From an uncultured Burkholderiales bacterium (GTDB taxonomy: Bacteria; Pseudomonadota; Gammaproteobacteria; Burkholderiales; Burkholderiaceae_C): a stretch of DNA of 54,628 nucleotides. Where the stretch lies: positions 1 to 54,628 of the forward strand of contig CAIRBP010000021.1 of assembly GCA_903876885.1 (NCBI GenBank). The letters run 5' to 3'. Numbering within the stretch: the stretch's first letter is position 1; the number at the start of each line of letters is the position of its first letter. Below the pieces are notes generated by a model, which ran no database searches, was not told the DNA's origin, and was given only the letters and a program-made list of their open reading frames with translations. Shown here one piece after another: positions 1-54,628 of this stretch. The position numbers and the translations under genes are program-made.

Positions 1-1439
1 ACAGTTGCGCTAGATAGACCCGCTATTTGAGGCGTCGTCAGCACCGATATATCTGTCGTGCTTAAATTCGCCACTTGGTTACTTGTCAGCGCGTTAAGCT
101 GAACCGTTGTAAGCGCAGCAACCTGCGCTGTTGTTAGTGCGGCTACACCAGTTGTAGCTAACGCTAATATTGCAGCTGGATTTAAGGCTTGAATGTCCGC
201 AGTACTCAGCGCTTGAATTTGATCACCGGATAAAGAGGAAATAGTTGCTGTAGTTAAATTGGCCACTTGAGCCGAAGTTAAAGAAAGCACCTGCGTAGTA
301 GAAAGAGTAGCAACTTGACTGGTGTTCAAAGCTTGCAAAGCATTTGTATTTAAATTCGGAATTTCAGAAGTCGTAAGCGCTGCAACTTGATCAGTAGTTA
401 AAGCTGAAATCTCAGTTGAAGTTAAGGCAGCTATTTGCTGCGTTGTTAAGGTTGAGATTTGACTTGTCGATAAAGAGTTAATACCAAGTGAGACGAGAGA
501 TACGATTTGCGAGGTATTTAAAGCGTTAATCTGCGTCGTTGTAAAACTAAGCAATTGCCCTTGTGAAAGGGACTGTATTTGAGCACTGTTTAGAGCCGTA
601 ATCTGAGAAGTGGTGAGTGTTACGAGCGCCCCCGTACTTAAACCCGCAACCTGAACCGTCGTTAATCCTCCTACTTGCGTACTGGTTAATGACTGCAATT
701 GTGTAGAAGATAGTGCAAAGAGTTGAGTCGTAGTTAGCGCATCTAAGCTAACGCTTGATAAAGCCTGTAGCTGAAGAGTGGATAACTGTGATACCGAAGT
801 TGTTGACAGGGCCTGTAAGTCCGAAGTCGTTAGTGCTTGGATTTGCACTGATGCCAATGCCGAGACCTGGGCAGTAGTGATACTAACGCTTTGGGCAGTT
901 GAGACGACATTAATTTGCTGGGTACTGAGCCCAATAACCGCTTGGGTTGAGAGAGCTTGAAATTGTGCTGTTGATAAAGCTTGAATGGCTTGAGTCGTTA
1001 TACCGCCCACTTGTTGTGAGCTCAATACGCTTACCTGAGTAGTTGTCAAAGCCCCAATTTGCGATAGTTTAAAAGAAGATAACTGAGAAGAACTTAGAGT
1101 TGCAACTTGTACTGTTGAGAGTACGCTAATTCCTGATGTACTTAGAGCAGCTACTTGGAGATTGCTGAGAGCGGCAATTTGAGAGGTTGATAAAACTGAA
1201 ATGCTAGTTGTATTTAATGATGCAACTTGAGTTGTACTAAAAGACTGCACCTGGGGAACAGAAAATGCAACAACTTGCGTACTAAGCAATTTACTGATCT
1301 GATAGCTAGTTAAAGCACTCACCAAAGTTGTAGACAACGTTCGTACCTGATCCGTACTAATGCCTTGAACCTGACTTTCAGTCAGAATCGCCATCTGTGT
1401 CGAGGACAGGTTTGTTAAAAATGCAGCGTTAATAGACAT
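1..1439 (-). CDS. Octapeptide-repeat protein, N-terminal part (runs off the window)
   Basis: The frame is open from an ATG at 1439 to the window edge (479 codons plus 2 bases). After about 10 residues the protein is 58 complete tandem octads plus a partial one, in a single register with no insertion or deletion. The consensus is L-[S/T]-[T/S]-x-Q-[V/I/L]-x-[A/S]. Position 1 is Leu in 50 of 58 units, position 5 is Gln in 40, and position 6 is hydrophobic in 57. The repeats hold only about 13 charged residues, no Cys, Trp or His, and one Tyr. There is no N-terminal signal peptide. I do not recognise the family. Low charge, great length and Ser/Thr/Gln richness suggest a secreted or surface fibrous protein, perhaps exported by a type I-like route, but that is inference. 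An in-frame stop at 1467-1469 limits the start. No clear ribosome binding site precedes the ATG; a TTG at 1457 is an alternative. Confidence 0.85.
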   Translation of the reverse strand, partial: MSINAAFLTNLSSTQMAILTESQVQGISTDQVRTLSTTLVSALTSYQISKLLSTQVVAFSVPQVQSFSTTQVASLNTTSISVLSTSQIAALSNLQVAALSTSGISVLSTVQVATLSSSQLSSFKLSQIGALTTTQVSVLSSQQVGGITTQAIQALSTAQFQALSTQAVIGLSTQQINVVSTAQSVSITTAQVSALASVQIQALTTSDLQALSTTSVSQLSTLQLQALSSVSLDALTTTQLFALSSTQLQSLTSTQVGGLTTVQVAGLSTGALVTLTTSQITALNSAQIQSLSQGQLLSFTTTQINALNTSQIVSLVSLGINSLSTSQISTLTTQQIAALTSTEISALTTDQVAALTTSEIPNLNTNALQALNTSQVATLSTTQVLSLTSAQVANLTTATISSLSGDQIQALSTADIQALNPAAILALATTGVAALTTAQVAALTTVQLNALTSNQVANLSTTDISVLTTPQIAGLSSAT

Positions 1440-1823
1440 TTCAGAGATGCCAATCAATAAAATTAGTCATTTATGGGGACTAATTCAGGTTAAAAAATAC
1501 AAAACTTGACCAGGCAAATCCCGAATAGAGAGTTGATGAACATTGACTGTTCGCACAACTTTTACCCCCTTGGGCGGACGAGCCTGAATACATTCAAAAT
1601 TCACGAACGAATTTACCGCCTCTTATTAATCGACCGCAATTGCGAATTCTTTAGGGGTTTTTTATAATTTTTTTAATATTATTTTTAATAATAAACAAAA
1701 GTGATTACATTAGTATTAAAAACTTAGAGCGCCGTGCATAATCAACCAATTTAATACTTTCTCATGACTGCAAGCTTATCAGACTCTAGTTATTTCTGAT
1801 TTATTAAAATCAAGTCTATACAA
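1440..1823. other. AT-rich intergenic region between divergent genes
   Basis: This 384-bp gap separates the repeat-protein gene (minus) from the cytochrome gene (plus). It holds no convincing open frame. About 1658-1700 is very AT-rich, as expected for promoter DNA serving one or both genes, but I cannot assign -35/-10 boxes with confidence. A hairpin at 1461-1485 is listed separately. Confidence 0.6.
1461..1485 (-). promoter_or_regulatory. Hairpin in the leader of the repeat-protein gene
   Basis: AATTAGTC (1461-1468) and GACTAATT (1478-1485) form a perfect 8-bp stem with a 9-nt loop, 21 nt upstream of the ATG at 1439. The loop and flanks lack a T-run, so this is not an intrinsic terminator. 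A role in translation or mRNA stability is inference. I could not match it to a known riboswitch. Confidence 0.35.
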
Positions 1824-2324
1824 ATGAATTATCTAAAAATCCTAATTTTTTCAAGCCTACTGGCTGTGAATTTAATGACCTTAGCGACTGAAAAACCAGT
1901 TGATACGCAAAACTCAGTTCTGGAGTTACGCTATGGAGTAGAGAGCCTAGCCTACTTTCCACAACTTAGCGAATTTATGATCACAACCCAAAGGCAACAC
2001 ACTAAATTATGGTTTGCTGGAATTGGCAAAAAATGGGAACTAGCAGGCTACGCTCTAGATGCAATGGAAAAAAATTTTGATGAGACAGCGAAATATCATC
2101 CCATTTTTAACAAAGAGGTACCACTAGGTTCTCATTTAACTAAGTATTTAGAGAAACCTTTGGGAGATTTACGAACTTCTATAGATAATAAAGATGGTCG
2201 TTTCTTTAAAAAATCATTTGATAATTTAACATCGGCTTGCAATGCTTGTCACATAGCCGAAAACCTCAGATTCATAGTTGTACAAAAGCCCACATTTTTA
2301 CCTTTTGATAATCAAAAATTTTAA
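1824..2324 (+). CDS. Periplasmic c-type cytochrome, class II-like
   Basis: This 166-residue protein starts with a signal peptide (basic start, hydrophobic residues about 5-20). It carries one heme c attachment motif, CNACH, at residues 139-143 near the C-terminus. A C-terminal CxxCH after a mostly helical body is the layout of class II (cytochrome c'-like) proteins. The protein should be exported, receive heme covalently in the periplasm, and act in electron transfer or gas/redox sensing; its partner is unknown. It reads toward the oxygenase-like gene 29 bp downstream and may be cotranscribed with it. The start is the first ATG in the frame and directly precedes the signal peptide. The heme-binding call is firm; the subfamily is less sure. 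Confidence 0.8.
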   Translation: MNYLKILIFSSLLAVNLMTLATEKPVDTQNSVLELRYGVESLAYFPQLSEFMITTQRQHTKLWFAGIGKKWELAGYALDAMEKNFDETAKYHPIFNKEVPLGSHLTKYLEKPLGDLRTSIDNKDGRFFKKSFDNLTSACNACHIAENLRFIVVQKPTFLPFDNQKF

Positions 2325-2353
2325 CCAACCTTTGATTTAACCTTTCCTCAGCC

Positions 2354-2932
2354 ATGGATTCAATCTCAGACCTTGAACTAACACAAATATCAGTTCCGCT
2401 ACAACTACCTGTATTTTGCTGCGACTTAAATCCACATGTACGTGAACTCACTTTGGCCAAAGAAGCGGTGGAAGAACTCCGTATTTCACACCCCGAGTCT
2501 ATTGAATCCAATGTAAAAGCAACCTATTCAAGCTCCTACAAAAGTCATCTTCTAAATTCAAAATTAGTCCCCCTAACCGAACTTGTGATGAAGATTGCAA
2601 AAAAAGCTTCTAAACAAACACTAAGTTGTGATCTCGATGCGATTAACGTCGATTTATTTACTGCAGACTGTTGGTGTGCAATTTATGAAAAAACGGATGA
2701 GACCATTCCGCACAACCACTTTCCTTCTGATTTTTCTGCAGTAGTCTATTTAGAGGCAGGGCCACTCAGTGCACCGATTATTTTTGCGAACTCAATTCTA
2801 GTTAATCCTGTTCCGGGAACTTTGGTCTTATTTCCAGGAATCTTAAACCATCACGTACCGCCCACCGAGGGTAGGCGCGTCGTAGTTGCAATGAATCTAT
2901 TCAAAGTCCCGCGTTTTACCGACGCAAGTTAA
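2354..2932 (+). CDS. Putative 2-oxoglutarate/Fe(II)-dependent oxygenase
   Basis: The protein is 192 residues long. The C-terminal half has the double-stranded beta-helix signature of the putative 2OG-Fe(II) oxygenases: an HNHFPSD segment (His120, His122, Asp126) before a beta strand reading SAVVYLEAG, then FPGILNHHVPP with His166/His167, then an Arg-rich strand (Arg174, Arg175) that would hold the 2-oxoglutarate carboxylate. Iron ligands are inferred from these positions. The N-terminal 90 residues are less conserved and could set substrate choice. Substrate unknown; related proteins are often phage- or host-encoded hydroxylases of unknown target. The stop codon abuts the uvrD stop, so the two genes converge with no spacer and no room for a separate terminator. 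Confidence 0.7.
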   Translation: MDSISDLELTQISVPLQLPVFCCDLNPHVRELTLAKEAVEELRISHPESIESNVKATYSSSYKSHLLNSKLVPLTELVMKIAKKASKQTLSCDLDAINVDLFTADCWCAIYEKTDETIPHNHFPSDFSAVVYLEAGPLSAPIIFANSILVNPVPGTLVLFPGILNHHVPPTEGRRVVVAMNLFKVPRFTDAS

Positions 2933-5392
2933 TTAGGTTTCGACCTTTGTTAACTTTGCTACAGACAGTGCAAGCCATTTGACCCCATGCCTTGGAAAAT
3001 TAACTTGCGCTCGAGCGTCGTCCGCGTTTCCTTCAAGCGAGATGACCTTGCCCTCTCCAAACTTAGTATGAAAGACCTCTACGCCAACTTGTACCCATTG
3101 GTTAGGTCCCTCCTTAGGTCGCTGGACTACGGGCTCAAGTGGCGCACTCGCATTAGCCCTTTTATAGGGACTTATATTTGAATAGGAGGAGTTCTTGCTC
3201 TTACCCGAGTCCCAAGCCCCCCAGGTCGGCAGGGGTGTTGCGCTCTTTGGGGGGGTGAGCGATTTAAGCGCGTGAGTAGGCAACTCGTCAACAAATCTTG
3301 AGCGAATGTTATACCTAGTTTGTCCGTGGAGCATTCTTGTTTGAGAATGACTCAGATATAAACGCCTTCTTGCGCGTGTAATAGCCACGTACATCAAGCG
3401 ACGCTCCTCCTCCAAACCGTTGTGATCATTCATAGAGTTTTCATGAGGGAATAAACCCTCCTCTAGACCCGTAATAAATACGCAGTCAAACTCCAAACCT
3501 TTTGCAGCATGAACCGTCATCAGTTGCACCGCCTCATGTCCAGCCTGAGCTTGGTTATCGCCTGCCTCAAGCGCGGCGTGTGTCAAAAATGCGATCAAAG
3601 GAGACTGTGTTTCTCCCGTATCTTCGTTTGTGAAGGTGAGTGTGCCAGACGTGATCTGTTCCTGAGTCGGTTCGTCCAGCACCTCTGGAGCGTTTTTTAG
3701 ACCTGCATTTTTCTGCGCAACTGCGATTGCATCACGTCCAAATCCCTCTAACATTACAAAGCTCTGAGCGGCATTGACCAACTCAAGCAAATTCTCAACT
3801 CGGTCGGCTCCCTCACGCTCTGCCCTGTAATGTTCCACGAGTTTAGACTGATCAAGCACCAACTCGACAATATCTTTTAAAGTGCAGTTTACGGCCTGAG
3901 CTCTGATTTCATTAATAAGCGTAATAAAGGCGCTAAGGTTTACGCCTGCTTTGCCGCTCATAAGGGGCACCGCTTCATACAAAGAAATTCCCTTCTCTCT
4001 GGCTATATCGGTTAAATGCTCAAGTGTTCTAGCTCCTATACCGCGTGTTGGAAAATTAACCACTCGCAAGAAACTCGTATCATCGCTTGGATTCTCCAAA
4101 AGCCTCAAATAGGCCAACGCACTCTTGATCTCAGCACGCTCAAAGAAACGCAAACCGCCGTAAACGCGGTAAGGTACGGCGTTATTAAACAACGTTGTTT
4201 CAATTACCCGACTTTGCGCGTTACTGCGGTACAAAATTGCAATTTCACTTTTATTCGTTACACCGCTCTCAGTATTTCCATTTTCACCATCACGTAGTAA
4301 TTGTTTTAGCTCCTCAACCAACCACTGAGCCTCTAATAGATCAGTTGGAGTCTCAATTAGTCTGACGGGCTCACCCGCTCCTTGGTCCGTGTGCAGGTTC
4401 TTACCAAGCCTCGTTTTATTGTGACCAATTAGATGGTTAGCTGTATCTAAGATATTGCTGTATGAGCGGTAGTTTTGCTCTAACTTAATATGATGCTTAA
4501 CCCTAAACTGATCAACAAAATCAGCCATATTACCCACGCGAGCACCCCTAAACGCATAAATACTTTGATCGTCATCGCCAACCGCGAACATACTCGAGTC
4601 AGGTCCACATAGCAACTTAAGCCAGGCATACTGCAGCTTATTGGTATCTTGGAACTCATCAATCAATATATGTTTAAATCGAGTTTGGTAATGGACTCTG
4701 AGGGATTCGTTATCCCTTAAGAGCTCATAGGAGCGAAGCATTAACTCAGCGAAATCGACAACGCCTTCCTTTTGACACTGCGCTTCATAGAGTTGATAAA
4801 GCTCGACCAACTTTCTCGTATCCGAGTCTTTTACGATAATTTGTTCAGGCCTTAGGCCCTCCTCTTTAGATCCGGCAATAAACCACATCGTTTGTTTAGC
4901 AGGATACCTTTCTTCATCGACTTTGAATTCTTTATACAGTCGCTTGATACAAGAGAGCTGATCTTGGGTATCAAGGATTTGAAAGGCTTGGGGTAAATTC
5001 GCAATTTTCCAATGCGCTCGTAAGAACCGATTGCATAAACCGTGAAACGTTCCAATCCACATTCCTTTGGCATGAATGGGTAACATCGAAGACAGTCGGG
5101 TAAGCATCTCCTTTGCTGCCTTATTTGTAAAAGTGACACCGAGAATCCCACCAGGTGAGACTTGCCCGGTTTGAAGTAGCCAGGCGATACGAGTCGTTAA
5201 AACGCGCGTCTTTCCTGAGCCAGCACCGGCCAAGATTAGCGCATGCTCATTAGGGAGCTCGACTGCAGCGCGCTGCTCTGCGTTAAGACCTCGCGTTAAC
5301 GGAGACTGCGTGGGCTCTTTCTTTGACATCTCTCCAGCAAAGTGCTCCCCAGAGCCTTCAGAATCAATATCGTCGGTGTTATGTTCTTGCAT
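2933..5392 (-). CDS. uvrD: ATP-dependent DNA helicase UvrD/PcrA-type
   Basis: This 819-residue protein is a superfamily 1A 3'-to-5' DNA helicase acting in nucleotide excision and mismatch repair. The helicase motifs appear in order: the Q-motif region (LNAEQRAAV), Walker A GAGSGKT (residues 56-62), motif Ia (GVTFTNKAAKEM), IGTFHGL, Walker B DEFQDT, motif III GDDDQSIYAFRGA, NYRS, and motifs V/VI (TVHAAKGLEFD; VAITRARRRLYL). The C-terminus ends in a short Tudor-like segment of the kind UvrD/PcrA use for protein contacts. The length is slightly above the E. coli enzyme because of about 30 polar residues at the N-terminus. It runs convergent with the oxygenase-like gene. It is UvrD-type rather than Rep by the C-terminal domain. 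Confidence 0.95.
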   Translation of the reverse strand: MQEHNTDDIDSEGSGEHFAGEMSKKEPTQSPLTRGLNAEQRAAVELPNEHALILAGAGSGKTRVLTTRIAWLLQTGQVSPGGILGVTFTNKAAKEMLTRLSSMLPIHAKGMWIGTFHGLCNRFLRAHWKIANLPQAFQILDTQDQLSCIKRLYKEFKVDEERYPAKQTMWFIAGSKEEGLRPEQIIVKDSDTRKLVELYQLYEAQCQKEGVVDFAELMLRSYELLRDNESLRVHYQTRFKHILIDEFQDTNKLQYAWLKLLCGPDSSMFAVGDDDQSIYAFRGARVGNMADFVDQFRVKHHIKLEQNYRSYSNILDTANHLIGHNKTRLGKNLHTDQGAGEPVRLIETPTDLLEAQWLVEELKQLLRDGENGNTESGVTNKSEIAILYRSNAQSRVIETTLFNNAVPYRVYGGLRFFERAEIKSALAYLRLLENPSDDTSFLRVVNFPTRGIGARTLEHLTDIAREKGISLYEAVPLMSGKAGVNLSAFITLINEIRAQAVNCTLKDIVELVLDQSKLVEHYRAEREGADRVENLLELVNAAQSFVMLEGFGRDAIAVAQKNAGLKNAPEVLDEPTQEQITSGTLTFTNEDTGETQSPLIAFLTHAALEAGDNQAQAGHEAVQLMTVHAAKGLEFDCVFITGLEEGLFPHENSMNDHNGLEEERRLMYVAITRARRRLYLSHSQTRMLHGQTRYNIRSRFVDELPTHALKSLTPPKSATPLPTWGAWDSGKSKNSSYSNISPYKRANASAPLEPVVQRPKEGPNQWVQVGVEVFHTKFGEGKVISLEGNADDARAQVNFPRHGVKWLALSVAKLTKVET

Positions 5393-5576
5393 TCTTTAAT
5401 TGTAGGTTCAACAAGCTGTTTTCTGTGACTTATTCCAAATGGCCTGCCAAAGTATTTGGCTTCTGGGCGATATAGCATTAGAATCACTTACCGGGCCCAA
5501 GTATTCTGCGTCCGGTTTTCCAGAACTGACAGACCAAGCGCCCCTCTGTATTTTTAACTTGTTTGGAGCTTGGTTC

Positions 5577-6554
5577 ATGGAAATATTCGATTACGAAAAC
5601 ATTCTTCTTCTCCCCAGAAAGTGCCGAGTCGAGAGCCGTTCGCAGTGCGACACCTCTGTGACCTTAGGCGGGCATACCTTTAAGATTCCAGTTGTTCCCG
5701 CGAACATGAAAACCGTGGTTGATGAGTCCATTTGTGAATGGCTTGCGCAGCACGGTTATTTTTATGTCATGCACAGATTTGATTTAGACTGCCTTAAATT
5801 CGTTAAAACGATGAAAGGCAAGAATCTTTTTGCGTCTATTTCCTTGGGCGTTAAAGAGGGTGATTACAGACTCGTCGATCAACTCGTAGAGTCAAAGTTA
5901 ACACCCGAATTCATCACGATAGATATTGCACATGGTCATTCAGATACAGTGCAAAAAATGATTGCTTATTTAAAAACTAAACTCCCCTCCTCATTCATTA
6001 TTGCTGGCAACGTAGGAACACCTGAAGCCGTAATCGATCTAGAGAACTGGGGAGCAGATGCGACCAAAGTAGGCATTGGACCTGGAAAAGTTTGCATCAC
6101 TAAGATAAAGACTGGTTTTGGCACTGGCGGTTGGCAGCTATCAGCACTTAAATGGTGTGCGAGGGTTGCAACTAAACCCATCATTGCTGATGGGGGTATC
6201 CGAGAGCACGGCGACATTGCAAAAAGCATTCGTTTTGGCGCAACCATGATCATGATTGGCTCCATGCTTGCTGGACACGAAGAGAGTCCCGGTAAAACAG
6301 TTGAAGTTGACGGAAAAAGATACAAAGAGTATTACGGCAGCGCGAGCGACTTCAATAAAGGCGAATACAAACATGTCGAGGGAAAACGAATTCTCGAACC
6401 CATCAAAGGTCACCTCAAAGATACTCTTCGCGAAATGCAAGAGGATATCCAAAGTTCCGTATCTTATGCAGGTGGCCTAAAACTCATGGATATTAGGCGT
6501 GTAAATTACGTAACTCTTGGAGGGGACAACGCAGGCGAACACCTTCTAATGTAA
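5577..6554 (+). CDS. guaC: GMP reductase
   Basis: GuaC reduces GMP to IMP with NADPH, releasing ammonia, and returns guanine nucleotides to the purine pool. The 325-residue protein begins at MEIFDY, the usual N-terminus of the family. The open frame extends upstream to 5439, but the extra 46 residues have no family match, and a GGAG at 5565-5568 lies 8 nt before the ATG at 5577. The (beta/alpha)8 barrel carries the [11 protein letters not shown] loop with the catalytic Cys173, followed by the glycine-rich GFGTGG stretch. It is separated from divergent uvrD by 184 bp and faces acnB across a terminator. The IMPDH/GMPR superfamily is certain; the absence of CBS domains and the loop sequence favour GMP reductase. 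Confidence 0.93.
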
Positions 6555-6577
6555 TATTTATTTGGTGTAAATAAGGC

Positions 6578-6617
6578 AATGGAGGCCAGAGCATTAATGC
6601 TTTGACCTCCATTTTTT
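6578..6617 (+). terminator. Intrinsic terminator of guaC
   Basis: A long near-perfect inverted repeat (AATGGAGG at 6578-6585 pairing with CCTCCATT at 6606-6613, inner stem continuing through GCATT/AATGC) is followed by a run of T. It lies 23 bp after the guaC stop. The reverse orientation lacks a T-run, so it serves guaC rather than acnB. Confidence 0.8.
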
Positions 6618-6651
6618 ATGTAAGCGGTTTTAAATCCGCTTTATTCGTAAA

Positions 6652-9237
6652 TCAGGATGCAACGTGGGATGCAACTTCCTTGTATTCATCAATTTGATCG
6701 AAGTTCAGATACTTATAAATTGATTTTTCATTTGCACTGAGTACGCCAATATCCGTTAAGTATTCTGCTTTTGTTGGAATCCTTCCAAGCTTGGATGCCA
6801 CAGAAGACAACTCAGCAGATCCTAAATAAACATTAGTATTCTTACCCAAGCGGTTGGGGAAGTTTCGCGTGCTGGTTGACATCACAGTTGCGCCTTCTTT
6901 AACCTGAGCTTGGTTACCCATGCATAGTGAACATCCAGGCATCTCCATACGCGCACCCGCAGCACCAAAGACTCCGTAGTGACCTTCAAGCGTTAACTGC
7001 TCAGCGTCCATCTTTGTCGGAGGAGCCATCCAAAGCTTAACTGGTATGTCGCGCTTGCCCTCAAGGAGTTTGGAGGCTGCTCGGAAATGACCGATGTTGG
7101 TCATACAAGAACCAATGAATACCTCATCAATTTTTTGACCTGCAACATCCGATAAAGTTTTTGCATCATCTGGATCGTTTGGACAGCACACGATGGGCTC
7201 CGTAATCTCTGCTAGATCGATCTCAATAACAGCAGTGTATTGAGCGTCCTTATCAGCTTGGAGTAGATCTGGCTTTTTAAGCCAAGCCTCCATGGCCTGA
7301 ATACGGCGAATAATTGTTCTTGCATCACTGTAGCCCTGTGCAATCATGTTTTTGAGTAAGACGATGTTGCTGTGAATATACTCAATGATCGGCTCTTTAT
7401 TCAGATGCACCGTGCATCCCGCTGCGGATCGTTCCGCAGAGGCATCTGATAACTCGAAGGCTTGTTCTACCTTAAGATCTGAGAGGCCTTCAATTTCAAG
7501 AATTCTTCCAGAGAAAATATTCTTTTTACCCTTTTTCTCAACCGTCAAAAGTCCTTGCTTGATTGCATACAAGGGGATTGCATGCACTAAGTCTCTTAGA
7601 GTTACACCGGGTTGCATTTTTCCTTTAAAACGGACCAATACTGACTCAGGCATATCAAGTGGCATAACACCCGTTGCAGCTGCAAATGCAACCAAACCAG
7701 AGCCCGCCGGAAAACTAATACCAATCGGGAAACGAGTATGACTGTCCCCTCCCGTACCAACTGTATCTGGGAGCAACATTCTGTTAAGCCATGAGTGAAT
7801 AATACCGTCACCCGGTTTTAAGGATATACCGCCGCGAGTGCTGATGAATTCTGGCAACTCATGGTGCATCTTTACATCAACTGGTTTGGGATAAGCAGCG
7901 GTATGACAAAAAGACTGCATTACCAAATCAGATGAGAATCCCAAACAAGCCAAATCTTTTAACTCATCACGCGTCATTGGACCAGTCGTGTCCTGAGAGC
8001 CAACAGATGTCATACGTGGCTCACAGTAAGTACCAGGCAGCACACCCTTACCCTCAGGGAGCCCACACGCCCTACCCACCATCTTCTGAGCAAGTGTAAA
8101 TCCGTGAGAGGTTTGCGCAGGTACCTTTGGCAACCTAAAAAGCGTTGAAGGGGGGAGCCCAAGCGCCTCCCGTGCCTTAGCAGTAAGTCCGCGTCCAATG
8201 ATTAAAGGAATTCGTCCGCCGGCACGTACTTCATCAAAGAGGACCTCACTCTTCACCTCAAACTCGGCAATGACTTGACCTCCCTTTAGTGCTTTGCCTT
8301 CATAAGGTCTGAGCTCGATTTCATCACCCATATTCATTTGACTAACATCTAGCTCAATAGGCAGTGCCCCAGCGTCTTCCATCGTGTTGTAGAAAATTGG
8401 GGCTATTTTGTTACCCAGGCAAACACCTCCAAAACGTTTGTTAGGGACGAATGGAATATCTTCACCTGTGAACCATAAAACACTGTTGGTTGCTGATTTG
8501 CGTGATGATCCAGTTCCAACGACATCGCCCACGTAAGCTACTAGATTGCCTTTTGCTCTCAAATCTTCAATAAACTTAACAGGACCTCTCTTACCGTCCT
8601 CTTCTGGAGTGATCCCGTCGCGTTTGTTCTTTAACATTGCAAGAGCATGCAAAGGAATATCAGGACGACTCCATGCATCAGGGGCGGGTGAGAGATCGTC
8701 GGTATTCGTCTCGCCAGTAACTTTTAGGACTGTTAACTTTATGCTCTTGGCAAGTTCGGGACGGGAGGTAAACCACTCCGCATCGGCCCAGCTTTGCAAA
8801 ACGTTCTTAGCGTTTTGATTACCCTTATCAGCCTTTTCTTTGACGTCATGAAATTGATCAAACATCAACAGAGTTTTCTTTAGTCCATCTGCGGCAATTG
8901 GAGCTAATTCTTTGTCGTCTAAAAGTTCAATTAACGGAGTAAGGTTGTATCCACCTAGCATGGTGCTTAGTAGTTCAGTTGCTTTAGCTCTTGAGATCAA
9001 AGCGCAGGGCTGAGTGCCCTTAGCAACAGCGGCTAAAAATGATGCTTTAACTTTAGCAGCGTCGTCCACACCGGCTGGAATTCTATGAGTGATTAATTCA
9101 ACTAAAGTCGCCTCCTCACCTTTTGGGGGCGATTTGAGTAGCTCAATGAGTTCGGCCGTTTGTTTTGCAGTTAATGGCAAAGGGGGAATACCCAATGCGG
9201 CGCGTTCTTTGACATGTTCACGATAAGCCGACAACAT
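6652..9237 (-). CDS. acnB: Aconitate hydratase B (bifunctional, also 2-methylisocitrate dehydratase)
   Basis: AcnB interconverts citrate and isocitrate through cis-aconitate in the TCA cycle, using a [4Fe-4S] cluster. The 861-residue length and the domain order are those of AcnB: an N-terminal HEAT-like domain ([13 protein letters not shown] onward), the swivel domain, then the three cluster-bearing domains. The cluster cysteines are Cys711 (IGSCMTN), Cys769 and Cys772 (GCSLCMG), the same spacing as in E. coli AcnB. It is the last gene of the mdh / CoA-ester lyase / small periplasmic protein / acnB series, 91 bp after the preceding gene, so it may also have its own promoter. No strong terminator is visible on this strand downstream. 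Confidence 0.97.
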
Positions 9238-9328
9238 AAATTTCTCCTAACTAATTACAAAAAATAAAACAATTTTTAACCAATATATTTGCTCAAGCAT
9301 CTATTCACAAGACTCCAGAGCTTTGATG

Positions 9329-9793
9329 TTATTTGCGCGCCAAAGAGGGCGTGGGCTCTAAAATGTTTATCGGGGGAGCCAACTTCATGGCTTCAGACAC
9401 AGCAACTTGAGCAGGACTTCTACATTCGTCCGCTAACCTTTGACCAAGTTTGCTGTTCATGAGCATTGACTTATTAGACAATTGAATCCAAACCGCACCA
9501 CTGACTTCGTCTTCTAAGCGGATTGCTCCTGTCGAAGTTTTAACTGGAGTAAGGTGGAAATGCTCATTTTTAAAATCTAAATAAAATTGGGTTGGTGAGC
9601 GCCTATCTAGCTCAATAGATACAGATTGCCCCAATTCACAGGGCAATCTACCCGTGTGCACTTGTTCGGCAATGGCCGCCAGTTCAGACGTTTTTGACTG
9701 TTGCACACCTTGACTTTGAGCGTTAGCGGCTGAGGCCACACTTAAGGCAGCAAGGACTGATGGTGCGAACGCTTTGATGATAAGTTTTTTCAC
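9329..9793 (-). CDS. Small periplasmic protein of unknown function
   Basis: This 154-residue protein begins with GTG at 9793, preceded by AGGAG 8 nt upstream, and has a clear signal peptide (MKKLIIKAF, hydrophobic core, ANA cleavage-type site near residue 25). The mature part has two cysteines (in LPCELG and DECRSP) that could form a disulfide in the periplasm. The segment AVWIQLSNKSMLMN near residues 105-118 looks like a conserved core. I do not recognise a named domain; a distant similarity to lysozyme-inhibitor (MliC-like) folds is possible but unproven. It sits between the CoA-ester lyase (21 bp) and acnB, so it is probably cotranscribed with TCA genes, which says little about its job. 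Confidence 0.7.
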   Translation of the reverse strand: MKKLIIKAFAPSVLAALSVASAANAQSQGVQQSKTSELAAIAEQVHTGRLPCELGQSVSIELDRRSPTQFYLDFKNEHFHLTPVKTSTGAIRLEDEVSGAVWIQLSNKSMLMNSKLGQRLADECRSPAQVAVSEAMKLAPPINILEPTPSLARK

Positions 9794-9814
9794 TTTATCT
9801 GCTCCTAATTACAG

Positions 9815-10810
9815 TTAGGGATTCTCAACGAATAAGTGTTGTATTTCATTAGGCAATACCCGCCCAGTTGCATGCGCTTTTTCTAATACATTCCAGAAAA
9901 ATCTGTAGCTTGCCCTGTCATGGAGTTGTTGCTCAAAAGATATAGGCGCCCATTCTGCATTTTGGGCAAGTAAGATGATTTCACAAGCTCGCTCAATGTC
10001 TTTTGCATTTGGAGCAAATGCTTCAACGATAGGTCTTATCTGATCCGGGTGAATGCTCCACATACGAGTAAAACCTAGCTCGAGGCTTGCTTTGCGGGCC
10101 GCCTGTGAGAGTGCCTGAGTGTTTTTAAACTCCGTTACTACACAGTGAGAGGGCACTTTGCCGTTTGCGTGGCATGCCTCAGCTATTTCTACTTTAGCCC
10201 TTAAAACCAAAGGGTGAGTAAATTGACCCTCAATGTCCATCGCTGTTGATGGAATCGCCCCAGCGTGCGTTGACACAAAGTCCATCACACCAAAACTAAT
10301 CGAATGAACTCTGGGGTGAGAGGCCATTTCATACACATTAGCTATTGCTTTTGGAGATTCAACCAAAATATGTATGGGTGTATGTGCGCCCCCAGCCTCG
10401 TTGACATGGTGCAAAGCCTGTGTGAAATCTTCCAGGCTATCAACTTTTGGGAGCATTAAGTGACTGATCTTTCTTCCCGCAGTTTTTAGGATCGTGGCCA
10501 CATCTTGCTCAAAAGATGGATGATGTATGGGATGAACACGAACACCTATTCTGGCGTTAGGTTTTGAGCTTTGGATGAACTCAGTCACCATTTGAGCGTG
10601 TTCGAGCTCACCCCCAACTGGGGCTCCGTCCTCGCAGTCCAATGTGACATCAAAGACGCAAACACCAAACTCAGAGGTCATTTCCTCTTGGAGTTGAATG
10701 CTTTTTTTCATTCGAGCCTCCACCCCACAGTAGTGGTCACAAACCGGCATTTTTATCTGACCGGCTTGCGCGGGCTCTAATATGTCCCTGGGGTGGTGGT
10801 TACTATTCAT
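9815..10810 (-). CDS. CoA-ester lyase of the HpcH/HpaI (CitE/malyl-CoA lyase) family
   Basis: The 331-residue protein belongs to the Mg-dependent HpcH/HpaI aldolase / citrate lyase beta-subunit superfamily, whose members cleave or form malyl-CoA, citramalyl-CoA or similar esters. Family landmarks are the FDVTLDCEDGAP segment (metal-binding acidic residues), RVHP, the catalytic VESPKAI glutamate, and SFGVMDFVSTHAGA with the second acidic ligand. It starts 3 bp after the mdh stop, so it is cotranscribed with mdh and acnB. That suggests handling of malate/glyoxylate-related CoA esters, but the substrate cannot be read from sequence. Malyl-CoA lyase (mcl-like) is a fair guess; citramalyl-CoA lyase is an alternative. 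Confidence 0.8.
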   Translation of the reverse strand: MNSNHHPRDILEPAQAGQIKMPVCDHYCGVEARMKKSIQLQEEMTSEFGVCVFDVTLDCEDGAPVGGELEHAQMVTEFIQSSKPNARIGVRVHPIHHPSFEQDVATILKTAGRKISHLMLPKVDSLEDFTQALHHVNEAGGAHTPIHILVESPKAIANVYEMASHPRVHSISFGVMDFVSTHAGAIPSTAMDIEGQFTHPLVLRAKVEIAEACHANGKVPSHCVVTEFKNTQALSQAARKASLELGFTRMWSIHPDQIRPIVEAFAPNAKDIERACEIILLAQNAEWAPISFEQQLHDRASYRFFWNVLEKAHATGRVLPNEIQHLFVENP

Positions 10811-10813
10811 TGA

Positions 10814-11800
10814 TTACAACAAGTGAGCTACGCCGGCCTGCTCGTCTTGAAGTTCCTTTAAGGTTTTATTGATACAAGTTTGACTAAACTCATCAATGGC
10901 CAAGCCCTCAACAACTTTGTATGAGCCCGCTTCACAGGTCACGGGGAAACCAAACATAGTGTCCTTAGGAATACCGTACCAACCGTCGGATGGGATACCC
11001 ATAGTTACCCACTTACCATTCGTGCCTAAAGCCCAGTCTCTCATGTGATCAATTGCTGCGTTTGCTGCGGATGCAGCAGAGGACAACCCACGGGCCTCAA
11101 TAATTGCAGCCCCGCGTTTGCCAACGGTTGGCAAAAATGTATTGGCATTCCATTCCTGATCGTTGATCATGTCTTTAACTGATTTGCCTGCGATAGTTGC
11201 AAACCTGTAGTCAGCGTACATGGTGGGTGAGTGATTGCCCCAGACACATAATTTTTCGATATCAGCCACTGCTTTACCCGTTTTAGCTGCAATTTGACTT
11301 GCTGCTCTGTTGTGATCTAAGCGCAACATAGCTGTGAAGTTTTTGCGGTTTAAATCTGGCGCGCTCTTCATAGCAATATATGAATTGGTATTTGCAGGGT
11401 TGCCAACAACCAAAACTTTCACATCACGGCTAGCGGATGCATTCAAAGCTTTACCTTGAGCAGTAAAGATTTGCGCGTTTGCAGCTAATAAATCAGCACG
11501 CTCCATGCCCGGGCCTCTGGGTCTTGCACCGACGAGCAATGCGTAATCTGTGTCTTTAAATCCGTGAACTGGATCTGAATGGGCTTCCATTCCCGCTAAT
11601 AGGGGAAAAGCGCAATCTTCTAATTCCATCATCACGCCTTTCAGCGCTTTTTGAGCTTTTTCATCTGGAATTTCTAACATCTGAAGAATAACAGGCTGAT
11701 CTTTACCTAACATTTCGCCTGAGGCAATTCGGAACAACAAGGCATAACCAATTTGACCAGCGGCCCCAGTAATCGCAACGCGAACAGGTTTTTTACTCAT
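10814..11800 (-). CDS. mdh: Malate dehydrogenase
   Basis: Mdh oxidises malate to oxaloacetate with NAD in the TCA cycle. The protein is 328 residues from the ATG at 11800, which has GGAG 6-7 nt upstream. The frame runs 14 residues further to 11842, but that extension is an AT-rich leader with no family support. The NAD fold motif [13 protein letters not shown] is at the N-terminus. The substrate-binding loop is [14 protein letters not shown], and the catalytic His lies in [11 protein letters not shown]. The sequence is the cytosolic-MDH-like type common in Burkholderiales rather than the E. coli type. It heads the mdh / lyase / small protein / acnB unit and is transcribed away from gntR. Confidence 0.97.
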
Positions 11801-11882
11801 GAAAAACTCCAGAAAATTAAAAAATGAAATTAAAAAAAGCAATTTAAGCAGTTTACTCTGGAAAACCCTTAAAATTCGCTTT

Positions 11883-11908
11883 ATCTTATGTCTTATAGAA
11901 GATATGAT
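11883..11908. promoter_or_regulatory. Candidate regulator-binding dyad in the mdh-gntR control region
   Basis: A 26-bp imperfect palindrome is centred on TATA at 11895-11898; 18 of 26 positions match the reverse complement (outer arms ATC..TAT / ATA..GAT). It overlaps the predicted mdh -10 box. A GntR-family regulator is encoded next door, and such regulators commonly bind dyads in their own divergent promoter, so autoregulation with TCA control is a reasonable inference, not shown. Confidence 0.35.
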
Positions 11909-11931
11909 AATGTTAAATCTCTTTTTTTCAA
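11904..11931 (-). promoter_or_regulatory. Predicted sigma-70 promoter of mdh
   Basis: On the minus strand, TTGAAA (11926-11931) and TATCAT (11904-11909) are separated by 16 bp. Each box has one mismatch to the consensus. The position, about 100 bp before the mdh ATG, fits. The -10 box is covered by the imperfect dyad at 11883-11908. Confidence 0.5.
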
Positions 11932-11960
11932 AATCTTAGCCCTCATCCAATTGTTTCTTT

Positions 11961-12809
11961 ATGTCTGCGCAAATTAAAACCAGCACTCCAACAATTGAGA
12001 CCACAGATTCTCCATCAGAGGTCAAAAAAGATAGTAAGCACTCACAATCAGAAGGGATTCAATCTACAAAGACCTTGGCTAACCTGCCCTCCTTCAGCCC
12101 TTTGTATCAACAAATTAAAGAATTACTCCTTCAAAGCCTACAACAAGGAGAATGGCAACCCGGGGAAGTTATCCCAAGTGAAATGGATTTAGCTGACCGC
12201 TTTCAGGTCAGCCAAGGCACTGTGCGTAAAGCTATTGATGACTTAGCAGCAAATAACATTCTTATTAGACGTCAAGGGGTGGGTACATTTGTCGCGACTC
12301 ACCTTGAGGAGAGAGTTCAGTACCGGTTTTTGAAACTCATGCCTGACTCTGAGGACCCCTTAAATAAAGCCTCCGCAGAGAGAAGAATCATCACCTGCAA
12401 ACAAACCAATGCTAAGTCACATGTTGCCAAAGCTTTGGGGTTGACTGAAAACGATCCTGTGCTTTGTCTTAGAAGAGTGTTGGCTTTCTCTGGGGTTGCC
12501 ACAATCTTGGAGGATATTTGGTTACCTGAACATTCTTTCGCTGGTCTTACAGCAGAGCGCTTAAGGGACTATCATGGTCCTATGTATGCATTTTTTGAAT
12601 CGGCTTTTGGGGTCAAAATGGTCAAGGCCGATGAACGAATCAAGGCCCTTCTACCGGACCCCGTGCAAGCTAAACTACTGGAAATATCCATCGACACACC
12701 CGTTCTAAGCGTTGAGCGCACGGCCTTCACTTACAACAACACCCCCATGGAATTCAGACAAGGACTCTATCTAACTATAGACTGCCACTACAGAAACGAA
12801 CTAAACTAA
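11961..12809 (+). CDS. GntR-family (HutC subfamily) transcriptional regulator
   Basis: The protein is 282 residues long. After about 45 polar residues, a winged helix-turn-helix GntR domain spans roughly residues 48-115 (LYQQIKELLL ... PSEMDLADRFQVSQGTVRKAIDDLAANNILIR in pieces). A UTRA-type ligand-binding domain follows (about 130-280). This arrangement marks the HutC subfamily, whose members bind small metabolites and release DNA. The gene lies between mdh and sdhC, in the place Burkholderiales keep a regulator of the TCA genes, so a role in controlling mdh-acnB and sdh-gltA is likely. The effector is unknown. Its 124-bp gap to sdhC leaves room for a separate sdh promoter. Confidence 0.88.
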   Translation: MSAQIKTSTPTIETTDSPSEVKKDSKHSQSEGIQSTKTLANLPSFSPLYQQIKELLLQSLQQGEWQPGEVIPSEMDLADRFQVSQGTVRKAIDDLAANNILIRRQGVGTFVATHLEERVQYRFLKLMPDSEDPLNKASAERRIITCKQTNAKSHVAKALGLTENDPVLCLRRVLAFSGVATILEDIWLPEHSFAGLTAERLRDYHGPMYAFFESAFGVKMVKADERIKALLPDPVQAKLLEISIDTPVLSVERTAFTYNNTPMEFRQGLYLTIDCHYRNELN

Positions 12810-12841
12810 ACGGTTTTACTTAACTACACCGGCAATTCTTG

Positions 12842-12852
12842 TTGCATTGCAA
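12842..12852. promoter_or_regulatory. Short palindrome upstream of sdhC
   Basis: TTGCATTGCAA is a perfect 5-1-5 palindrome about 80 bp before the sdhC ATG. It could be an operator for the sdh promoter. It does not resemble the dyad upstream of mdh, so a common regulator is not supported by sequence. Confidence 0.25.
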
Positions 12853-12933
12853 TAAAATGAGCCATCACTTTGATTTAATTAACGCTATTTCCTCAAAATT
12901 CCACAAAGAGCAACAAACTAGAAAGAGCAACTT

Positions 12934-13365
12934 ATGAGCGAATTACACCCAAATAAACCAGAGTTTCGCAATATCAATGCATTTGTTGATTTGCCTACCT
13001 ACAGACTCCCCCCTGCTGGGTGGGTCTCCATCCTACACAGAATAAGCGGCGCGGTAATGTTTTTGTTACTGCCCTTAATTATTTGGATGTTTGATACATC
13101 AGTTTCATCTGAAATTTCATTTATGAAATTTAAATCTGCCTTTGTTGCAGGACTTTGGATCTTCCCTGGCTTTGTGATTCAAATCGTAAGTCTAGGCCTC
13201 ATATGGGCTTTCCTTCATCACCTCATCGCTGGGCTGCGTCACTTGTATATGGATGCAACGCACTCAGTGACCAAAGAGTTCGGAAGATCCTCAGCAATTT
13301 TTGTTTTAACCCTCAGCATTGGGCTAACGCTTGTGCTTGGGGCTAAGTTATTTGGTCTTTATTAA
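12934..13365 (+). CDS. sdhC: Succinate dehydrogenase cytochrome b556 subunit
   Basis: SdhC is one of the two membrane anchors of complex II and helps bind heme b and ubiquinone. The 143-residue protein has the family start (NAFVDLPTYRLPPAGWVSILHRISG) in pieces and three membrane segments (about 32-50, 66-90 and 115-140). The conserved His lies in the LHHLIAGLRHLYMD region, a heme ligand candidate. It is the first gene of sdhCDAB and lies 14 bp before sdhD. Confidence 0.95.
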   Translation: MSELHPNKPEFRNINAFVDLPTYRLPPAGWVSILHRISGAVMFLLLPLIIWMFDTSVSSEISFMKFKSAFVAGLWIFPGFVIQIVSLGLIWAFLHHLIAGLRHLYMDATHSVTKEFGRSSAIFVLTLSIGLTLVLGAKLFGLY

Positions 13366-13379
13366 TAGGAGTACTTCAA

Positions 13380-13745
13380 ATGTCCGTCAATTTTGGTTCT
13401 AAACGGATTGTGGTTGGGGCTCACTACGGTTTGCGCGACTGGCTAGCCCAGCGCGTTACTGCGGCTTTAATTGCTCTTCTGACAGCTTTGATTCTGGTTC
13501 AAATCATTTTCTCTAGTGGAGAGATTGGCTACGACACATGGGCATCCATTTTTAGTGCTCAGTGGATGAAGGCACTTACTTTTGCCACAATTTTGGCCTT
13601 GATTTATCACGTATGGGTAGGAATGAGAGATATTTGGATGGACTACATCAAGCCCACCGGAGTCAGACTATTTCTACAAGTTTTTACTATTGTGTGGTTG
13701 CTCGCCTGCGCTGGCTGGGCTATCCAAGTTCTTTGGAGACTTTGA
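13380..13745 (+). CDS. sdhD: Succinate dehydrogenase hydrophobic membrane anchor subunit
   Basis: SdhD completes the membrane domain of complex II. The 121-residue protein has the family motif GLRDWLAQRVTAAL near the N-terminus, where the Arg is close to the quinone site. Three predicted membrane helices lie at about 24-43, 58-78 and 95-117. The motif YHVWVGMRDIWMDYIKP carries the conserved His expected for the heme/quinone region. The start follows GGAG at 13368-13371. The stop is 2 bp before sdhA. Confidence 0.95.
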   Translation: MSVNFGSKRIVVGAHYGLRDWLAQRVTAALIALLTALILVQIIFSSGEIGYDTWASIFSAQWMKALTFATILALIYHVWVGMRDIWMDYIKPTGVRLFLQVFTIVWLLACAGWAIQVLWRL

Positions 13746-13747
13746 AA

Positions 13748-15553
13748 ATGACGAAATCCTCAACGATACCCCGCCGCCGCTTTGACGTCGTGATTGTGGG
13801 CGCGGGTGGCTCTGGAATGAGAGCATCACTACAACTCTCACGTGCTGGACTAAACGTTGCAGTGTTGTCAAAAGTTTTTCCCACTCGCTCTCACACTGTT
13901 GCTGCCCAAGGGGGTATCGGTGCATCACTGGGTAACATGTCAGAGGACAACTGGCACTACCACTTTTACGACACCATTAAAGGCTCTGACTGGTTGGGAG
14001 ACCAAGACGCTATTGAATTTATGTGTCGCGAAGCTCCAAAAGTTGTCTACGAACTTGAGCATATGGGAATGCCTTTTGACAGGAATCCTGACGGAACAAT
14101 TTATCAAAGACCATTTGGCGGACACACCGCAAATTATGGTGAAAAAGCTGTTCAAAGAGCCTGCGCAGCTGCTGACCGAACTGGTCACGCAATGCTGCAC
14201 ACTCTTTATCAGCAAAACGTTGAATCAAAGACGAACTTCTTTGTCGAGTGGATGGCACTTGATCTGATCCGCGACTCTGAAGGCGACGTAGTTGGTGTGA
14301 CTGCGCTTGAGATGGAGACTGGTGAGCTTTTCATTCTTGAAGCTAAAACAGTTCTCTTGGCCACAGGTGGAGCGGGCCGTATTTTTGCAGCCTCGACAAA
14401 CGCCTTTATCAACACAGGTGATGGAATGGGTATGGCTGCTCGTGCCGGCATACCGCTAGAGGACATGGAGTTCTGGCAATTTCACCCCACAGGAGTTCAC
14501 GGCGCAGGTGTTTTGTTAACAGAGGGTTGCCGCGGTGAAGGCGCTATTTTGCTGAATAGCAATGGTGAACGCTTTATGGAGCGTTACGCTCCCACTTTAA
14601 AAGACCTGGCCCCGAGGGATTTTGTGTCTCGCTCTATGGACCAAGAAATTAAAGAAGGTAGGGGATGTGGCCCTAACAAAGACCACGTGCTATTAAAGCT
14701 CGACCACCTTGGCGCTGAAACTATTCACAAACGCTTACCTTCAGTTTATGAGATTGGTGTTAACTTTGCAAACGTAGACATTACCAAAGAACCTATTCCT
14801 GTAGTTCCAACAATCCACTACCAGATGGGTGGTATACCTACCAATGTACACGGACAAGTAGTCATCCCTAACGGACGCGAATTCAACGCTGTCGTTGGTG
14901 GTCTCTATGCGGTTGGAGAGTGCTCTTGCGTGAGCGTTCACGGTGCAAATAGGCTGGGTACAAATTCACTCCTTGATTTGTTAGTCTTTGGTCGTGCAGC
15001 GGGTAACCATATCGTAGAAACTGCTTTAAAAACCAAGTCTCACAAACCCCTGCCCGCCGATGCAGCAGATCGGACATTAGCGCGTTTAGCTAGGCTAGAC
15101 AACGCAAAAGACGGTGAGTACTCTCAAGATGTTGCTAACGATCTTCGCGCCGCAATGCAACTGCATGCTGGTGTTTTTAGAACCCAAGCTAGCATGGATG
15201 AAGGTGTCCGTAAGATTGCAGAACTTCGTGAGCGAGTCGGTCGCATCGGCCTGAAAGACACATCCAAGGTTTTCAACACTGCACGTATTGAAGCCTTAGA
15301 AGTTGACAACTTGATTGAGTGCGCACAGGCAACTATGGAGTCCGCAGCAGCTAGACATGAATGCCGAGGAGCTCACACAGTTGAGGACTACGAGCGCCCT
15401 GCTGATGATCCTGTACACCCACTCGGTCGCGACGACGCAGAGTGGATGAAGCACACACTTTGGCATTCATACGACAATAGTTTGAGTTATAAACCTGTGC
15501 AACTCAAGCCACTTACCGTAGAAAGCGTTCCGCCAAAGGTTCGTACTTTCTAA
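13748..15553 (+). CDS. sdhA: Succinate dehydrogenase flavoprotein subunit
   Basis: SdhA oxidises succinate to fumarate with covalent FAD. The start is ATG at 13748, 2 bp after sdhD. The open frame extends upstream inside sdhD, but those residues are a shadow. The 601-residue protein has the FAD fold VIVGAGGSGMRA and the covalent flavin His in RSHTVAAQGG. The active-site loops are HPTGVHGAGVLLTEGCRGEG and TIHYQMGGIPTN, followed by GANRLGTNSLLDLLVFGR. The C-terminal domain ends normally. Flavinylation should need the SdhE encoded two genes downstream. Confidence 0.98.
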   Translation: MTKSSTIPRRRFDVVIVGAGGSGMRASLQLSRAGLNVAVLSKVFPTRSHTVAAQGGIGASLGNMSEDNWHYHFYDTIKGSDWLGDQDAIEFMCREAPKVVYELEHMGMPFDRNPDGTIYQRPFGGHTANYGEKAVQRACAAADRTGHAMLHTLYQQNVESKTNFFVEWMALDLIRDSEGDVVGVTALEMETGELFILEAKTVLLATGGAGRIFAASTNAFINTGDGMGMAARAGIPLEDMEFWQFHPTGVHGAGVLLTEGCRGEGAILLNSNGERFMERYAPTLKDLAPRDFVSRSMDQEIKEGRGCGPNKDHVLLKLDHLGAETIHKRLPSVYEIGVNFANVDITKEPIPVVPTIHYQMGGIPTNVHGQVVIPNGREFNAVVGGLYAVGECSCVSVHGANRLGTNSLLDLLVFGRAAGNHIVETALKTKSHKPLPADAADRTLARLARLDNAKDGEYSQDVANDLRAAMQLHAGVFRTQASMDEGVRKIAELRERVGRIGLKDTSKVFNTARIEALEVDNLIECAQATMESAAARHECRGAHTVEDYERPADDPVHPLGRDDAEWMKHTLWHSYDNSLSYKPVQLKPLTVESVPPKVRTF

Positions 15554-15607
15554 TTTCATTTAAAAAACCATTCAAGATACATCACTCTGATTCGAACGGA
15601 GAACATT

Positions 15608-16312
15608 ATGCAAAAACGCACCTTCAAAATCTATCGCTACGATCCTGAGAAGGACGAGAAGCCCTACATGCAAACCATTGAAATTGAACTTGAGGGCAAT
15701 GAGCGCATGTTGCTTGATGCTTTAATTAAATTAAAAGCTATCGATCCCTCAATCTCTTACAGACGCTCTTGTAGGGAAGGTGTTTGTGGCTCAGATGCTA
15801 TGAACATCAACGGCAAAAACGGATTAGCATGTCTGACTAATCTTTTAACTCTGCCACAAACGATCGTTTTAAAGCCGCTCCCAGGACTTCCTGTTGTTCG
15901 CGATTTGATCGTTGACATGACTCAATTCTTCAAACAATACAACTCAATCAAACCTTATTTGGTTAATGACACCTTACCACCAGAAAAAGAGCGTTTGCAG
16001 TCTCCTGAGGAAAGGGATGAGCTCAATGGGCTTTATGAGTGTATTTTGTGCGCAAGCTGCTCTACCAGTTGCCCATCATTTTGGTGGAATCCTGATAAAT
16101 TTGTAGGACCCGCTGGACTGCTTCAAGCTTACCGTTTCATCGCCGACTCCAGAGACCAAGCAACTGCGGAGCGTTTGGACAACTTAGAAGATCCGTACCG
16201 CCTGTTTAGATGCCACACAATCATGAACTGCGTTGACGTTTGTCCTAAGGGTCTAAACCCAACCAAAGCAATCGGTAAAATTAAAGAATTGATGGTTAAC
16301 CGGGCTGTTTAA
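15608..16312 (+). CDS. sdhB: Succinate dehydrogenase iron-sulfur subunit
   Basis: SdhB passes electrons from FAD to quinone through three clusters. The 234-residue protein shows all ligands. Cys55, Cys60 and Cys75 with Asp63 hold the [2Fe-2S] cluster; Asp63 replaces Cys as in E. coli SdhB. Cys145, Cys148, Cys151 and Cys155, together with Cys202, Cys208 and Cys212, provide the ligands of the [4Fe-4S] and [3Fe-4S] clusters. GGAG precedes the ATG. The gene is 54 bp after sdhA and 33 bp before sdhE. Confidence 0.98.
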   Translation: MQKRTFKIYRYDPEKDEKPYMQTIEIELEGNERMLLDALIKLKAIDPSISYRRSCREGVCGSDAMNINGKNGLACLTNLLTLPQTIVLKPLPGLPVVRDLIVDMTQFFKQYNSIKPYLVNDTLPPEKERLQSPEERDELNGLYECILCASCSTSCPSFWWNPDKFVGPAGLLQAYRFIADSRDQATAERLDNLEDPYRLFRCHTIMNCVDVCPKGLNPTKAIGKIKELMVNRAV

Positions 16313-16345
16313 TTCTTATTAAACCAAGTCTTAACCCAAGCGCTT

Positions 16346-16711
16346 ATGCAAGAGATGTTTCTTGACCACCCCAACGATCCAGGCTTACTGGGTCTAGGGG
16401 CAGGTGAACCTCTTGGAGACGCGGGACTCAATAGACTTAGGTGGCGCTGTAGGCGAGGATTATTGGAAAATGATTTGTTCATTCAAAAATTTTTTCAACG
16501 CCACGGTAACAATTTAACAGTCGGTAACGCCAGAGCAATGTACGAAATCATGCGCTTAACTGACAATGATTTGTTGGATATATTGTTGGGACGAACTACA
16601 AAAAGTGTTGATAATTTAATAAATAACCATCAAGAGTTAGACATCGAGACAGAAGAGGCGAATGCAGAGAAACCAGAAATCCAAGAAGTCATAAACCTGC
16701 TCAAAGGTTGA
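16346..16711 (+). CDS. sdhE: FAD assembly factor SdhE
   Basis: SdhE promotes covalent FAD attachment to SdhA. The core (LNRLRWRCRRGLLEND, then a five-helix bundle ending DLLDILLGR) contains the conserved RGxxE motif as RGLLE. At 121 residues it is longer than the usual 80-90: about 25 residues precede the core and an acidic tail of about 30 residues follows (rich in Glu after residue 90). The start used is the first ATG at 16346; a later start is possible, but the next methionine only removes three residues. Its place between sdhB and gltA fits its function. Confidence 0.9.
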   Translation: MQEMFLDHPNDPGLLGLGAGEPLGDAGLNRLRWRCRRGLLENDLFIQKFFQRHGNNLTVGNARAMYEIMRLTDNDLLDILLGRTTKSVDNLINNHQELDIETEEANAEKPEIQEVINLLKG

Positions 16712-16773
16712 ATTGAATTTATAGGTTTATCGATCAGCGTAGAAAGTAATTGCACAAGTAACAGGAATTAATT

Positions 16774-18084
16774 ATGAAACTCTCAGATAACAAGGCTACG
16801 ATCTCCTTTACCAACGGCGCTCCCAGTTTTGAGATGCCCGTTTATCAAGGATCTATTGGTCCAGACGTGATCGATATCCGTAAGCTGTACGGACAAACCG
16901 GCATGTTCACCTATGATCCTGGATTCTTATCCACCGCATCATGTCAATCAGCCATCACCTACATTGATGGCGATAAGGGCGAGTTGCTTTACCGTGGTTA
17001 TCCCATTGAGCAATTAGCCACTTCCTGCGATTTTCTTGATACCTGCCACTTGCTCATGTACGGCGACTTACCAGGCGCTCAAAAGAAAAAAGATTTCACC
17101 CACCTCGTTACTCACCACACAATGGTGCATGACCAGATGCAGTATTTCATGCGTGGTTTTAGAAGAGACGCTCATCCAATGGCCGTATTAACAGGTCTCG
17201 TTGGTGGTTTATCAGCGTTCTATCACGATAGTACCGATATCAACAACCCAGAGCACCGCGACATTGCAGCTATTAGATTAATAGCAAAAATGCCAACTCT
17301 AGTTGCTATGGCATACAAATACAGTATTGGCCAACCCTACATGTACCCTCAAAATAATTTGAGTTATGCAGGTAATTTCCTTCATATGATGTTTGGCACT
17401 CCTTGTGAGGAATACAAAGTTAGCCCAGTGTTAGAAAAAGCCTTAGATCGTATTTTTGTTTTGCACGCAGACCATGAACAAAATGCATCCACGTCCACCG
17501 TCAGGCTTTGCGGATCTTCGGGCACAAACCCGTTTGCGGCTATAGCAGCTGGCGTTGCTTGTCTATGGGGGCCAGCCCACGGGGGCGCTAACGAGGCATG
17601 TCTTAACATGCTAGGTGAGATCCAAGCAAAAGGCGGAGTAGAGAAAGTTGGTGAATTCATTGCCCAAGTAAAAGACAAAAATTCAGGCGTAAAGCTTATG
17701 GGCTTTGGTCACCGCGTTTACAAAAATTACGACCCACGCGCCAAACTCATGCAAGAGACTTGTAATGAGGTGCTCAAAGAACTTGGACTAGAAAACGATC
17801 CTCTTTTTAAACTTGCCAAAGCATTGGAGAAAATTGCTTTAGAAGACGATTACTTCGTATCACGTAAGCTCTACCCCAACGTAGACTTTTATTCTGGAAT
17901 TGTTCAACGAGCTATTGGTATCCCAGTTAAGTTATTTACTGGAATATTTGCAATGGCAAGAACAGTTGGTTGGATTGCTCAACTGAACGAGATGATTGCG
18001 GATCCTGAGTACAAGATTGGCAGACCTCGCCAACTCTTTACTGGCTCACCAAGACGTGATGTTCCTCCAATGAATAAACGCTAA
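16774..18084 (+). CDS. gltA: Citrate synthase (type II, hexameric form)
   Basis: GltA condenses oxaloacetate and acetyl-CoA into citrate. The 436-residue length and the N-terminal beta-rich domain match the large NADH-sensitive type of Gram-negative bacteria. Active-site pieces are [26 protein letters not shown] (catalytic His), [14 protein letters not shown] (second His) and the Asp in [14 protein letters not shown] stretch 6 nt before the ATG may be the ribosome site. The gene ends the gntR-sdh unit and is followed by two hairpins. Confidence 0.98.
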
Positions 18085-18103
18085 TCTGGGTTTAAAGAAT
18101 GAT

Positions 18104-18122
18104 GGGGCTCATGCCCCCTTTT
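18104..18122 (+). terminator. Hairpin after gltA (first)
   Basis: GGGGC (18104-18108) and GCCCC (18113-18117) form a 5-bp stem with a TCAT loop, followed by CTTTT. It lies 19 bp after the gltA stop and is a plausible but short intrinsic terminator. Confidence 0.55.
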
Positions 18123-18134
18123 AATCGCAAACTC

Positions 18135-18170
18135 AAAAGAGCTCGCAGCGTGCCTGTCGAGCTCTTTTTT
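18135..18170 (+). terminator. Strong intrinsic terminator after gltA (second)
   Basis: An 11-bp perfect stem (AAAAGAGCTCG, 18135-18145, with CGAGCTCTTTT, 18158-18168) is followed directly by more T. Together with the weaker hairpin just upstream it should firmly close the sdh-gltA unit and insulate the next gene. Confidence 0.85.
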
Positions 18171-18204
18171 CATCCAATTAAATTTACCTTACCCCTGTCA
18201 ATCC

Positions 18205-18618
18205 ATGAACTTAGACATTAAGTTGATTAAAACCCCTCAGGAATTGCAATCGTTGCTCTCCAAGGTAGAAGAGTCTGGCGTGAAATCATGCAACTGTAGT
18301 TTGCAACGCTGCCCAGGGTGGGACTCCATGAGTGACAGTATGTGGCCGAAGGAGCAATTAACGCTCCTTGCGACCCTTAGAGATTCATCTGTTGATGAAC
18401 CTACCTTTGAGGAATACCAACCTAAAGCGGTTCGCTTTGACGACCCTAATGCCTTAATATCCGTAGAACACTTCCCCTACAACAGGTGCGATATATTTGC
18501 TTGTTCACAGTGCAGTCAGGCAGTTATGCGTTATACCGAGTACGGCGGATACTACATTGATCACCGTGCAAGACGAGTTCGATCCGATCAAATTATTCAA
18601 AATTTGGACACACCCTAG
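18205..18618 (+). CDS. Conserved Cys-rich protein of unknown function
   Basis: This 137-residue soluble protein has no signal peptide and no membrane segment. It has seven cysteines in two groups: CNCSLQRC near residues 29-36 and CDIFACSQC near residues 97-105. The second group ends in a CxxC pair and is followed by YTEYGGYYIDHRARRV, an aromatic/basic stretch that looks conserved. The Cys groups suggest metal (zinc or iron-sulfur) binding. I do not recognise a named family. It begins 35 bp after the gltA terminator and is followed by 189 bp before leuC, so it may be monocistronic. Confidence 0.75.
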   Translation: MNLDIKLIKTPQELQSLLSKVEESGVKSCNCSLQRCPGWDSMSDSMWPKEQLTLLATLRDSSVDEPTFEEYQPKAVRFDDPNALISVEHFPYNRCDIFACSQCSQAVMRYTEYGGYYIDHRARRVRSDQIIQNLDTP

Positions 18619-18807
18619 TCACTCGCACTTCCTCTAGCAATATCTATGGATCTTGAAGGACACAAAGGGAAACTTAGATTTTTTTAAACCATGCAATTCC
18701 CACTAAAGCCTCAGTAGTTGTTAAAATAGACCTCTTGGCTAAAAATATCTGAATTACGGGATTTATATCCCTCCTTTGTTTTCCGTCTTCTTAGGAATCA
18801 TATAAAT

Positions 18808-20229
18808 ATGGGACGCACACTTTACGACAAAATTTGGGACGAGCATGTTATCCACTCAGAAGAAGATGGGACATCGGTTCTATATATAGACCGTCATTTG
18901 GTTCACGAAGTTACGAGCCCTCAGGCCTATGAAGGACTCAGAGTAGCAGGACGCAAAGTCTGGCGTCTCTCCTCCATCGTAGCAACCGCTGATCACAACA
19001 CACCAACGACAGGTTGGGAACGGGGATATGACGGCATAACAGACCCTATTAGCAAAGAACAAGTGACAACGCTTGATAAAAACATAAGCGAATACGGAGC
19101 AGCAGCTTATTTCCCTTTTCTATCTAAACGTCAGGGCATCATTCACGTCGTTGGACCAGAGAACGGGGCAACGCTTCCAGGGATGACTGTCGTCTGCGGA
19201 GACTCACACACCTCTACGCACGGCGCATTTGCAGCCCTCGCTCACGGCATAGGTACAAGTGAGGTCGAGCACGTTATGGCAACTCAGACACTTCTTGCAA
19301 AGAAGGCAAAGAACTTGTTGATCCAAGTTGATGGTCAGCTCCCCAAAGGCTGCACAGCCAAGGACATTGTTTTGGCCATAATCGGCAAAATAGGTACTGC
19401 AGGAGGAACAGGTTGCACTATTGAGTTTGCAGGCTCCGCTATTCGCGCACTCAGTATGGAGGGTCGAATGACCGTTTGCAATATGGCGATTGAAGCAGGC
19501 GCTCGCGCAGGTTTAGTCGCTGTAGACGAGAAAACAATTGAGTATGTCAAAGGACGCCCTTTAGCACCTCAAGGTGTAGCGCTTGATCAGGCCATTGCTT
19601 ATTGGAAAACACTGCACTCCGATCCGGACGCACGTTTTGATAAAACTGTCACGCTTGACGCATCCCTTATTCAACCTCAGGTTACTTGGGGCACTTCGCC
19701 GGAGATGGTCCTATCCGTAAACGAGAGCGTACCAGACCCTGACCGCGAGCGAGACGATAACAAACGCGCAGCCATTGAGCGCGCACTCAACTATATGGGA
19801 TTAGAGCCTGGTAAAAAAATCTCGGACATTACTATTGATAAAGTGTTCATAGGCTCGTGCACCAACAGCCGTATTGAAGATATGCGCGAGGCAGCCTTTG
19901 TGATTAAGAAGCTTGGACAAAAGGTTTCTCGCAACGTCCGCCTTGCGATGATTGTTCCTGGATCCGGATTGGTCAAAGAACAAGCCGAACAAGAAGGATT
20001 AGATAAAATTTTTAAAGCTGCAGGTTTTGAATGGCGCGAACCAGGATGCTCTATGTGTTTGGCCATGAACGCAGACCGCCTGGAGCCAGGTGAGCGTTGT
20101 GCATCAACCAGTAACCGTAACTTTGAAGGACGACAAGGGGCGGGCGGACGAACTCATCTTGTGAGCCCAGCGATGGCTGCGGCAGCGGCTATTCATGGAC
20201 ACTTTGTCGATATTCGTCAATACGCTTAA
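18808..20229 (+). CDS. leuC: 3-isopropylmalate dehydratase large subunit
   Basis: LeuC, with LeuD, isomerises 2-isopropylmalate to 3-isopropylmalate in leucine synthesis. The 473-residue protein is an aconitase-family enzyme. Its N-terminus ([13 protein letters not shown]) is typical. The [4Fe-4S] cysteines lie in [13 protein letters not shown] and [37 protein letters not shown] is the conserved substrate/cluster region, given here in full only as a landmark near residues 130-157. It is the first gene of leuCDB. The 189-bp upstream region contains a small GGGAT/ATCCC hairpin (about 18758-18771) but no leucine-rich leader peptide. Confidence 0.97.
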
Positions 20230-20250
20230 ACGCATCAAGAGACAAGCAAT

Positions 20251-20913
20251 ATGCAAAAATTTACCGTACACAAAGGCCTAGTCGCTCCAATGGACCGTGA
20301 AAACGTAGACACGGATGCGATTATTCCCAAACAGTTTTTAAAGTCTATTCGCAAAACTGGCTTTGGTGAAAATCTATTTGATGAGTGGCGCTACCTAGAC
20401 CCAGGCTACCCTGGGCAGGATCCTTCAACTCGCAAACCTAATCCAGATTTCGTCCTTAATCTACCACGCTACAAGGGGGCTTCAATTTTGCTTGCACGCA
20501 AAAACTTTGGTTGCGGCTCCTCTCGTGAACATGCACCGTGGGCCCTAGATCAATTTGGTTTTCGTTGTATTTTGGCTCCGAGTTATGCGGACATTTTCTT
20601 CAACAACAGCTTTAAAAACGGCTTACTTCCCATTGTCCTGCCTGAAGCGGTTATTGATCAACTCTTTCACGAGTCTGCAGCTTTCCCTGGTTTTAAATTA
20701 ACCATCGACTTAGAAGCTCAACTGATCGTCAAAGAACAAGGCGAGAGTATCCCCTTTACGGTTGAACCTTTCAGAAGGTATTGCTTATTAAACGGTTTTG
20801 ACGATATTGGACTCACGCTTAGACACGCTGACAAAATCCGCGCCTTTGAGGCCGAGCGCTTGTCAACTAAACCCTGGCTTGCACAAACGATGATCGAAGG
20901 AGTACGCAATTGA
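20251..20913 (+). CDS. leuD: 3-isopropylmalate dehydratase small subunit
   Basis: LeuD supplies the swivel domain of isopropylmalate isomerase. The 220-residue protein has the family start ([21 protein letters not shown]) and the substrate-recognition loop [15 protein letters not shown]. It follows leuC by 21 bp. Its stop codon overlaps the leuB start by 3 bases, so the three leu genes should be translated together. Confidence 0.97.
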
Positions 20914-21980
20914 AAATAGCAGTCTTACCTGGTGACGGTATTGGTCCCGAGATCGTTGCAGAGGCGCTCAAAGTTCTTGCAGTACTAGACTTGAAACTCG
21001 AGCTTGAGACAGCCGACGTTGGGGGCGCAGCCTTTGAGTCTAGCGCTCACCCTCTCCCTGAGGCTACCGCTCGCTTGGCGCAAGCCGCTGATGCAGTTCT
21101 CTTTGGTGCGGTTGGTGACTGGAAATACGATAACCTTGAGAGATCACTAAGACCTGAACAAGCCATCTTAGGTCTTCGTAAAACTCTTGGTCTGTACGCT
21201 AATTTTCGTCCAGCAATATGTTACCCCGAGCTAACTCACGCCTCTAGCCTTAAGCCTGAGTTAATCGGTGGACTCGATATTTTGATCATCAGAGAACTCA
21301 CTGGTGACATCTATTTCGGCCAACCCAAAGGGCGGCGCACAGCAGTTGACGGCCCCTTTGCGGGTTCAGAAGAGGGCTTTGATACGATGCGTTACACACG
21401 CCCTGAGATTGAACGAATCATGCACACCGCCTTTAAAGCGGCGGAGAAACGCTCCAAACGTGTAACCAGTGTTGATAAGTCCAATGTCTTGGAGACCTCA
21501 CAACTTTGGCGCGACGTAGCTACTCAGATCGGCAAGGAATATCCTCACGTGACGCTAGACCATATGTATGTGGATAACGCTGCAATGCAACTGGTTAAAG
21601 AGCCTAAGAAATTTGACGTACTCGTTACTGGCAATATGTTTGGAGATATCTTGTCAGACGAAGCGGCTATGCTAACGGGCTCAATTGGAATGCTCCCCTC
21701 AGCTTCCTTGAATGAAAAGAACCAAGGTCTTTATGAGCCTAGCCACGGAAGTGCACCTGACATTGCTGGAAAGGGTCTTGCAAATCCGTTGGCAACGATT
21801 TTGTCAGCTGCAATGATGCTGCGCTTCTCACTTAATATGGCCTCTCAAGCACAGCGTATCGAAGATGCAGTACAAAAAGTTTTAGCCAGTGGTTTAAGAA
21901 CGCCAGATATTTACTCAGAGGGTACCAAGCGTGTTGGCACTGTTGAGATGGGTAACGCGGTGGTAGCTGCACTCAAATAA
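20910..21980 (+). CDS. leuB: 3-isopropylmalate dehydrogenase
   Basis: LeuB oxidises and decarboxylates 3-isopropylmalate with NAD, giving 2-ketoisocaproate. The 356-residue protein has the decarboxylating dehydrogenase landmarks: [11 protein letters not shown], the [10 protein letters not shown] loop, [10 protein letters not shown], and [24 protein letters not shown] with the metal-binding Asp residues. It starts with TTG at 20910, inside the leuD stop. AAGGAG lies 7 nt upstream, and the family N-terminus begins exactly there, so the rare start is well supported. Confidence 0.97.
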
Positions 21981-22000
21981 AACGGTTTAGCCGTTTTATT
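21976..22000 (+). terminator. Hairpin at the end of leuB
   Basis: AATAAAACGG (21976-21985) and CCGTTTTATT (21991-22000) form a perfect 10-bp stem with a 5-nt loop that overlaps the leuB stop codon. The T-rich 3' arm makes it a likely intrinsic terminator or attenuator between leuB and asd. Confidence 0.7.
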
Positions 22001-22056
22001 GAGTAGACTTAGTTTAGAAATATTAATTCAAAGTTTAATTTAAGGAAACCTTCTTT

Positions 22057-23199
22057 ATGGCACGGGTCGCAAATGTAGTGGGCATGGTTGGCTGGAGAGG
22101 CATGGTTGGCTCAGTTTTAATGGAGCGCATGCAAGCTCAAGGCGATTTTGCGTTGATAGAGCCTATTTTCTTCACGACATCTAATGTTGGAGGTCCGGCC
22201 CCTACATTGGCCAAGAACGAGACCAAGCTCTTAGATGCAAAAGATATAAGCGCACTCAGTAAATGCGACATCATCATTACGTGTCAAGGCGGGGACTATT
22301 CCAACGAAATTTATCCAAAATTGCGCAGCGCAAATTGGCAAGGACACTGGATTGATGCGGCCTCAGCTCTTCGAATGAAAGATGACGCGGTAATTATTTT
22401 GGATCCGGTTAACAAACCGGTGATCGATAAAGCCTTGCACGCTGGAGGTAGGAACTGGATTGGCGGTAACTGCACGGTCAGCTTAATGTTGATGGCTATG
22501 GGATCGCTGATCAACAAAGGCTGGGTTGAATGGATTAGCGCAATGACTTACCAAGCCGCCTCTGGGGCTGGTGCTCAGAACATGCGCGAACTGCTCGAGC
22601 AAATGGGCGCCTTGCACGCAAGTGTGAAGAGTGAATTACAAAACCCATCTTCTGCTATTCTTGATATTGACCGTAAAGTCACTGAAGCACTTAGAGGCAC
22701 CGCATTTCCCAAATCAAATTTTAGAAATACTGCATTGGCAGGAAGTTTGATTCCTTGGATTGATGTGCCGTATGAAAACGGTCAAACCAAAGAAGAGTGG
22801 AAAGGCGGTGCTGAGTGCAATAAGATCTTAGGTTTGCCCCCTTTTAGATCTGCGGGAAGCATCCCTATCGACGGATTATGTGTGCGCATAGGAGCCATGC
22901 GCTGCCACTCTCAGGGACTGACCATCAAGCTTAAGAAGAACATTCCACTTCAAGACATTGAAGATACGCTCGCAGCAGGCAATGACTGGGTCAAAGTCGT
23001 CCCCAACTCTAGAGAGATTTCCGAGCAAGCACTCACTCCCGCAGCAGTTACAGGTACGCTAACCGTTCCTGTTGGCCGTTTGCACAAACTTGCTATGGGA
23101 GATGACTTCTTAGGCGCTTTCACAGTAGGCGACCAGCTTCTTTGGGGCGCTGCAGAGCCCTTAAGAAGAATGTTGAGAATTTTGCTTGAACACTCCTAA
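22057..23199 (+). CDS. asd: Aspartate-semialdehyde dehydrogenase
   Basis: Asd reduces aspartyl phosphate to aspartate semialdehyde, the branch point to lysine, threonine, methionine and diaminopimelate. The 380-residue protein has the NADP motif [17 protein letters not shown], the catalytic Cys139 in [11 protein letters not shown], and the active-site His in [10 protein letters not shown]. It begins after AAGGAAA. It is 76 bp after leuB, beyond a hairpin, so transcription may be only partly coupled to leuCDB. The N-terminus is about eight residues longer than many relatives. Confidence 0.96.
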
Positions 23200-23323
23200 A
23201 AAAGCATTTCTGAGCAGCTCCAAATAAGAGCCTTTTCTAGCATTTTTAGTTGCAAAATCAACGATTTACCTTCTTGAGGGTAAGGTGTAGATTATGATGT
23301 CATACCGGCATTAATGTTTCATA

Positions 23324-25120
23324 ATGACACCTATGGTTTCAACCCTCAAAATCCCCCATTTTCAGCCCCTCATCCCTAAGTTAGTGGGAGGCTGTTTGCT
23401 GAGCATAGGTTTATGCTTAGCTGGCATCACTTCATCTGAGGCTTTAACGCTGAGTCGTCCACAAATTCAATCTTCAATTGGAGCACCTTTGAAGGTTGAA
23501 ATTGATGTAACCAACCTTAGTGATGAAGAGTCGGTTGATTTGCAGGCAGATTTAGCAGAAGCATTAAATTACAAAGCCAACGGTATTGCCATCAATACAG
23601 CACTGGAGGATGCCAAACTTGAACTTCTCACTCGAGCTGATCAGTCCAAGTTCCTAAGAATTATCGGGATACATCCTGTTTCTGATCCATACGTTGAATT
23701 GATAATTAATTTGAAATGGGCAACAGGTAGTATTTTGCGCAATTTCGGTTTGTATATTGGGTCTGAGCCGGGCACTGATCCCAAGGTTGTGCAAACGCCC
23801 TCCTCTACTTCCCCTAAAACGTTGAGCGTAAAGTCTGGGGACACTGCTTCAAAGATTGCGCTGCGCAATATGGATAAAACGCAACTGTCATTAGACCAAA
23901 TGTTGGTCGCGCTTTTGAATAAAAATCCAGATGCGTTTATTCAAAAAAATGTTAATTTAGTTAAGGCTGGCGCTGAATTAAAGATTCCTTCTACTGATGA
24001 GGCTTTGGCTATTTCTAAAGATGAGGCCAACTCTGAAGTAACTTTGCAGGCAAAAGCCTTTGCAAATTACAGATCAACTCTTGCATCTAAGTTGCCACAA
24101 AGCGCGCTGAATAACCAAGATAAATCCAATGCGGGCAAGGTCGGCGGCAAGGTTAAAGACTTAGCACCTGCGCCTAAAGATCAACTCAAACTCAGCGCAC
24201 CTGCAATCAATGCGGATACTGAGAAACTCCCTAAAGAAGAAAGTATCGCCCAACAAAAGCAAGCTGAGGTCAACGCTGGACGGCGTCAAGATTTGCTTCA
24301 AAATATCGCAGATTTATCAAAACTTGCAGAAAGCACAGGCTTAGAGATTAAAAGCGGAATACTCTCGGGTTTGCCGTATTTAGTAAAAATAAATAGCCTA
24401 GATGATCTTATCGCTTGGGGCCGGACAAATTATGAACTAGTCCTAGTTTGCTGCTTTGTGTTGGGATGTTTCTTGTTACTGTTGGTTTGGGCTTGGATCA
24501 ATAAAAAAACCATTCAAGAGCCAAATAACACACACGAAAGCACAGAAGACTCAGAATACGCTGTGTCACCAACGCTTGAGCCCCATTCAGATGACATTCA
24601 CCACTCGCCTGTATTCGCTCCGCTACCTGATTCAGTGCCACATGAACATTCGCACTCAGGCGAGGACGAACACATTGAGATGAGTAAAACTGCGCCGCTA
24701 GGAAACACCGAGCGAGAACCGCAACACCAAAATCAACCCATTAAGTTTGATTTCGATCTCAACATCTCCTCCGATGAAGTCAGGGAGTCTTTCACTCGGG
24801 AACCACAGAGTCCCGTTTTAACACCTGCTAAAAACCAAGAAAACGTCAGCGCTCAGACCCTGAACACGACAAATACAAACACATATACGCAAAACCAAAC
24901 ACATACAAACGCGCACATTACCTCCAAACATTCAGAACCTAACAAAGCGAATTCTGAGTATGAACAGGAAGATCCTTTTAGAGTTCGTCTAGATCTGGCT
25001 GAGGAATTATGGAAGCTTGGCCAAAAGCACACGGGCCGCGCACTTGCTCAAGAGGTGGCTGAGCAAGCTGGCGAACAAATGCGAGAGATTGCCTTGCGCT
25101 GGCTCTCCGAGCACCCCTAA
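23324..25120 (+). CDS. fimV: FimV-family peptidoglycan-associated inner-membrane protein
   Basis: FimV proteins organise polar structures such as type IV pili and secretion systems. The 598-residue protein shows the family layout. A signal peptide (about residues 1-41) comes first. The FimV N-terminal domain starts at LTLSRPQIQSSIGAPLKVEI, and a LysM domain lies near residues 167-225 (KSGDTASKIALRN). A membrane helix spans about 373-394 (LVCCFVLGCFLLLLVWAW). A long acidic and Asn/Thr/His-rich cytoplasmic linker leads to a short C-terminal FimV domain (LDLAEELWKLGQKHTGRALAQ). It is shorter than many FimV proteins (800 or more residues). It sits in the usual place between asd and truA. The ATG at 23336 (residue 5) is an alternative start. 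Confidence 0.93.
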   Translation: MTPMVSTLKIPHFQPLIPKLVGGCLLSIGLCLAGITSSEALTLSRPQIQSSIGAPLKVEIDVTNLSDEESVDLQADLAEALNYKANGIAINTALEDAKLELLTRADQSKFLRIIGIHPVSDPYVELIINLKWATGSILRNFGLYIGSEPGTDPKVVQTPSSTSPKTLSVKSGDTASKIALRNMDKTQLSLDQMLVALLNKNPDAFIQKNVNLVKAGAELKIPSTDEALAISKDEANSEVTLQAKAFANYRSTLASKLPQSALNNQDKSNAGKVGGKVKDLAPAPKDQLKLSAPAINADTEKLPKEESIAQQKQAEVNAGRRQDLLQNIADLSKLAESTGLEIKSGILSGLPYLVKINSLDDLIAWGRTNYELVLVCCFVLGCFLLLLVWAWINKKTIQEPNNTHESTEDSEYAVSPTLEPHSDDIHHSPVFAPLPDSVPHEHSHSGEDEHIEMSKTAPLGNTEREPQHQNQPIKFDFDLNISSDEVRESFTREPQSPVLTPAKNQENVSAQTLNTTNTNTYTQNQTHTNAHITSKHSEPNKANSEYEQEDPFRVRLDLAEELWKLGQKHTGRALAQEVAEQAGEQMREIALRWLSEHP

Positions 25121-25125
25121 CAAAC

Positions 25126-25977
25126 ATGCGTATAGCCTTAGGCCTGAGCTACTTAGGTCGTGAATACGAGGGTTGGCAAAGCCAACTCAGTGGGCGAACC
25201 ATTCAAGATCACCTTGAGAGAGCACTCTTGGCTTTTACGCAGCACCCCATTCGAGTGCACTGCGCGGGCAGAACTGACGCCAGGGTGCATGCCTTAATGC
25301 AGGTCGTTCATTTTGACTCCCCCGTAGACCGTGACAATCCCTCGTGGGTCAGAGGGTTAAATAGTTTTTTACCAGAGGATATAGGTGTTCAGTGGGCAGC
25401 CCAGGTGGATGCTTCTTTTGATGCACGCAAATGCGCTATTGCTCGTAAATATATTTATGTATTGCTAGAGTCTGCGGTTCGTCCCAGTTTAGAGGCGGGC
25501 CGTGTTGGTTGGAGTTTTAAGCCATTAAACGCTGAGTTTATGCAAGAGGGGGCAAACTACCTTTTAGGTACCCATGACTTCAGCTCATTTCGTGCTGCAG
25601 CCTGTCAAGCTCTAAGTCCTATTAAAACCTTGAAGTCTATTAAAATAGAACGCACATCAAACAATAGCTTAACGTTGCCAAATATTCTTCACACTCAAGT
25701 GGATGAGGGCATAAGCGCGAGTTATGGTTATTGGCGTTTTGAGTTTGAAGGTAACGCTTTTTTGCACCACATGATTCGCAATATCATGGGATGTCTTGTC
25801 TATATTGGCCAAGGAAAATATCCACCTTCTTGGATGTTTGAAGTATTGCAAGCGAAAAGCAGAGACGCTGCGGCACCCACTTTTCCTGCAGAGGGACTTT
25901 ATTTTGCGGGACCAAAATATGATCCTGAATGGGGCTTGCCTCAACAAACTCCGACCTACAATTTTTTACCGTCATGA
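25126..25977 (+). CDS. truA: tRNA pseudouridine(38-40) synthase
   Basis: TruA converts uridines 38-40 of the tRNA anticodon arm into pseudouridine. The 283-residue protein has the family N-terminus (GLSYLGREYEGWQSQ) and the catalytic Asp51 in CAGRTDARVHA. GTHDFSSFRAA and FLHHMIRNIMG follow. It begins 5 bp after fimV, and its stop overlaps the trpF start as ATGA, which indicates translational coupling. Confidence 0.97.
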   Translation: MRIALGLSYLGREYEGWQSQLSGRTIQDHLERALLAFTQHPIRVHCAGRTDARVHALMQVVHFDSPVDRDNPSWVRGLNSFLPEDIGVQWAAQVDASFDARKCAIARKYIYVLLESAVRPSLEAGRVGWSFKPLNAEFMQEGANYLLGTHDFSSFRAAACQALSPIKTLKSIKIERTSNNSLTLPNILHTQVDEGISASYGYWRFEFEGNAFLHHMIRNIMGCLVYIGQGKYPPSWMFEVLQAKSRDAAAPTFPAEGLYFAGPKYDPEWGLPQQTPTYNFLPS

Positions 25978-26633
25978 ATTTAAGTACTTGCATCAAAATC
26001 TGTGGATTAACTCGTGAGGCGGACATAGACGCTGCAGTTGAGCAAGGCGTCAGCGCTATTGGGTTTGTTCAATATCCAAAGAGTCCTCGCTTCATCTCTC
26101 CTGAGAGAGCTTCAGAGTTGGCGCGCCGCCTTCCAGCCTTTGTGACGCCGGTTTTACTCTTTGTCAATGCCGATTTACAGACTATCAGTAAAGCTTTAGA
26201 GCTAGTGCCTGGTGCATGGTTGCAGTTTCATGGTGACGAGAGTCCAGAATTTTGCTCCGAAACCGCCCAAACCCTAAGGGCCTCTTGGATTCGGGCAGTG
26301 AGAATTCCAGGGGGGGATAGCGCAACCCCCTTTGACCTATTAAAATACGCAAATGAATACAAATTAGCCCAGGCTTTGTTACTTGACGCGCACGTTCAAG
26401 AATACGGTGGGGGCGGTAAGGCTTTTAATTGGTCACACATTACTCAAAACGTAAACGCTCACCTCGTCTTGTCTGGTGGACTCACACCTGCAAATGTGGG
26501 AAGTGGCATAGCTCATTTTAAACCTCTTGGGCTCTCGCTCGGTGTGGATGTTAGCTCGGGCGTTGAAAGCGATAAAGGCATCAAAGACATACAAAAAATA
26601 AGAGATTTTGTTGGCGCTGTTAGAAACCTCTAA
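25974..26633 (+). CDS. trpF: Phosphoribosylanthranilate isomerase
   Basis: TrpF opens the ring of N-(5-phosphoribosyl)anthranilate in tryptophan synthesis. The 219-residue protein starts at ATG 25974, overlapping the truA stop by 4 bases; a longer in-frame extension to 25929 lies inside truA and lacks family similarity. Landmarks are KICGLTREADI (catalytic Cys), GFVQYPKSPRF, the LQFHGDES strand, and the phosphate-binding end (LSGGLTPANV; GVDVSSGVES) with the catalytic Asp in LLDAHVQEYGGGGKAF. A 201-bp gap separates it from trpB. Confidence 0.96.
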   Translation: MNLSTCIKICGLTREADIDAAVEQGVSAIGFVQYPKSPRFISPERASELARRLPAFVTPVLLFVNADLQTISKALELVPGAWLQFHGDESPEFCSETAQTLRASWIRAVRIPGGDSATPFDLLKYANEYKLAQALLLDAHVQEYGGGGKAFNWSHITQNVNAHLVLSGGLTPANVGSGIAHFKPLGLSLGVDVSSGVESDKGIKDIQKIRDFVGAVRNL

Positions 26634-26834
26634 AAAAAGACATTAATAATGCTTAGCAGCTCAATGTAGCAATCTCTAAATTTGTGAATTGAATGGCCTT
26701 AGTCCGCAGTAACCCGTAATTTAATCTAAAGCATTTAAACCGATCAACATTGAAATCAAGTATTTCAATTCAAGTGTTTGATCAAATGCTAATTTGAAAA
26801 CTAATTTAAAAATTAGAAAATTTAGGAATTTAAA
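26634..26834 (+). promoter_or_regulatory. Control region upstream of trpB with inverted and direct repeats
   Basis: This 201-bp AT-rich gap splits trpF from trpBA. It holds a perfect 8-bp inverted repeat ATTGAAAT/ATTTCAAT (26749-26769), the perfect palindrome TTTGATCAAA (26777-26786), and a 10-bp direct repeat TCAAGTATTT / TCAAGTGTTT (one mismatch) whose copies start 14 bp apart (26756 and 26770). The clustering suggests a protein-binding control site for trpBA-accD. No leader peptide rich in tryptophan is visible. The regulator is unknown. Confidence 0.4.
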
Positions 26835-28115
26835 ATGTATGAGTATCAGCAACCCGATTTAAGTGGGCACTTTGGAAAATACGGTGGAAGCTTCGTGAGC
26901 GAGACCTTGACGCACGCCATTGAGGAGCTGAAAACAGCGTATGAGAAATATCACAATGAACCAGAATTTTTGCGCGAGTTTCATTATGAGTTGAATCATT
27001 TCGTAGGTCGCCCCTCCCCCATTTATCATGCGGCGCGCATGAGTAAAGAGCTCGGCGGAGCACAGATCTATCTGAAGCGCGAGGATTTAAATCATACAGG
27101 TGCTCACAAGATAAACAACACCATTGGGCAAGCGATGCTTGCCAAAAGAATGGGTAAACCTCGCGTTATCGCTGAAACTGGCGCTGGTCAACACGGCGTT
27201 GCGACGGCAACAATTTGTGCGCGCTACGGACTTGAGTGTGTGGTCTATATGGGGAGTGAGGACGTAAAGCGTCAAAGTCCCAACGTTTACAGAATGAAAC
27301 TCCTTGGCGCAACGGTTGTACCAGTCACCAGCGGTAGTAGGACTCTAAAGGACGCCTTAAATGAAGCCTTAAGGGACTGGGTCACCAATGTTGAAAACAC
27401 TTTCTACATTATCGGCACCGTAGCTGGCCCACACCCCTACCCTATGATGGTGAGGGATTTCCAAAGCGTAATTGGTAAAGAGTGTATTGAGCAGATGCCT
27501 TTAATGCACAACGGCGCACAACCAGATGCGGTTATAGCTTGTGTTGGGGGGGGGAGCAATGCAATGGGGATTTTCCACCCCTACATTGAATTTGAGAATA
27601 CCCAACTGATCGGCGTAGAGGCCTCGGGCGAGGGACTAGAAAGCGGTAAACACTCTGCATCTCTTCAAAAAGGTTCACCTGGGGTTTTACACGGGAACAG
27701 GACTTACATACTACAAGACAATAAAGGTCAAATCACAGAGACTCACAGCATCAGCGCAGGTCTTGATTATCCAGGCGTTGGTCCTGAACACGCTTATCTA
27801 AAAGATATTGGACGCGCGCAGTACGTGGGTGCCACCGATGAACAGGCCTTGAATGCATTTCATTACCTGTGCCGAACCGAAGGTATTATCCCAGCCCTAG
27901 AGTCCAGTCACGCCATTGCGTATGCGATGCAACTTGCTCCTTCGATGAAGCCTACACAATCAATATTGGTAAATTTGTCTGGCCGAGGTGACAAAGACAT
28001 CGGAACCGTAGCAGATTTGAGCAATGCTGATTTTTATTGTCGACCCAGTTGCCAAGGGCAAGGCGTCAAGGGTGGGCCCAATGGGCAATCGCCTATTCAC
28101 TTTGAGAAAAAATAA
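26835..28115 (+). CDS. trpB: Tryptophan synthase beta chain
   Basis: TrpB joins indole and serine into tryptophan using pyridoxal phosphate. The 426-residue protein has the family N-terminus ([15 protein letters not shown]), the PLP lysine Lys92 in [11 protein letters not shown], and the phosphate-binding loop VGGGSNAMG. The C-terminal LSGRGDKD is also present. The VGGGSNA codons contain nine G in a row (27546-27554), a slippery tract. It ends with about 20 extra residues (after [11 protein letters not shown]) compared with E. coli TrpB. It precedes trpA by 3 bp. Confidence 0.97.
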
Positions 28116-28118
28116 TTC

Positions 28119-28934
28119 ATGAGTCGCATTCAACAAACATTTAAAGCCCTTCAGTCTGGTGGCAAAAAAGCCTTGATTCCATACCTGATGACCGGCTTTC
28201 CTACACTTGAGGCAACTCGCGGTTTACTTGAAGGTTTGGTCGAGGGAGGAGCAGATATTATTGAGCTTGGGATTCCCTTTAGTGATCCTATGGCTGATGG
28301 CCCTGTCATTCAAAAAGCTGCAGAGCTTGCGATTACTAACCAAGTCGGTGTGAGAGAGGTTCTCTCAGTTGTTAAAACGTTTAGACAGAATAATCAAAAC
28401 ACACCCGTTGTACTGATGGGCTACGCAAATCCTATAGAACAGTATGATTTGCAAAATGGTGAGAATGCATTCGTTCGAGATGCCAAAGAAAGCGGAGTAG
28501 ACGGTGTTTTAATCGTTGATTACCCACCGGGTGAATGTGTTGAGTTTGCAACTCAACTAAAAGAGCGTTCAATGGACCTCATCTTCTTATTGGCACCTAC
28601 AAGTACAGAGTCCAGGATCCGCGAAGTTGCCTCTGTTGCAAGTGGCTACGTTTACTACGTATCTTTGAAAGGGGTTACGGGAGCGGGCAATTTAAATACA
28701 GACGAAGTAGAGGCCATGTTACCGAAAATAAGAAAGCATGTTCACATCCCTGTCGGTGTAGGATTTGGTATTAGAGACGCTCAAACTGCGCAAACTGTGA
28801 GCCGAGTTGCTGACGCGGTTGTGATTGGCTCCAAGCTCATTGATTTAATTAAAGATTCGACCCTGCAAAGTGGACCCAGTATTGCAAAAGAATTCATGGC
28901 AAGCATTCGAATAGCCATGGACGAAAAAGTTTAA
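28119..28934 (+). CDS. trpA: Tryptophan synthase alpha chain
   Basis: TrpA releases indole from indole-3-glycerol phosphate and channels it to TrpB. The 271-residue barrel shows both catalytic acids: Glu49 in [10 protein letters not shown] and Asp60 in [10 protein letters not shown]. The phosphate-binding residues are in [10 protein letters not shown] and VIGSKLI. It begins 3 bp after trpB and ends 10 bp before accD, so it is in one transcript with both. Confidence 0.97.
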
Positions 28935-28944
28935 GGAGCACAAA

Positions 28945-29820
28945 ATGAGTTGGCTAGAAAAACTTCTCCCACCCAAAATTCAACAAACAGATCCAGCCGA
29001 CAGACGGAGTGTTCCAGAAGGGCTTTGGGTTAAGTGCCCGAGCTGTGAAACTGTTTTGTATAACGCCGATTTAGAAGAGAATCAAAACGTTTGCCCTAAA
29101 TGTTCTCACCACCACAGAATTTCTGCGCGTATGAGGTTGAATTACTTCCTGGACGCAGAGGGGCGTTACGAAATTGGACAAGAAGTTATACCTGTTGACC
29201 CTCTTAAATTTAAAGACTCCAGAAAATACCCCGAGCGAATTAAAGAGGCTATGACCAATACAGGCGAGACTGATGCGCTCGTCGTGATGGGTGGCTCAAT
29301 ACACAGCATCAATGTCGTTGCAGCTTGCTTTGAATTTGATTTCATGGGTGGCAGTATGGGCTCAGTTGTAGGAGAACGCTTTGTAAGAGGTGTTCACACC
29401 GCCATAGACCAGAAAGTTCCTTTCATTTGTTTCACAGCAACAGGTGGAGCAAGGATGCAAGAAGGCCTGTTGTCGCTCATGCAAATGGCAAAAACAAATG
29501 CATCATTAACTCGTTTAGCCAAGAAGGGCTTACCTTTTATCAGTGTTTTGACTGACCCAACTATGGGTGGTGTTTCAGCTGGCTTTGCTTTTATGGGGGA
29601 CATCGTTATCGCAGAACCCAAGGCTTTGATTGGATTTGCTGGACCACGTGTGATTGAAAGCACAGTTAGAGTCACTCTGCCTGAGGGGTTTCAGCGCTCG
29701 GAGTTTTTGCAGCTAAAAGGAGCTGTTGATTTTATTTGCGATAGACGTGAATTAAAAAAATCAATCGCCGACACCTGTGCAATGCTTCTTAAACAACCTG
29801 CTGATGCGGTTAGCTCATAA
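28945..29820 (+). CDS. accD: Acetyl-CoA carboxylase carboxyltransferase beta subunit
   Basis: AccD with AccA transfers the carboxyl group from biotin to acetyl-CoA, starting fatty acid synthesis. The 291-residue protein has an N-terminal zinc ribbon with Cys31, Cys34, Cys50 and Cys53. The crotonase-like core follows ([47 protein letters not shown]). AAGGAG lies 8 nt before the ATG. The link to trpBA is common in Burkholderiales, but the folC gene that usually follows accD there is replaced by lysS. Confidence 0.97.
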
Positions 29821-29847
29821 AACCAATTATTAAAGAAAAGATTTAAA

Positions 29848-31431
29848 TTGAATTCAAAAACTGAACAACCCACTAACGATTCAGCGTCACTTTCAGACAC
29901 TCAGACCTTAGGGGACACACCTGCACTAGACGAAAATAAGTTAATAGCAGAACGCAGAGATAAACTCGCACAATTAAGGGCGCACAACGCCGAGACTAAA
30001 AAACCAGTCTTTCCCAACGACTTTAAACCAACGCATCACGCCAAGGATATTCACAGCACGTACGAAGCCCTTGAGCCTCAAACACTTCAAGACTCAGCCA
30101 CTCAGGTAAGCGTTGGTGGACGTATGATGCTTAAGCGGGTGATGGGAAAGGCTAGTTTTGCAACGATTCAAGATGCTAGCGGACGCATTCAACTCTACGT
30201 CGTGAGAGACGAGGTGAGTGAGCAGACTTACAACGCCTTTAAGCACTGGGATCTTGGTGATATTTTGGGAGCTAGCGGTACACTTTTTAAAACTCGTACG
30301 GGAGAACTCTCCATTCACGTCAAAGAAATTCGGCTCTTAACAAAAAGTCTTAGGCCTTTGCCCGATAAATTTCACGGCATCAGCGATCAAGAAATCAAAT
30401 ACCGGCAACGTCATATCGATTTAATCACGGACGAAGCTGCAAAGCACCGCTTTATTACTCGCTCTAAGGCAATCACCTGCATGCGTGAGTTTATGGTTAA
30501 GCATGAATTCTTGGAGGTTGAAACGCCAATGCTCCACCCTATCCCGGGGGGGGCTAATGCTAGACCGTTTACTACTCACCATAACGCACTAGATCAGGAG
30601 ATGTATCTGCGCATTGCGCCTGAGTTATACCTCAAGCGTTTAATCGTTGGCGGTTTTGAGCGTGTATTTGAGATAAATCGCAACTTCAGGAACGAAGGTA
30701 TTTCGGTACGTCATAACCCAGAGTTCACGATGATGGAGTTTTACGCTGCTTACTGGAACTACGTGGACTTAATGGAGTTCACACAGTCTTTGATTCGCGC
30801 TGTTGCCCTTTACACCACAGGCTCACTCAGCCTAAACTATGCAGGCAAAGAGGTTGATTTGAGCGCACCTTTTGCACGACTCACCATACCCCAGGCCATT
30901 GAGAAGTTCGCCCCTACTAAGGTGCCAATCGATTCTTCGGTTGGCATGGTCAAAACGCTTGAGGGATTAGGTCTGACTGAACACAAGCATCAGTTATCTA
31001 AACGCTCACTTGCTTCTTTACAAGTGCTCTACTTTGAGGATGTCATTGAAGAGCGCCTTTGGCAACCCACATTTATTTGCGAGCACCCGGTTGAGATATC
31101 TCCACTTGCACGTGCTAGCGATACGAACCCAGAGGTCACCGAACGCTTTGAGTTATACATTACAGGGCGTGAGTTCGGAAACGGCTTTTCTGAGCTCAAT
31201 GATGCAGAGGACCAAGCTGCACGCTTTCAATCTCAAGTTGATGCCAAAGAAAGTGGAGACGATGAGGCCATGTTCTACGATCACGACTTTGTTAAAGCGC
31301 TTGAGTACGGAATGCCCCCCACAGGGGGTTGCGGGATTGGAATTGACCGCTTGATGATGTTATTGACTGATAGTCCAAGTATTAGGGACGTTATTTTGTT
31401 CCCAGCTCTACGTAAAGAGCAACATTCCTAA
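29848..31431 (+). CDS. lysS: Lysyl-tRNA synthetase (class II)
   Basis: LysS charges tRNA-Lys. The 527-residue protein has an N-terminal OB-fold anticodon domain ([23 protein letters not shown] region) and the class II core: motif 1 near [21 protein letters not shown], motif 2 [20 protein letters not shown], and motif 3 [16 protein letters not shown]. The start is TTG at 29848, followed by about 25 polar residues; no ATG lies upstream of the conserved region. A weak AAAG stretch precedes it, so the exact start is uncertain. It is 27 bp after accD. Confidence 0.95.
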
Positions 31432-31437
31432 AAAAAT

Positions 31438-31469
31438 AATCCCCCAAAAAAATAATCTTTTGGGGGATT
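31438..31469. terminator. Bidirectional terminator between lysS and the glycine-zipper gene
   Basis: AATCCCCCAAAA (31438-31449) pairs perfectly with TTTTGGGGGATT (31458-31469) across an 8-nt loop. On the minus strand it is followed by a T-rich run (from 31437 down), making a strong terminator for the gene at 31513-31986. On the plus strand the 3' tail is ATTT, weaker but usable for lysS. Confidence 0.8.
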
Positions 31470-31512
31470 TAACACTAACTGAAAGAATCAATAGAGTTTT
31501 AACACTGAACTC

Positions 31513-31986
31513 TTAGAAGGAGTGAGTAAATACTCTTCCTTGGTAACTAAAGGTTACGGTCTCACCTTGTTGGATCGTAACAGGAACCATGCGACAAACC
31601 TCTCTTCGCTCCATCTCTGGTGGAGACTGAGAGAGCTCTTTCCCAAGCAAAGCCCCACCGACCATACCAACCGCTGCACCAGCGTTTCTGTCGCGGCTAT
31701 TTCCCCCTAAAGTGCTGCCGATCAATCCCCCGGCGACTGCGCCAAGAACACCGCCTCCAGTGCCGTTATTTTGAGTTACAACGTCTCTCACCTCACACTG
31801 ACGCTGTTGAACAGTGACATAGTTGGGTTGATGCCCAATGACTTGTGCAACATCATTACCCTGCATTTGTACTGGAACAGGCTGAGGGACAGGTGCTTGT
31901 TGAATATAGGTTTGTTGAGCAGTGCTTAGGTTAGGAGCAAGAAATACAAACCCAAAAAATGCGAAATAGAGTTGACGAATATTCAC
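31513..31986 (-). CDS. Glycine-zipper 2TM-domain exported protein
   Basis: This 157-residue protein starts with GTG at 31986 (AAAGGA 9 nt upstream) and has a signal peptide (about residues 1-23) without a lipobox Cys. The mature part has a Pro/Gln-rich stretch, then a glycine-zipper segment (GGGVLGAVAGGLIGSTLGG, then GAAVGMVGGALLG) of the Rickettsia 17-kDa surface antigen type. Two Cys (CEV, CRM) flank the zipper and may form a disulfide. The C-terminal VTFSYQGRVF is typical of the family. It is probably an outer-membrane or envelope protein; its exact function is unknown. Confidence 0.85.
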   Translation of the reverse strand: MNIRQLYFAFFGFVFLAPNLSTAQQTYIQQAPVPQPVPVQMQGNDVAQVIGHQPNYVTVQQRQCEVRDVVTQNNGTGGGVLGAVAGGLIGSTLGGNSRDRNAGAAVGMVGGALLGKELSQSPPEMERREVCRMVPVTIQQGETVTFSYQGRVFTHSF

Positions 31987-32194
31987 GAGTAATGTCCTTT
32001 TCTAATTTAAATGAGGAATTGCTATTGAACTCTCGTTCATTAAACAGGCACAGCATTTTAACAGCGTCGCTGGTTGAACGCCAATTAAAGGACTATTTTC
32101 AAATTCGCCATTAGCAGATACTACTTTAAAAGAAGTCAGTACTTACTAAAGTTTCACCCTCTCAGGGGCGACTGACCTTTAAAGGTCTAGCAAT

Positions 32195-32437
32195 TTAGGC
32201 TGCAGCTTTTAGAGGTTTCTCTACTGCAACAGCGGGTTTACATTCAAAGCAGAAGAAAGCGAGGCTTCCCGCAAAACGCCTTTGACTGCCCTGACTGCGT
32301 GGCTTATGGTGGCCACACATCATGCAAGACATAGTCTCGCCAATTTTTCCCATACCTGCAAATGGTGAGCCATTTTCACGACTCGTAAATCGCAATCCAC
32401 TTTCAGCTACTGCGTTTTTGCCAGTTTTTGTCGCCAT
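32195..32437 (-). CDS. Small zinc-ribbon-like protein
   Basis: This 80-residue basic protein contains CMMCGHHKPR (about residues 38-47) and CFEC (about residues 63-66), a CxxC...CxxC arrangement that suggests one zinc site. The region between is basic (KPRSQGSQRRFAGS). It has no signal peptide. A GGAAT sequence lies just before the ATG. I recognise no named family; small Cys4 proteins like this are widespread in Burkholderiales. RNA or protein binding is possible. It stands alone, with about 200 bp upstream of the next gene and 170 bp behind nagZ. Confidence 0.7.
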   Translation of the reverse strand: MATKTGKNAVAESGLRFTSRENGSPFAGMGKIGETMSCMMCGHHKPRSQGSQRRFAGSLAFFCFECKPAVAVEKPLKAAA

Positions 32438-32608
32438 TAAAAAATTCCTTGTTCTTTTTAAAGTTGAACTACGAAATTAATATTTCGATTTATTTTTATA
32501 TGAATATTTTAACGCTTCACATCATTCAAATTAGCTTAAAAATATATTTAATGATGAATCAAAAAGATTAAAACTAAATATAAAAAATATATCTATTCAG
32601 ACTATTCA

Positions 32609-33724
32609 TCAGGGAAGTAACGTAAGTGCATGAATATATTCAGGATCCCTCATTAGACTCATCCAATCCTGGGGTTCACCACGGCCTAGGAGGGCTAGTC
32701 TGCGTTCTTCGCTAATGTGTCTTGCACTCCATTTACCGTCCATTAAAGCTTGCTCCAGGCCCTCTAATAACTCATCGATAGGTTTACCTTGCTCTGCACC
32801 ACCTTCAACGCTTTGATTGCATAACAGCACCATATCGCATCCTGCACGTAATGCCTGTATTGCAGCTTCAACATAACTCACGGTACGTCCATCAATTTCT
32901 CTTGCACCTGCCATGGATAAATCATCACTAAATATTGCGCCTTGAAATTTCATTTGACCGCGAAGGATATCCTCCAACCAACGTTTAGAAAATCCTGCAG
33001 GTCTATGATCAACACTCGGATATATTACGTGTGCCGGCATTACGCTAGTAAGCACAGTTGTTAGCACCTCATAAGGCCAAGCATCATTTGAAATAATTTC
33101 TTCTTGAGATCTTTTATCAACTGGAATATCAACATGTGAATCCGCTTTTACGAAACCATGCCCCGGAAAATGTTTCCCGCAGTTAGCCATACCCGCTTTT
33201 AAGAGTCCGTGCAACAAGCTCTTTGATAGAACACTAACTACGCGAGCATCTGAGTGAAACGCTCTATCTCCAATCACCCCACTGCTACCCCAGTCTAAAT
33301 CAAGGACAGGCGTGAAACTTAAATCAACTCCGCATGCGCGTAACTCTGCAGCCAATACGTAGCCACACGCCGTCGCAGCGTCCATTGCCTTTAAAGCACC
33401 ACTACCCATTCGGGCTGGAGCGTTTTGGGATGATGTTTGAGCATCATTCATCCACATTTTCCCCAACTCCCCCATTGCAGGAAGATGAGTAAAACCATCT
33501 GTTTTAAAACGTTGTACCCGTCCGCCCTCATGATCCACACAAATCAACAAATCAGCGCGTACCCTTTTTATTTCCTGACACAATAAACTGAGTTGCTCTC
33601 TAGACTCCCAGTTACGGGCAAACAAAATTACACCACCAGTGAGTGGATGCATTAGCCTAGTAACATCTATTGAAGTTAACTCTTTTCCGGCGATATCCAA
33701 AATAATTGGGCAATGGTTAATCAT
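32609..33724 (-). CDS. nagZ: Beta-N-acetylhexosaminidase
   Basis: NagZ removes N-acetylglucosamine from anhydromuropeptides in cytoplasmic peptidoglycan recycling. The 371-residue GH3-type barrel has the [12 protein letters not shown] start and [12 protein letters not shown]. The His-Asp acid/base dyad loop is [18 protein letters not shown], and the nucleophile Asp lies in [10 protein letters not shown]. It has no signal peptide, as expected. The ATG overlaps the acpS stop (ATGA), so it is the last gene of the lepA-to-nagZ chain. Confidence 0.96.
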
Positions 33725-34116
33725 TTTTTATCCTCAACAATTACATAACTGGTTGCGTAATCAGATTCATCACTTAGGGAAACATGGGCTTGTAACCCTT
33801 TTTCCTCAAACCATTTCAATAAATCTCCGTGCAACTTAATAGTTGGCTGACCACTAGCGAGCTTAACTACCTCACAACGTGTCCACCACATCGGCATTCT
33901 CATCCCCATCCCTATAGCTTTGCTAAATGCCTCTTTAACCGAAAAACGTGTCGCTAAAAAACGAATCCCTCGTTCGCACACACGCTCGCTACGCGAGCGA
34001 TATGTAGCAAATTCACCCTCTGCAAGAATCTTCAACGCAAAACGGTCCCCGTGACGCTCAACGGCACGCGCAATTCTTCGGACGTCACAAATATCTGTAC
34101 CAATGCCGTAAATCAA
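33721..34116 (-). CDS. acpS: Holo-[acyl-carrier-protein] synthase
   Basis: AcpS moves the 4'-phosphopantetheine arm from CoA to apo-ACP. The 131-residue protein has the two magnesium-binding family motifs: [12 protein letters not shown] at the N-terminus and [16 protein letters not shown] in the middle. The start is TTG at 34116, directly at the family N-terminus, with GGGAG about 11 nt upstream. It lies 16 bp after pdxJ and overlaps nagZ by 4 bases. Confidence 0.95.
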
Positions 34117-34132
34117 TTGAGCACACTCCCAA

Positions 34133-34882
34133 CTAATCAGCGCTCAGTTTAGCGCTTTGAATACAGGATAAATACGCTTTTACAGTAGCCAAATATCCCA
34201 TCTCTAATGCATCACTGATGAGCGCGTGACCTATTGACACTTCCTCGATGTGTGGAATGGTCTGCAGCAGTAGTCCTAGATTATTTAAATTCAAATCATG
34301 TCCCGCGTTAACTTGTAAGTCTGCATCTATTGCGCTGTGAGCAGCTTTCCTAAACTCTTCAAGAATCCCAGATTGCATGTTAGTACCGTAGGCACTAGCA
34401 TAAGGTTCGGTATACAACTCAACACGCTGGGCCCCGAGTTCACGTACATAGTGCATCTGCTCAGGTACTGCATCCATAAATAAACTCACCCGAACTCCTA
34501 ACCCAAGTGCCTCTTGAACAAGTGGGCGAAGTCGCTCTAAGTCTTCCGGGAAACGCCATCCATGATCGCTCGTGCTTTGTGACTGCTCGTCCGGAACGAA
34601 CGTGACTTGATCGGGCTTGCAAGAATGCACATAGTTCATTAAGTTATGAAATGGATTACCTTCTATGTTGAACTCAATTCCTGGCTTATCTTTTACGAGC
34701 TCTGAGAGCTCGTAGACATCGTGAGATCGGATATGTCTTTCATCAGGCCTTGGATGAACAGTAATCCCGTTAGCACCGGCTTGCAAGCAAATAGTTGCCG
34801 CTTTCAAAACACTTGGAATACCAAGCGATCTAGTATTGCGAATGGTTGCAACTTTATTTAAATTAACTGACAAAGCGGTCAT
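34133..34882 (-). CDS. pdxJ: Pyridoxine 5'-phosphate synthase
   Basis: PdxJ closes the pyridine ring of vitamin B6 from aminoacetone-3-phosphate and deoxyxylulose 5-phosphate. The 249-residue barrel begins with [15 protein letters not shown] and has the [12 protein letters not shown] loop with the catalytic His. FVPDEQ carries the conserved Glu region, and [12 protein letters not shown] the second catalytic His. It lies 29 bp after recO and 16 bp before acpS in a row of genes on the same strand. Confidence 0.97.
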
Positions 34883-34911
34883 AGAAATTATGAATTTTTA
34901 TTGATATAAAC

Positions 34912-35712
34912 TTATAAAGACTGAAGATCCACCATGAATTGACGGGTCCTTAGCTTGGAGACGCCACAGTGGTAGTGTAAAACAGCGCGGAGTTGACTTT
35001 GCAAAGACTGACGGTATTGAGCCGGCATCTCTGCACAGACCCTTATCAACGAGCTCAAAGGATGGGGAAGATTCAATACTGAACCTAATTCTCGCCACAC
35101 AGCCCCCAACAGTCCAAGTGGCTCACCTTCCCCAACTTCTCTTAAACCAACCTCTGCTATCCATAAATAGTGTTCATCATTCTTTAAAGCCTGAAGTGTT
35201 AATGATTGACGACTTAAGTCGGGTAACCAACCAAGATCTTTCAAAAGCAGCAGCTCAAAACTTCTGAGTGCCGGAGCCTTGACACTATCATCTTGAGTAG
35301 AGAGGATGCTTACAGTTTGCAAATAAATATCAAAAAGCTCAGTATGAGGATCATCCCTTTGCAACAGCCGTAAGATAAGCTCATTTAAATAAAAACCGGA
35401 GAGGAGTGCCTCTCCTTTGGGCATCACACTACCCCCACCCCAAGTGGCTGACTTAAGTGTTCTGATTTCTGCATCCCCACTGTAGGACACTTTAAGAACT
35501 TGCAGGGGCAACAAAATAGGGCGGAAATTTGAACTCGGCCTTTTTGCCCCTTTAGCAACCAAAGTAACTCGGCCCATATGGCGTGTAAGCACTTCAACGA
35601 TCAGACTCGATTCACTCCAATCGAACCCTTGAAGCACAAAGGCCGGCTCATCAAGAACACGGCTAGCAGTTGAGGTCCTATTCGTAGCCAAAACTGCGCA
35701 CCCGCGCCTCAT
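34912..35712 (-). CDS. recO: DNA repair protein RecO
   Basis: RecO helps load RecA on SSB-coated gaps in the RecFOR pathway. The 266-residue protein has the N-terminal OB fold ([36 protein letters not shown] in pieces) and the helical C-terminal domain with [13 protein letters not shown]. The zinc cysteines of some RecO proteins are absent. The ATG at 35712 makes a 35-base overlap with era; a TTG at codon 8 (35691) would cut the overlap and lies closer to the conserved start, so the start is uncertain. Confidence 0.92.
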
Positions 35713-36763
35713 CGTCCGCCCAACCCGAGCGAACTTTCACCCAAATCTCTAAGAAAACCTTGGCACCCATTAAATTCTCCAACTCCTGACGTGCCTCGGA
35801 GCCAATGCGCTTTAAGCGGTCGCCGTTTTCACCAATGACCATTGCTTTATGCCCATCGCGTTCAACCACAATGGTTGCTGCGATTCGAACCATTCGTGCT
35901 ACAGTTTTACCAGGCTCTTCAGTAAATTTGTCAATAATCACCGTTGAGGTGTAGGGTAGCTCATCGCCTGTTAGGCGAAATAATTTTTCACGAATAATCT
36001 CACTCGCTAAAAATTTCTCGCTTCTATCCGTTAACTCATCCTCGTTGTACCACCAGGCTTGTTGTGGAAGGTACTTTGAACACACAGCCAATAGCCTCTC
36101 AACATCTTTTGCATTCTTTGCAGACATCGGAACTAATTCAACAAACTCGCCCTTTTTTTGCATATCCTGTAACCAAGGTGCCAAGTCTCCTCTTCTGTGG
36201 ATCATGTCCAGTTTATTGGAAATCAAAATAATAGGAGTATGCTGACCCAGTAAACCAAGCACTTTGGCATCCGCGATTGAGAATGAACCTGATTGGACTA
36301 CAAATAAAATGAGATCAACGCCGCTTACAGCGCCAACTACGGTCTTATTGAGCGAGCGGTTCAAAGCGTTTGAATGGCGCGTTTGAAAACCCGGAGTATC
36401 TACAAAAATAAATTGAGATTCGCCCTCAGTTCTTATACCTGTAATGCGGTGACGAGTGGTTTGTGCTTTCTTAGATGTAATGCTTATCTTTTGACCAACT
36501 AAAGCATTTAAAAGGGTTGATTTGCCTACGTTGGGTTTACCAACGATTGCTACGGTCCCGCACCGGTGCGCTGGATTGGTAGGTCCAATCGCCGCTTTTA
36601 ACATCTGTGTTAATGAGTCTTTATCGACGTCAACAATATCCTCAGCGGTGGTGTCTTCGTTACCACCCAAGTTTGCCCCCACTTGTTTAGACGCTCCTTG
36701 GTCAACGGTTGGGATTACAGCCGCTTTTGTTGTTCTTTTCTTTGGAGCCGCTTTTTCTGTCAT
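35678..36763 (-). CDS. era: GTPase Era with an extended N-terminus
   Basis: Era binds the 3' end of 16S rRNA and assists 30S assembly. The GTPase motifs are G1 GKPNVGKS (residues 75-82), G3 DTPGF, G4 NKLD and G5 SAK. The C-terminal KH domain includes [13 protein letters not shown]. At 361 residues it is about 60 longer than E. coli Era. The extra part is a hydrophilic N-terminal tail with a Lys/Arg-rich start (residues 4-13) and an acidic stretch (36-49). No later start with a good ribosome site stands out. It follows rnc and overlaps recO. Confidence 0.95.
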
Positions 36764-36853
36764 GAATTTTTTATATTTTGATTAACAACGTACCAATTGA
36801 GAAGGATTGTTTTTATTTTTAATAAGTACAACTAGCTTACTTTTTTTATGCTC

Positions 36854-37549
36854 TTATTTATTAGCTCTGAGCCAATCAAGCATAGCTTTAGCCGCGGCTT
36901 GCTCGCCGGCTCTTTTTGATTCACCAATACCTCTTTGACTGACATTTAACTCAAGTACTTCGCACTCTACATCAAAAGTCTGTTGATGCGCAGCGCCTGT
37001 GGTGCCAGCAACTCTGTAGACTGGAACTTTCAAGCGCCTTGCTTGCAACCATTCTTGCAACTCTGTCTTTGGGTCTTTCGCAGCTGCAGTCATCGCTGGA
37101 TTGATGCTTACTTGATCATAAAGCCTAAAGACCAATGCCTCTGCTGGGGCGTATCCTGCATCAACAAACACTGCCCCTATGACCGCCTCTAAAGCATCGG
37201 CAAGTATGGAAGGTCTTTTTTGACCACCCGACTTGAGTTCACCCTCACCGAGTTTAATCAAACCACTGAGTCCTAAATCAAGAGCTAATTTATGTAGCGT
37301 ATCTTGTTTCACCAAATTAGCGCGTACTCTAGACAAATCTCCTTCAGGTAAATTCGCTAGCGCTTTAAAAAGCATTTGGGAAACAGCAAGGTTTAGTACC
37401 GAGTCCCCTAAAAACTCCAGCCTTTCATTGTGGTTAGCACCGTGGCTTCGGTGAGTTAAAGCTTGGACGATGAGTTCAGGGTGAGTAAAGGAATGCTCTA
37501 AGCGCCGTTCTAAGGCCTCATAAAAAAGTGCTTGAGACTTTACATCCAT
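36854..37549 (-). CDS. rnc: Ribonuclease III
   Basis: RNase III cuts double-stranded RNA and processes rRNA. The 231-residue protein has the catalytic signature HNERLEFLGDSVLNL (metal-binding Glu and Asp). The second acidic site is in LADALEAVIGAVFVDAG. A C-terminal dsRNA-binding domain (DPKTELQEWLQ to AKAMLDWL) follows. The start overlaps the lepB stop by one base (TAATG), so lepB and rnc are translationally coupled. Confidence 0.97.
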   Translation of the reverse strand: MDVKSQALFYEALERRLEHSFTHPELIVQALTHRSHGANHNERLEFLGDSVLNLAVSQMLFKALANLPEGDLSRVRANLVKQDTLHKLALDLGLSGLIKLGEGELKSGGQKRPSILADALEAVIGAVFVDAGYAPAEALVFRLYDQVSINPAMTAAAKDPKTELQEWLQARRLKVPVYRVAGTTGAAHQQTFDVECEVLELNVSQRGIGESKRAGEQAAAKAMLDWLRANK

Positions 37550-38544
37550 TAGTTAATGCTGCCGATCCGCTTGAGACTGCCAAAATTCATCCAGACAAAA
37601 ATAGCTTTACCAACGATATTCTCATCCGGCACAAATCCCCAGTACCTCGAGTCCAGGGAGTTATCTCGGTTATCACCCATCATAAAGTAATGACCTTTGG
37701 GTACTTTGCAAACAAACCCTTCAACACTATATGTGCACTGTTCTTTGTATTTAAAGTTATCCGCACCCGCTACAAACGCGGGACGATCATCCTCATTTAA
37801 CAACGGATGTGTCTTTAACACTTGCGTGGGTTGTTGATCATGACTTAAAGGTAGATCCTCTGAGAATTGCTTAATGTAGCGAAGACTCTCCTCTTCGAAG
37901 AACTCAGGTAACTGCTTTTTCGGAACAGGTATCCCATTGATTTTGAGCTCTTTATTGAGGTAAGAAACCTCATCTCCAGGCACCCCAATCACACGTTTAA
38001 TATAGTCCAAACTCGGTTTAGGCGGGAACCTAAAGACCATAACATCTCCGCGCTCAACGGGAGATCCCTCGGTTACCTTTTTATTGATGACTGGCAACCG
38101 AACACCATAATGAAATTTATTAACCAGTATCAAGTCTCCAACCAATAGAGTTGGGATCATCGAGCCAGACGGAATTTTGAATGGCTCAAACAAAAATGAT
38201 CTAAGCAAAAATACCATCAAAATAACCGGGAATAGCCCCGCGGTCCAGTCAAGCCACCAGGGCTGACGAACGACTTCCTCATGTAAAGCGGACTGGTCTG
38301 TCTCGTGTGGCGTTATGCCCAGATTTCTTAGCTGCGTATCCCTAGAATGAGCTTGGGTTTGGAGCTGTTCTAGATTTTTAAGGCGAGAAGGTAAGAAATA
38401 AAAACGCTCTGCAAGCCAGTAAATACCGGTCACAACGCTGGCAATAAATAATAGTAAAGCAAAGTTACCCTCTAAATATCCCAAATACCAACTTCCAATA
38501 TAGGTTGCAAACGCCCCTAATACAAGCGCAGTAATCACTGACAT
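37549..38544 (-). CDS. lepB: Signal peptidase I
   Basis: LepB removes signal peptides on the periplasmic face of the inner membrane. I place the start at ATG 38544, because AGAGGA lies 9 nt upstream; a TTG at 38553 is in frame but has no ribosome-site spacing. That gives 331 residues. Two N-terminal membrane helices are followed by a third (TAGLFPVILMVFLLRSFLF). The catalytic Ser lies in FKIPSGSMIPTLLVGD and the catalytic Lys in DYIKRVIGVPGDEV; box E is GDNRDNSLDSRYWG. It follows lepA with a very short gap. Confidence 0.95.
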   Translation of the reverse strand: MSVITALVLGAFATYIGSWYLGYLEGNFALLLFIASVVTGIYWLAERFYFLPSRLKNLEQLQTQAHSRDTQLRNLGITPHETDQSALHEEVVRQPWWLDWTAGLFPVILMVFLLRSFLFEPFKIPSGSMIPTLLVGDLILVNKFHYGVRLPVINKKVTEGSPVERGDVMVFRFPPKPSLDYIKRVIGVPGDEVSYLNKELKINGIPVPKKQLPEFFEEESLRYIKQFSEDLPLSHDQQPTQVLKTHPLLNEDDRPAFVAGADNFKYKEQCTYSVEGFVCKVPKGHYFMMGDNRDNSLDSRYWGFVPDENIVGKAIFVWMNFGSLKRIGSIN

Positions 38545-38549
38545 GATAA

Positions 38550-40364
38550 TCAATCCTCTACTTGTAAGATAGCCAAGAAAGCCTCTTGGGGGACTTCCAC
38601 AGATCCGATTTGCTTCATGCGTTTTTTTCCTGCTTTTTGTTTTTCGAGTAGTTTTCGTTTACGACTGATATCACCGCCGTAGCACTTTGCCAGCACATTT
38701 TTACGTAGGGCTTTAATTGTTTCTCTCGCAATAATATTTGCGCCAATGGCTGCTTGAATCGCCACATCAAACATTTGCCGACTGATGATCTCGCGCATTT
38801 TCGCAACTACAGCTCTCCCCCTGTAATTGGACTGTGTTCGGTGAACAATGATAGACAAAGCGTCGACACGCTCCCCATTGAGCAAAATATCGACCTTAAC
38901 TACGTCTGAGGCACGGTACTCTTTAAATTCATAGTCCATGGATGCATAACCACGACTGACTGATTTCAACTTGTCAAAGAAATCCAATACGATTTCCCCT
39001 AACGGCATCTCGTAGGTAAGCATCACCTGTCGACCGTGATACGCCATATTCATTTGTACACCGCGTTTTTGGTTTGCCAGCGTCATTACAGAGCCCACAT
39101 ACTCCTGTGGCATATAAAGATGTACGGTAACTATGGGCTCGCGAATTTCTTGTAACTTGCCCTGCTCTGGCATTTTGGATGGGTTTTCAACCATCATCAC
39201 TTCACCATCACCTTTAACCACTTGGTAAACCACACTCGGTGCTGTAGTTATCAAATCTTGATCAAACTCTCTCTCTAAACGCTCTTGTACGATCTCCATA
39301 TGCAACAAACCCAAGAAGCCACATCTGAAGCCAAAACCAAGGGCCTGGGACACTTCTGGTTCATATCGTAGCGAGGAGTCATTAAGCTCAAGCTTTTCTA
39401 ATGCATCTCTAAGTGAGTCGTATTGATTAGCTTCAGTAGGATAAAGCCCAGCAAAAACTTGGGGTTGTATTTCTTTAAATCCTGGCAAGGCCTGAGTGGC
39501 AGTAGCGCTAGCGCCGCCTGTGCCAGTCTTGATCAAAGTTACTGTGTCACCTACTTTTGCTGCTTGAAGCTCTTTGATACCTGCAATGATGTATCCCACA
39601 TCCCCAGCCTCTAACGCATCCTTGGGCTGATTTGCAGGTGTAAACACTCCCAAACTATCAGCGTTATAAGTTGCACCTGTTGCCATCAGTTTGATGCGTT
39701 CGCCTTTTGCAAGACGTCCGTCCACCACCCTAACTAACATCACAACGCCAACATACGTATCAAACCAACTATCAATAATCATGGCCCTTAAAGGACCATC
39801 AGGGTTTCCCCTGGGCGGTGGTATCTTATGTACTATCGCCTCCAAAATCTCATCTATTCCCATCCCCGTCTTTGCCGAGCAAGGTATTGCATCTGTTGCA
39901 TCAATGCCGATCACATCTTCAATCTCTGACTTTGCATTGTCTGGATCGGCTTGTGGCAAATCCATCTTATTCAGTACTGGAACTACCTCTACACCTAAGT
40001 CAAGGGCGGTATAGCAATTTGCTACTGTTTGCGCTTCTACCCCTTGACTGGCATCCACTACGAGCAGCGCACCTTCACAGGCACTTAATGAGCGTGATAC
40101 TTCGTACGAGAAGTCCACATGTCCCGGTGTATCTATTAAATTAAATGAATATATTTGACCATCTAAGGCCTTGTATTTGAGCGATGCCGTCTGAGCTTTA
40201 ATAGTTATCCCACGCTCTTTCTCAATATCCATGGAGTCTAAGACTTGCTCCTCCATCTCTCTCTCGCTAAGCCCACCGCAACGCTGGATTAGCCGATCAG
40301 CAAGAGTTGATTTACCATGATCTATATGAGCGATGATCGAAAAGTTTCTGATGTGGTTCATCAA
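38550..40364 (-). CDS. lepA: Elongation factor 4 (LepA)
   Basis: LepA is a ribosome-associated translational GTPase that affects 30S maturation and initiation and can back-translocate ribosomes. The 604-residue protein has G1 [10 protein letters not shown]3 [11 protein letters not shown] and G4 NKMDLP. The elongation-factor domains follow, with the LepA-specific C-terminus ([25 protein letters not shown] in pieces). Two adjacent ATG codons (40364, 40361) could start it. It heads the chain toward nagZ. A strong intrinsic terminator lies only 41 nt upstream of its start. Confidence 0.97.
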
Positions 40365-40404
40365 CGGACACGTTTAAGTATTTGAATTTAAAAGAGAGAG
40401 ACAT

Positions 40405-40435
40405 AAAAAAGGGCGCGTCAGGTGATGACGCGCCC
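40405..40435 (-). terminator. Strong minus-strand terminator just upstream of lepA
   Basis: TGACGCGCCC (40426-40435) and GGGCGCGTCA (40411-40420) form a perfect GC-rich 10-bp stem with a 5-nt loop. On the minus strand the stem is followed by six T (40405-40410). On the plus strand there is no T-run. It ends 41 nt before the lepA ATG, so it either ends an upstream transcript or acts as an attenuator of the lepA operon. Confidence 0.85.
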
Positions 40436-40640
40436 GGAACCAACAATCTATGGCAACTGCGATAGCTGGAAGCTTCATTGTAGGCATATTCAGCCCTCTG
40501 TACAGCCCCAACTTGCGTTGCAACAGCTCGTTGTCGTCCCGCAACACGAATTTTATTAACAGCTTATTCACATAATCTAAAGAGATCCTTTGGACAAGAT
40601 GTGGGAACTCTGTGGAGTGTTTCAAATTTGGTTATTTTTC
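40436..40640 (-). ncRNA. Candidate small RNA or attenuated leader upstream of lepA
   Basis: The terminator at 40405-40435 implies a minus-strand transcript covering about 200 bp here. An 83-residue frame (TTG at 40625) runs straight through the terminator and ends beyond it, has no ribosome site and no recognisable domain, so I do not call it a gene. The DNA contains several short self-complementary segments (for example CAAC/GTTG near 40520-40535) and could fold. It does not match 6S, SRP, tmRNA or RNase P signatures that I can recall. The 5' end is unknown; 40640 is only a guess. Confidence 0.35.
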
Positions 40641-40644
40641 AGTG

Positions 40645-40679
40645 AATATGTGATTTTTGAGTCATCTAAATCACATATT
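40645..40679. repeat. Perfect 12-bp inverted repeat
   Basis: AATATGTGATTT (40645-40656) and AAATCACATATT (40668-40679) are perfect inverted copies 11 bp apart. They contain TGTGA/TCACA half-sites, but the spacing is wider than in a CRP/FNR-type site. It could be an operator, or a stem at the 5' end of the transcript that ends at 40405. Confidence 0.65.
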
Positions 40680-40886
40680 TATCGGCTTTTATAGTTTCAT
40701 TTTACCCAAAATCCACAATAAATACCACTATAAGTAAGTGAATACTCACTCAATATTTATTTAAAAAGATTGGATTTTTTACAAAAGACCCACTAAAACA
40801 AAGGGATTTGATCATTAAAACCAACTTAAAGACATCGCAGAAGGGGGGGGCTTTTTGCCCCAGGCCTTTCAACCCATTTCTTCAAT
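40680..40886. other. Intergenic remainder between the inverted repeat and degP
   Basis: Apart from an AT-rich stretch (about 40720-40790) this part shows only a G8 run at 40843-40850 and a hairpin GGGGC-TTTTT-GCCCC (40847-40861) 26 bp after the degP stop. The hairpin has no T-run, so it is at best a weak terminator or an RNA-stabilising end for degP. I see no gene. Confidence 0.5.
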
Positions 40887-42443
40887 TTACTTTATGATTG
40901 GTCGAATGAGTGTGTACTGCGCCCATGCCCCACGTCTTATCAACAGGCTTACAGGTTTTGTCTTATCAAGATGACTGGCTACTGCATCAAAAGATTTGAG
41001 ATTAGTTATCTCAACATTTGCCAAAACAGTAATGACATCACCCTCCCTCAAGCCGGCCATTGCGGCCGCATCACTTGCGCTCTCAATGCGTACTCCACCC
41101 TTGATTTTTAACTCTTTCTTTTGTGCTTCAGTCAGCTCTGATAAGGACAGCCCAAGCGTTGGGTACGAGGCAAGTTGACGGGGCTTATCACCAGAGTCAT
41201 CTTTGTCCTCTGCAACAACCTCTTTCTCAAACTCACCCACAACTACAGTTAAGTCCTTATAAGCACCGCGTCTAAAAACAGTTAGCACCGCTTTTATACC
41301 GGGCTTGGTATTGCCAACGATTCGGGGCAGGTCAGAGAACTTCTCGATATTCTTACCCTCAAAACGAACAATGATGTCGCCAGCCTCAACCCCTGCCTTC
41401 TCAGCAGGGGAGTTAGCCTCCACACCCCTCACTAGAGCACCTTGGGACTTTCCTAAACCCAGGTTATCCGCTACTTCCTTACTCACTTGATCAATCTGAA
41501 CACCCAAGCGGCCTCTTTGCACACGTCCACTTGCCCGAAGTTGATCGCTTACTCTTACAGCTTCATCTATGGGTATAGAGAAGGAAATACCCATGTACCC
41601 TCCGGATCTAGAGTAAATTTGGCTATTAATACCGACCACTTCTCCTCGCATATTAATTAAAGGACCACCGGAATTGCCTGGGTTGATCGCAACATCAGTT
41701 TGGATAAATGGCAAGAACTCTCCCGTATCCCTTTGTTTAGCACTGACAATGCCCGCAGTCACACTGTTATCCAAACCAAAAGGTGAACCAATCGCCATTA
41801 CCCATTCACCAACTCTTAATTTAGAAACATCTCCAATTTTTACGGCGGGTAGGTTAGTTGCATCAATCTTGACAACAGCAACGTCTGTGCGTCGATCAAC
41901 GCCGATGATTTTTGCTTTAAATTCCCGCTTATCTGGCAGAGTAACAATAACCTTTACAGAGTCATCCACCACATGGGCGTTGGTCATGATGTAACCATCG
42001 CCACTCAAAATAAATCCAGACCCAACGCCTTTGGGTTGATCTTCCTCGCTGCGAGGAGTTGGCTTAGCCTTTGGAGTTTTGGGCTGTCCGGGGGCGCCTT
42101 GACCAGGAGGCATGCCTGGGATACCGGGAATTGGCACACCAAAGAAGCGCCTAAATAGCTCTTGCATTTCCTCATCTTGATCTCCTCCAGAGCCCATAGT
42201 TTTTTGGGCACGCTCTAAAGTTCTGATATTGACAACAGATGGACCAACTTGATCTACTAAATCTGTAAAGTCCGGCAAAGTTCGCACAACAGCAGAGCTT
42301 TCCTTAGAAGCAGTAGAACTTGACTGGGCCTGCGCGTGCAGACCAAATGTTCCCCACTCCTGGGCACTTACCATAAGGAATACGGTAATTGCTGCTCCAC
42401 TAAAAAACCATTTCGCAGGACGCGACTTAGTAAAACGTTTCAT
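40887..42443 (-). CDS. degP: Periplasmic serine endoprotease DegP/MucD type
   Basis: This is a Do-family protease/chaperone that degrades misfolded envelope proteins. The 518-residue precursor has a signal peptide (about 1-38). The trypsin-like domain has the triad His157 (TNAHVV), Asp187 (RRTDVAVV) and Ser258 (NPGNSGGP). Two PDZ domains follow (about 300-390 and 420-515). A Gly/Pro/Gln-rich loop lies before the protease domain (about 103-135). The MucD name also fits, since the gene neighbours lepA. The sigma-E genes rpoE-rseA-rseB, often just upstream in Burkholderiales, are not here: a divergent gene lies 256 bp away. Confidence 0.95.
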   Translation of the reverse strand: MKRFTKSRPAKWFFSGAAITVFLMVSAQEWGTFGLHAQAQSSSTASKESSAVVRTLPDFTDLVDQVGPSVVNIRTLERAQKTMGSGGDQDEEMQELFRRFFGVPIPGIPGMPPGQGAPGQPKTPKAKPTPRSEEDQPKGVGSGFILSGDGYIMTNAHVVDDSVKVIVTLPDKREFKAKIIGVDRRTDVAVVKIDATNLPAVKIGDVSKLRVGEWVMAIGSPFGLDNSVTAGIVSAKQRDTGEFLPFIQTDVAINPGNSGGPLINMRGEVVGINSQIYSRSGGYMGISFSIPIDEAVRVSDQLRASGRVQRGRLGVQIDQVSKEVADNLGLGKSQGALVRGVEANSPAEKAGVEAGDIIVRFEGKNIEKFSDLPRIVGNTKPGIKAVLTVFRRGAYKDLTVVVGEFEKEVVAEDKDDSGDKPRQLASYPTLGLSLSELTEAQKKELKIKGGVRIESASDAAAMAGLREGDVITVLANVEITNLKSFDAVASHLDKTKPVSLLIRRGAWAQYTLIRPIIK

Positions 42444-42699
42444 CTCAAAACTCCATTTAAAGAAGGATGCTCTACTCTATTTTTTAACAAACAATTCTTT
42501 GGTTGTGATATTTAATCAAGATGGGGTACAAATTCAAAAAAGCAAGGTCAAAACCCCATCAAAAACCGCTTTTAAAACCCACCCGGAACAGAGAATTCCA
42601 AGCCCCTGTCCCAAGTCATAGCTCAAATGCGAGGCGGTTGGCTTAACCTTGCTAAACTTGGCAAAAAACACAACTTAACCCTAGGTACCGATCACACCC
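42444..42699. promoter_or_regulatory. Divergent control region of degP and the CoA-binding gene
   Basis: This 256-bp gap holds an 8-bp inverted repeat GATGGGGT (42530-42537) / ACCCCATC (42553-42560) with a 15-bp spacer, and a GGAA...TTCC dyad near 42592-42606. I cannot place a sigma-E type promoter with confidence. The repeats are candidate binding sites or an mRNA hairpin of the degP leader. Confidence 0.3.
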
Positions 42700-43116
42700 A
42701 TGCTGAAATATAGCGACTCTTTCCTGAGAAATATTTTAGAGACAACAAAGACCATTGCAGTCGTCGGTATTTCATCGCGTGAGACCCAGCCTAGCCATAG
42801 CGTAGCTAAATATCTGCTCGAACACGGCTATACGGTAATTCCGGTAAACCCAGCGCTAGAGAGCGTATTAGGGGAGAAATGCTATCCCAGTTTAAAGGAT
42901 ATCCCGGTTAAAGTTGACCTGATCGACTGCTTTCGGGCTCTAGAGCACATTCCTGAACTGGTAAAAGAATGCATAGAAATACAAGCTCAAACTATATGGA
43001 TGCAACTCGGCTTAGAACACCCCGAGTCCTGCGCACTCGCAGAGTCAAGGGGGCTAAAGGTGGTACAGAATCGGTGTACCAAAATCGAACACCAAAGACT
43101 GATTTGTGAACTATAA
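42700..43116 (+). CDS. CoA-binding protein (YccU-like)
   Basis: The 138-residue protein is a single Rossmann-fold CoA-binding domain as in E. coli YccU. Landmarks are IAVVGISSRETQPSHSVAKYL (nucleotide-binding loop), GYTVIPVNPALESVLGEKCYPSL, and the C-terminal VVQNRCTKIEHQRL with a conserved Cys. Its partner and physiological role are unknown; related proteins bind CoA but have no assigned reaction. It stands alone on the plus strand between degP and the SDR gene. Confidence 0.9.
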   Translation: MLKYSDSFLRNILETTKTIAVVGISSRETQPSHSVAKYLLEHGYTVIPVNPALESVLGEKCYPSLKDIPVKVDLIDCFRALEHIPELVKECIEIQAQTIWMQLGLEHPESCALAESRGLKVVQNRCTKIEHQRLICEL

Positions 43117-43152
43117 ATACAGTCTTTGGTCAAACAAACAAATTACATGTAA

Positions 43153-43950
43153 TTAATACGTGCCTGGGTAAGCGCCACCGTCGGTTAATATATTTTGACC
43201 CGTCATGTAGCCAGCTTGTTCACTGCATAAAAAAGCACATGTATCACCAAATTCATCTGGGTGACCAAATCTTTGTGCTGGAATAGTTTTACGCCTCGCA
43301 TTTGCAACATCCTCAATGCTTTGACCTGATTTCTGAGCTGCACCGCTCATCGTCGTTTTTAAGCGATCAGTATCGTAAGCACCTGGCAGTAAATTGTTAA
43401 TAGTTACGTTATTTGATACATATTTAGACGCGCGGGCTACACCAGCAACAAACCCTGTCAAACCACTACGTGCTCCGTTAGACAAACCTAAGATCTCAAT
43501 CGGCGCTTTAACAGCGCCGGAAGTAATATTTATGATGCGTCCAAATTTGCGTTGAGCCATACCGTCAATAGTAGCTTTTATGAGTTCTATCGGCGTAAGC
43601 ATGTTTGCATCAATAGCTTTAATCCAAGTATCCCTATCCCAGTCTTTAAAGTCACCAGGCGGAGGTCCGCCAGCATTAGTGATCACGATGTCATAATTTT
43701 TTCCTGGACCACCATCTGCCCCCCATACGGCGTCTCGTCCTGCTGTGGTCGTTATGTCTGCTGCTACGGCGATGACCTTGGCGGTGCCCAGTTTTTGGAG
43801 GGCAACGCGAGACGCCTCTAAAGCCTCAGCACCTCTGGCGACGATTACAACATTTACGCCTTCCTTGACTAAAGAGCTGGCACAGCCAAGCCCAAGTCCC
43901 TTACTAGCACCGCATACAAGAGCCCATTTACCTTTAATTTTCAAATCCAT
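43153..43950 (-). CDS. SDR-family oxidoreductase with altered catalytic residues
   Basis: The 265-residue protein starts at ATG 43950 (AAGGA about 9 nt upstream). The frame continues to 44166, but that part overlaps the upstream EamA gene and is not SDR-like. The NAD(P) motif GASKGLGLG is at residues 14-22, NAGG at 92-95, and the Ser of the triad is Ser144. At the YxxxK position the sequence is SNGAR: Tyr is replaced by Ser157 and Lys by Arg161, with the spacing intact. This suggests a non-standard reaction or a non-catalytic role. It is often annotated as a 3-oxoacyl-ACP reductase, which I would not assert. It lies 2 bp after the exporter gene. Confidence 0.88.
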   Translation of the reverse strand: MDLKIKGKWALVCGASKGLGLGCASSLVKEGVNVVIVARGAEALEASRVALQKLGTAKVIAVAADITTTAGRDAVWGADGGPGKNYDIVITNAGGPPPGDFKDWDRDTWIKAIDANMLTPIELIKATIDGMAQRKFGRIINITSGAVKAPIEILGLSNGARSGLTGFVAGVARASKYVSNNVTINNLLPGAYDTDRLKTTMSGAAQKSGQSIEDVANARRKTIPAQRFGHPDEFGDTCAFLCSEQAGYMTGQNILTDGGAYPGTY

Positions 43951-43952
43951 TT

Positions 43953-44876
43953 CTAATTTCCTTTTTGTCCAAATTTTGTGACTAAATAAATACCACCGAT
44001 AACCAAAGTAGTGCCCAAGGCAATCCAAATATTCAATGGCTCGCCAAGAATCAAAACACTTAAGACGATTGTCGATAAAGGCCCAATCATCCCGACCTGC
44101 GAAGTCAAAGCGGGTCCCACTCGCTCTATAGCCATCATCACAATTAGCACAGGCGTTGCTGTGCAAAGCACTGCATTAAGAAAAGAGAGTAGCAAAACTT
44201 CCTGGGGCACCCACACAGAACTTATAGGGCTAACAGCTAGGAACTGAAGAATACAACAAACACTAGCAAAACTAGATGCCCACCCCACAAGCCTCAAAGA
44301 CCCTATACGGTGAACCAACTGCCCACTGTATATTAAGTAAACAGAGTAAGTCATGGCACTCAATAAAACCCAAAAAGATCCCAGAACCACCGAGGATCCA
44401 GACCAATTCACCTCATGCCAAAAGACGACACAAATACCGGCATAACTCACAAGCATAGCCAAAATACGGATGGGCTCAACTTTTCGTTTGTACATCACTC
44501 GACCTATGAGCAAGACAAAAGTCGGACTGAGATACAAAATAAGTCGCTCCAGTCCTGCAGAGATGTACTGAAGTCCAAGAAAGTCTAAATAACTTGATAA
44601 GTAATATCCAATAAACCCGAGCATGAGTATGGGCAAGATATCCGAACGAGTCAGAGGATTGGCTTTAGAGTGTTCTTGCCTTGAGGCCCAGAGCACCATT
44701 GCAATGAAAAATGGAAGTGCAAAAAGCATACGGTACATAATCACCGTCACTGCATCTACTCCGTAGCGATACGAGAGCTTAACAATGATCGCCTTTCCAC
44801 TAAAGGCTATGGCTCCAAGAGCAGCAAGCGTCAATCCAACGCCGTAGCTTTTGGAGTTTTTGAGTGACTCGTTCAT
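43953..44876 (-). CDS. EamA/DMT-family membrane transporter
   Basis: The 307-residue protein has about ten predicted membrane helices in two EamA repeats (GVGLTLAALGAIAFSGKAIIVKL at the start of the first and VVLGSFWVLLSAMTYSVYLIYSG at the start of the second, in pieces). Members of the drug/metabolite transporter superfamily export amino acids, nucleotides or other small metabolites; the substrate cannot be told from sequence. It precedes the SDR gene by 2 bp, so the two probably act or are expressed together. Confidence 0.9.
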   Translation of the reverse strand: MNESLKNSKSYGVGLTLAALGAIAFSGKAIIVKLSYRYGVDAVTVIMYRMLFALPFFIAMVLWASRQEHSKANPLTRSDILPILMLGFIGYYLSSYLDFLGLQYISAGLERLILYLSPTFVLLIGRVMYKRKVEPIRILAMLVSYAGICVVFWHEVNWSGSSVVLGSFWVLLSAMTYSVYLIYSGQLVHRIGSLRLVGWASSFASVCCILQFLAVSPISSVWVPQEVLLLSFLNAVLCTATPVLIVMMAIERVGPALTSQVGMIGPLSTIVLSVLILGEPLNIWIALGTTLVIGGIYLVTKFGQKGN

Positions 44877-44922
44877 GAATCGTATAAAGCGTGAAGTTTA
44901 ATTTTGTATCACAACTTCTGAA

Positions 44923-46545
44923 TCAATAACCCGCAGCCAAACCATCACGACGCGAATCGCTCGCAATAATATACCCCTCAATCTTTGGATCTCCGGCGCG
45001 CCAAATAAATTGACCAGAGCCAAAGTCTTGATAACTATCATTGATCACATCAACTACGTGGCCCAATTGCTTTAAGCCTTCAACGGTATGAGCGTCCATA
45101 GCAGACTCTACGTTGATTTCCTTGCCAGCATTAAATCTCCACCTAGGTGCATCGCATGCGGCTTGTGGATTTTGTTTATAGTCAAGCATACGAATAAGAG
45201 TTTGCATATGCCCCTGTGGCTGCATATTACCCCCCATAACACCAAAGCTCATGACGGGTTGACCTGCCTTTGTTAGAAACGCAGGAATAATGGTGTGGAA
45301 TGGTCGCTTACCCGGCGCTACTAAATTAGAAGGATTGAGGCCACTCGCGGCTGTGCTAAAACCGTGCCCCCTGTTTTGTAAACTTATGCCGTATTCGGGT
45401 TCAACACAACCTGAACCAAAACCCATGTAGTTACTTTGGATAAAACTCACCATCATTCCGTTTTCATCAGCCGCGGACAAATAAATGGTTCCACCTTTTA
45501 CAGGATTACCTGCACCAAACTCTTGTGCTCGCTTTAAATCAATCAACTTTGCGCGACTAGCCAAGTACTGTGGGTCCAACATTTGTTCAACACTTACCTG
45601 CATGGAAGAGCGCTCAGCAACGTAGCGATACACATCGGCAAATGCAAGCTTCATTGCCTCAATTTGCAAGTGCTGCGATAACACACTGTCTACTGGCAAA
45701 CTCGCTACATCAAAATTTTCTAAAATACCTAGCGCGATTAAAGCCGCTATGCCCTGGCCGTTTGGTGGAATTTCGTGAACGGTGTAATCTCTGTAGTTTT
45801 TCTCAATCGGCACAACCCACTCAGGCTTGTAATCCCTAAAGTCACTCGCCTTTAAACACCCTCCGTTTGCATCTGAAAAACGCTCTATAGCCTCAGCAAT
45901 TTCACCCCCGTAAAACGCTTGCCCTTTGGTTTTTGCAATAGCTCGCAGTCCTTTCGCAGCAGCCTTAAACTGGAACAACTCGGCAACGTTAGGGGCTCGA
46001 CCTTTGGGCATGAAGGCCTGTGCAAAACCAGGGAGTGAACCAAGCTCCGCAGCACCTGCAGCCCATTTTTGCTGAACGACAACGGGCAGTAAATACCCCC
46101 TCTCGGCCGTCTCAATTGCAGGGGCTAGTAAATCCTCAAAGGGTAATTTCCCAAACCGTTCGGACAGTGCCATCCAACTAGAGACTGCACCGGGAATCGT
46201 CACCGAGTCCATACCGCGTTTTGGAGGAGTCTTCTCATCTTGACCATATTTCTTATGGAAATACTCAGGTGTCCAACCCTTTGGAGCACATCCCGAAGCA
46301 TTTAACCCGTGCATTTTCTGACCGTCCCACAAAATACAAAATGCATCAGAACCTAAACCATTACTAACTGGCTCTGTAATCGTGATTACGGCAGCCGCCG
46401 CAATAGCTGCGTCAACCGCATTACCACCTGCTTGAAGCATTTTCAATCCAGCCTGCGCGGCTAAGGGGTGAGAAGTTGATACAACATTGCGCGCAAAAAC
46501 AGGTAAACGCGTAGAAGGATATGGATTGTTAAAGTTAAAGTTCAC
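44923..46545 (-). CDS. ggt: Gamma-glutamyltransferase family protein, apparently cytoplasmic
   Basis: Ntn-hydrolase of the gamma-glutamyltranspeptidase family, which cleaves gamma-glutamyl bonds (glutathione and relatives) after self-processing. I use the GTG at 46545, which gives a 540-residue protein starting directly at the family N-terminus (NFNFNNPYPSTRLPVFARN); a TTG 11 codons earlier is also possible. Landmarks are GGNAVDAAIAAA, NGLGSDAF, and the nucleophile Thr in GGTIYLSAADENGMM. SFIQSNYMGFGSG follows, and the GGNMQPQGHMQ region lies near the C-terminus. No signal peptide is visible, unlike periplasmic GGT. Substrate choice within the family (glutathione, other gamma-glutamyl or acyl amides) is not resolved. 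Confidence 0.9.
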   Translation of the reverse strand: MNFNFNNPYPSTRLPVFARNVVSTSHPLAAQAGLKMLQAGGNAVDAAIAAAAVITITEPVSNGLGSDAFCILWDGQKMHGLNASGCAPKGWTPEYFHKKYGQDEKTPPKRGMDSVTIPGAVSSWMALSERFGKLPFEDLLAPAIETAERGYLLPVVVQQKWAAGAAELGSLPGFAQAFMPKGRAPNVAELFQFKAAAKGLRAIAKTKGQAFYGGEIAEAIERFSDANGGCLKASDFRDYKPEWVVPIEKNYRDYTVHEIPPNGQGIAALIALGILENFDVASLPVDSVLSQHLQIEAMKLAFADVYRYVAERSSMQVSVEQMLDPQYLASRAKLIDLKRAQEFGAGNPVKGGTIYLSAADENGMMVSFIQSNYMGFGSGCVEPEYGISLQNRGHGFSTAASGLNPSNLVAPGKRPFHTIIPAFLTKAGQPVMSFGVMGGNMQPQGHMQTLIRMLDYKQNPQAACDAPRWRFNAGKEINVESAMDAHTVEGLKQLGHVVDVINDSYQDFGSGQFIWRAGDPKIEGYIIASDSRRDGLAAGY

Positions 46546-46674
46546 GGCTAGATTCCAAAAAGAAAGGTTATTTATCAAAAACGACGGAACATCTCAAAGC
46601 TTACTCGATCAGAGACTTTAGCATGTGATTAAGAAACTCGACTGAAGTAGCATGAGATTTTTCACCCCTCCCTC

Positions 46675-46704
46675 AAGAAAAATGGCACCACGAAGGTGCC
46701 ATTT
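46675..46704 (-). terminator. Intrinsic terminator of tctBA
   Basis: On the minus strand AAATGGCACC (46704-46695) and GGTGCCATTT (46689-46680) form a perfect 10-bp stem with a 5-nt loop, followed by TTCTT after the T-rich arm. It lies 40 bp after the tctA stop. Confidence 0.8.
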
Positions 46705-46743
46705 ATTCAGTCTCTTTACGAGGGTAGCAGGTAATGAAGACTC

Positions 46744-48255
46744 TTAATCTTCGACGAAAGCTTCTTCGCGTTTAGATTTAACGGCAGGTAAGAGCACGAT
46801 CACTAAAAGCAATAGCGCTGCTGCCAACAATCCGCCAGACAAAGGGCGAGTCACTAGCACTGACCAAGTGCCCCTGGAGAGCAGCAGAGCACGTCTTAAA
46901 TTCTCCTCCATCATAGGGCCCAAAATGAATCCAAGCAATAAAGGAGCAGGTTCACACCCAAGTTTGACAAAGAGGTAACCGATCAAACCAAACAGTGCCA
47001 CCATCCAAACATCAAATGTATTGTTGTTGGTTGAATAAACACCAATCGCGCAGAACAACACAATAGCTGGGAAAAGATAACGGTAAGGTACAGACAGTAA
47101 CTTAATCCAAATACCAATCATTGGAAGATTCAAAATCACAAGCATTAAGTTACCAATCCACATCGAGGCAATTAAGCCCCAAAACAGTTCTGGATTACTC
47201 GTCATCACCTGTGGACCAGGTTGGATGTTGTGAATCGTCATCGCTCCAACCATCAATGCCATCACAGCGTTTGGTGGAATACCAAGTGTCAATAGCGGAA
47301 TAAAGGAGGTCTGAGCGCCAGCATTATTGGCCGCCTCAGGGGAGGCTACGCCGCGAATATTTCCTTGCCCGAAGGGAACTTCGCCAGGACGCAGTTTTGT
47401 CTTTTTCTCAAGCGTGTAAGCAGCAAAAGCGGCTAACAAAGCACCGCCACCTGGCAATACTCCAAGCACTGAGCCTAGTGCAGTTCCGCGCATAACAGCA
47501 GGCAACATTAACTTAAAGTCTTCTTTGGTTGGGAACAAGCCCTGCACTTTTGCAGTGAAGATTTCACGATCATCTGGATCAACCGAGAGATTACTAATAA
47601 TCTCTCCGTATCCAAAAACACCCATCGCAACAACAACGAATCCAATGCCGTCTGTTAATTCTGGGATATCAAAGCTAAAACGTGCAACGCCGGAGTTGAC
47701 ATCCGTACCAACAAGTCCGAGCAACAACCCAAGCACGATCATCGCGATCGCTTTCAAGAGTGATCCAGAGGCCAACACAACCGCGCCAATTAAACCCAGC
47801 ACCATCAAGGAGAAATACTCTGCAGGGCCGAATTTAAAAGCTAATTCAGTAAGTGGTGGTGCAAAAGCAGCCAAGATCAGCGTACCAATACATCCCGCAA
47901 AAAATGATCCTAAACCCGCTGCAGCAAGCGCAGGTCCAGCACGGCCTTTGCGAGCCATTTGATAGCCATCAATAGTCGTTACAACAGATGAGGACTCGCC
48001 GGGCAAATTCACCAAAATAGCGGTTGTTGAACCACCGTACTGGGCCCCGTAGTAAATACCTGCAAGCATAATTAATGCGGAAACAGGGGGTAAAGCATAG
48101 GTTGCTGGAAGCAACATGGCAATAGTTGCAACAGGTCCAATCCCTGGGAGCACGCCAATTAGTGTTCCCAAAATACAGCCGACAAAGGCGTAAACCAAAT
48201 TAATGGGGGTGACCGCTACGCCAAATCCTAGCGCTAGGTTAGAAATTAAATCCAT
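46744..48255 (-). CDS. tctA: Tripartite tricarboxylate transporter, large permease TctA
   Basis: TctA is the large membrane subunit of TTT transporters for citrate-like acids. The 503-residue protein is almost entirely hydrophobic, with about 11-12 helices and the family motifs GVLPGIGPVATIAMLLP near residues 38-54 and IYYGAQYGGSTTAILVNLPGE near residues 67-87. The C-terminal repeat LTLGIPPNAVMALMVGAM is also typical. AAGGAG precedes the ATG. It lies 13 bp after tctB. No TctC-type binding protein is encoded next to it. Confidence 0.95.
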   Translation of the reverse strand: MDLISNLALGFGVAVTPINLVYAFVGCILGTLIGVLPGIGPVATIAMLLPATYALPPVSALIMLAGIYYGAQYGGSTTAILVNLPGESSSVVTTIDGYQMARKGRAGPALAAAGLGSFFAGCIGTLILAAFAPPLTELAFKFGPAEYFSLMVLGLIGAVVLASGSLLKAIAMIVLGLLLGLVGTDVNSGVARFSFDIPELTDGIGFVVVAMGVFGYGEIISNLSVDPDDREIFTAKVQGLFPTKEDFKLMLPAVMRGTALGSVLGVLPGGGALLAAFAAYTLEKKTKLRPGEVPFGQGNIRGVASPEAANNAGAQTSFIPLLTLGIPPNAVMALMVGAMTIHNIQPGPQVMTSNPELFWGLIASMWIGNLMLVILNLPMIGIWIKLLSVPYRYLFPAIVLFCAIGVYSTNNNTFDVWMVALFGLIGYLFVKLGCEPAPLLLGFILGPMMEENLRRALLLSRGTWSVLVTRPLSGGLLAAALLLLVIVLLPAVKSKREEAFVED

Positions 48256-48268
48256 TTTTAGTTTCTCC

Positions 48269-48766
48269 TTAACCGGTTATGTAGACAGGCCACACCGGGA
48301 TTTGTAATTGCAAAAGTAAAATAAAAGCTAAGTAACTGCCAACGGACAATATCAAGGCCAAAATCAAATTGCCCTTTAAGCTAAAGTTGTGCATATCTGC
48401 ATAACTTGCAATTAATGTCAAAGCAAAAATACCAATGATCATTCCGAGGGGCTGTAAACCAATTGCAGGCAATCCGCCCAAGCAAACGCCAAAAGATAGG
48501 TTAGCAGCGAGAATGAAAAACAATGGGCGCCAAGCAAAGGAACCAATCTCATGATCGGCTTGTTGTTCACGAGCCAAAATAGAGCCCATGAGAACAAGAA
48601 AACCAAGCAAAGCTAAAAGCGCGCCCAGCATGAGCGGGAAATAACCCGGCCCCATTCGAGCACCAGTGCCCACTGAGTAGGAACTATAAGACCCCCACGC
48701 AAATGCTCCCCCGACGACCATAAACATGACGCCAGAGAAAAAGTCCTTTTGACTCTTAATATTCAC
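48269..48766 (-). CDS. tctB: Tripartite tricarboxylate transporter, small subunit TctB
   Basis: TctB is the small membrane subunit of the TTT transporter. I place the start at GTG 48766, preceded by GAGGAGA at good spacing. The frame continues to a TTG at 48802, but the additional residues are basic and lack a ribosome site. The 165-residue protein has four predicted helices and the family pattern GPGYFPLMLGALLALLG in the first third. It is cotranscribed with tctA. The substrate cannot be inferred. Confidence 0.88.
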   Translation of the reverse strand: MNIKSQKDFFSGVMFMVVGGAFAWGSYSSYSVGTGARMGPGYFPLMLGALLALLGFLVLMGSILAREQQADHEIGSFAWRPLFFILAANLSFGVCLGGLPAIGLQPLGMIIGIFALTLIASYADMHNFSLKGNLILALILSVGSYLAFILLLQLQIPVWPVYITG

Positions 48767-48943
48767 AAGTCTTCTCCTCGAAGAATTTTTAACAACGACC
48801 AATCATTGAATCCCTACCCTTGTTCAATAGTCCAAGGATTGGATTTTGAAAACCGTCTATCATAATCTTAATTAAGCGCTTAAGTAGAAACCCTGAACTT
48901 TAACCCTTAGCCTTTGCATGCCCTATAAGCGGGGCTTAAGAGC

Positions 48944-49699
48944 TCATAGATCTAATACCTTAATCCATTTAAGGGCAGGCAAGTACCACAACTCCTCAAT
49001 CAGAAAGGCCCGCTCCCTGAGCACCTCCCGGTTGGGTATTGGGCCGTTTTTTATTGCCAAGACGATGGTATTACCTTCCTTTGTCGGTTTAAATGCGCAA
49101 ACATTTGCAGAACCAAAAGCCTCGGATATCTTCTCAAAGCTTTGGTCAAACTTTACACTTCTTCCGAATAAATTAACTGCCATTACTCCCGTGTTTGTCA
49201 AAAGATTACGGCAACCCTTATAAAAATCAACACCCTCAATTACAGGTGCCGCAGCTTCTTCGTCATACAAATCAACATGCAGAGCATCGACCTGCCCAGC
49301 CCAGTGGGCATGCCCGGCCACCTCTCCCGCATCGCCGAGAATCACTGATAGGCGCTCACTATCGTTCGGTAACTTAAACCATAACCTGCAAGCTGCAATG
49401 ACTTTTGGATTAAGCTCAATCGTGGTTGTTTTCATCTGAAGTTTTTTATAACAAAACTTCGTCAAAGAGGCTGCACCCAATCCCAGGTGCATAGAATGCA
49501 AAGACTTAATATGTTCCACTGACAAGGGATCTATAAAAAGCAACCACCCCATCATGCGCTGAGCATACTCTAGGTCCAAATCATAGGGACGAGCAATCTC
49601 CATTGAACCTTGAACCCACGGGGTACCAAAATGCAAATACCTTACACCACCTTGCTCTGATAAGTTGACATCTGGTAATTGATTCTTTTTCGAAGCCAT
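48944..49699 (-). CDS. Spermidine-synthase-like methyltransferase-fold protein
   Basis: The 251-residue protein belongs to the spermine/spermidine synthase fold. It has the glycine loop HLGLGAASLTKF, the acidic end of strand 2 (TTIELNPKVI), and LGDAGE and DALHVDLYDEEAAAP at the positions of the substrate-binding acids in SpeE. It lacks the full N-terminal tetramer-forming domain of SpeE and the usual GGGDG loop, so polyamine synthesis is uncertain; many proteins annotated as spermidine synthase of this kind have no proven reaction. It starts 17 bp after tatD and is probably cotranscribed with it. Confidence 0.75.
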   Translation of the reverse strand: MASKKNQLPDVNLSEQGGVRYLHFGTPWVQGSMEIARPYDLDLEYAQRMMGWLLFIDPLSVEHIKSLHSMHLGLGAASLTKFCYKKLQMKTTTIELNPKVIAACRLWFKLPNDSERLSVILGDAGEVAGHAHWAGQVDALHVDLYDEEAAAPVIEGVDFYKGCRNLLTNTGVMAVNLFGRSVKFDQSFEKISEAFGSANVCAFKPTKEGNTIVLAIKNGPIPNREVLRERAFLIEELWYLPALKWIKVLDL

Positions 49700-49716
49700 G
49701 TCTTTAATTGCCTAAG

Positions 49717-50607
49717 TTATTGATACTGATTTAGTATTTGGCCATTAAGACCCAAAACATCATAAAAATTAAGCGTTGTTTGATGCATTAATTCTTCTAA
49801 AGTCTCGCCTCGAAGTTCTGCTATCTCCTTGCCAATACGGGGTAATTCGCTAGGCTCGTTTCTGCCTTGAGATTGACCGTTCGCACGCGCCTGGGAATTA
49901 ACATAAAGCCATACAGGAACAATATCAGGAGAGTCAGTCTCTAAAACAATCGATTCACGGGGCAGAGTCTTGACAAGGCGCCTCAAATGCAACGCTCTTG
50001 GGTATGTAAGCGCACCTCCCACTCCCAGTTTAAATCCCAAGTCAATAAATTGCTCAGCTTGTTGCTCACTTCCATTGAAGGCATGAGCAATACCGCCTTT
50101 CACTCTATATTGCCTTAAGCCTTTTAAGACAAAATCGACCGCCTGTCTGACATGCAAGATTACTGGTAGATCAAAGTCAGCCGCAATTTTGAGTTGCTCC
50201 TCAAAAAAATGAACCTGCTTGTTCCAGTCCAGAGTTTTGATAGCTCCGTCAAGACCGATCTCACCAATTGCAACCAATCGTGGATCGTTTCTATTAGAAG
50301 GAGACTGAGTGCTTGGCCCACTTTTCAATTGAGTCAACTGAGCTTTTAGAAAAAATAAATCCTCTGTACTTGCACTGTTTGTATAAAGCGGATGTATTCC
50401 TAGTGCATAAACGTCTTTAAAGGAGTGCGCCATATTTCGCACAATATCGAAATTATTTTTTTCTACGGATGGAATTAAGCAAAGCCCAACATCTACATTT
50501 CTTGCTCGCTCGCGCATCTCATTTCTGTCACCTAGAAACTCCTCAGCATCTAAATGGCAGTGAGAGTCAATAAAGAAATTTTTTCCTAATGTAGACAATT
50601 CACTCAT
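49717..50607 (-). CDS. TatD-family metal-dependent hydrolase
   Basis: TatD-family enzymes are Mg/Zn-dependent DNases linked to DNA repair and RNA quality control. The 296-residue barrel has the metal ligands in DSHCHLDAEEF (HxH), the bridging Glu in GEIGLDGA, and later His residues in LHVRQA and AHAFNGS. The Asp is in LETDSPD. The 3'-to-5' nuclease role is family knowledge, not shown here. It lies 37 bp after lolD, so it belongs to the lolC-lolD-tatD row. Confidence 0.93.
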   Translation of the reverse strand: MSELSTLGKNFFIDSHCHLDAEEFLGDRNEMRERARNVDVGLCLIPSVEKNNFDIVRNMAHSFKDVYALGIHPLYTNSASTEDLFFLKAQLTQLKSGPSTQSPSNRNDPRLVAIGEIGLDGAIKTLDWNKQVHFFEEQLKIAADFDLPVILHVRQAVDFVLKGLRQYRVKGGIAHAFNGSEQQAEQFIDLGFKLGVGGALTYPRALHLRRLVKTLPRESIVLETDSPDIVPVWLYVNSQARANGQSQGRNEPSELPRIGKEIAELRGETLEELMHQTTLNFYDVLGLNGQILNQYQ

Positions 50608-50644
50608 GACAAGAACTTTTGAAAAAATGCTAAGCAGCCTTTAA

Positions 50645-51328
50645 TCACAAGACCTCAGCAAGTTGCCCTTGTATGAGTCGAAACCTTCGCGAGCAACGAG
50701 CGGCTAGGGACTCATCGTGAGTAACGACAATAAAGGACATAGACTCTGCTGTAGTTAACTCAATCATCAAATCAAATACAGCACTTGCTGCTGCCCCGTC
50801 CAAGTTGCCGGTTGGCTCATCAGCCAACAGGCATTTTGGTTTAATGACCAAGGCTCTTGCAATTGCAACGCGCTGTCTTTCTCCACCCGAGAGTTCACTG
50901 GGCATATGAAGCATTCTTGAGCCTAGTCCTACTTTCTTTAAAACTGTCCTGGCTATGTCACGCGCTTGTGACTTGTCCATTCTCGAAATCATGAGCGGCA
51001 TTGCTACATTGTCAGTAGCATCGAATTCTTGCAATAAATGGTGAAACTGATATACGAACCCAAGTGAGTGGTTACGGGCGCGGTCCCTATCGCGCTCTTG
51101 CATACTTGAGAAACTCTCACCCATCAACTGAACCTCACCCCCGCTTGGGTTATCCAGTCCCCCTAATAAATGCAGAAGAGTACTTTTTCCGGATCCAGAG
51201 GCACCTAATATAGCGACTGAATCTCCCTCATTAATCGTTAAATTTACGCCATTCAGAACGGTTAATTCGTTAGGGGCCTCTAGGAATTTACGAGTAAGTC
51301 CCGTAGCTCTTAAAACAATTTTATTCAT
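50645..51328 (-). CDS. lolD: Lipoprotein-releasing ABC transporter ATP-binding protein LolD
   Basis: LolD powers release of outer-membrane lipoproteins from the inner membrane. The 227-residue ABC domain has Walker A GASGSGKST, the signature LSGGERQRVAIARAL and Walker B CLLADEPTGNLD. The switch His is in VVTHDESLA. The FHHLLQEFDATDNVAMPL segment is typical of LolD/MacB. It overlaps lolC by 8 bases. Confidence 0.96.
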   Translation of the reverse strand: MNKIVLRATGLTRKFLEAPNELTVLNGVNLTINEGDSVAILGASGSGKSTLLHLLGGLDNPSGGEVQLMGESFSSMQERDRDRARNHSLGFVYQFHHLLQEFDATDNVAMPLMISRMDKSQARDIARTVLKKVGLGSRMLHMPSELSGGERQRVAIARALVIKPKCLLADEPTGNLDGAAASAVFDLMIELTTAESMSFIVVTHDESLAARCSRRFRLIQGQLAEVL

Positions 51329-52568
51329 ATCTTAGCGCCTGCGCGGGTTGAACACGGCTAGCGCGCCAACTTGGGTAGAGGGTCGCACTTAGTGACATAA
51401 CTAGAGAGATAAAAATAATGGGCATTATGTCGCTCGACTGTGGGTCACTTGGCATTTTACTGATGAGATAAATATCTCGGGGCAAGAAACTCATGCCAAG
51501 CAAATGCTCAATTCCAGGGACAATCACATCGATATTGATTGCTACGCCCAAACCCAAGGCAGCCCCAATCAAAGTACCGCCCACGCCTATGAGCGCACCT
51601 TGAACCATAAAAATCAACAAAATTGAGCGAGCACTGGCACCCATAGTTCTCAAAATTGCAATGTCTGCTCGCTTATCAGTAACCGTCATCACCAGCGTGC
51701 TAACCAAATTGAAGGCTGCAACCGCTACGATCAAGGTCAAGATGATGAACATCATTCGTTTTTCTATTTGTACCGCACTAAACCAGGTTTTATTTTGCCG
51801 TGTCCAGTCTCTCACAAAGAGTTGAGGCGGGATCTTTTGTAATAGATCATCCGCTATTTGACGAGCCTGCTGCGGGTCTTTAACCTTTAATCGCATTCCC
51901 ATCGGACCTGTAAGCCTAAATATTCGCTCAGTATCTTCTATGGCCATTAGGGCCAGACTTGAGTCAAAGTCGTAGTGCCCTGTGTCAAGTAAAGCAATAA
52001 CGTGCAACTGCTTTAAGCGGGGAATGACACCTGCTGGTGTGACTTGCCCCTCGGGAGCGATGAGGGTGACGGGCTCACCCACGCTAACTCCCAACGAGTG
52101 TGCCAACTCCACGCCCAGCACCACGTTGTAGGATCCTGGAGTTAATTGCGCCTGTATCGTTGGCGGTAGTTGGGTTACAACGTCAGTTACCCCAGACTCC
52201 TCTGCTGGATCTATGCCCCTCACCAACGCACCCCTCATATCCTCACCGTGAGCCATTAAAACTTGGGAATAAACAAAAGGGGCTGTAGCTAAAACCTGCG
52301 GGTTTTGCATTGCAATCGCTTTAACACCTGCAAAATCCTCCAAGCTCTCCCCACTTGCAGACAATATCTCAACATGGGAGAGCACAGCAATCATTCGGTC
52401 ACGAACCTCCTTTTGAAAACCGTTCATTACGCTCAAAACGATGATCAAAGCTGCTACGCCTAGGGCGATACCCGTCATGGATACCGCAGATATAAAGGAT
52501 ATAAAGCCATTTTTACGCGTTGACTTTCCTGCACGCGTATAACGCCACCCAATCAATAATTCAAACAA
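51321..52568 (-). CDS. lolC: Lipoprotein-releasing ABC transporter permease LolC/LolE
   Basis: This is the membrane subunit that lifts lipoproteins out for transfer to LolA. The 415-residue protein has an N-terminal helix (ISFISAVSMTGIALGVAALIIVLSV), a periplasmic domain of about 220 residues, and three C-terminal helices, as in the MacB_PCD/FtsX layout. The start is TTG at 52568, directly at the family N-terminus (FELLIGWRYTRAG). Only one permease gene is present, so it is a fused-role LolF type or a LolC whose LolE lies elsewhere. It runs divergent to the RpfE-like gene. Confidence 0.93.
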   Translation of the reverse strand: MFELLIGWRYTRAGKSTRKNGFISFISAVSMTGIALGVAALIIVLSVMNGFQKEVRDRMIAVLSHVEILSASGESLEDFAGVKAIAMQNPQVLATAPFVYSQVLMAHGEDMRGALVRGIDPAEESGVTDVVTQLPPTIQAQLTPGSYNVVLGVELAHSLGVSVGEPVTLIAPEGQVTPAGVIPRLKQLHVIALLDTGHYDFDSSLALMAIEDTERIFRLTGPMGMRLKVKDPQQARQIADDLLQKIPPQLFVRDWTRQNKTWFSAVQIEKRMMFIILTLIVAVAAFNLVSTLVMTVTDKRADIAILRTMGASARSILLIFMVQGALIGVGGTLIGAALGLGVAINIDVIVPGIEHLLGMSFLPRDIYLISKMPSDPQSSDIMPIIFISLVMSLSATLYPSWRASRVQPAQALRYE

Positions 52569-52636
52569 AGTAATAATCTCTTAAATTAATATTGCACTTC
52601 TTGCAACGCTTGCTCCCAATCTTGCACAATGACAAC

Positions 52637-53686
52637 ATGCAAAATATTCCCAAAAAGCTCATCCTCAACAATGCCTTGCCCCCTAATGATACCTATACCG
52701 AGCAACCTAACGCGTTCAAATCCCCTGCCCAGCTCATTAACGAGCTAAAAATACCCAATTTAAGCAAGATATTAAAACTATCCGAACAAAGTTTTAGACA
52801 AACTATTGTCCATGACGCACTCAATACCCCAGACGAAATCGCTACCGCTCGAGCTCTGGGCTGGGGAAACCAAGACGGAGAATTGCCATTTGCACAGCTA
52901 AAAGCATTAGAGCTTGGACTTATCACCTCGACAGAGTTAAAGGGTGGGAGCTGGGCATTTATTACCTTATGCTCTTGGCATGTCCAACACGGTCAGGTCA
53001 CCTTTAGCGCAGATGCACAGGATTTAGGACTAGATCATGATGCCTCAGAACAGGTCCTAAATGATATAAAACCTTATTTTGATGAAGACTCGATTCATAT
53101 ATTTACGCATCCAGAATTACCTCCCGGTCAGTGGCTTGCTTATAGCGATCACTTCAATGATCTGGCCTGCGCGAGTCTTAAACGGGTATCGGGAAGGGTT
53201 ATAGATGACTTTTTAATTGGTACAGGTAAAAGCGCCAACCACAAGAGCGAGAGGTTACTTCGTCGATTGCAAAACGAGATGCAAATGCTTTTGTATCAAC
53301 ACTCAATAAACGACAAAAGATCTGTCCTTATCAATTCATTTTGGATTAGCGGTACCGGCGCTTTGGATTTATTGGATAAAGACTTTCAACACACACTAGA
53401 TTTATACCGGAATATAAAGATCGTTGATATTTTCAAAGAAAATATAAATTTTTTATCGCCTGATCATCCTGAATGGTTTAAAACTTGGTCAAGCGGATGG
53501 CAGCATATCGACGCAACCTATTTAAAAGAGTTACTAGGCGCTTACGCAGAGCTGATTGAGGGAACAGAAATTAGTTTATGCAACGATACGTCCTGCATCA
53601 CTCTCACTCCCGTTGAGCAGTCGTGGTCCAGGAAATTGAAGTCGCTATTTAGCTCTTCCAAAATTTCACAACTTCTAAGTCTATAA
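52637..53686 (+). CDS. RpfE-like conserved protein next to recJ
   Basis: This 349-residue soluble protein starts at the ATG at 52637; the frame can begin at a TTG 15 codons earlier. Landmarks are the N-terminal helices, the SDHFNDL segment and NSFWISGTGALDLL near residue 245. It resembles the family that includes Xanthomonas RpfE, which also lies next to recJ. Members are frequently named phosphoglycerate mutase, but I see no metal-binding motif of the alkaline-phosphatase-like mutases. Function unknown. It is 44 bp before recJ on the same strand. Confidence 0.75.
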   Translation: MQNIPKKLILNNALPPNDTYTEQPNAFKSPAQLINELKIPNLSKILKLSEQSFRQTIVHDALNTPDEIATARALGWGNQDGELPFAQLKALELGLITSTELKGGSWAFITLCSWHVQHGQVTFSADAQDLGLDHDASEQVLNDIKPYFDEDSIHIFTHPELPPGQWLAYSDHFNDLACASLKRVSGRVIDDFLIGTGKSANHKSERLLRRLQNEMQMLLYQHSINDKRSVLINSFWISGTGALDLLDKDFQHTLDLYRNIKIVDIFKENINFLSPDHPEWFKTWSSGWQHIDATYLKELLGAYAELIEGTEISLCNDTSCITLTPVEQSWSRKLKSLFSSSKISQLLSL

Positions 53687-53730
53687 CTAGTAACCAGTGC
53701 TTTAGATGTGAGTATTTGCAAAGCAACATC

Positions 53731-54628
53731 ATGCCTATTATTAAACAACGCGAAATCAACCCTCGACTGATATGGGAGCTTGAGCAATTAAGCATTCATA
53801 AGGGAGATAAATACAAAATACATCCCCTGATGGCCAGGCTTTATTCAAGCCGAGGCGTTGAAAAAGCGGTAGAACTCGAGACTGAACTTAAATATCTACT
53901 TGCGCCCGAATCTTTACTGGGCATGAGCGAAGCTGCTACGCTTTTGATTAATGCAATTACCAAAGACAAATCCATTTGCATTGTTGCCGATTACGATTGT
54001 GATGGGGCCAGTGCGTGTGCATTAGCCATCAAAGGACTAAAGATGCTCGGTGCCCAACGCGTAAGCTACTTAGTCCCGGACAGAGTAGTAGACGGGTACG
54101 GGCTAACTGCGGAGATATCGCGCAGAGTAGCCTCCACCGGAGCAGATCTGCTAATAACCGTGGATAACGGAATAGCAAGCGTTGAGGGTGTTCAAGTCGC
54201 TAAGAGCCTTGGCCTTGAAGTTCTTATCACCGATCACCACCTACCGGCCGATAGACTGCCCCTTGCAGATGCAATAGTGAATCCGAATCAACCTGGTTGC
54301 AAATTTGCGAGTAAAAACCTCTCAGGCGTAGGGGTGATGTTTTATGTTTTACTAGGAGTACGTGCACATATGCGCGCACTTGGAATGTTTGATGCGCAGC
54401 CACTCAACAAGGGTAGTGAAAAAACCAATCACTCCGCACCTCTACATGCACCTCTACTCGCTTTAACTCACGCACATATCCCGCGTATCCAACCTAAACT
54501 AGATGTTCTGTTACCCCTTGTTGCTCTGGGAAGTGTTGCTGACGTTGTTAATTTAGACACTAATAACCGGATACTCGTAGAGCAAGGCCTTCGAAGAATG
54601 AGGTCGCTTAACATGCCCTTAGGCTTGA
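53731..54628 (+). CDS. recJ: Single-stranded-DNA exonuclease RecJ, N-terminal part (runs off the window)
   Basis: RecJ digests single-stranded DNA 5'-to-3' in recombination and mismatch repair. The frame is open from ATG 53731 to the window end (299 codons plus one base). The DHH-superfamily motifs are VADYDCDGASA (motif I), VDNGIAS, TDHHLPADRLP (the DHH motif) and ALGSVADVV. An insertion of about 40 residues (after AHMRALGM) precedes the last motif. The full gene should be about 560-580 codons, so roughly half is in the window. Confidence 0.95.
   Translation, partial: MPIIKQREINPRLIWELEQLSIHKGDKYKIHPLMARLYSSRGVEKAVELETELKYLLAPESLLGMSEAATLLINAITKDKSICIVADYDCDGASACALAIKGLKMLGAQRVSYLVPDRVVDGYGLTAEISRRVASTGADLLITVDNGIASVEGVQVAKSLGLEVLITDHHLPADRLPLADAIVNPNQPGCKFASKNLSGVGVMFYVLLGVRAHMRALGMFDAQPLNKGSEKTNHSAPLHAPLLALTHAHIPRIQPKLDVLLPLVALGSVADVVNLDTNNRILVEQGLRRMRSLNMPLGL

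What the first reader, a model, noticed from the sequence alone, without database searches (positions are those of the whole stretch)
1..1439. Giant-type protein of at least 58 in-register octapeptide repeats
Read directly: L-[S/T]-[T/S]-x-Q-[V/I/L]-x-[A/S] repeats from residue 11 to the window edge with no insertion or deletion. The repeats have almost no charge, no Cys/Trp/His, and only three basic residues. The S/T-x-x-Q pattern after Leu looks like a helix N-cap box, so each octad may be a one- to two-turn helix stacked into a tight solenoid; a beta-solenoid is the alternative. I cannot assign it to a named repeat family. Its total length, C-terminal domain and export route lie outside the window.
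Basis: partly seen in the sequence, partly recalled or inferred. Interest (0 to 1): 0.75.

Follow-up and report, generated by a model that had tools for sequence, protein, structure and literature searches.

The report
Fragment of a giant octapeptide-repeat protein
A Burkholderiales-type bacterium carries the start of a giant protein built from one eight-residue unit repeated dozens of times; it belongs to a named but unexplained repeat family that is probably exported to the cell surface as a long screw of tiny helices.

Summary
In detail: window 1439..1 (- strand) encodes 479 codons, 58 in-register octads from residue 11, open to the contig edge. It is not unassigned: Pfam names it ALTTAQ_rpt (PF20080, E 1.4e-79). 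The nearest solved sequence is a chain named "HeliScrew4" (9zem); the nearest fold is mesothelin-like, but weakly. The gene looks intact: a relative keeps 59% identity over all 479 residues without an indel. Two C-terminal pieces in the same genome, and 77 of 120 listed homologues, end in a homologue of the FrpC self-processing module, but the Asp of its cleaved Asp-Pro bond is Thr/Ser in 161 of 161 copies. Relatives run to several thousand residues, show no clear Sec signal, and often sit beside a type I exporter (21 of 72 loci) or a GT41 glycosyltransferase (17 of 72); in its own genus several lie near flagellin genes. Best reading: the N-terminal part of a type-I-secreted, possibly glycosylated, helical-screw surface stalk. 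The window protein's own C-terminus, exporter and function remain unproven.

The parts
1..1439 (-). ORF, 479 codons, start ATG at 1439, 3' end cut by the contig edge; ALTTAQ octapeptide-repeat protein, N-terminal part
   Evidence: orthologues in G074, G026 and G018 start with the same MSIN- N-terminus
1410..1439 (-). 10-residue leader before the first octad; no clear Sec-like hydrophobic stretch
   Evidence: highest 10-residue Kyte-Doolittle mean in the first 35 residues 1.37; a crude test
18..1409 (-). 58 complete octads (residues 11-474), consensus L-[ST]-[TS]-x-Q-[IVL]-x-[AS]; predicted about one 5-6-residue helix each
2354..2932 (+). divergent neighbour, 2OG-Fe(II) oxygenase-like gene (PF13759), a marker of the same locus in three relatives (in the window a 166-codon ORF at 1824-2324 lies between); not shown to act with the repeat protein

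Best explanation
This is the N-terminal part of a giant ALTTAQ-repeat (PF20080) surface protein. SHOWN by sequence: octad repeats, open frame, family membership, conserved orthologues. PREDICTED by model: each octad is one short alpha-helix, stacked into a long screw-like solenoid. INFERRED from relatives: the protein ends in a self-processing-module-like domain followed by a C-terminal tail; it is exported without a Sec signal by a HlyB/HlyD-type type I system, C-terminus first; the C-terminal domain folds outside the cell (with calcium in most relatives); the nearly uncharged Ser/Thr-rich screw then extends as a stalk, probably glycosylated by a GT41 enzyme in many species, and serves in attachment or surface coating.
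For: Family. Helix per octad: (pLDDT 90.1, pTM 0.78); nearest solved sequence 9zem 'HeliScrew4' E 5e-13. Constrained: G074 orthologue 59% identical, no indel over 479 aa, dN 0.32 with dS not computable (saturated); Leu1 and Gln5 most conserved (0.83 each). C-terminal domain: own fragments C112 (3e-33) and C87 (9e-25) match FrpC SPM 6sjw/6sjx. Export: ABC within 1 kb downstream, same strand, in 21 of 72 usable loci; control: 2 of the 72 have one more than 5 kb away, in 315 kb. For two examples, the ABC's best NCBIfam model is HlyB-type TIGR01846, below its cut-off; one HlyD passes TIGR01843. Glycosylation: GT41 within 1 kb in 17 of 72, control 5. In the genus, 4 genomes have the strong ABC homologue next to an ALTTAQ gene, with HlyD and a GT41 gene beyond it; 3 of these 4 carry the orthologue of the window gene.
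Against: No dedicated type I exporter was found in this genome: best ABC 261 bits (the assembly is 68% complete). None of the four own fragments has ABC, HlyD or GT41 in the stretch fetched around it. Which C-terminal fragment belongs to the window gene is unproven: no contig-end overlap. 34 of 72 named loci have neither neighbour. In G018 the ALTTAQ gene directly before the exporter lacks a recognisable SPM-like end. The calcium loops are decayed in the own C-terminal copies. GT41 also holds N-glycosyltransferases, so the linkage is open (abstract start). Adhesion and glycosylation are untested.
Confidence: 0.58

Rival explanations
1. It is a flagellum-associated protein: an accessory of the filament, or a substrate of the flagellar export apparatus, made in flagellin glycosylation islands.
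For: In the genus, 6 of the 9 ALTTAQ places that I chose to fetch have a flagellin gene in the same stretch (L035, L036, L038, L039, L041, L044), and so has G074 C140 (L164). Among 80 named loci, 5 have flgK and 2 have flagellin (one of them also fliD) nearby. Four of the flagellin-linked genus proteins (L035, L036, L038, L041) end in repeats, without the SPM-like domain.
Against: The window gene is not next to flagellar genes; the neighbour it shares with three relatives is a 2OG-oxygenase gene. Both own C-terminal fragments carry the SPM-like domain. 73 of 80 named loci show no such flagellar gene at the sensitivity.
Confidence: 0.15
2. A giant with another C-terminus, for example the calpain-like protease domain (PF00648) that 19 of the 120 listed homologues carry, so that it acts as a secreted enzyme on a repeat stalk.
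For: Precomputed Pfam domains: 19 of 120 PF00648, 77 of 120 PF26745.
Against: The own genome's two C-terminal pieces both carry the SPM-like domain and the number of N-terminal pieces (2) equals the number of C-terminal ones (2); no pairing was proven.
Confidence: 0.1
3. A beta-solenoid or an LRR-type protein.
For: Pfam LRR_EndoS scored 29.1 bits, over its cut-off of 27.9; weak hits to Toll-like and lamprey receptors.
Against: The period is 8, not the 20-30 usual for LRRs (recalled); the AF2 model has no strands; ALTTAQ scores 261.9 bits. I take the LRR hits to come from spaced leucines (inference).
Confidence: 0.04
4. Assembly artefact or pseudogene.
For: All four own fragments stop at contig edges.
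Against: No internal stop in 479 codons; orthologue in G074 without indel; dN 0.32 with saturated dS; PF20080 matches in 22 of 37 genus genomes, own included, and in 0 of 24 genomes of other families. Repeats readily break assemblies (inference).
Confidence: 0.03

Closest known systems
Pfam PF20080 ALTTAQ_rpt
   Same: Same octad, far over the cut-off, 18 separate stretches
   Different: A name without a described function that I could find: no paper in the held library contains ALTTAQ or PF20080
PDB 9zem 'HeliScrew4' (120 aa)
   Same: Eight-residue units such as LTPEQIAA align with the window at E 5e-13
   Different: Richer in charge and Pro; known to me only as a PDB sequence and name. No paper found; structure not seen, and it is not among the 50 listed rows
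FrpC self-processing module (SPM), PDB 6sjw/6sjx
   Same: C-terminal domain of the relatives, median 46% identity over 160 distinct copies; Trp451, Gly477, Gly491, Asp579 and the calcium loops mostly kept
   Different: Scissile Asp is Thr/Ser in 161 of 161, Asp478 kept in 2 of 160, no RTX repeats (a single GGxGxD in 3 of 208). The published SPM is described as exclusive to a subset of RTX proteins (PMC7078468, passages seen)
Giant type-I-secreted adhesins such as SiiE (PMC6272769, listing and start of abstract seen)
   Same: Giant, repetitive; in many relatives a HlyB/HlyD-type exporter gene nearby
   Different: Stalk of octads in place of Ig-like domains; SPM-like C-terminus in relatives; GT41 neighbour in some
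Mesothelin (7ued and others)
   Same: Right-handed solenoid of 24 short helices (PMC10035497, passages seen); Foldseek rank 1, probability 1.00, E 3.3e-4; 2.7 A over 71 residues for 7u9j

Membership tests
Pfam PF20080 ALTTAQ repeat | Profile score over the curated cut-off | tested here: met
   261.9 bits against 26.4; 18 stretches
Pfam PF20080 ALTTAQ repeat | Octads in tandem, one register | tested here: met
   58 octads, no indel
FrpC-type self-processing module (clip-and-link) | Homologous domain in the window protein itself | not testable with these tools
   The window stops inside the repeats; own fragments C112 and C87 have the domain, pairing unproven
FrpC-type self-processing module (clip-and-link) | Scissile Asp-Pro bond | tested here: not met
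   Residue before the Pro is Thr 114, Ser 47, Asp 0 of 161 copies, own fragments included
FrpC-type self-processing module (clip-and-link) | Asp478 and Asp579 of the transient calcium site | tested here: not met
   478 is Asp in 2 of 160; 579 is Asp in 156 of 160, gap in 4
FrpC-type self-processing module (clip-and-link) | EF-hand-like calcium loops | tested here: inconclusive
   Kept in most copies (D462 154, D499 156, D521 160, E532 153 of 160); decayed in own C112 and C87
RTX proteins | GGxGxDxxx nonapeptides | tested here: not met
   GGxGxD occurs, once each, in 3 of 208 relatives; not in the window piece
Type I secretion substrate | No Sec signal peptide | tested here: met
   Window: repeats start at residue 11, highest 10-residue hydropathy mean 1.37, by a crude test. 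Of 38 relatives listed there many start M-x-S-I/L-V-x-S and go straight into repeats; the earliest start codon was taken, so some rows include upstream codons (highest value 2.28, L102)
Type I secretion substrate | Cognate HlyB/HlyD genes | tested here: inconclusive
   Own genome none found (68% complete); strong ABC homologue in 4 of 61 genus genomes; ABC within 1 kb in 21 of 72 named loci
Type I secretion substrate | C-terminal secretion signal | not testable with these tools
   The C-terminus of the window protein is not in the assembly
ARM/HEAT or mesothelin-like alpha-solenoid | Same fold by structure comparison | tested here: inconclusive
Leucine-rich repeat | Parallel beta-strand in each repeat | tested here: not met
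   No strand in the AF2 model, although LRR_EndoS passes its cut-off by 1.2 bits

The most novel reading that the evidence does not exclude
The SPM-like domain at the end of these screws is not dead but re-tooled: a hydroxyl residue (Thr or Ser) stands before the Pro in every one of 161 copies. It could support a different calcium-triggered self-processing or acyl-transfer reaction, so that each giant helical screw is cut from its C-terminal export piece, or anchored covalently, after secretion.
Probability: 0.1. Interest if true: 0.85.

Novelty: new variant of a known kind. Interest (0 to 1): 0.5.

Why it matters
ALTTAQ repeats are common (717 homologues in one capped search), and the few that bear a source's name are called 'heme utilization protein', 'trimeric autotransporter adhesin', 'beta strand repeat-containing' or hypothetical. 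Joining them to a helical octad screw, a type I exporter, a GT41 glycosyltransferase and an altered self-processing module gives a testable function to a family for which I found none described. An eight-residue unit that makes a single helix would be among the simplest alpha-solenoids (my judgement), useful as a design scaffold. The Thr/Ser-Pro form asks whether clip-and-link chemistry was lost or changed.

Tried and rejected
LRR and Toll-like similarity: rejected, no strands in the model and the wrong period. NCBIfam: no match for the window protein or for P0094. Overlap of contig ends to pair the own fragments: none, longest shared run 10 nt. Idea that octads evolve in threes: a 24-residue gap separates G026 and G018 from G000 and G074, but over 64 proteins multiples of three octads are not enriched (positive in 14 of 64; best lag a multiple of three in 11 of 64): rejected. 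Alignment A1 of overlapping window segments collapsed onto itself and was not used. Dedicated exporter in the own genome: not found; the best ABC (C65) scores 254 against a cut-off of 510 and lies beside genes that look to me like cyanophycin synthetases (recalled, not searched). tRNA in the window: none. 9zem does not appear among the listed rows of the fold searches; that library ends in April 2026, so this says nothing. Of 80 named loci 8 were dropped before the neighbour counts: 3 with under 5 strict octads (L081, L085, L124), the rest with under 1.5 kb downstream. The named loci were ranked by likeness to one alignment that includes the C-terminal domain (so the share with that domain, 77 of 80, is by choice), are mostly Burkholderiales and are not independent; the overlap statistic (p 4e-4 for 3 shared genomes) ignores kinship. 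Paper searches on the octad fold and on GT41 with type I secretion gave nothing on these proteins in the rows listed; one review of alpha-solenoids was searched by word only.

Full report
OBSERVATION. The first 1439 bases of the window, read on the - strand, are an open frame of 479 codons from an ATG at 1439 to the window edge. The window edge is the edge of contig C21. From residue 11 there are 58 complete octads without an indel. Leu occupies one phase of eight 51 times, against at most 19 in 2000 shuffles; of the lags tested, identity is high only at multiples of 8. Codons for the conserved Leu and Gln are mixed and DNA identity between octads averages 0.44, so the pattern is kept at the protein level.

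IDENTITY. Pfam names the repeat: PF20080 ALTTAQ_rpt, E 1.4e-79. NCBIfam has no model that matches. A protein search found 717 homologues among the 7999 candidates scored; of the best 120 listed, 77 carry PF26745 and 19 carry the calpain-like PF00648 besides the repeat. The held paper library has no paper with ALTTAQ, PF20080 or HeliScrew. The aconitase of the window is 93% identical to an unnamed protein and 89-91% to those listed with names such as Curvibacter, Hylemonella and Acidovorax, so the host is probably a Burkholderiales bacterium near these; window GC 45%.

STRUCTURE. AlphaFold2 on the window protein with 33 homologues gives mean pLDDT 90.1 and pTM 0.78, with a short helix (mostly 5-6 residues) in nearly every octad; residues 11-310 are at 92-98 by blocks of ten, the first ten at 84, the last third at 60-89. 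The closest solved sequence is the 120-residue 9zem 'HeliScrew4'. By structure the nearest chains are mesothelin, a spiral of short helices, and ARM proteins; all Z are below 8, so this is likeness and not membership.

IS IT INTACT? Three genus relatives (G074, G026, G018) have the same gene beside the same 2OG-oxygenase gene; in the window a 166-codon ORF lies between the two. G074 is 59% identical over 479 residues with no indel and stays open for 779 codons to its own contig edge; G026 and G018 lack the same 24 residues. dN is 0.32 while dS could not be computed (saturated); Leu1 and Gln5 are the most conserved octad positions (0.83 each) and position 4 the least (0.36). The gene is therefore constrained; no frameshift was seen in the part held.

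THE REST OF THE PROTEIN. The own genome (2.2 Mb, 68% complete) holds ALTTAQ sequence at four contig edges: two N-terminal pieces (C21, the window; C99) and two C-terminal pieces (C112, 1290 codons; C87, 510 codons). No overlap pairs them. Both C-terminal pieces end in a domain homologous to the self-processing module of FrpC (3e-33 and 9e-25). That module, in published work, cuts an Asp-Pro bond after binding calcium and links the new end to a lysine (PMC7078468, passages seen). In 161 of 208 sequences examined the module start could be found, and the residue before the Pro is Thr (114) or Ser (47), never Asp. Asp478 is kept in 2 of 160 distinct copies, Asp579 in 156 of 160. The calcium loops are kept in most copies but decayed in the two own ones and in those of G026, G018 and G074, while the G061 copy keeps them. 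The 77 of 120 listed homologues in which the module start was found (43 named as without it) are the same 77 that carry PF26745, so PF26745 is very probably this domain.

NEIGHBOURS IN RELATIVES. 80 named loci were fetched with an alignment that includes the C-terminal domain as bait. Of 72 usable, 21 have an ABC exporter gene of the kind with a C39-peptidase-like N-terminus within 1 kb downstream on the same strand, 17 a GT41 gene (TPR plus Glyco_transf_41) within 1 kb, 38 either (ABC within 1 kb or GT41 within 5 kb), 34 neither. In 315 kb of the same loci more than 5 kb away, 2 loci have such an ABC and 5 such a GT41; about 0.5 and 1.1 would be expected in the 1-kb stretches at that density. 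For two exporters scanned, the best NCBIfam model is HlyB-type TIGR01846, below its cut-off (652.5 and 639.4 against 725.55); the one adaptor scanned passes TIGR01843. In the genus this exporter (over 1000 bits) is found in 4 of 61 genomes, G018, G026, G061 and G074, each time next to an ALTTAQ gene and followed by HlyD; a GT41 gene comes next, on the same strand in G018, G026 and G074 and on the opposite strand in G061. The adjoining ALTTAQ gene has the altered SPM-like end in 3 of the 4; in G018 it has none that I could recognise, while the ALTTAQ gene before it has. 3 of these 4 genomes also carry the orthologue of the window gene. In G000 none of these neighbours was found in the stretches held around the fragments.

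FLAGELLAR LINK. In 6 of 9 genus places that I chose and fetched a flagellin gene lies in the same stretch, as in G074 C140; five named loci (L095, L109, L115, L117, L121) have flgK close by and two (L064, L066) flagellin. Four flagellin-linked genus proteins (L035, L036, L038, L041) end in repeats, without the SPM-like domain. GT41 genes are in several of these stretches too (L035, L038, L039, L041). They may be a second class with another export route.

MECHANISM. Steps shown: repeat, family, open frame, orthologues. Steps predicted: one helix per octad. Steps inferred from relatives: type I export, C-terminal folding module, glycosylation, surface stalk or adhesin. The last is the weakest, as no binding domain was seen.

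VERDICT. The window piece is a new member of PF20080; the whole architecture, seen through relatives, is a new variant of the giant type-I-secreted surface protein.

Noticed in passing
L039/L040 (G022:C29:5022-24046): An ALTTAQ open frame of 6361 codons, running to the contig end, with matches repeated every 144 bases in part of it, preceded by a GT41-like gene and a flagellin gene cut at the contig start.
   Followed up: partly
L035:11165-13720 and L038:11762-14368: Metallopeptidase-like genes (matrixin/reprolysin, PF00413/PF13688) beside flagellin-linked ALTTAQ genes.
   Followed up: no
L034 (G000:C99:368-1918): The other N-terminal ALTTAQ fragment of this genome lies downstream of a TraG/TraD-like coupling-protein gene, so possibly on a mobile element.
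   Followed up: no
L037 against L058: Two genes that look like metG and apbC (by eye) are neighbours in both genomes; in G032 an ALTTAQ gene lies next to the second, in G000 an exporter-type ABC gene does: presence/absence variation.
   Followed up: no
L161 (G000:C34:60000-79000): Three GT41-type glycosyltransferase genes within about 12 kb in the own genome (one scanned, all), with other ORFs between them that look TPR-like by eye; no ALTTAQ gene in that stretch.
   Followed up: partly
L035:689-4708, L060:390-3881: Long flagellins (1339 and 1163 codons) in this genus.
   Followed up: no
L163:3959-7186 (G018 C95): The ALTTAQ gene directly before the type I exporter in G018 has no recognisable SPM-like end, while the ALTTAQ gene before it has.
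   Followed up: partly
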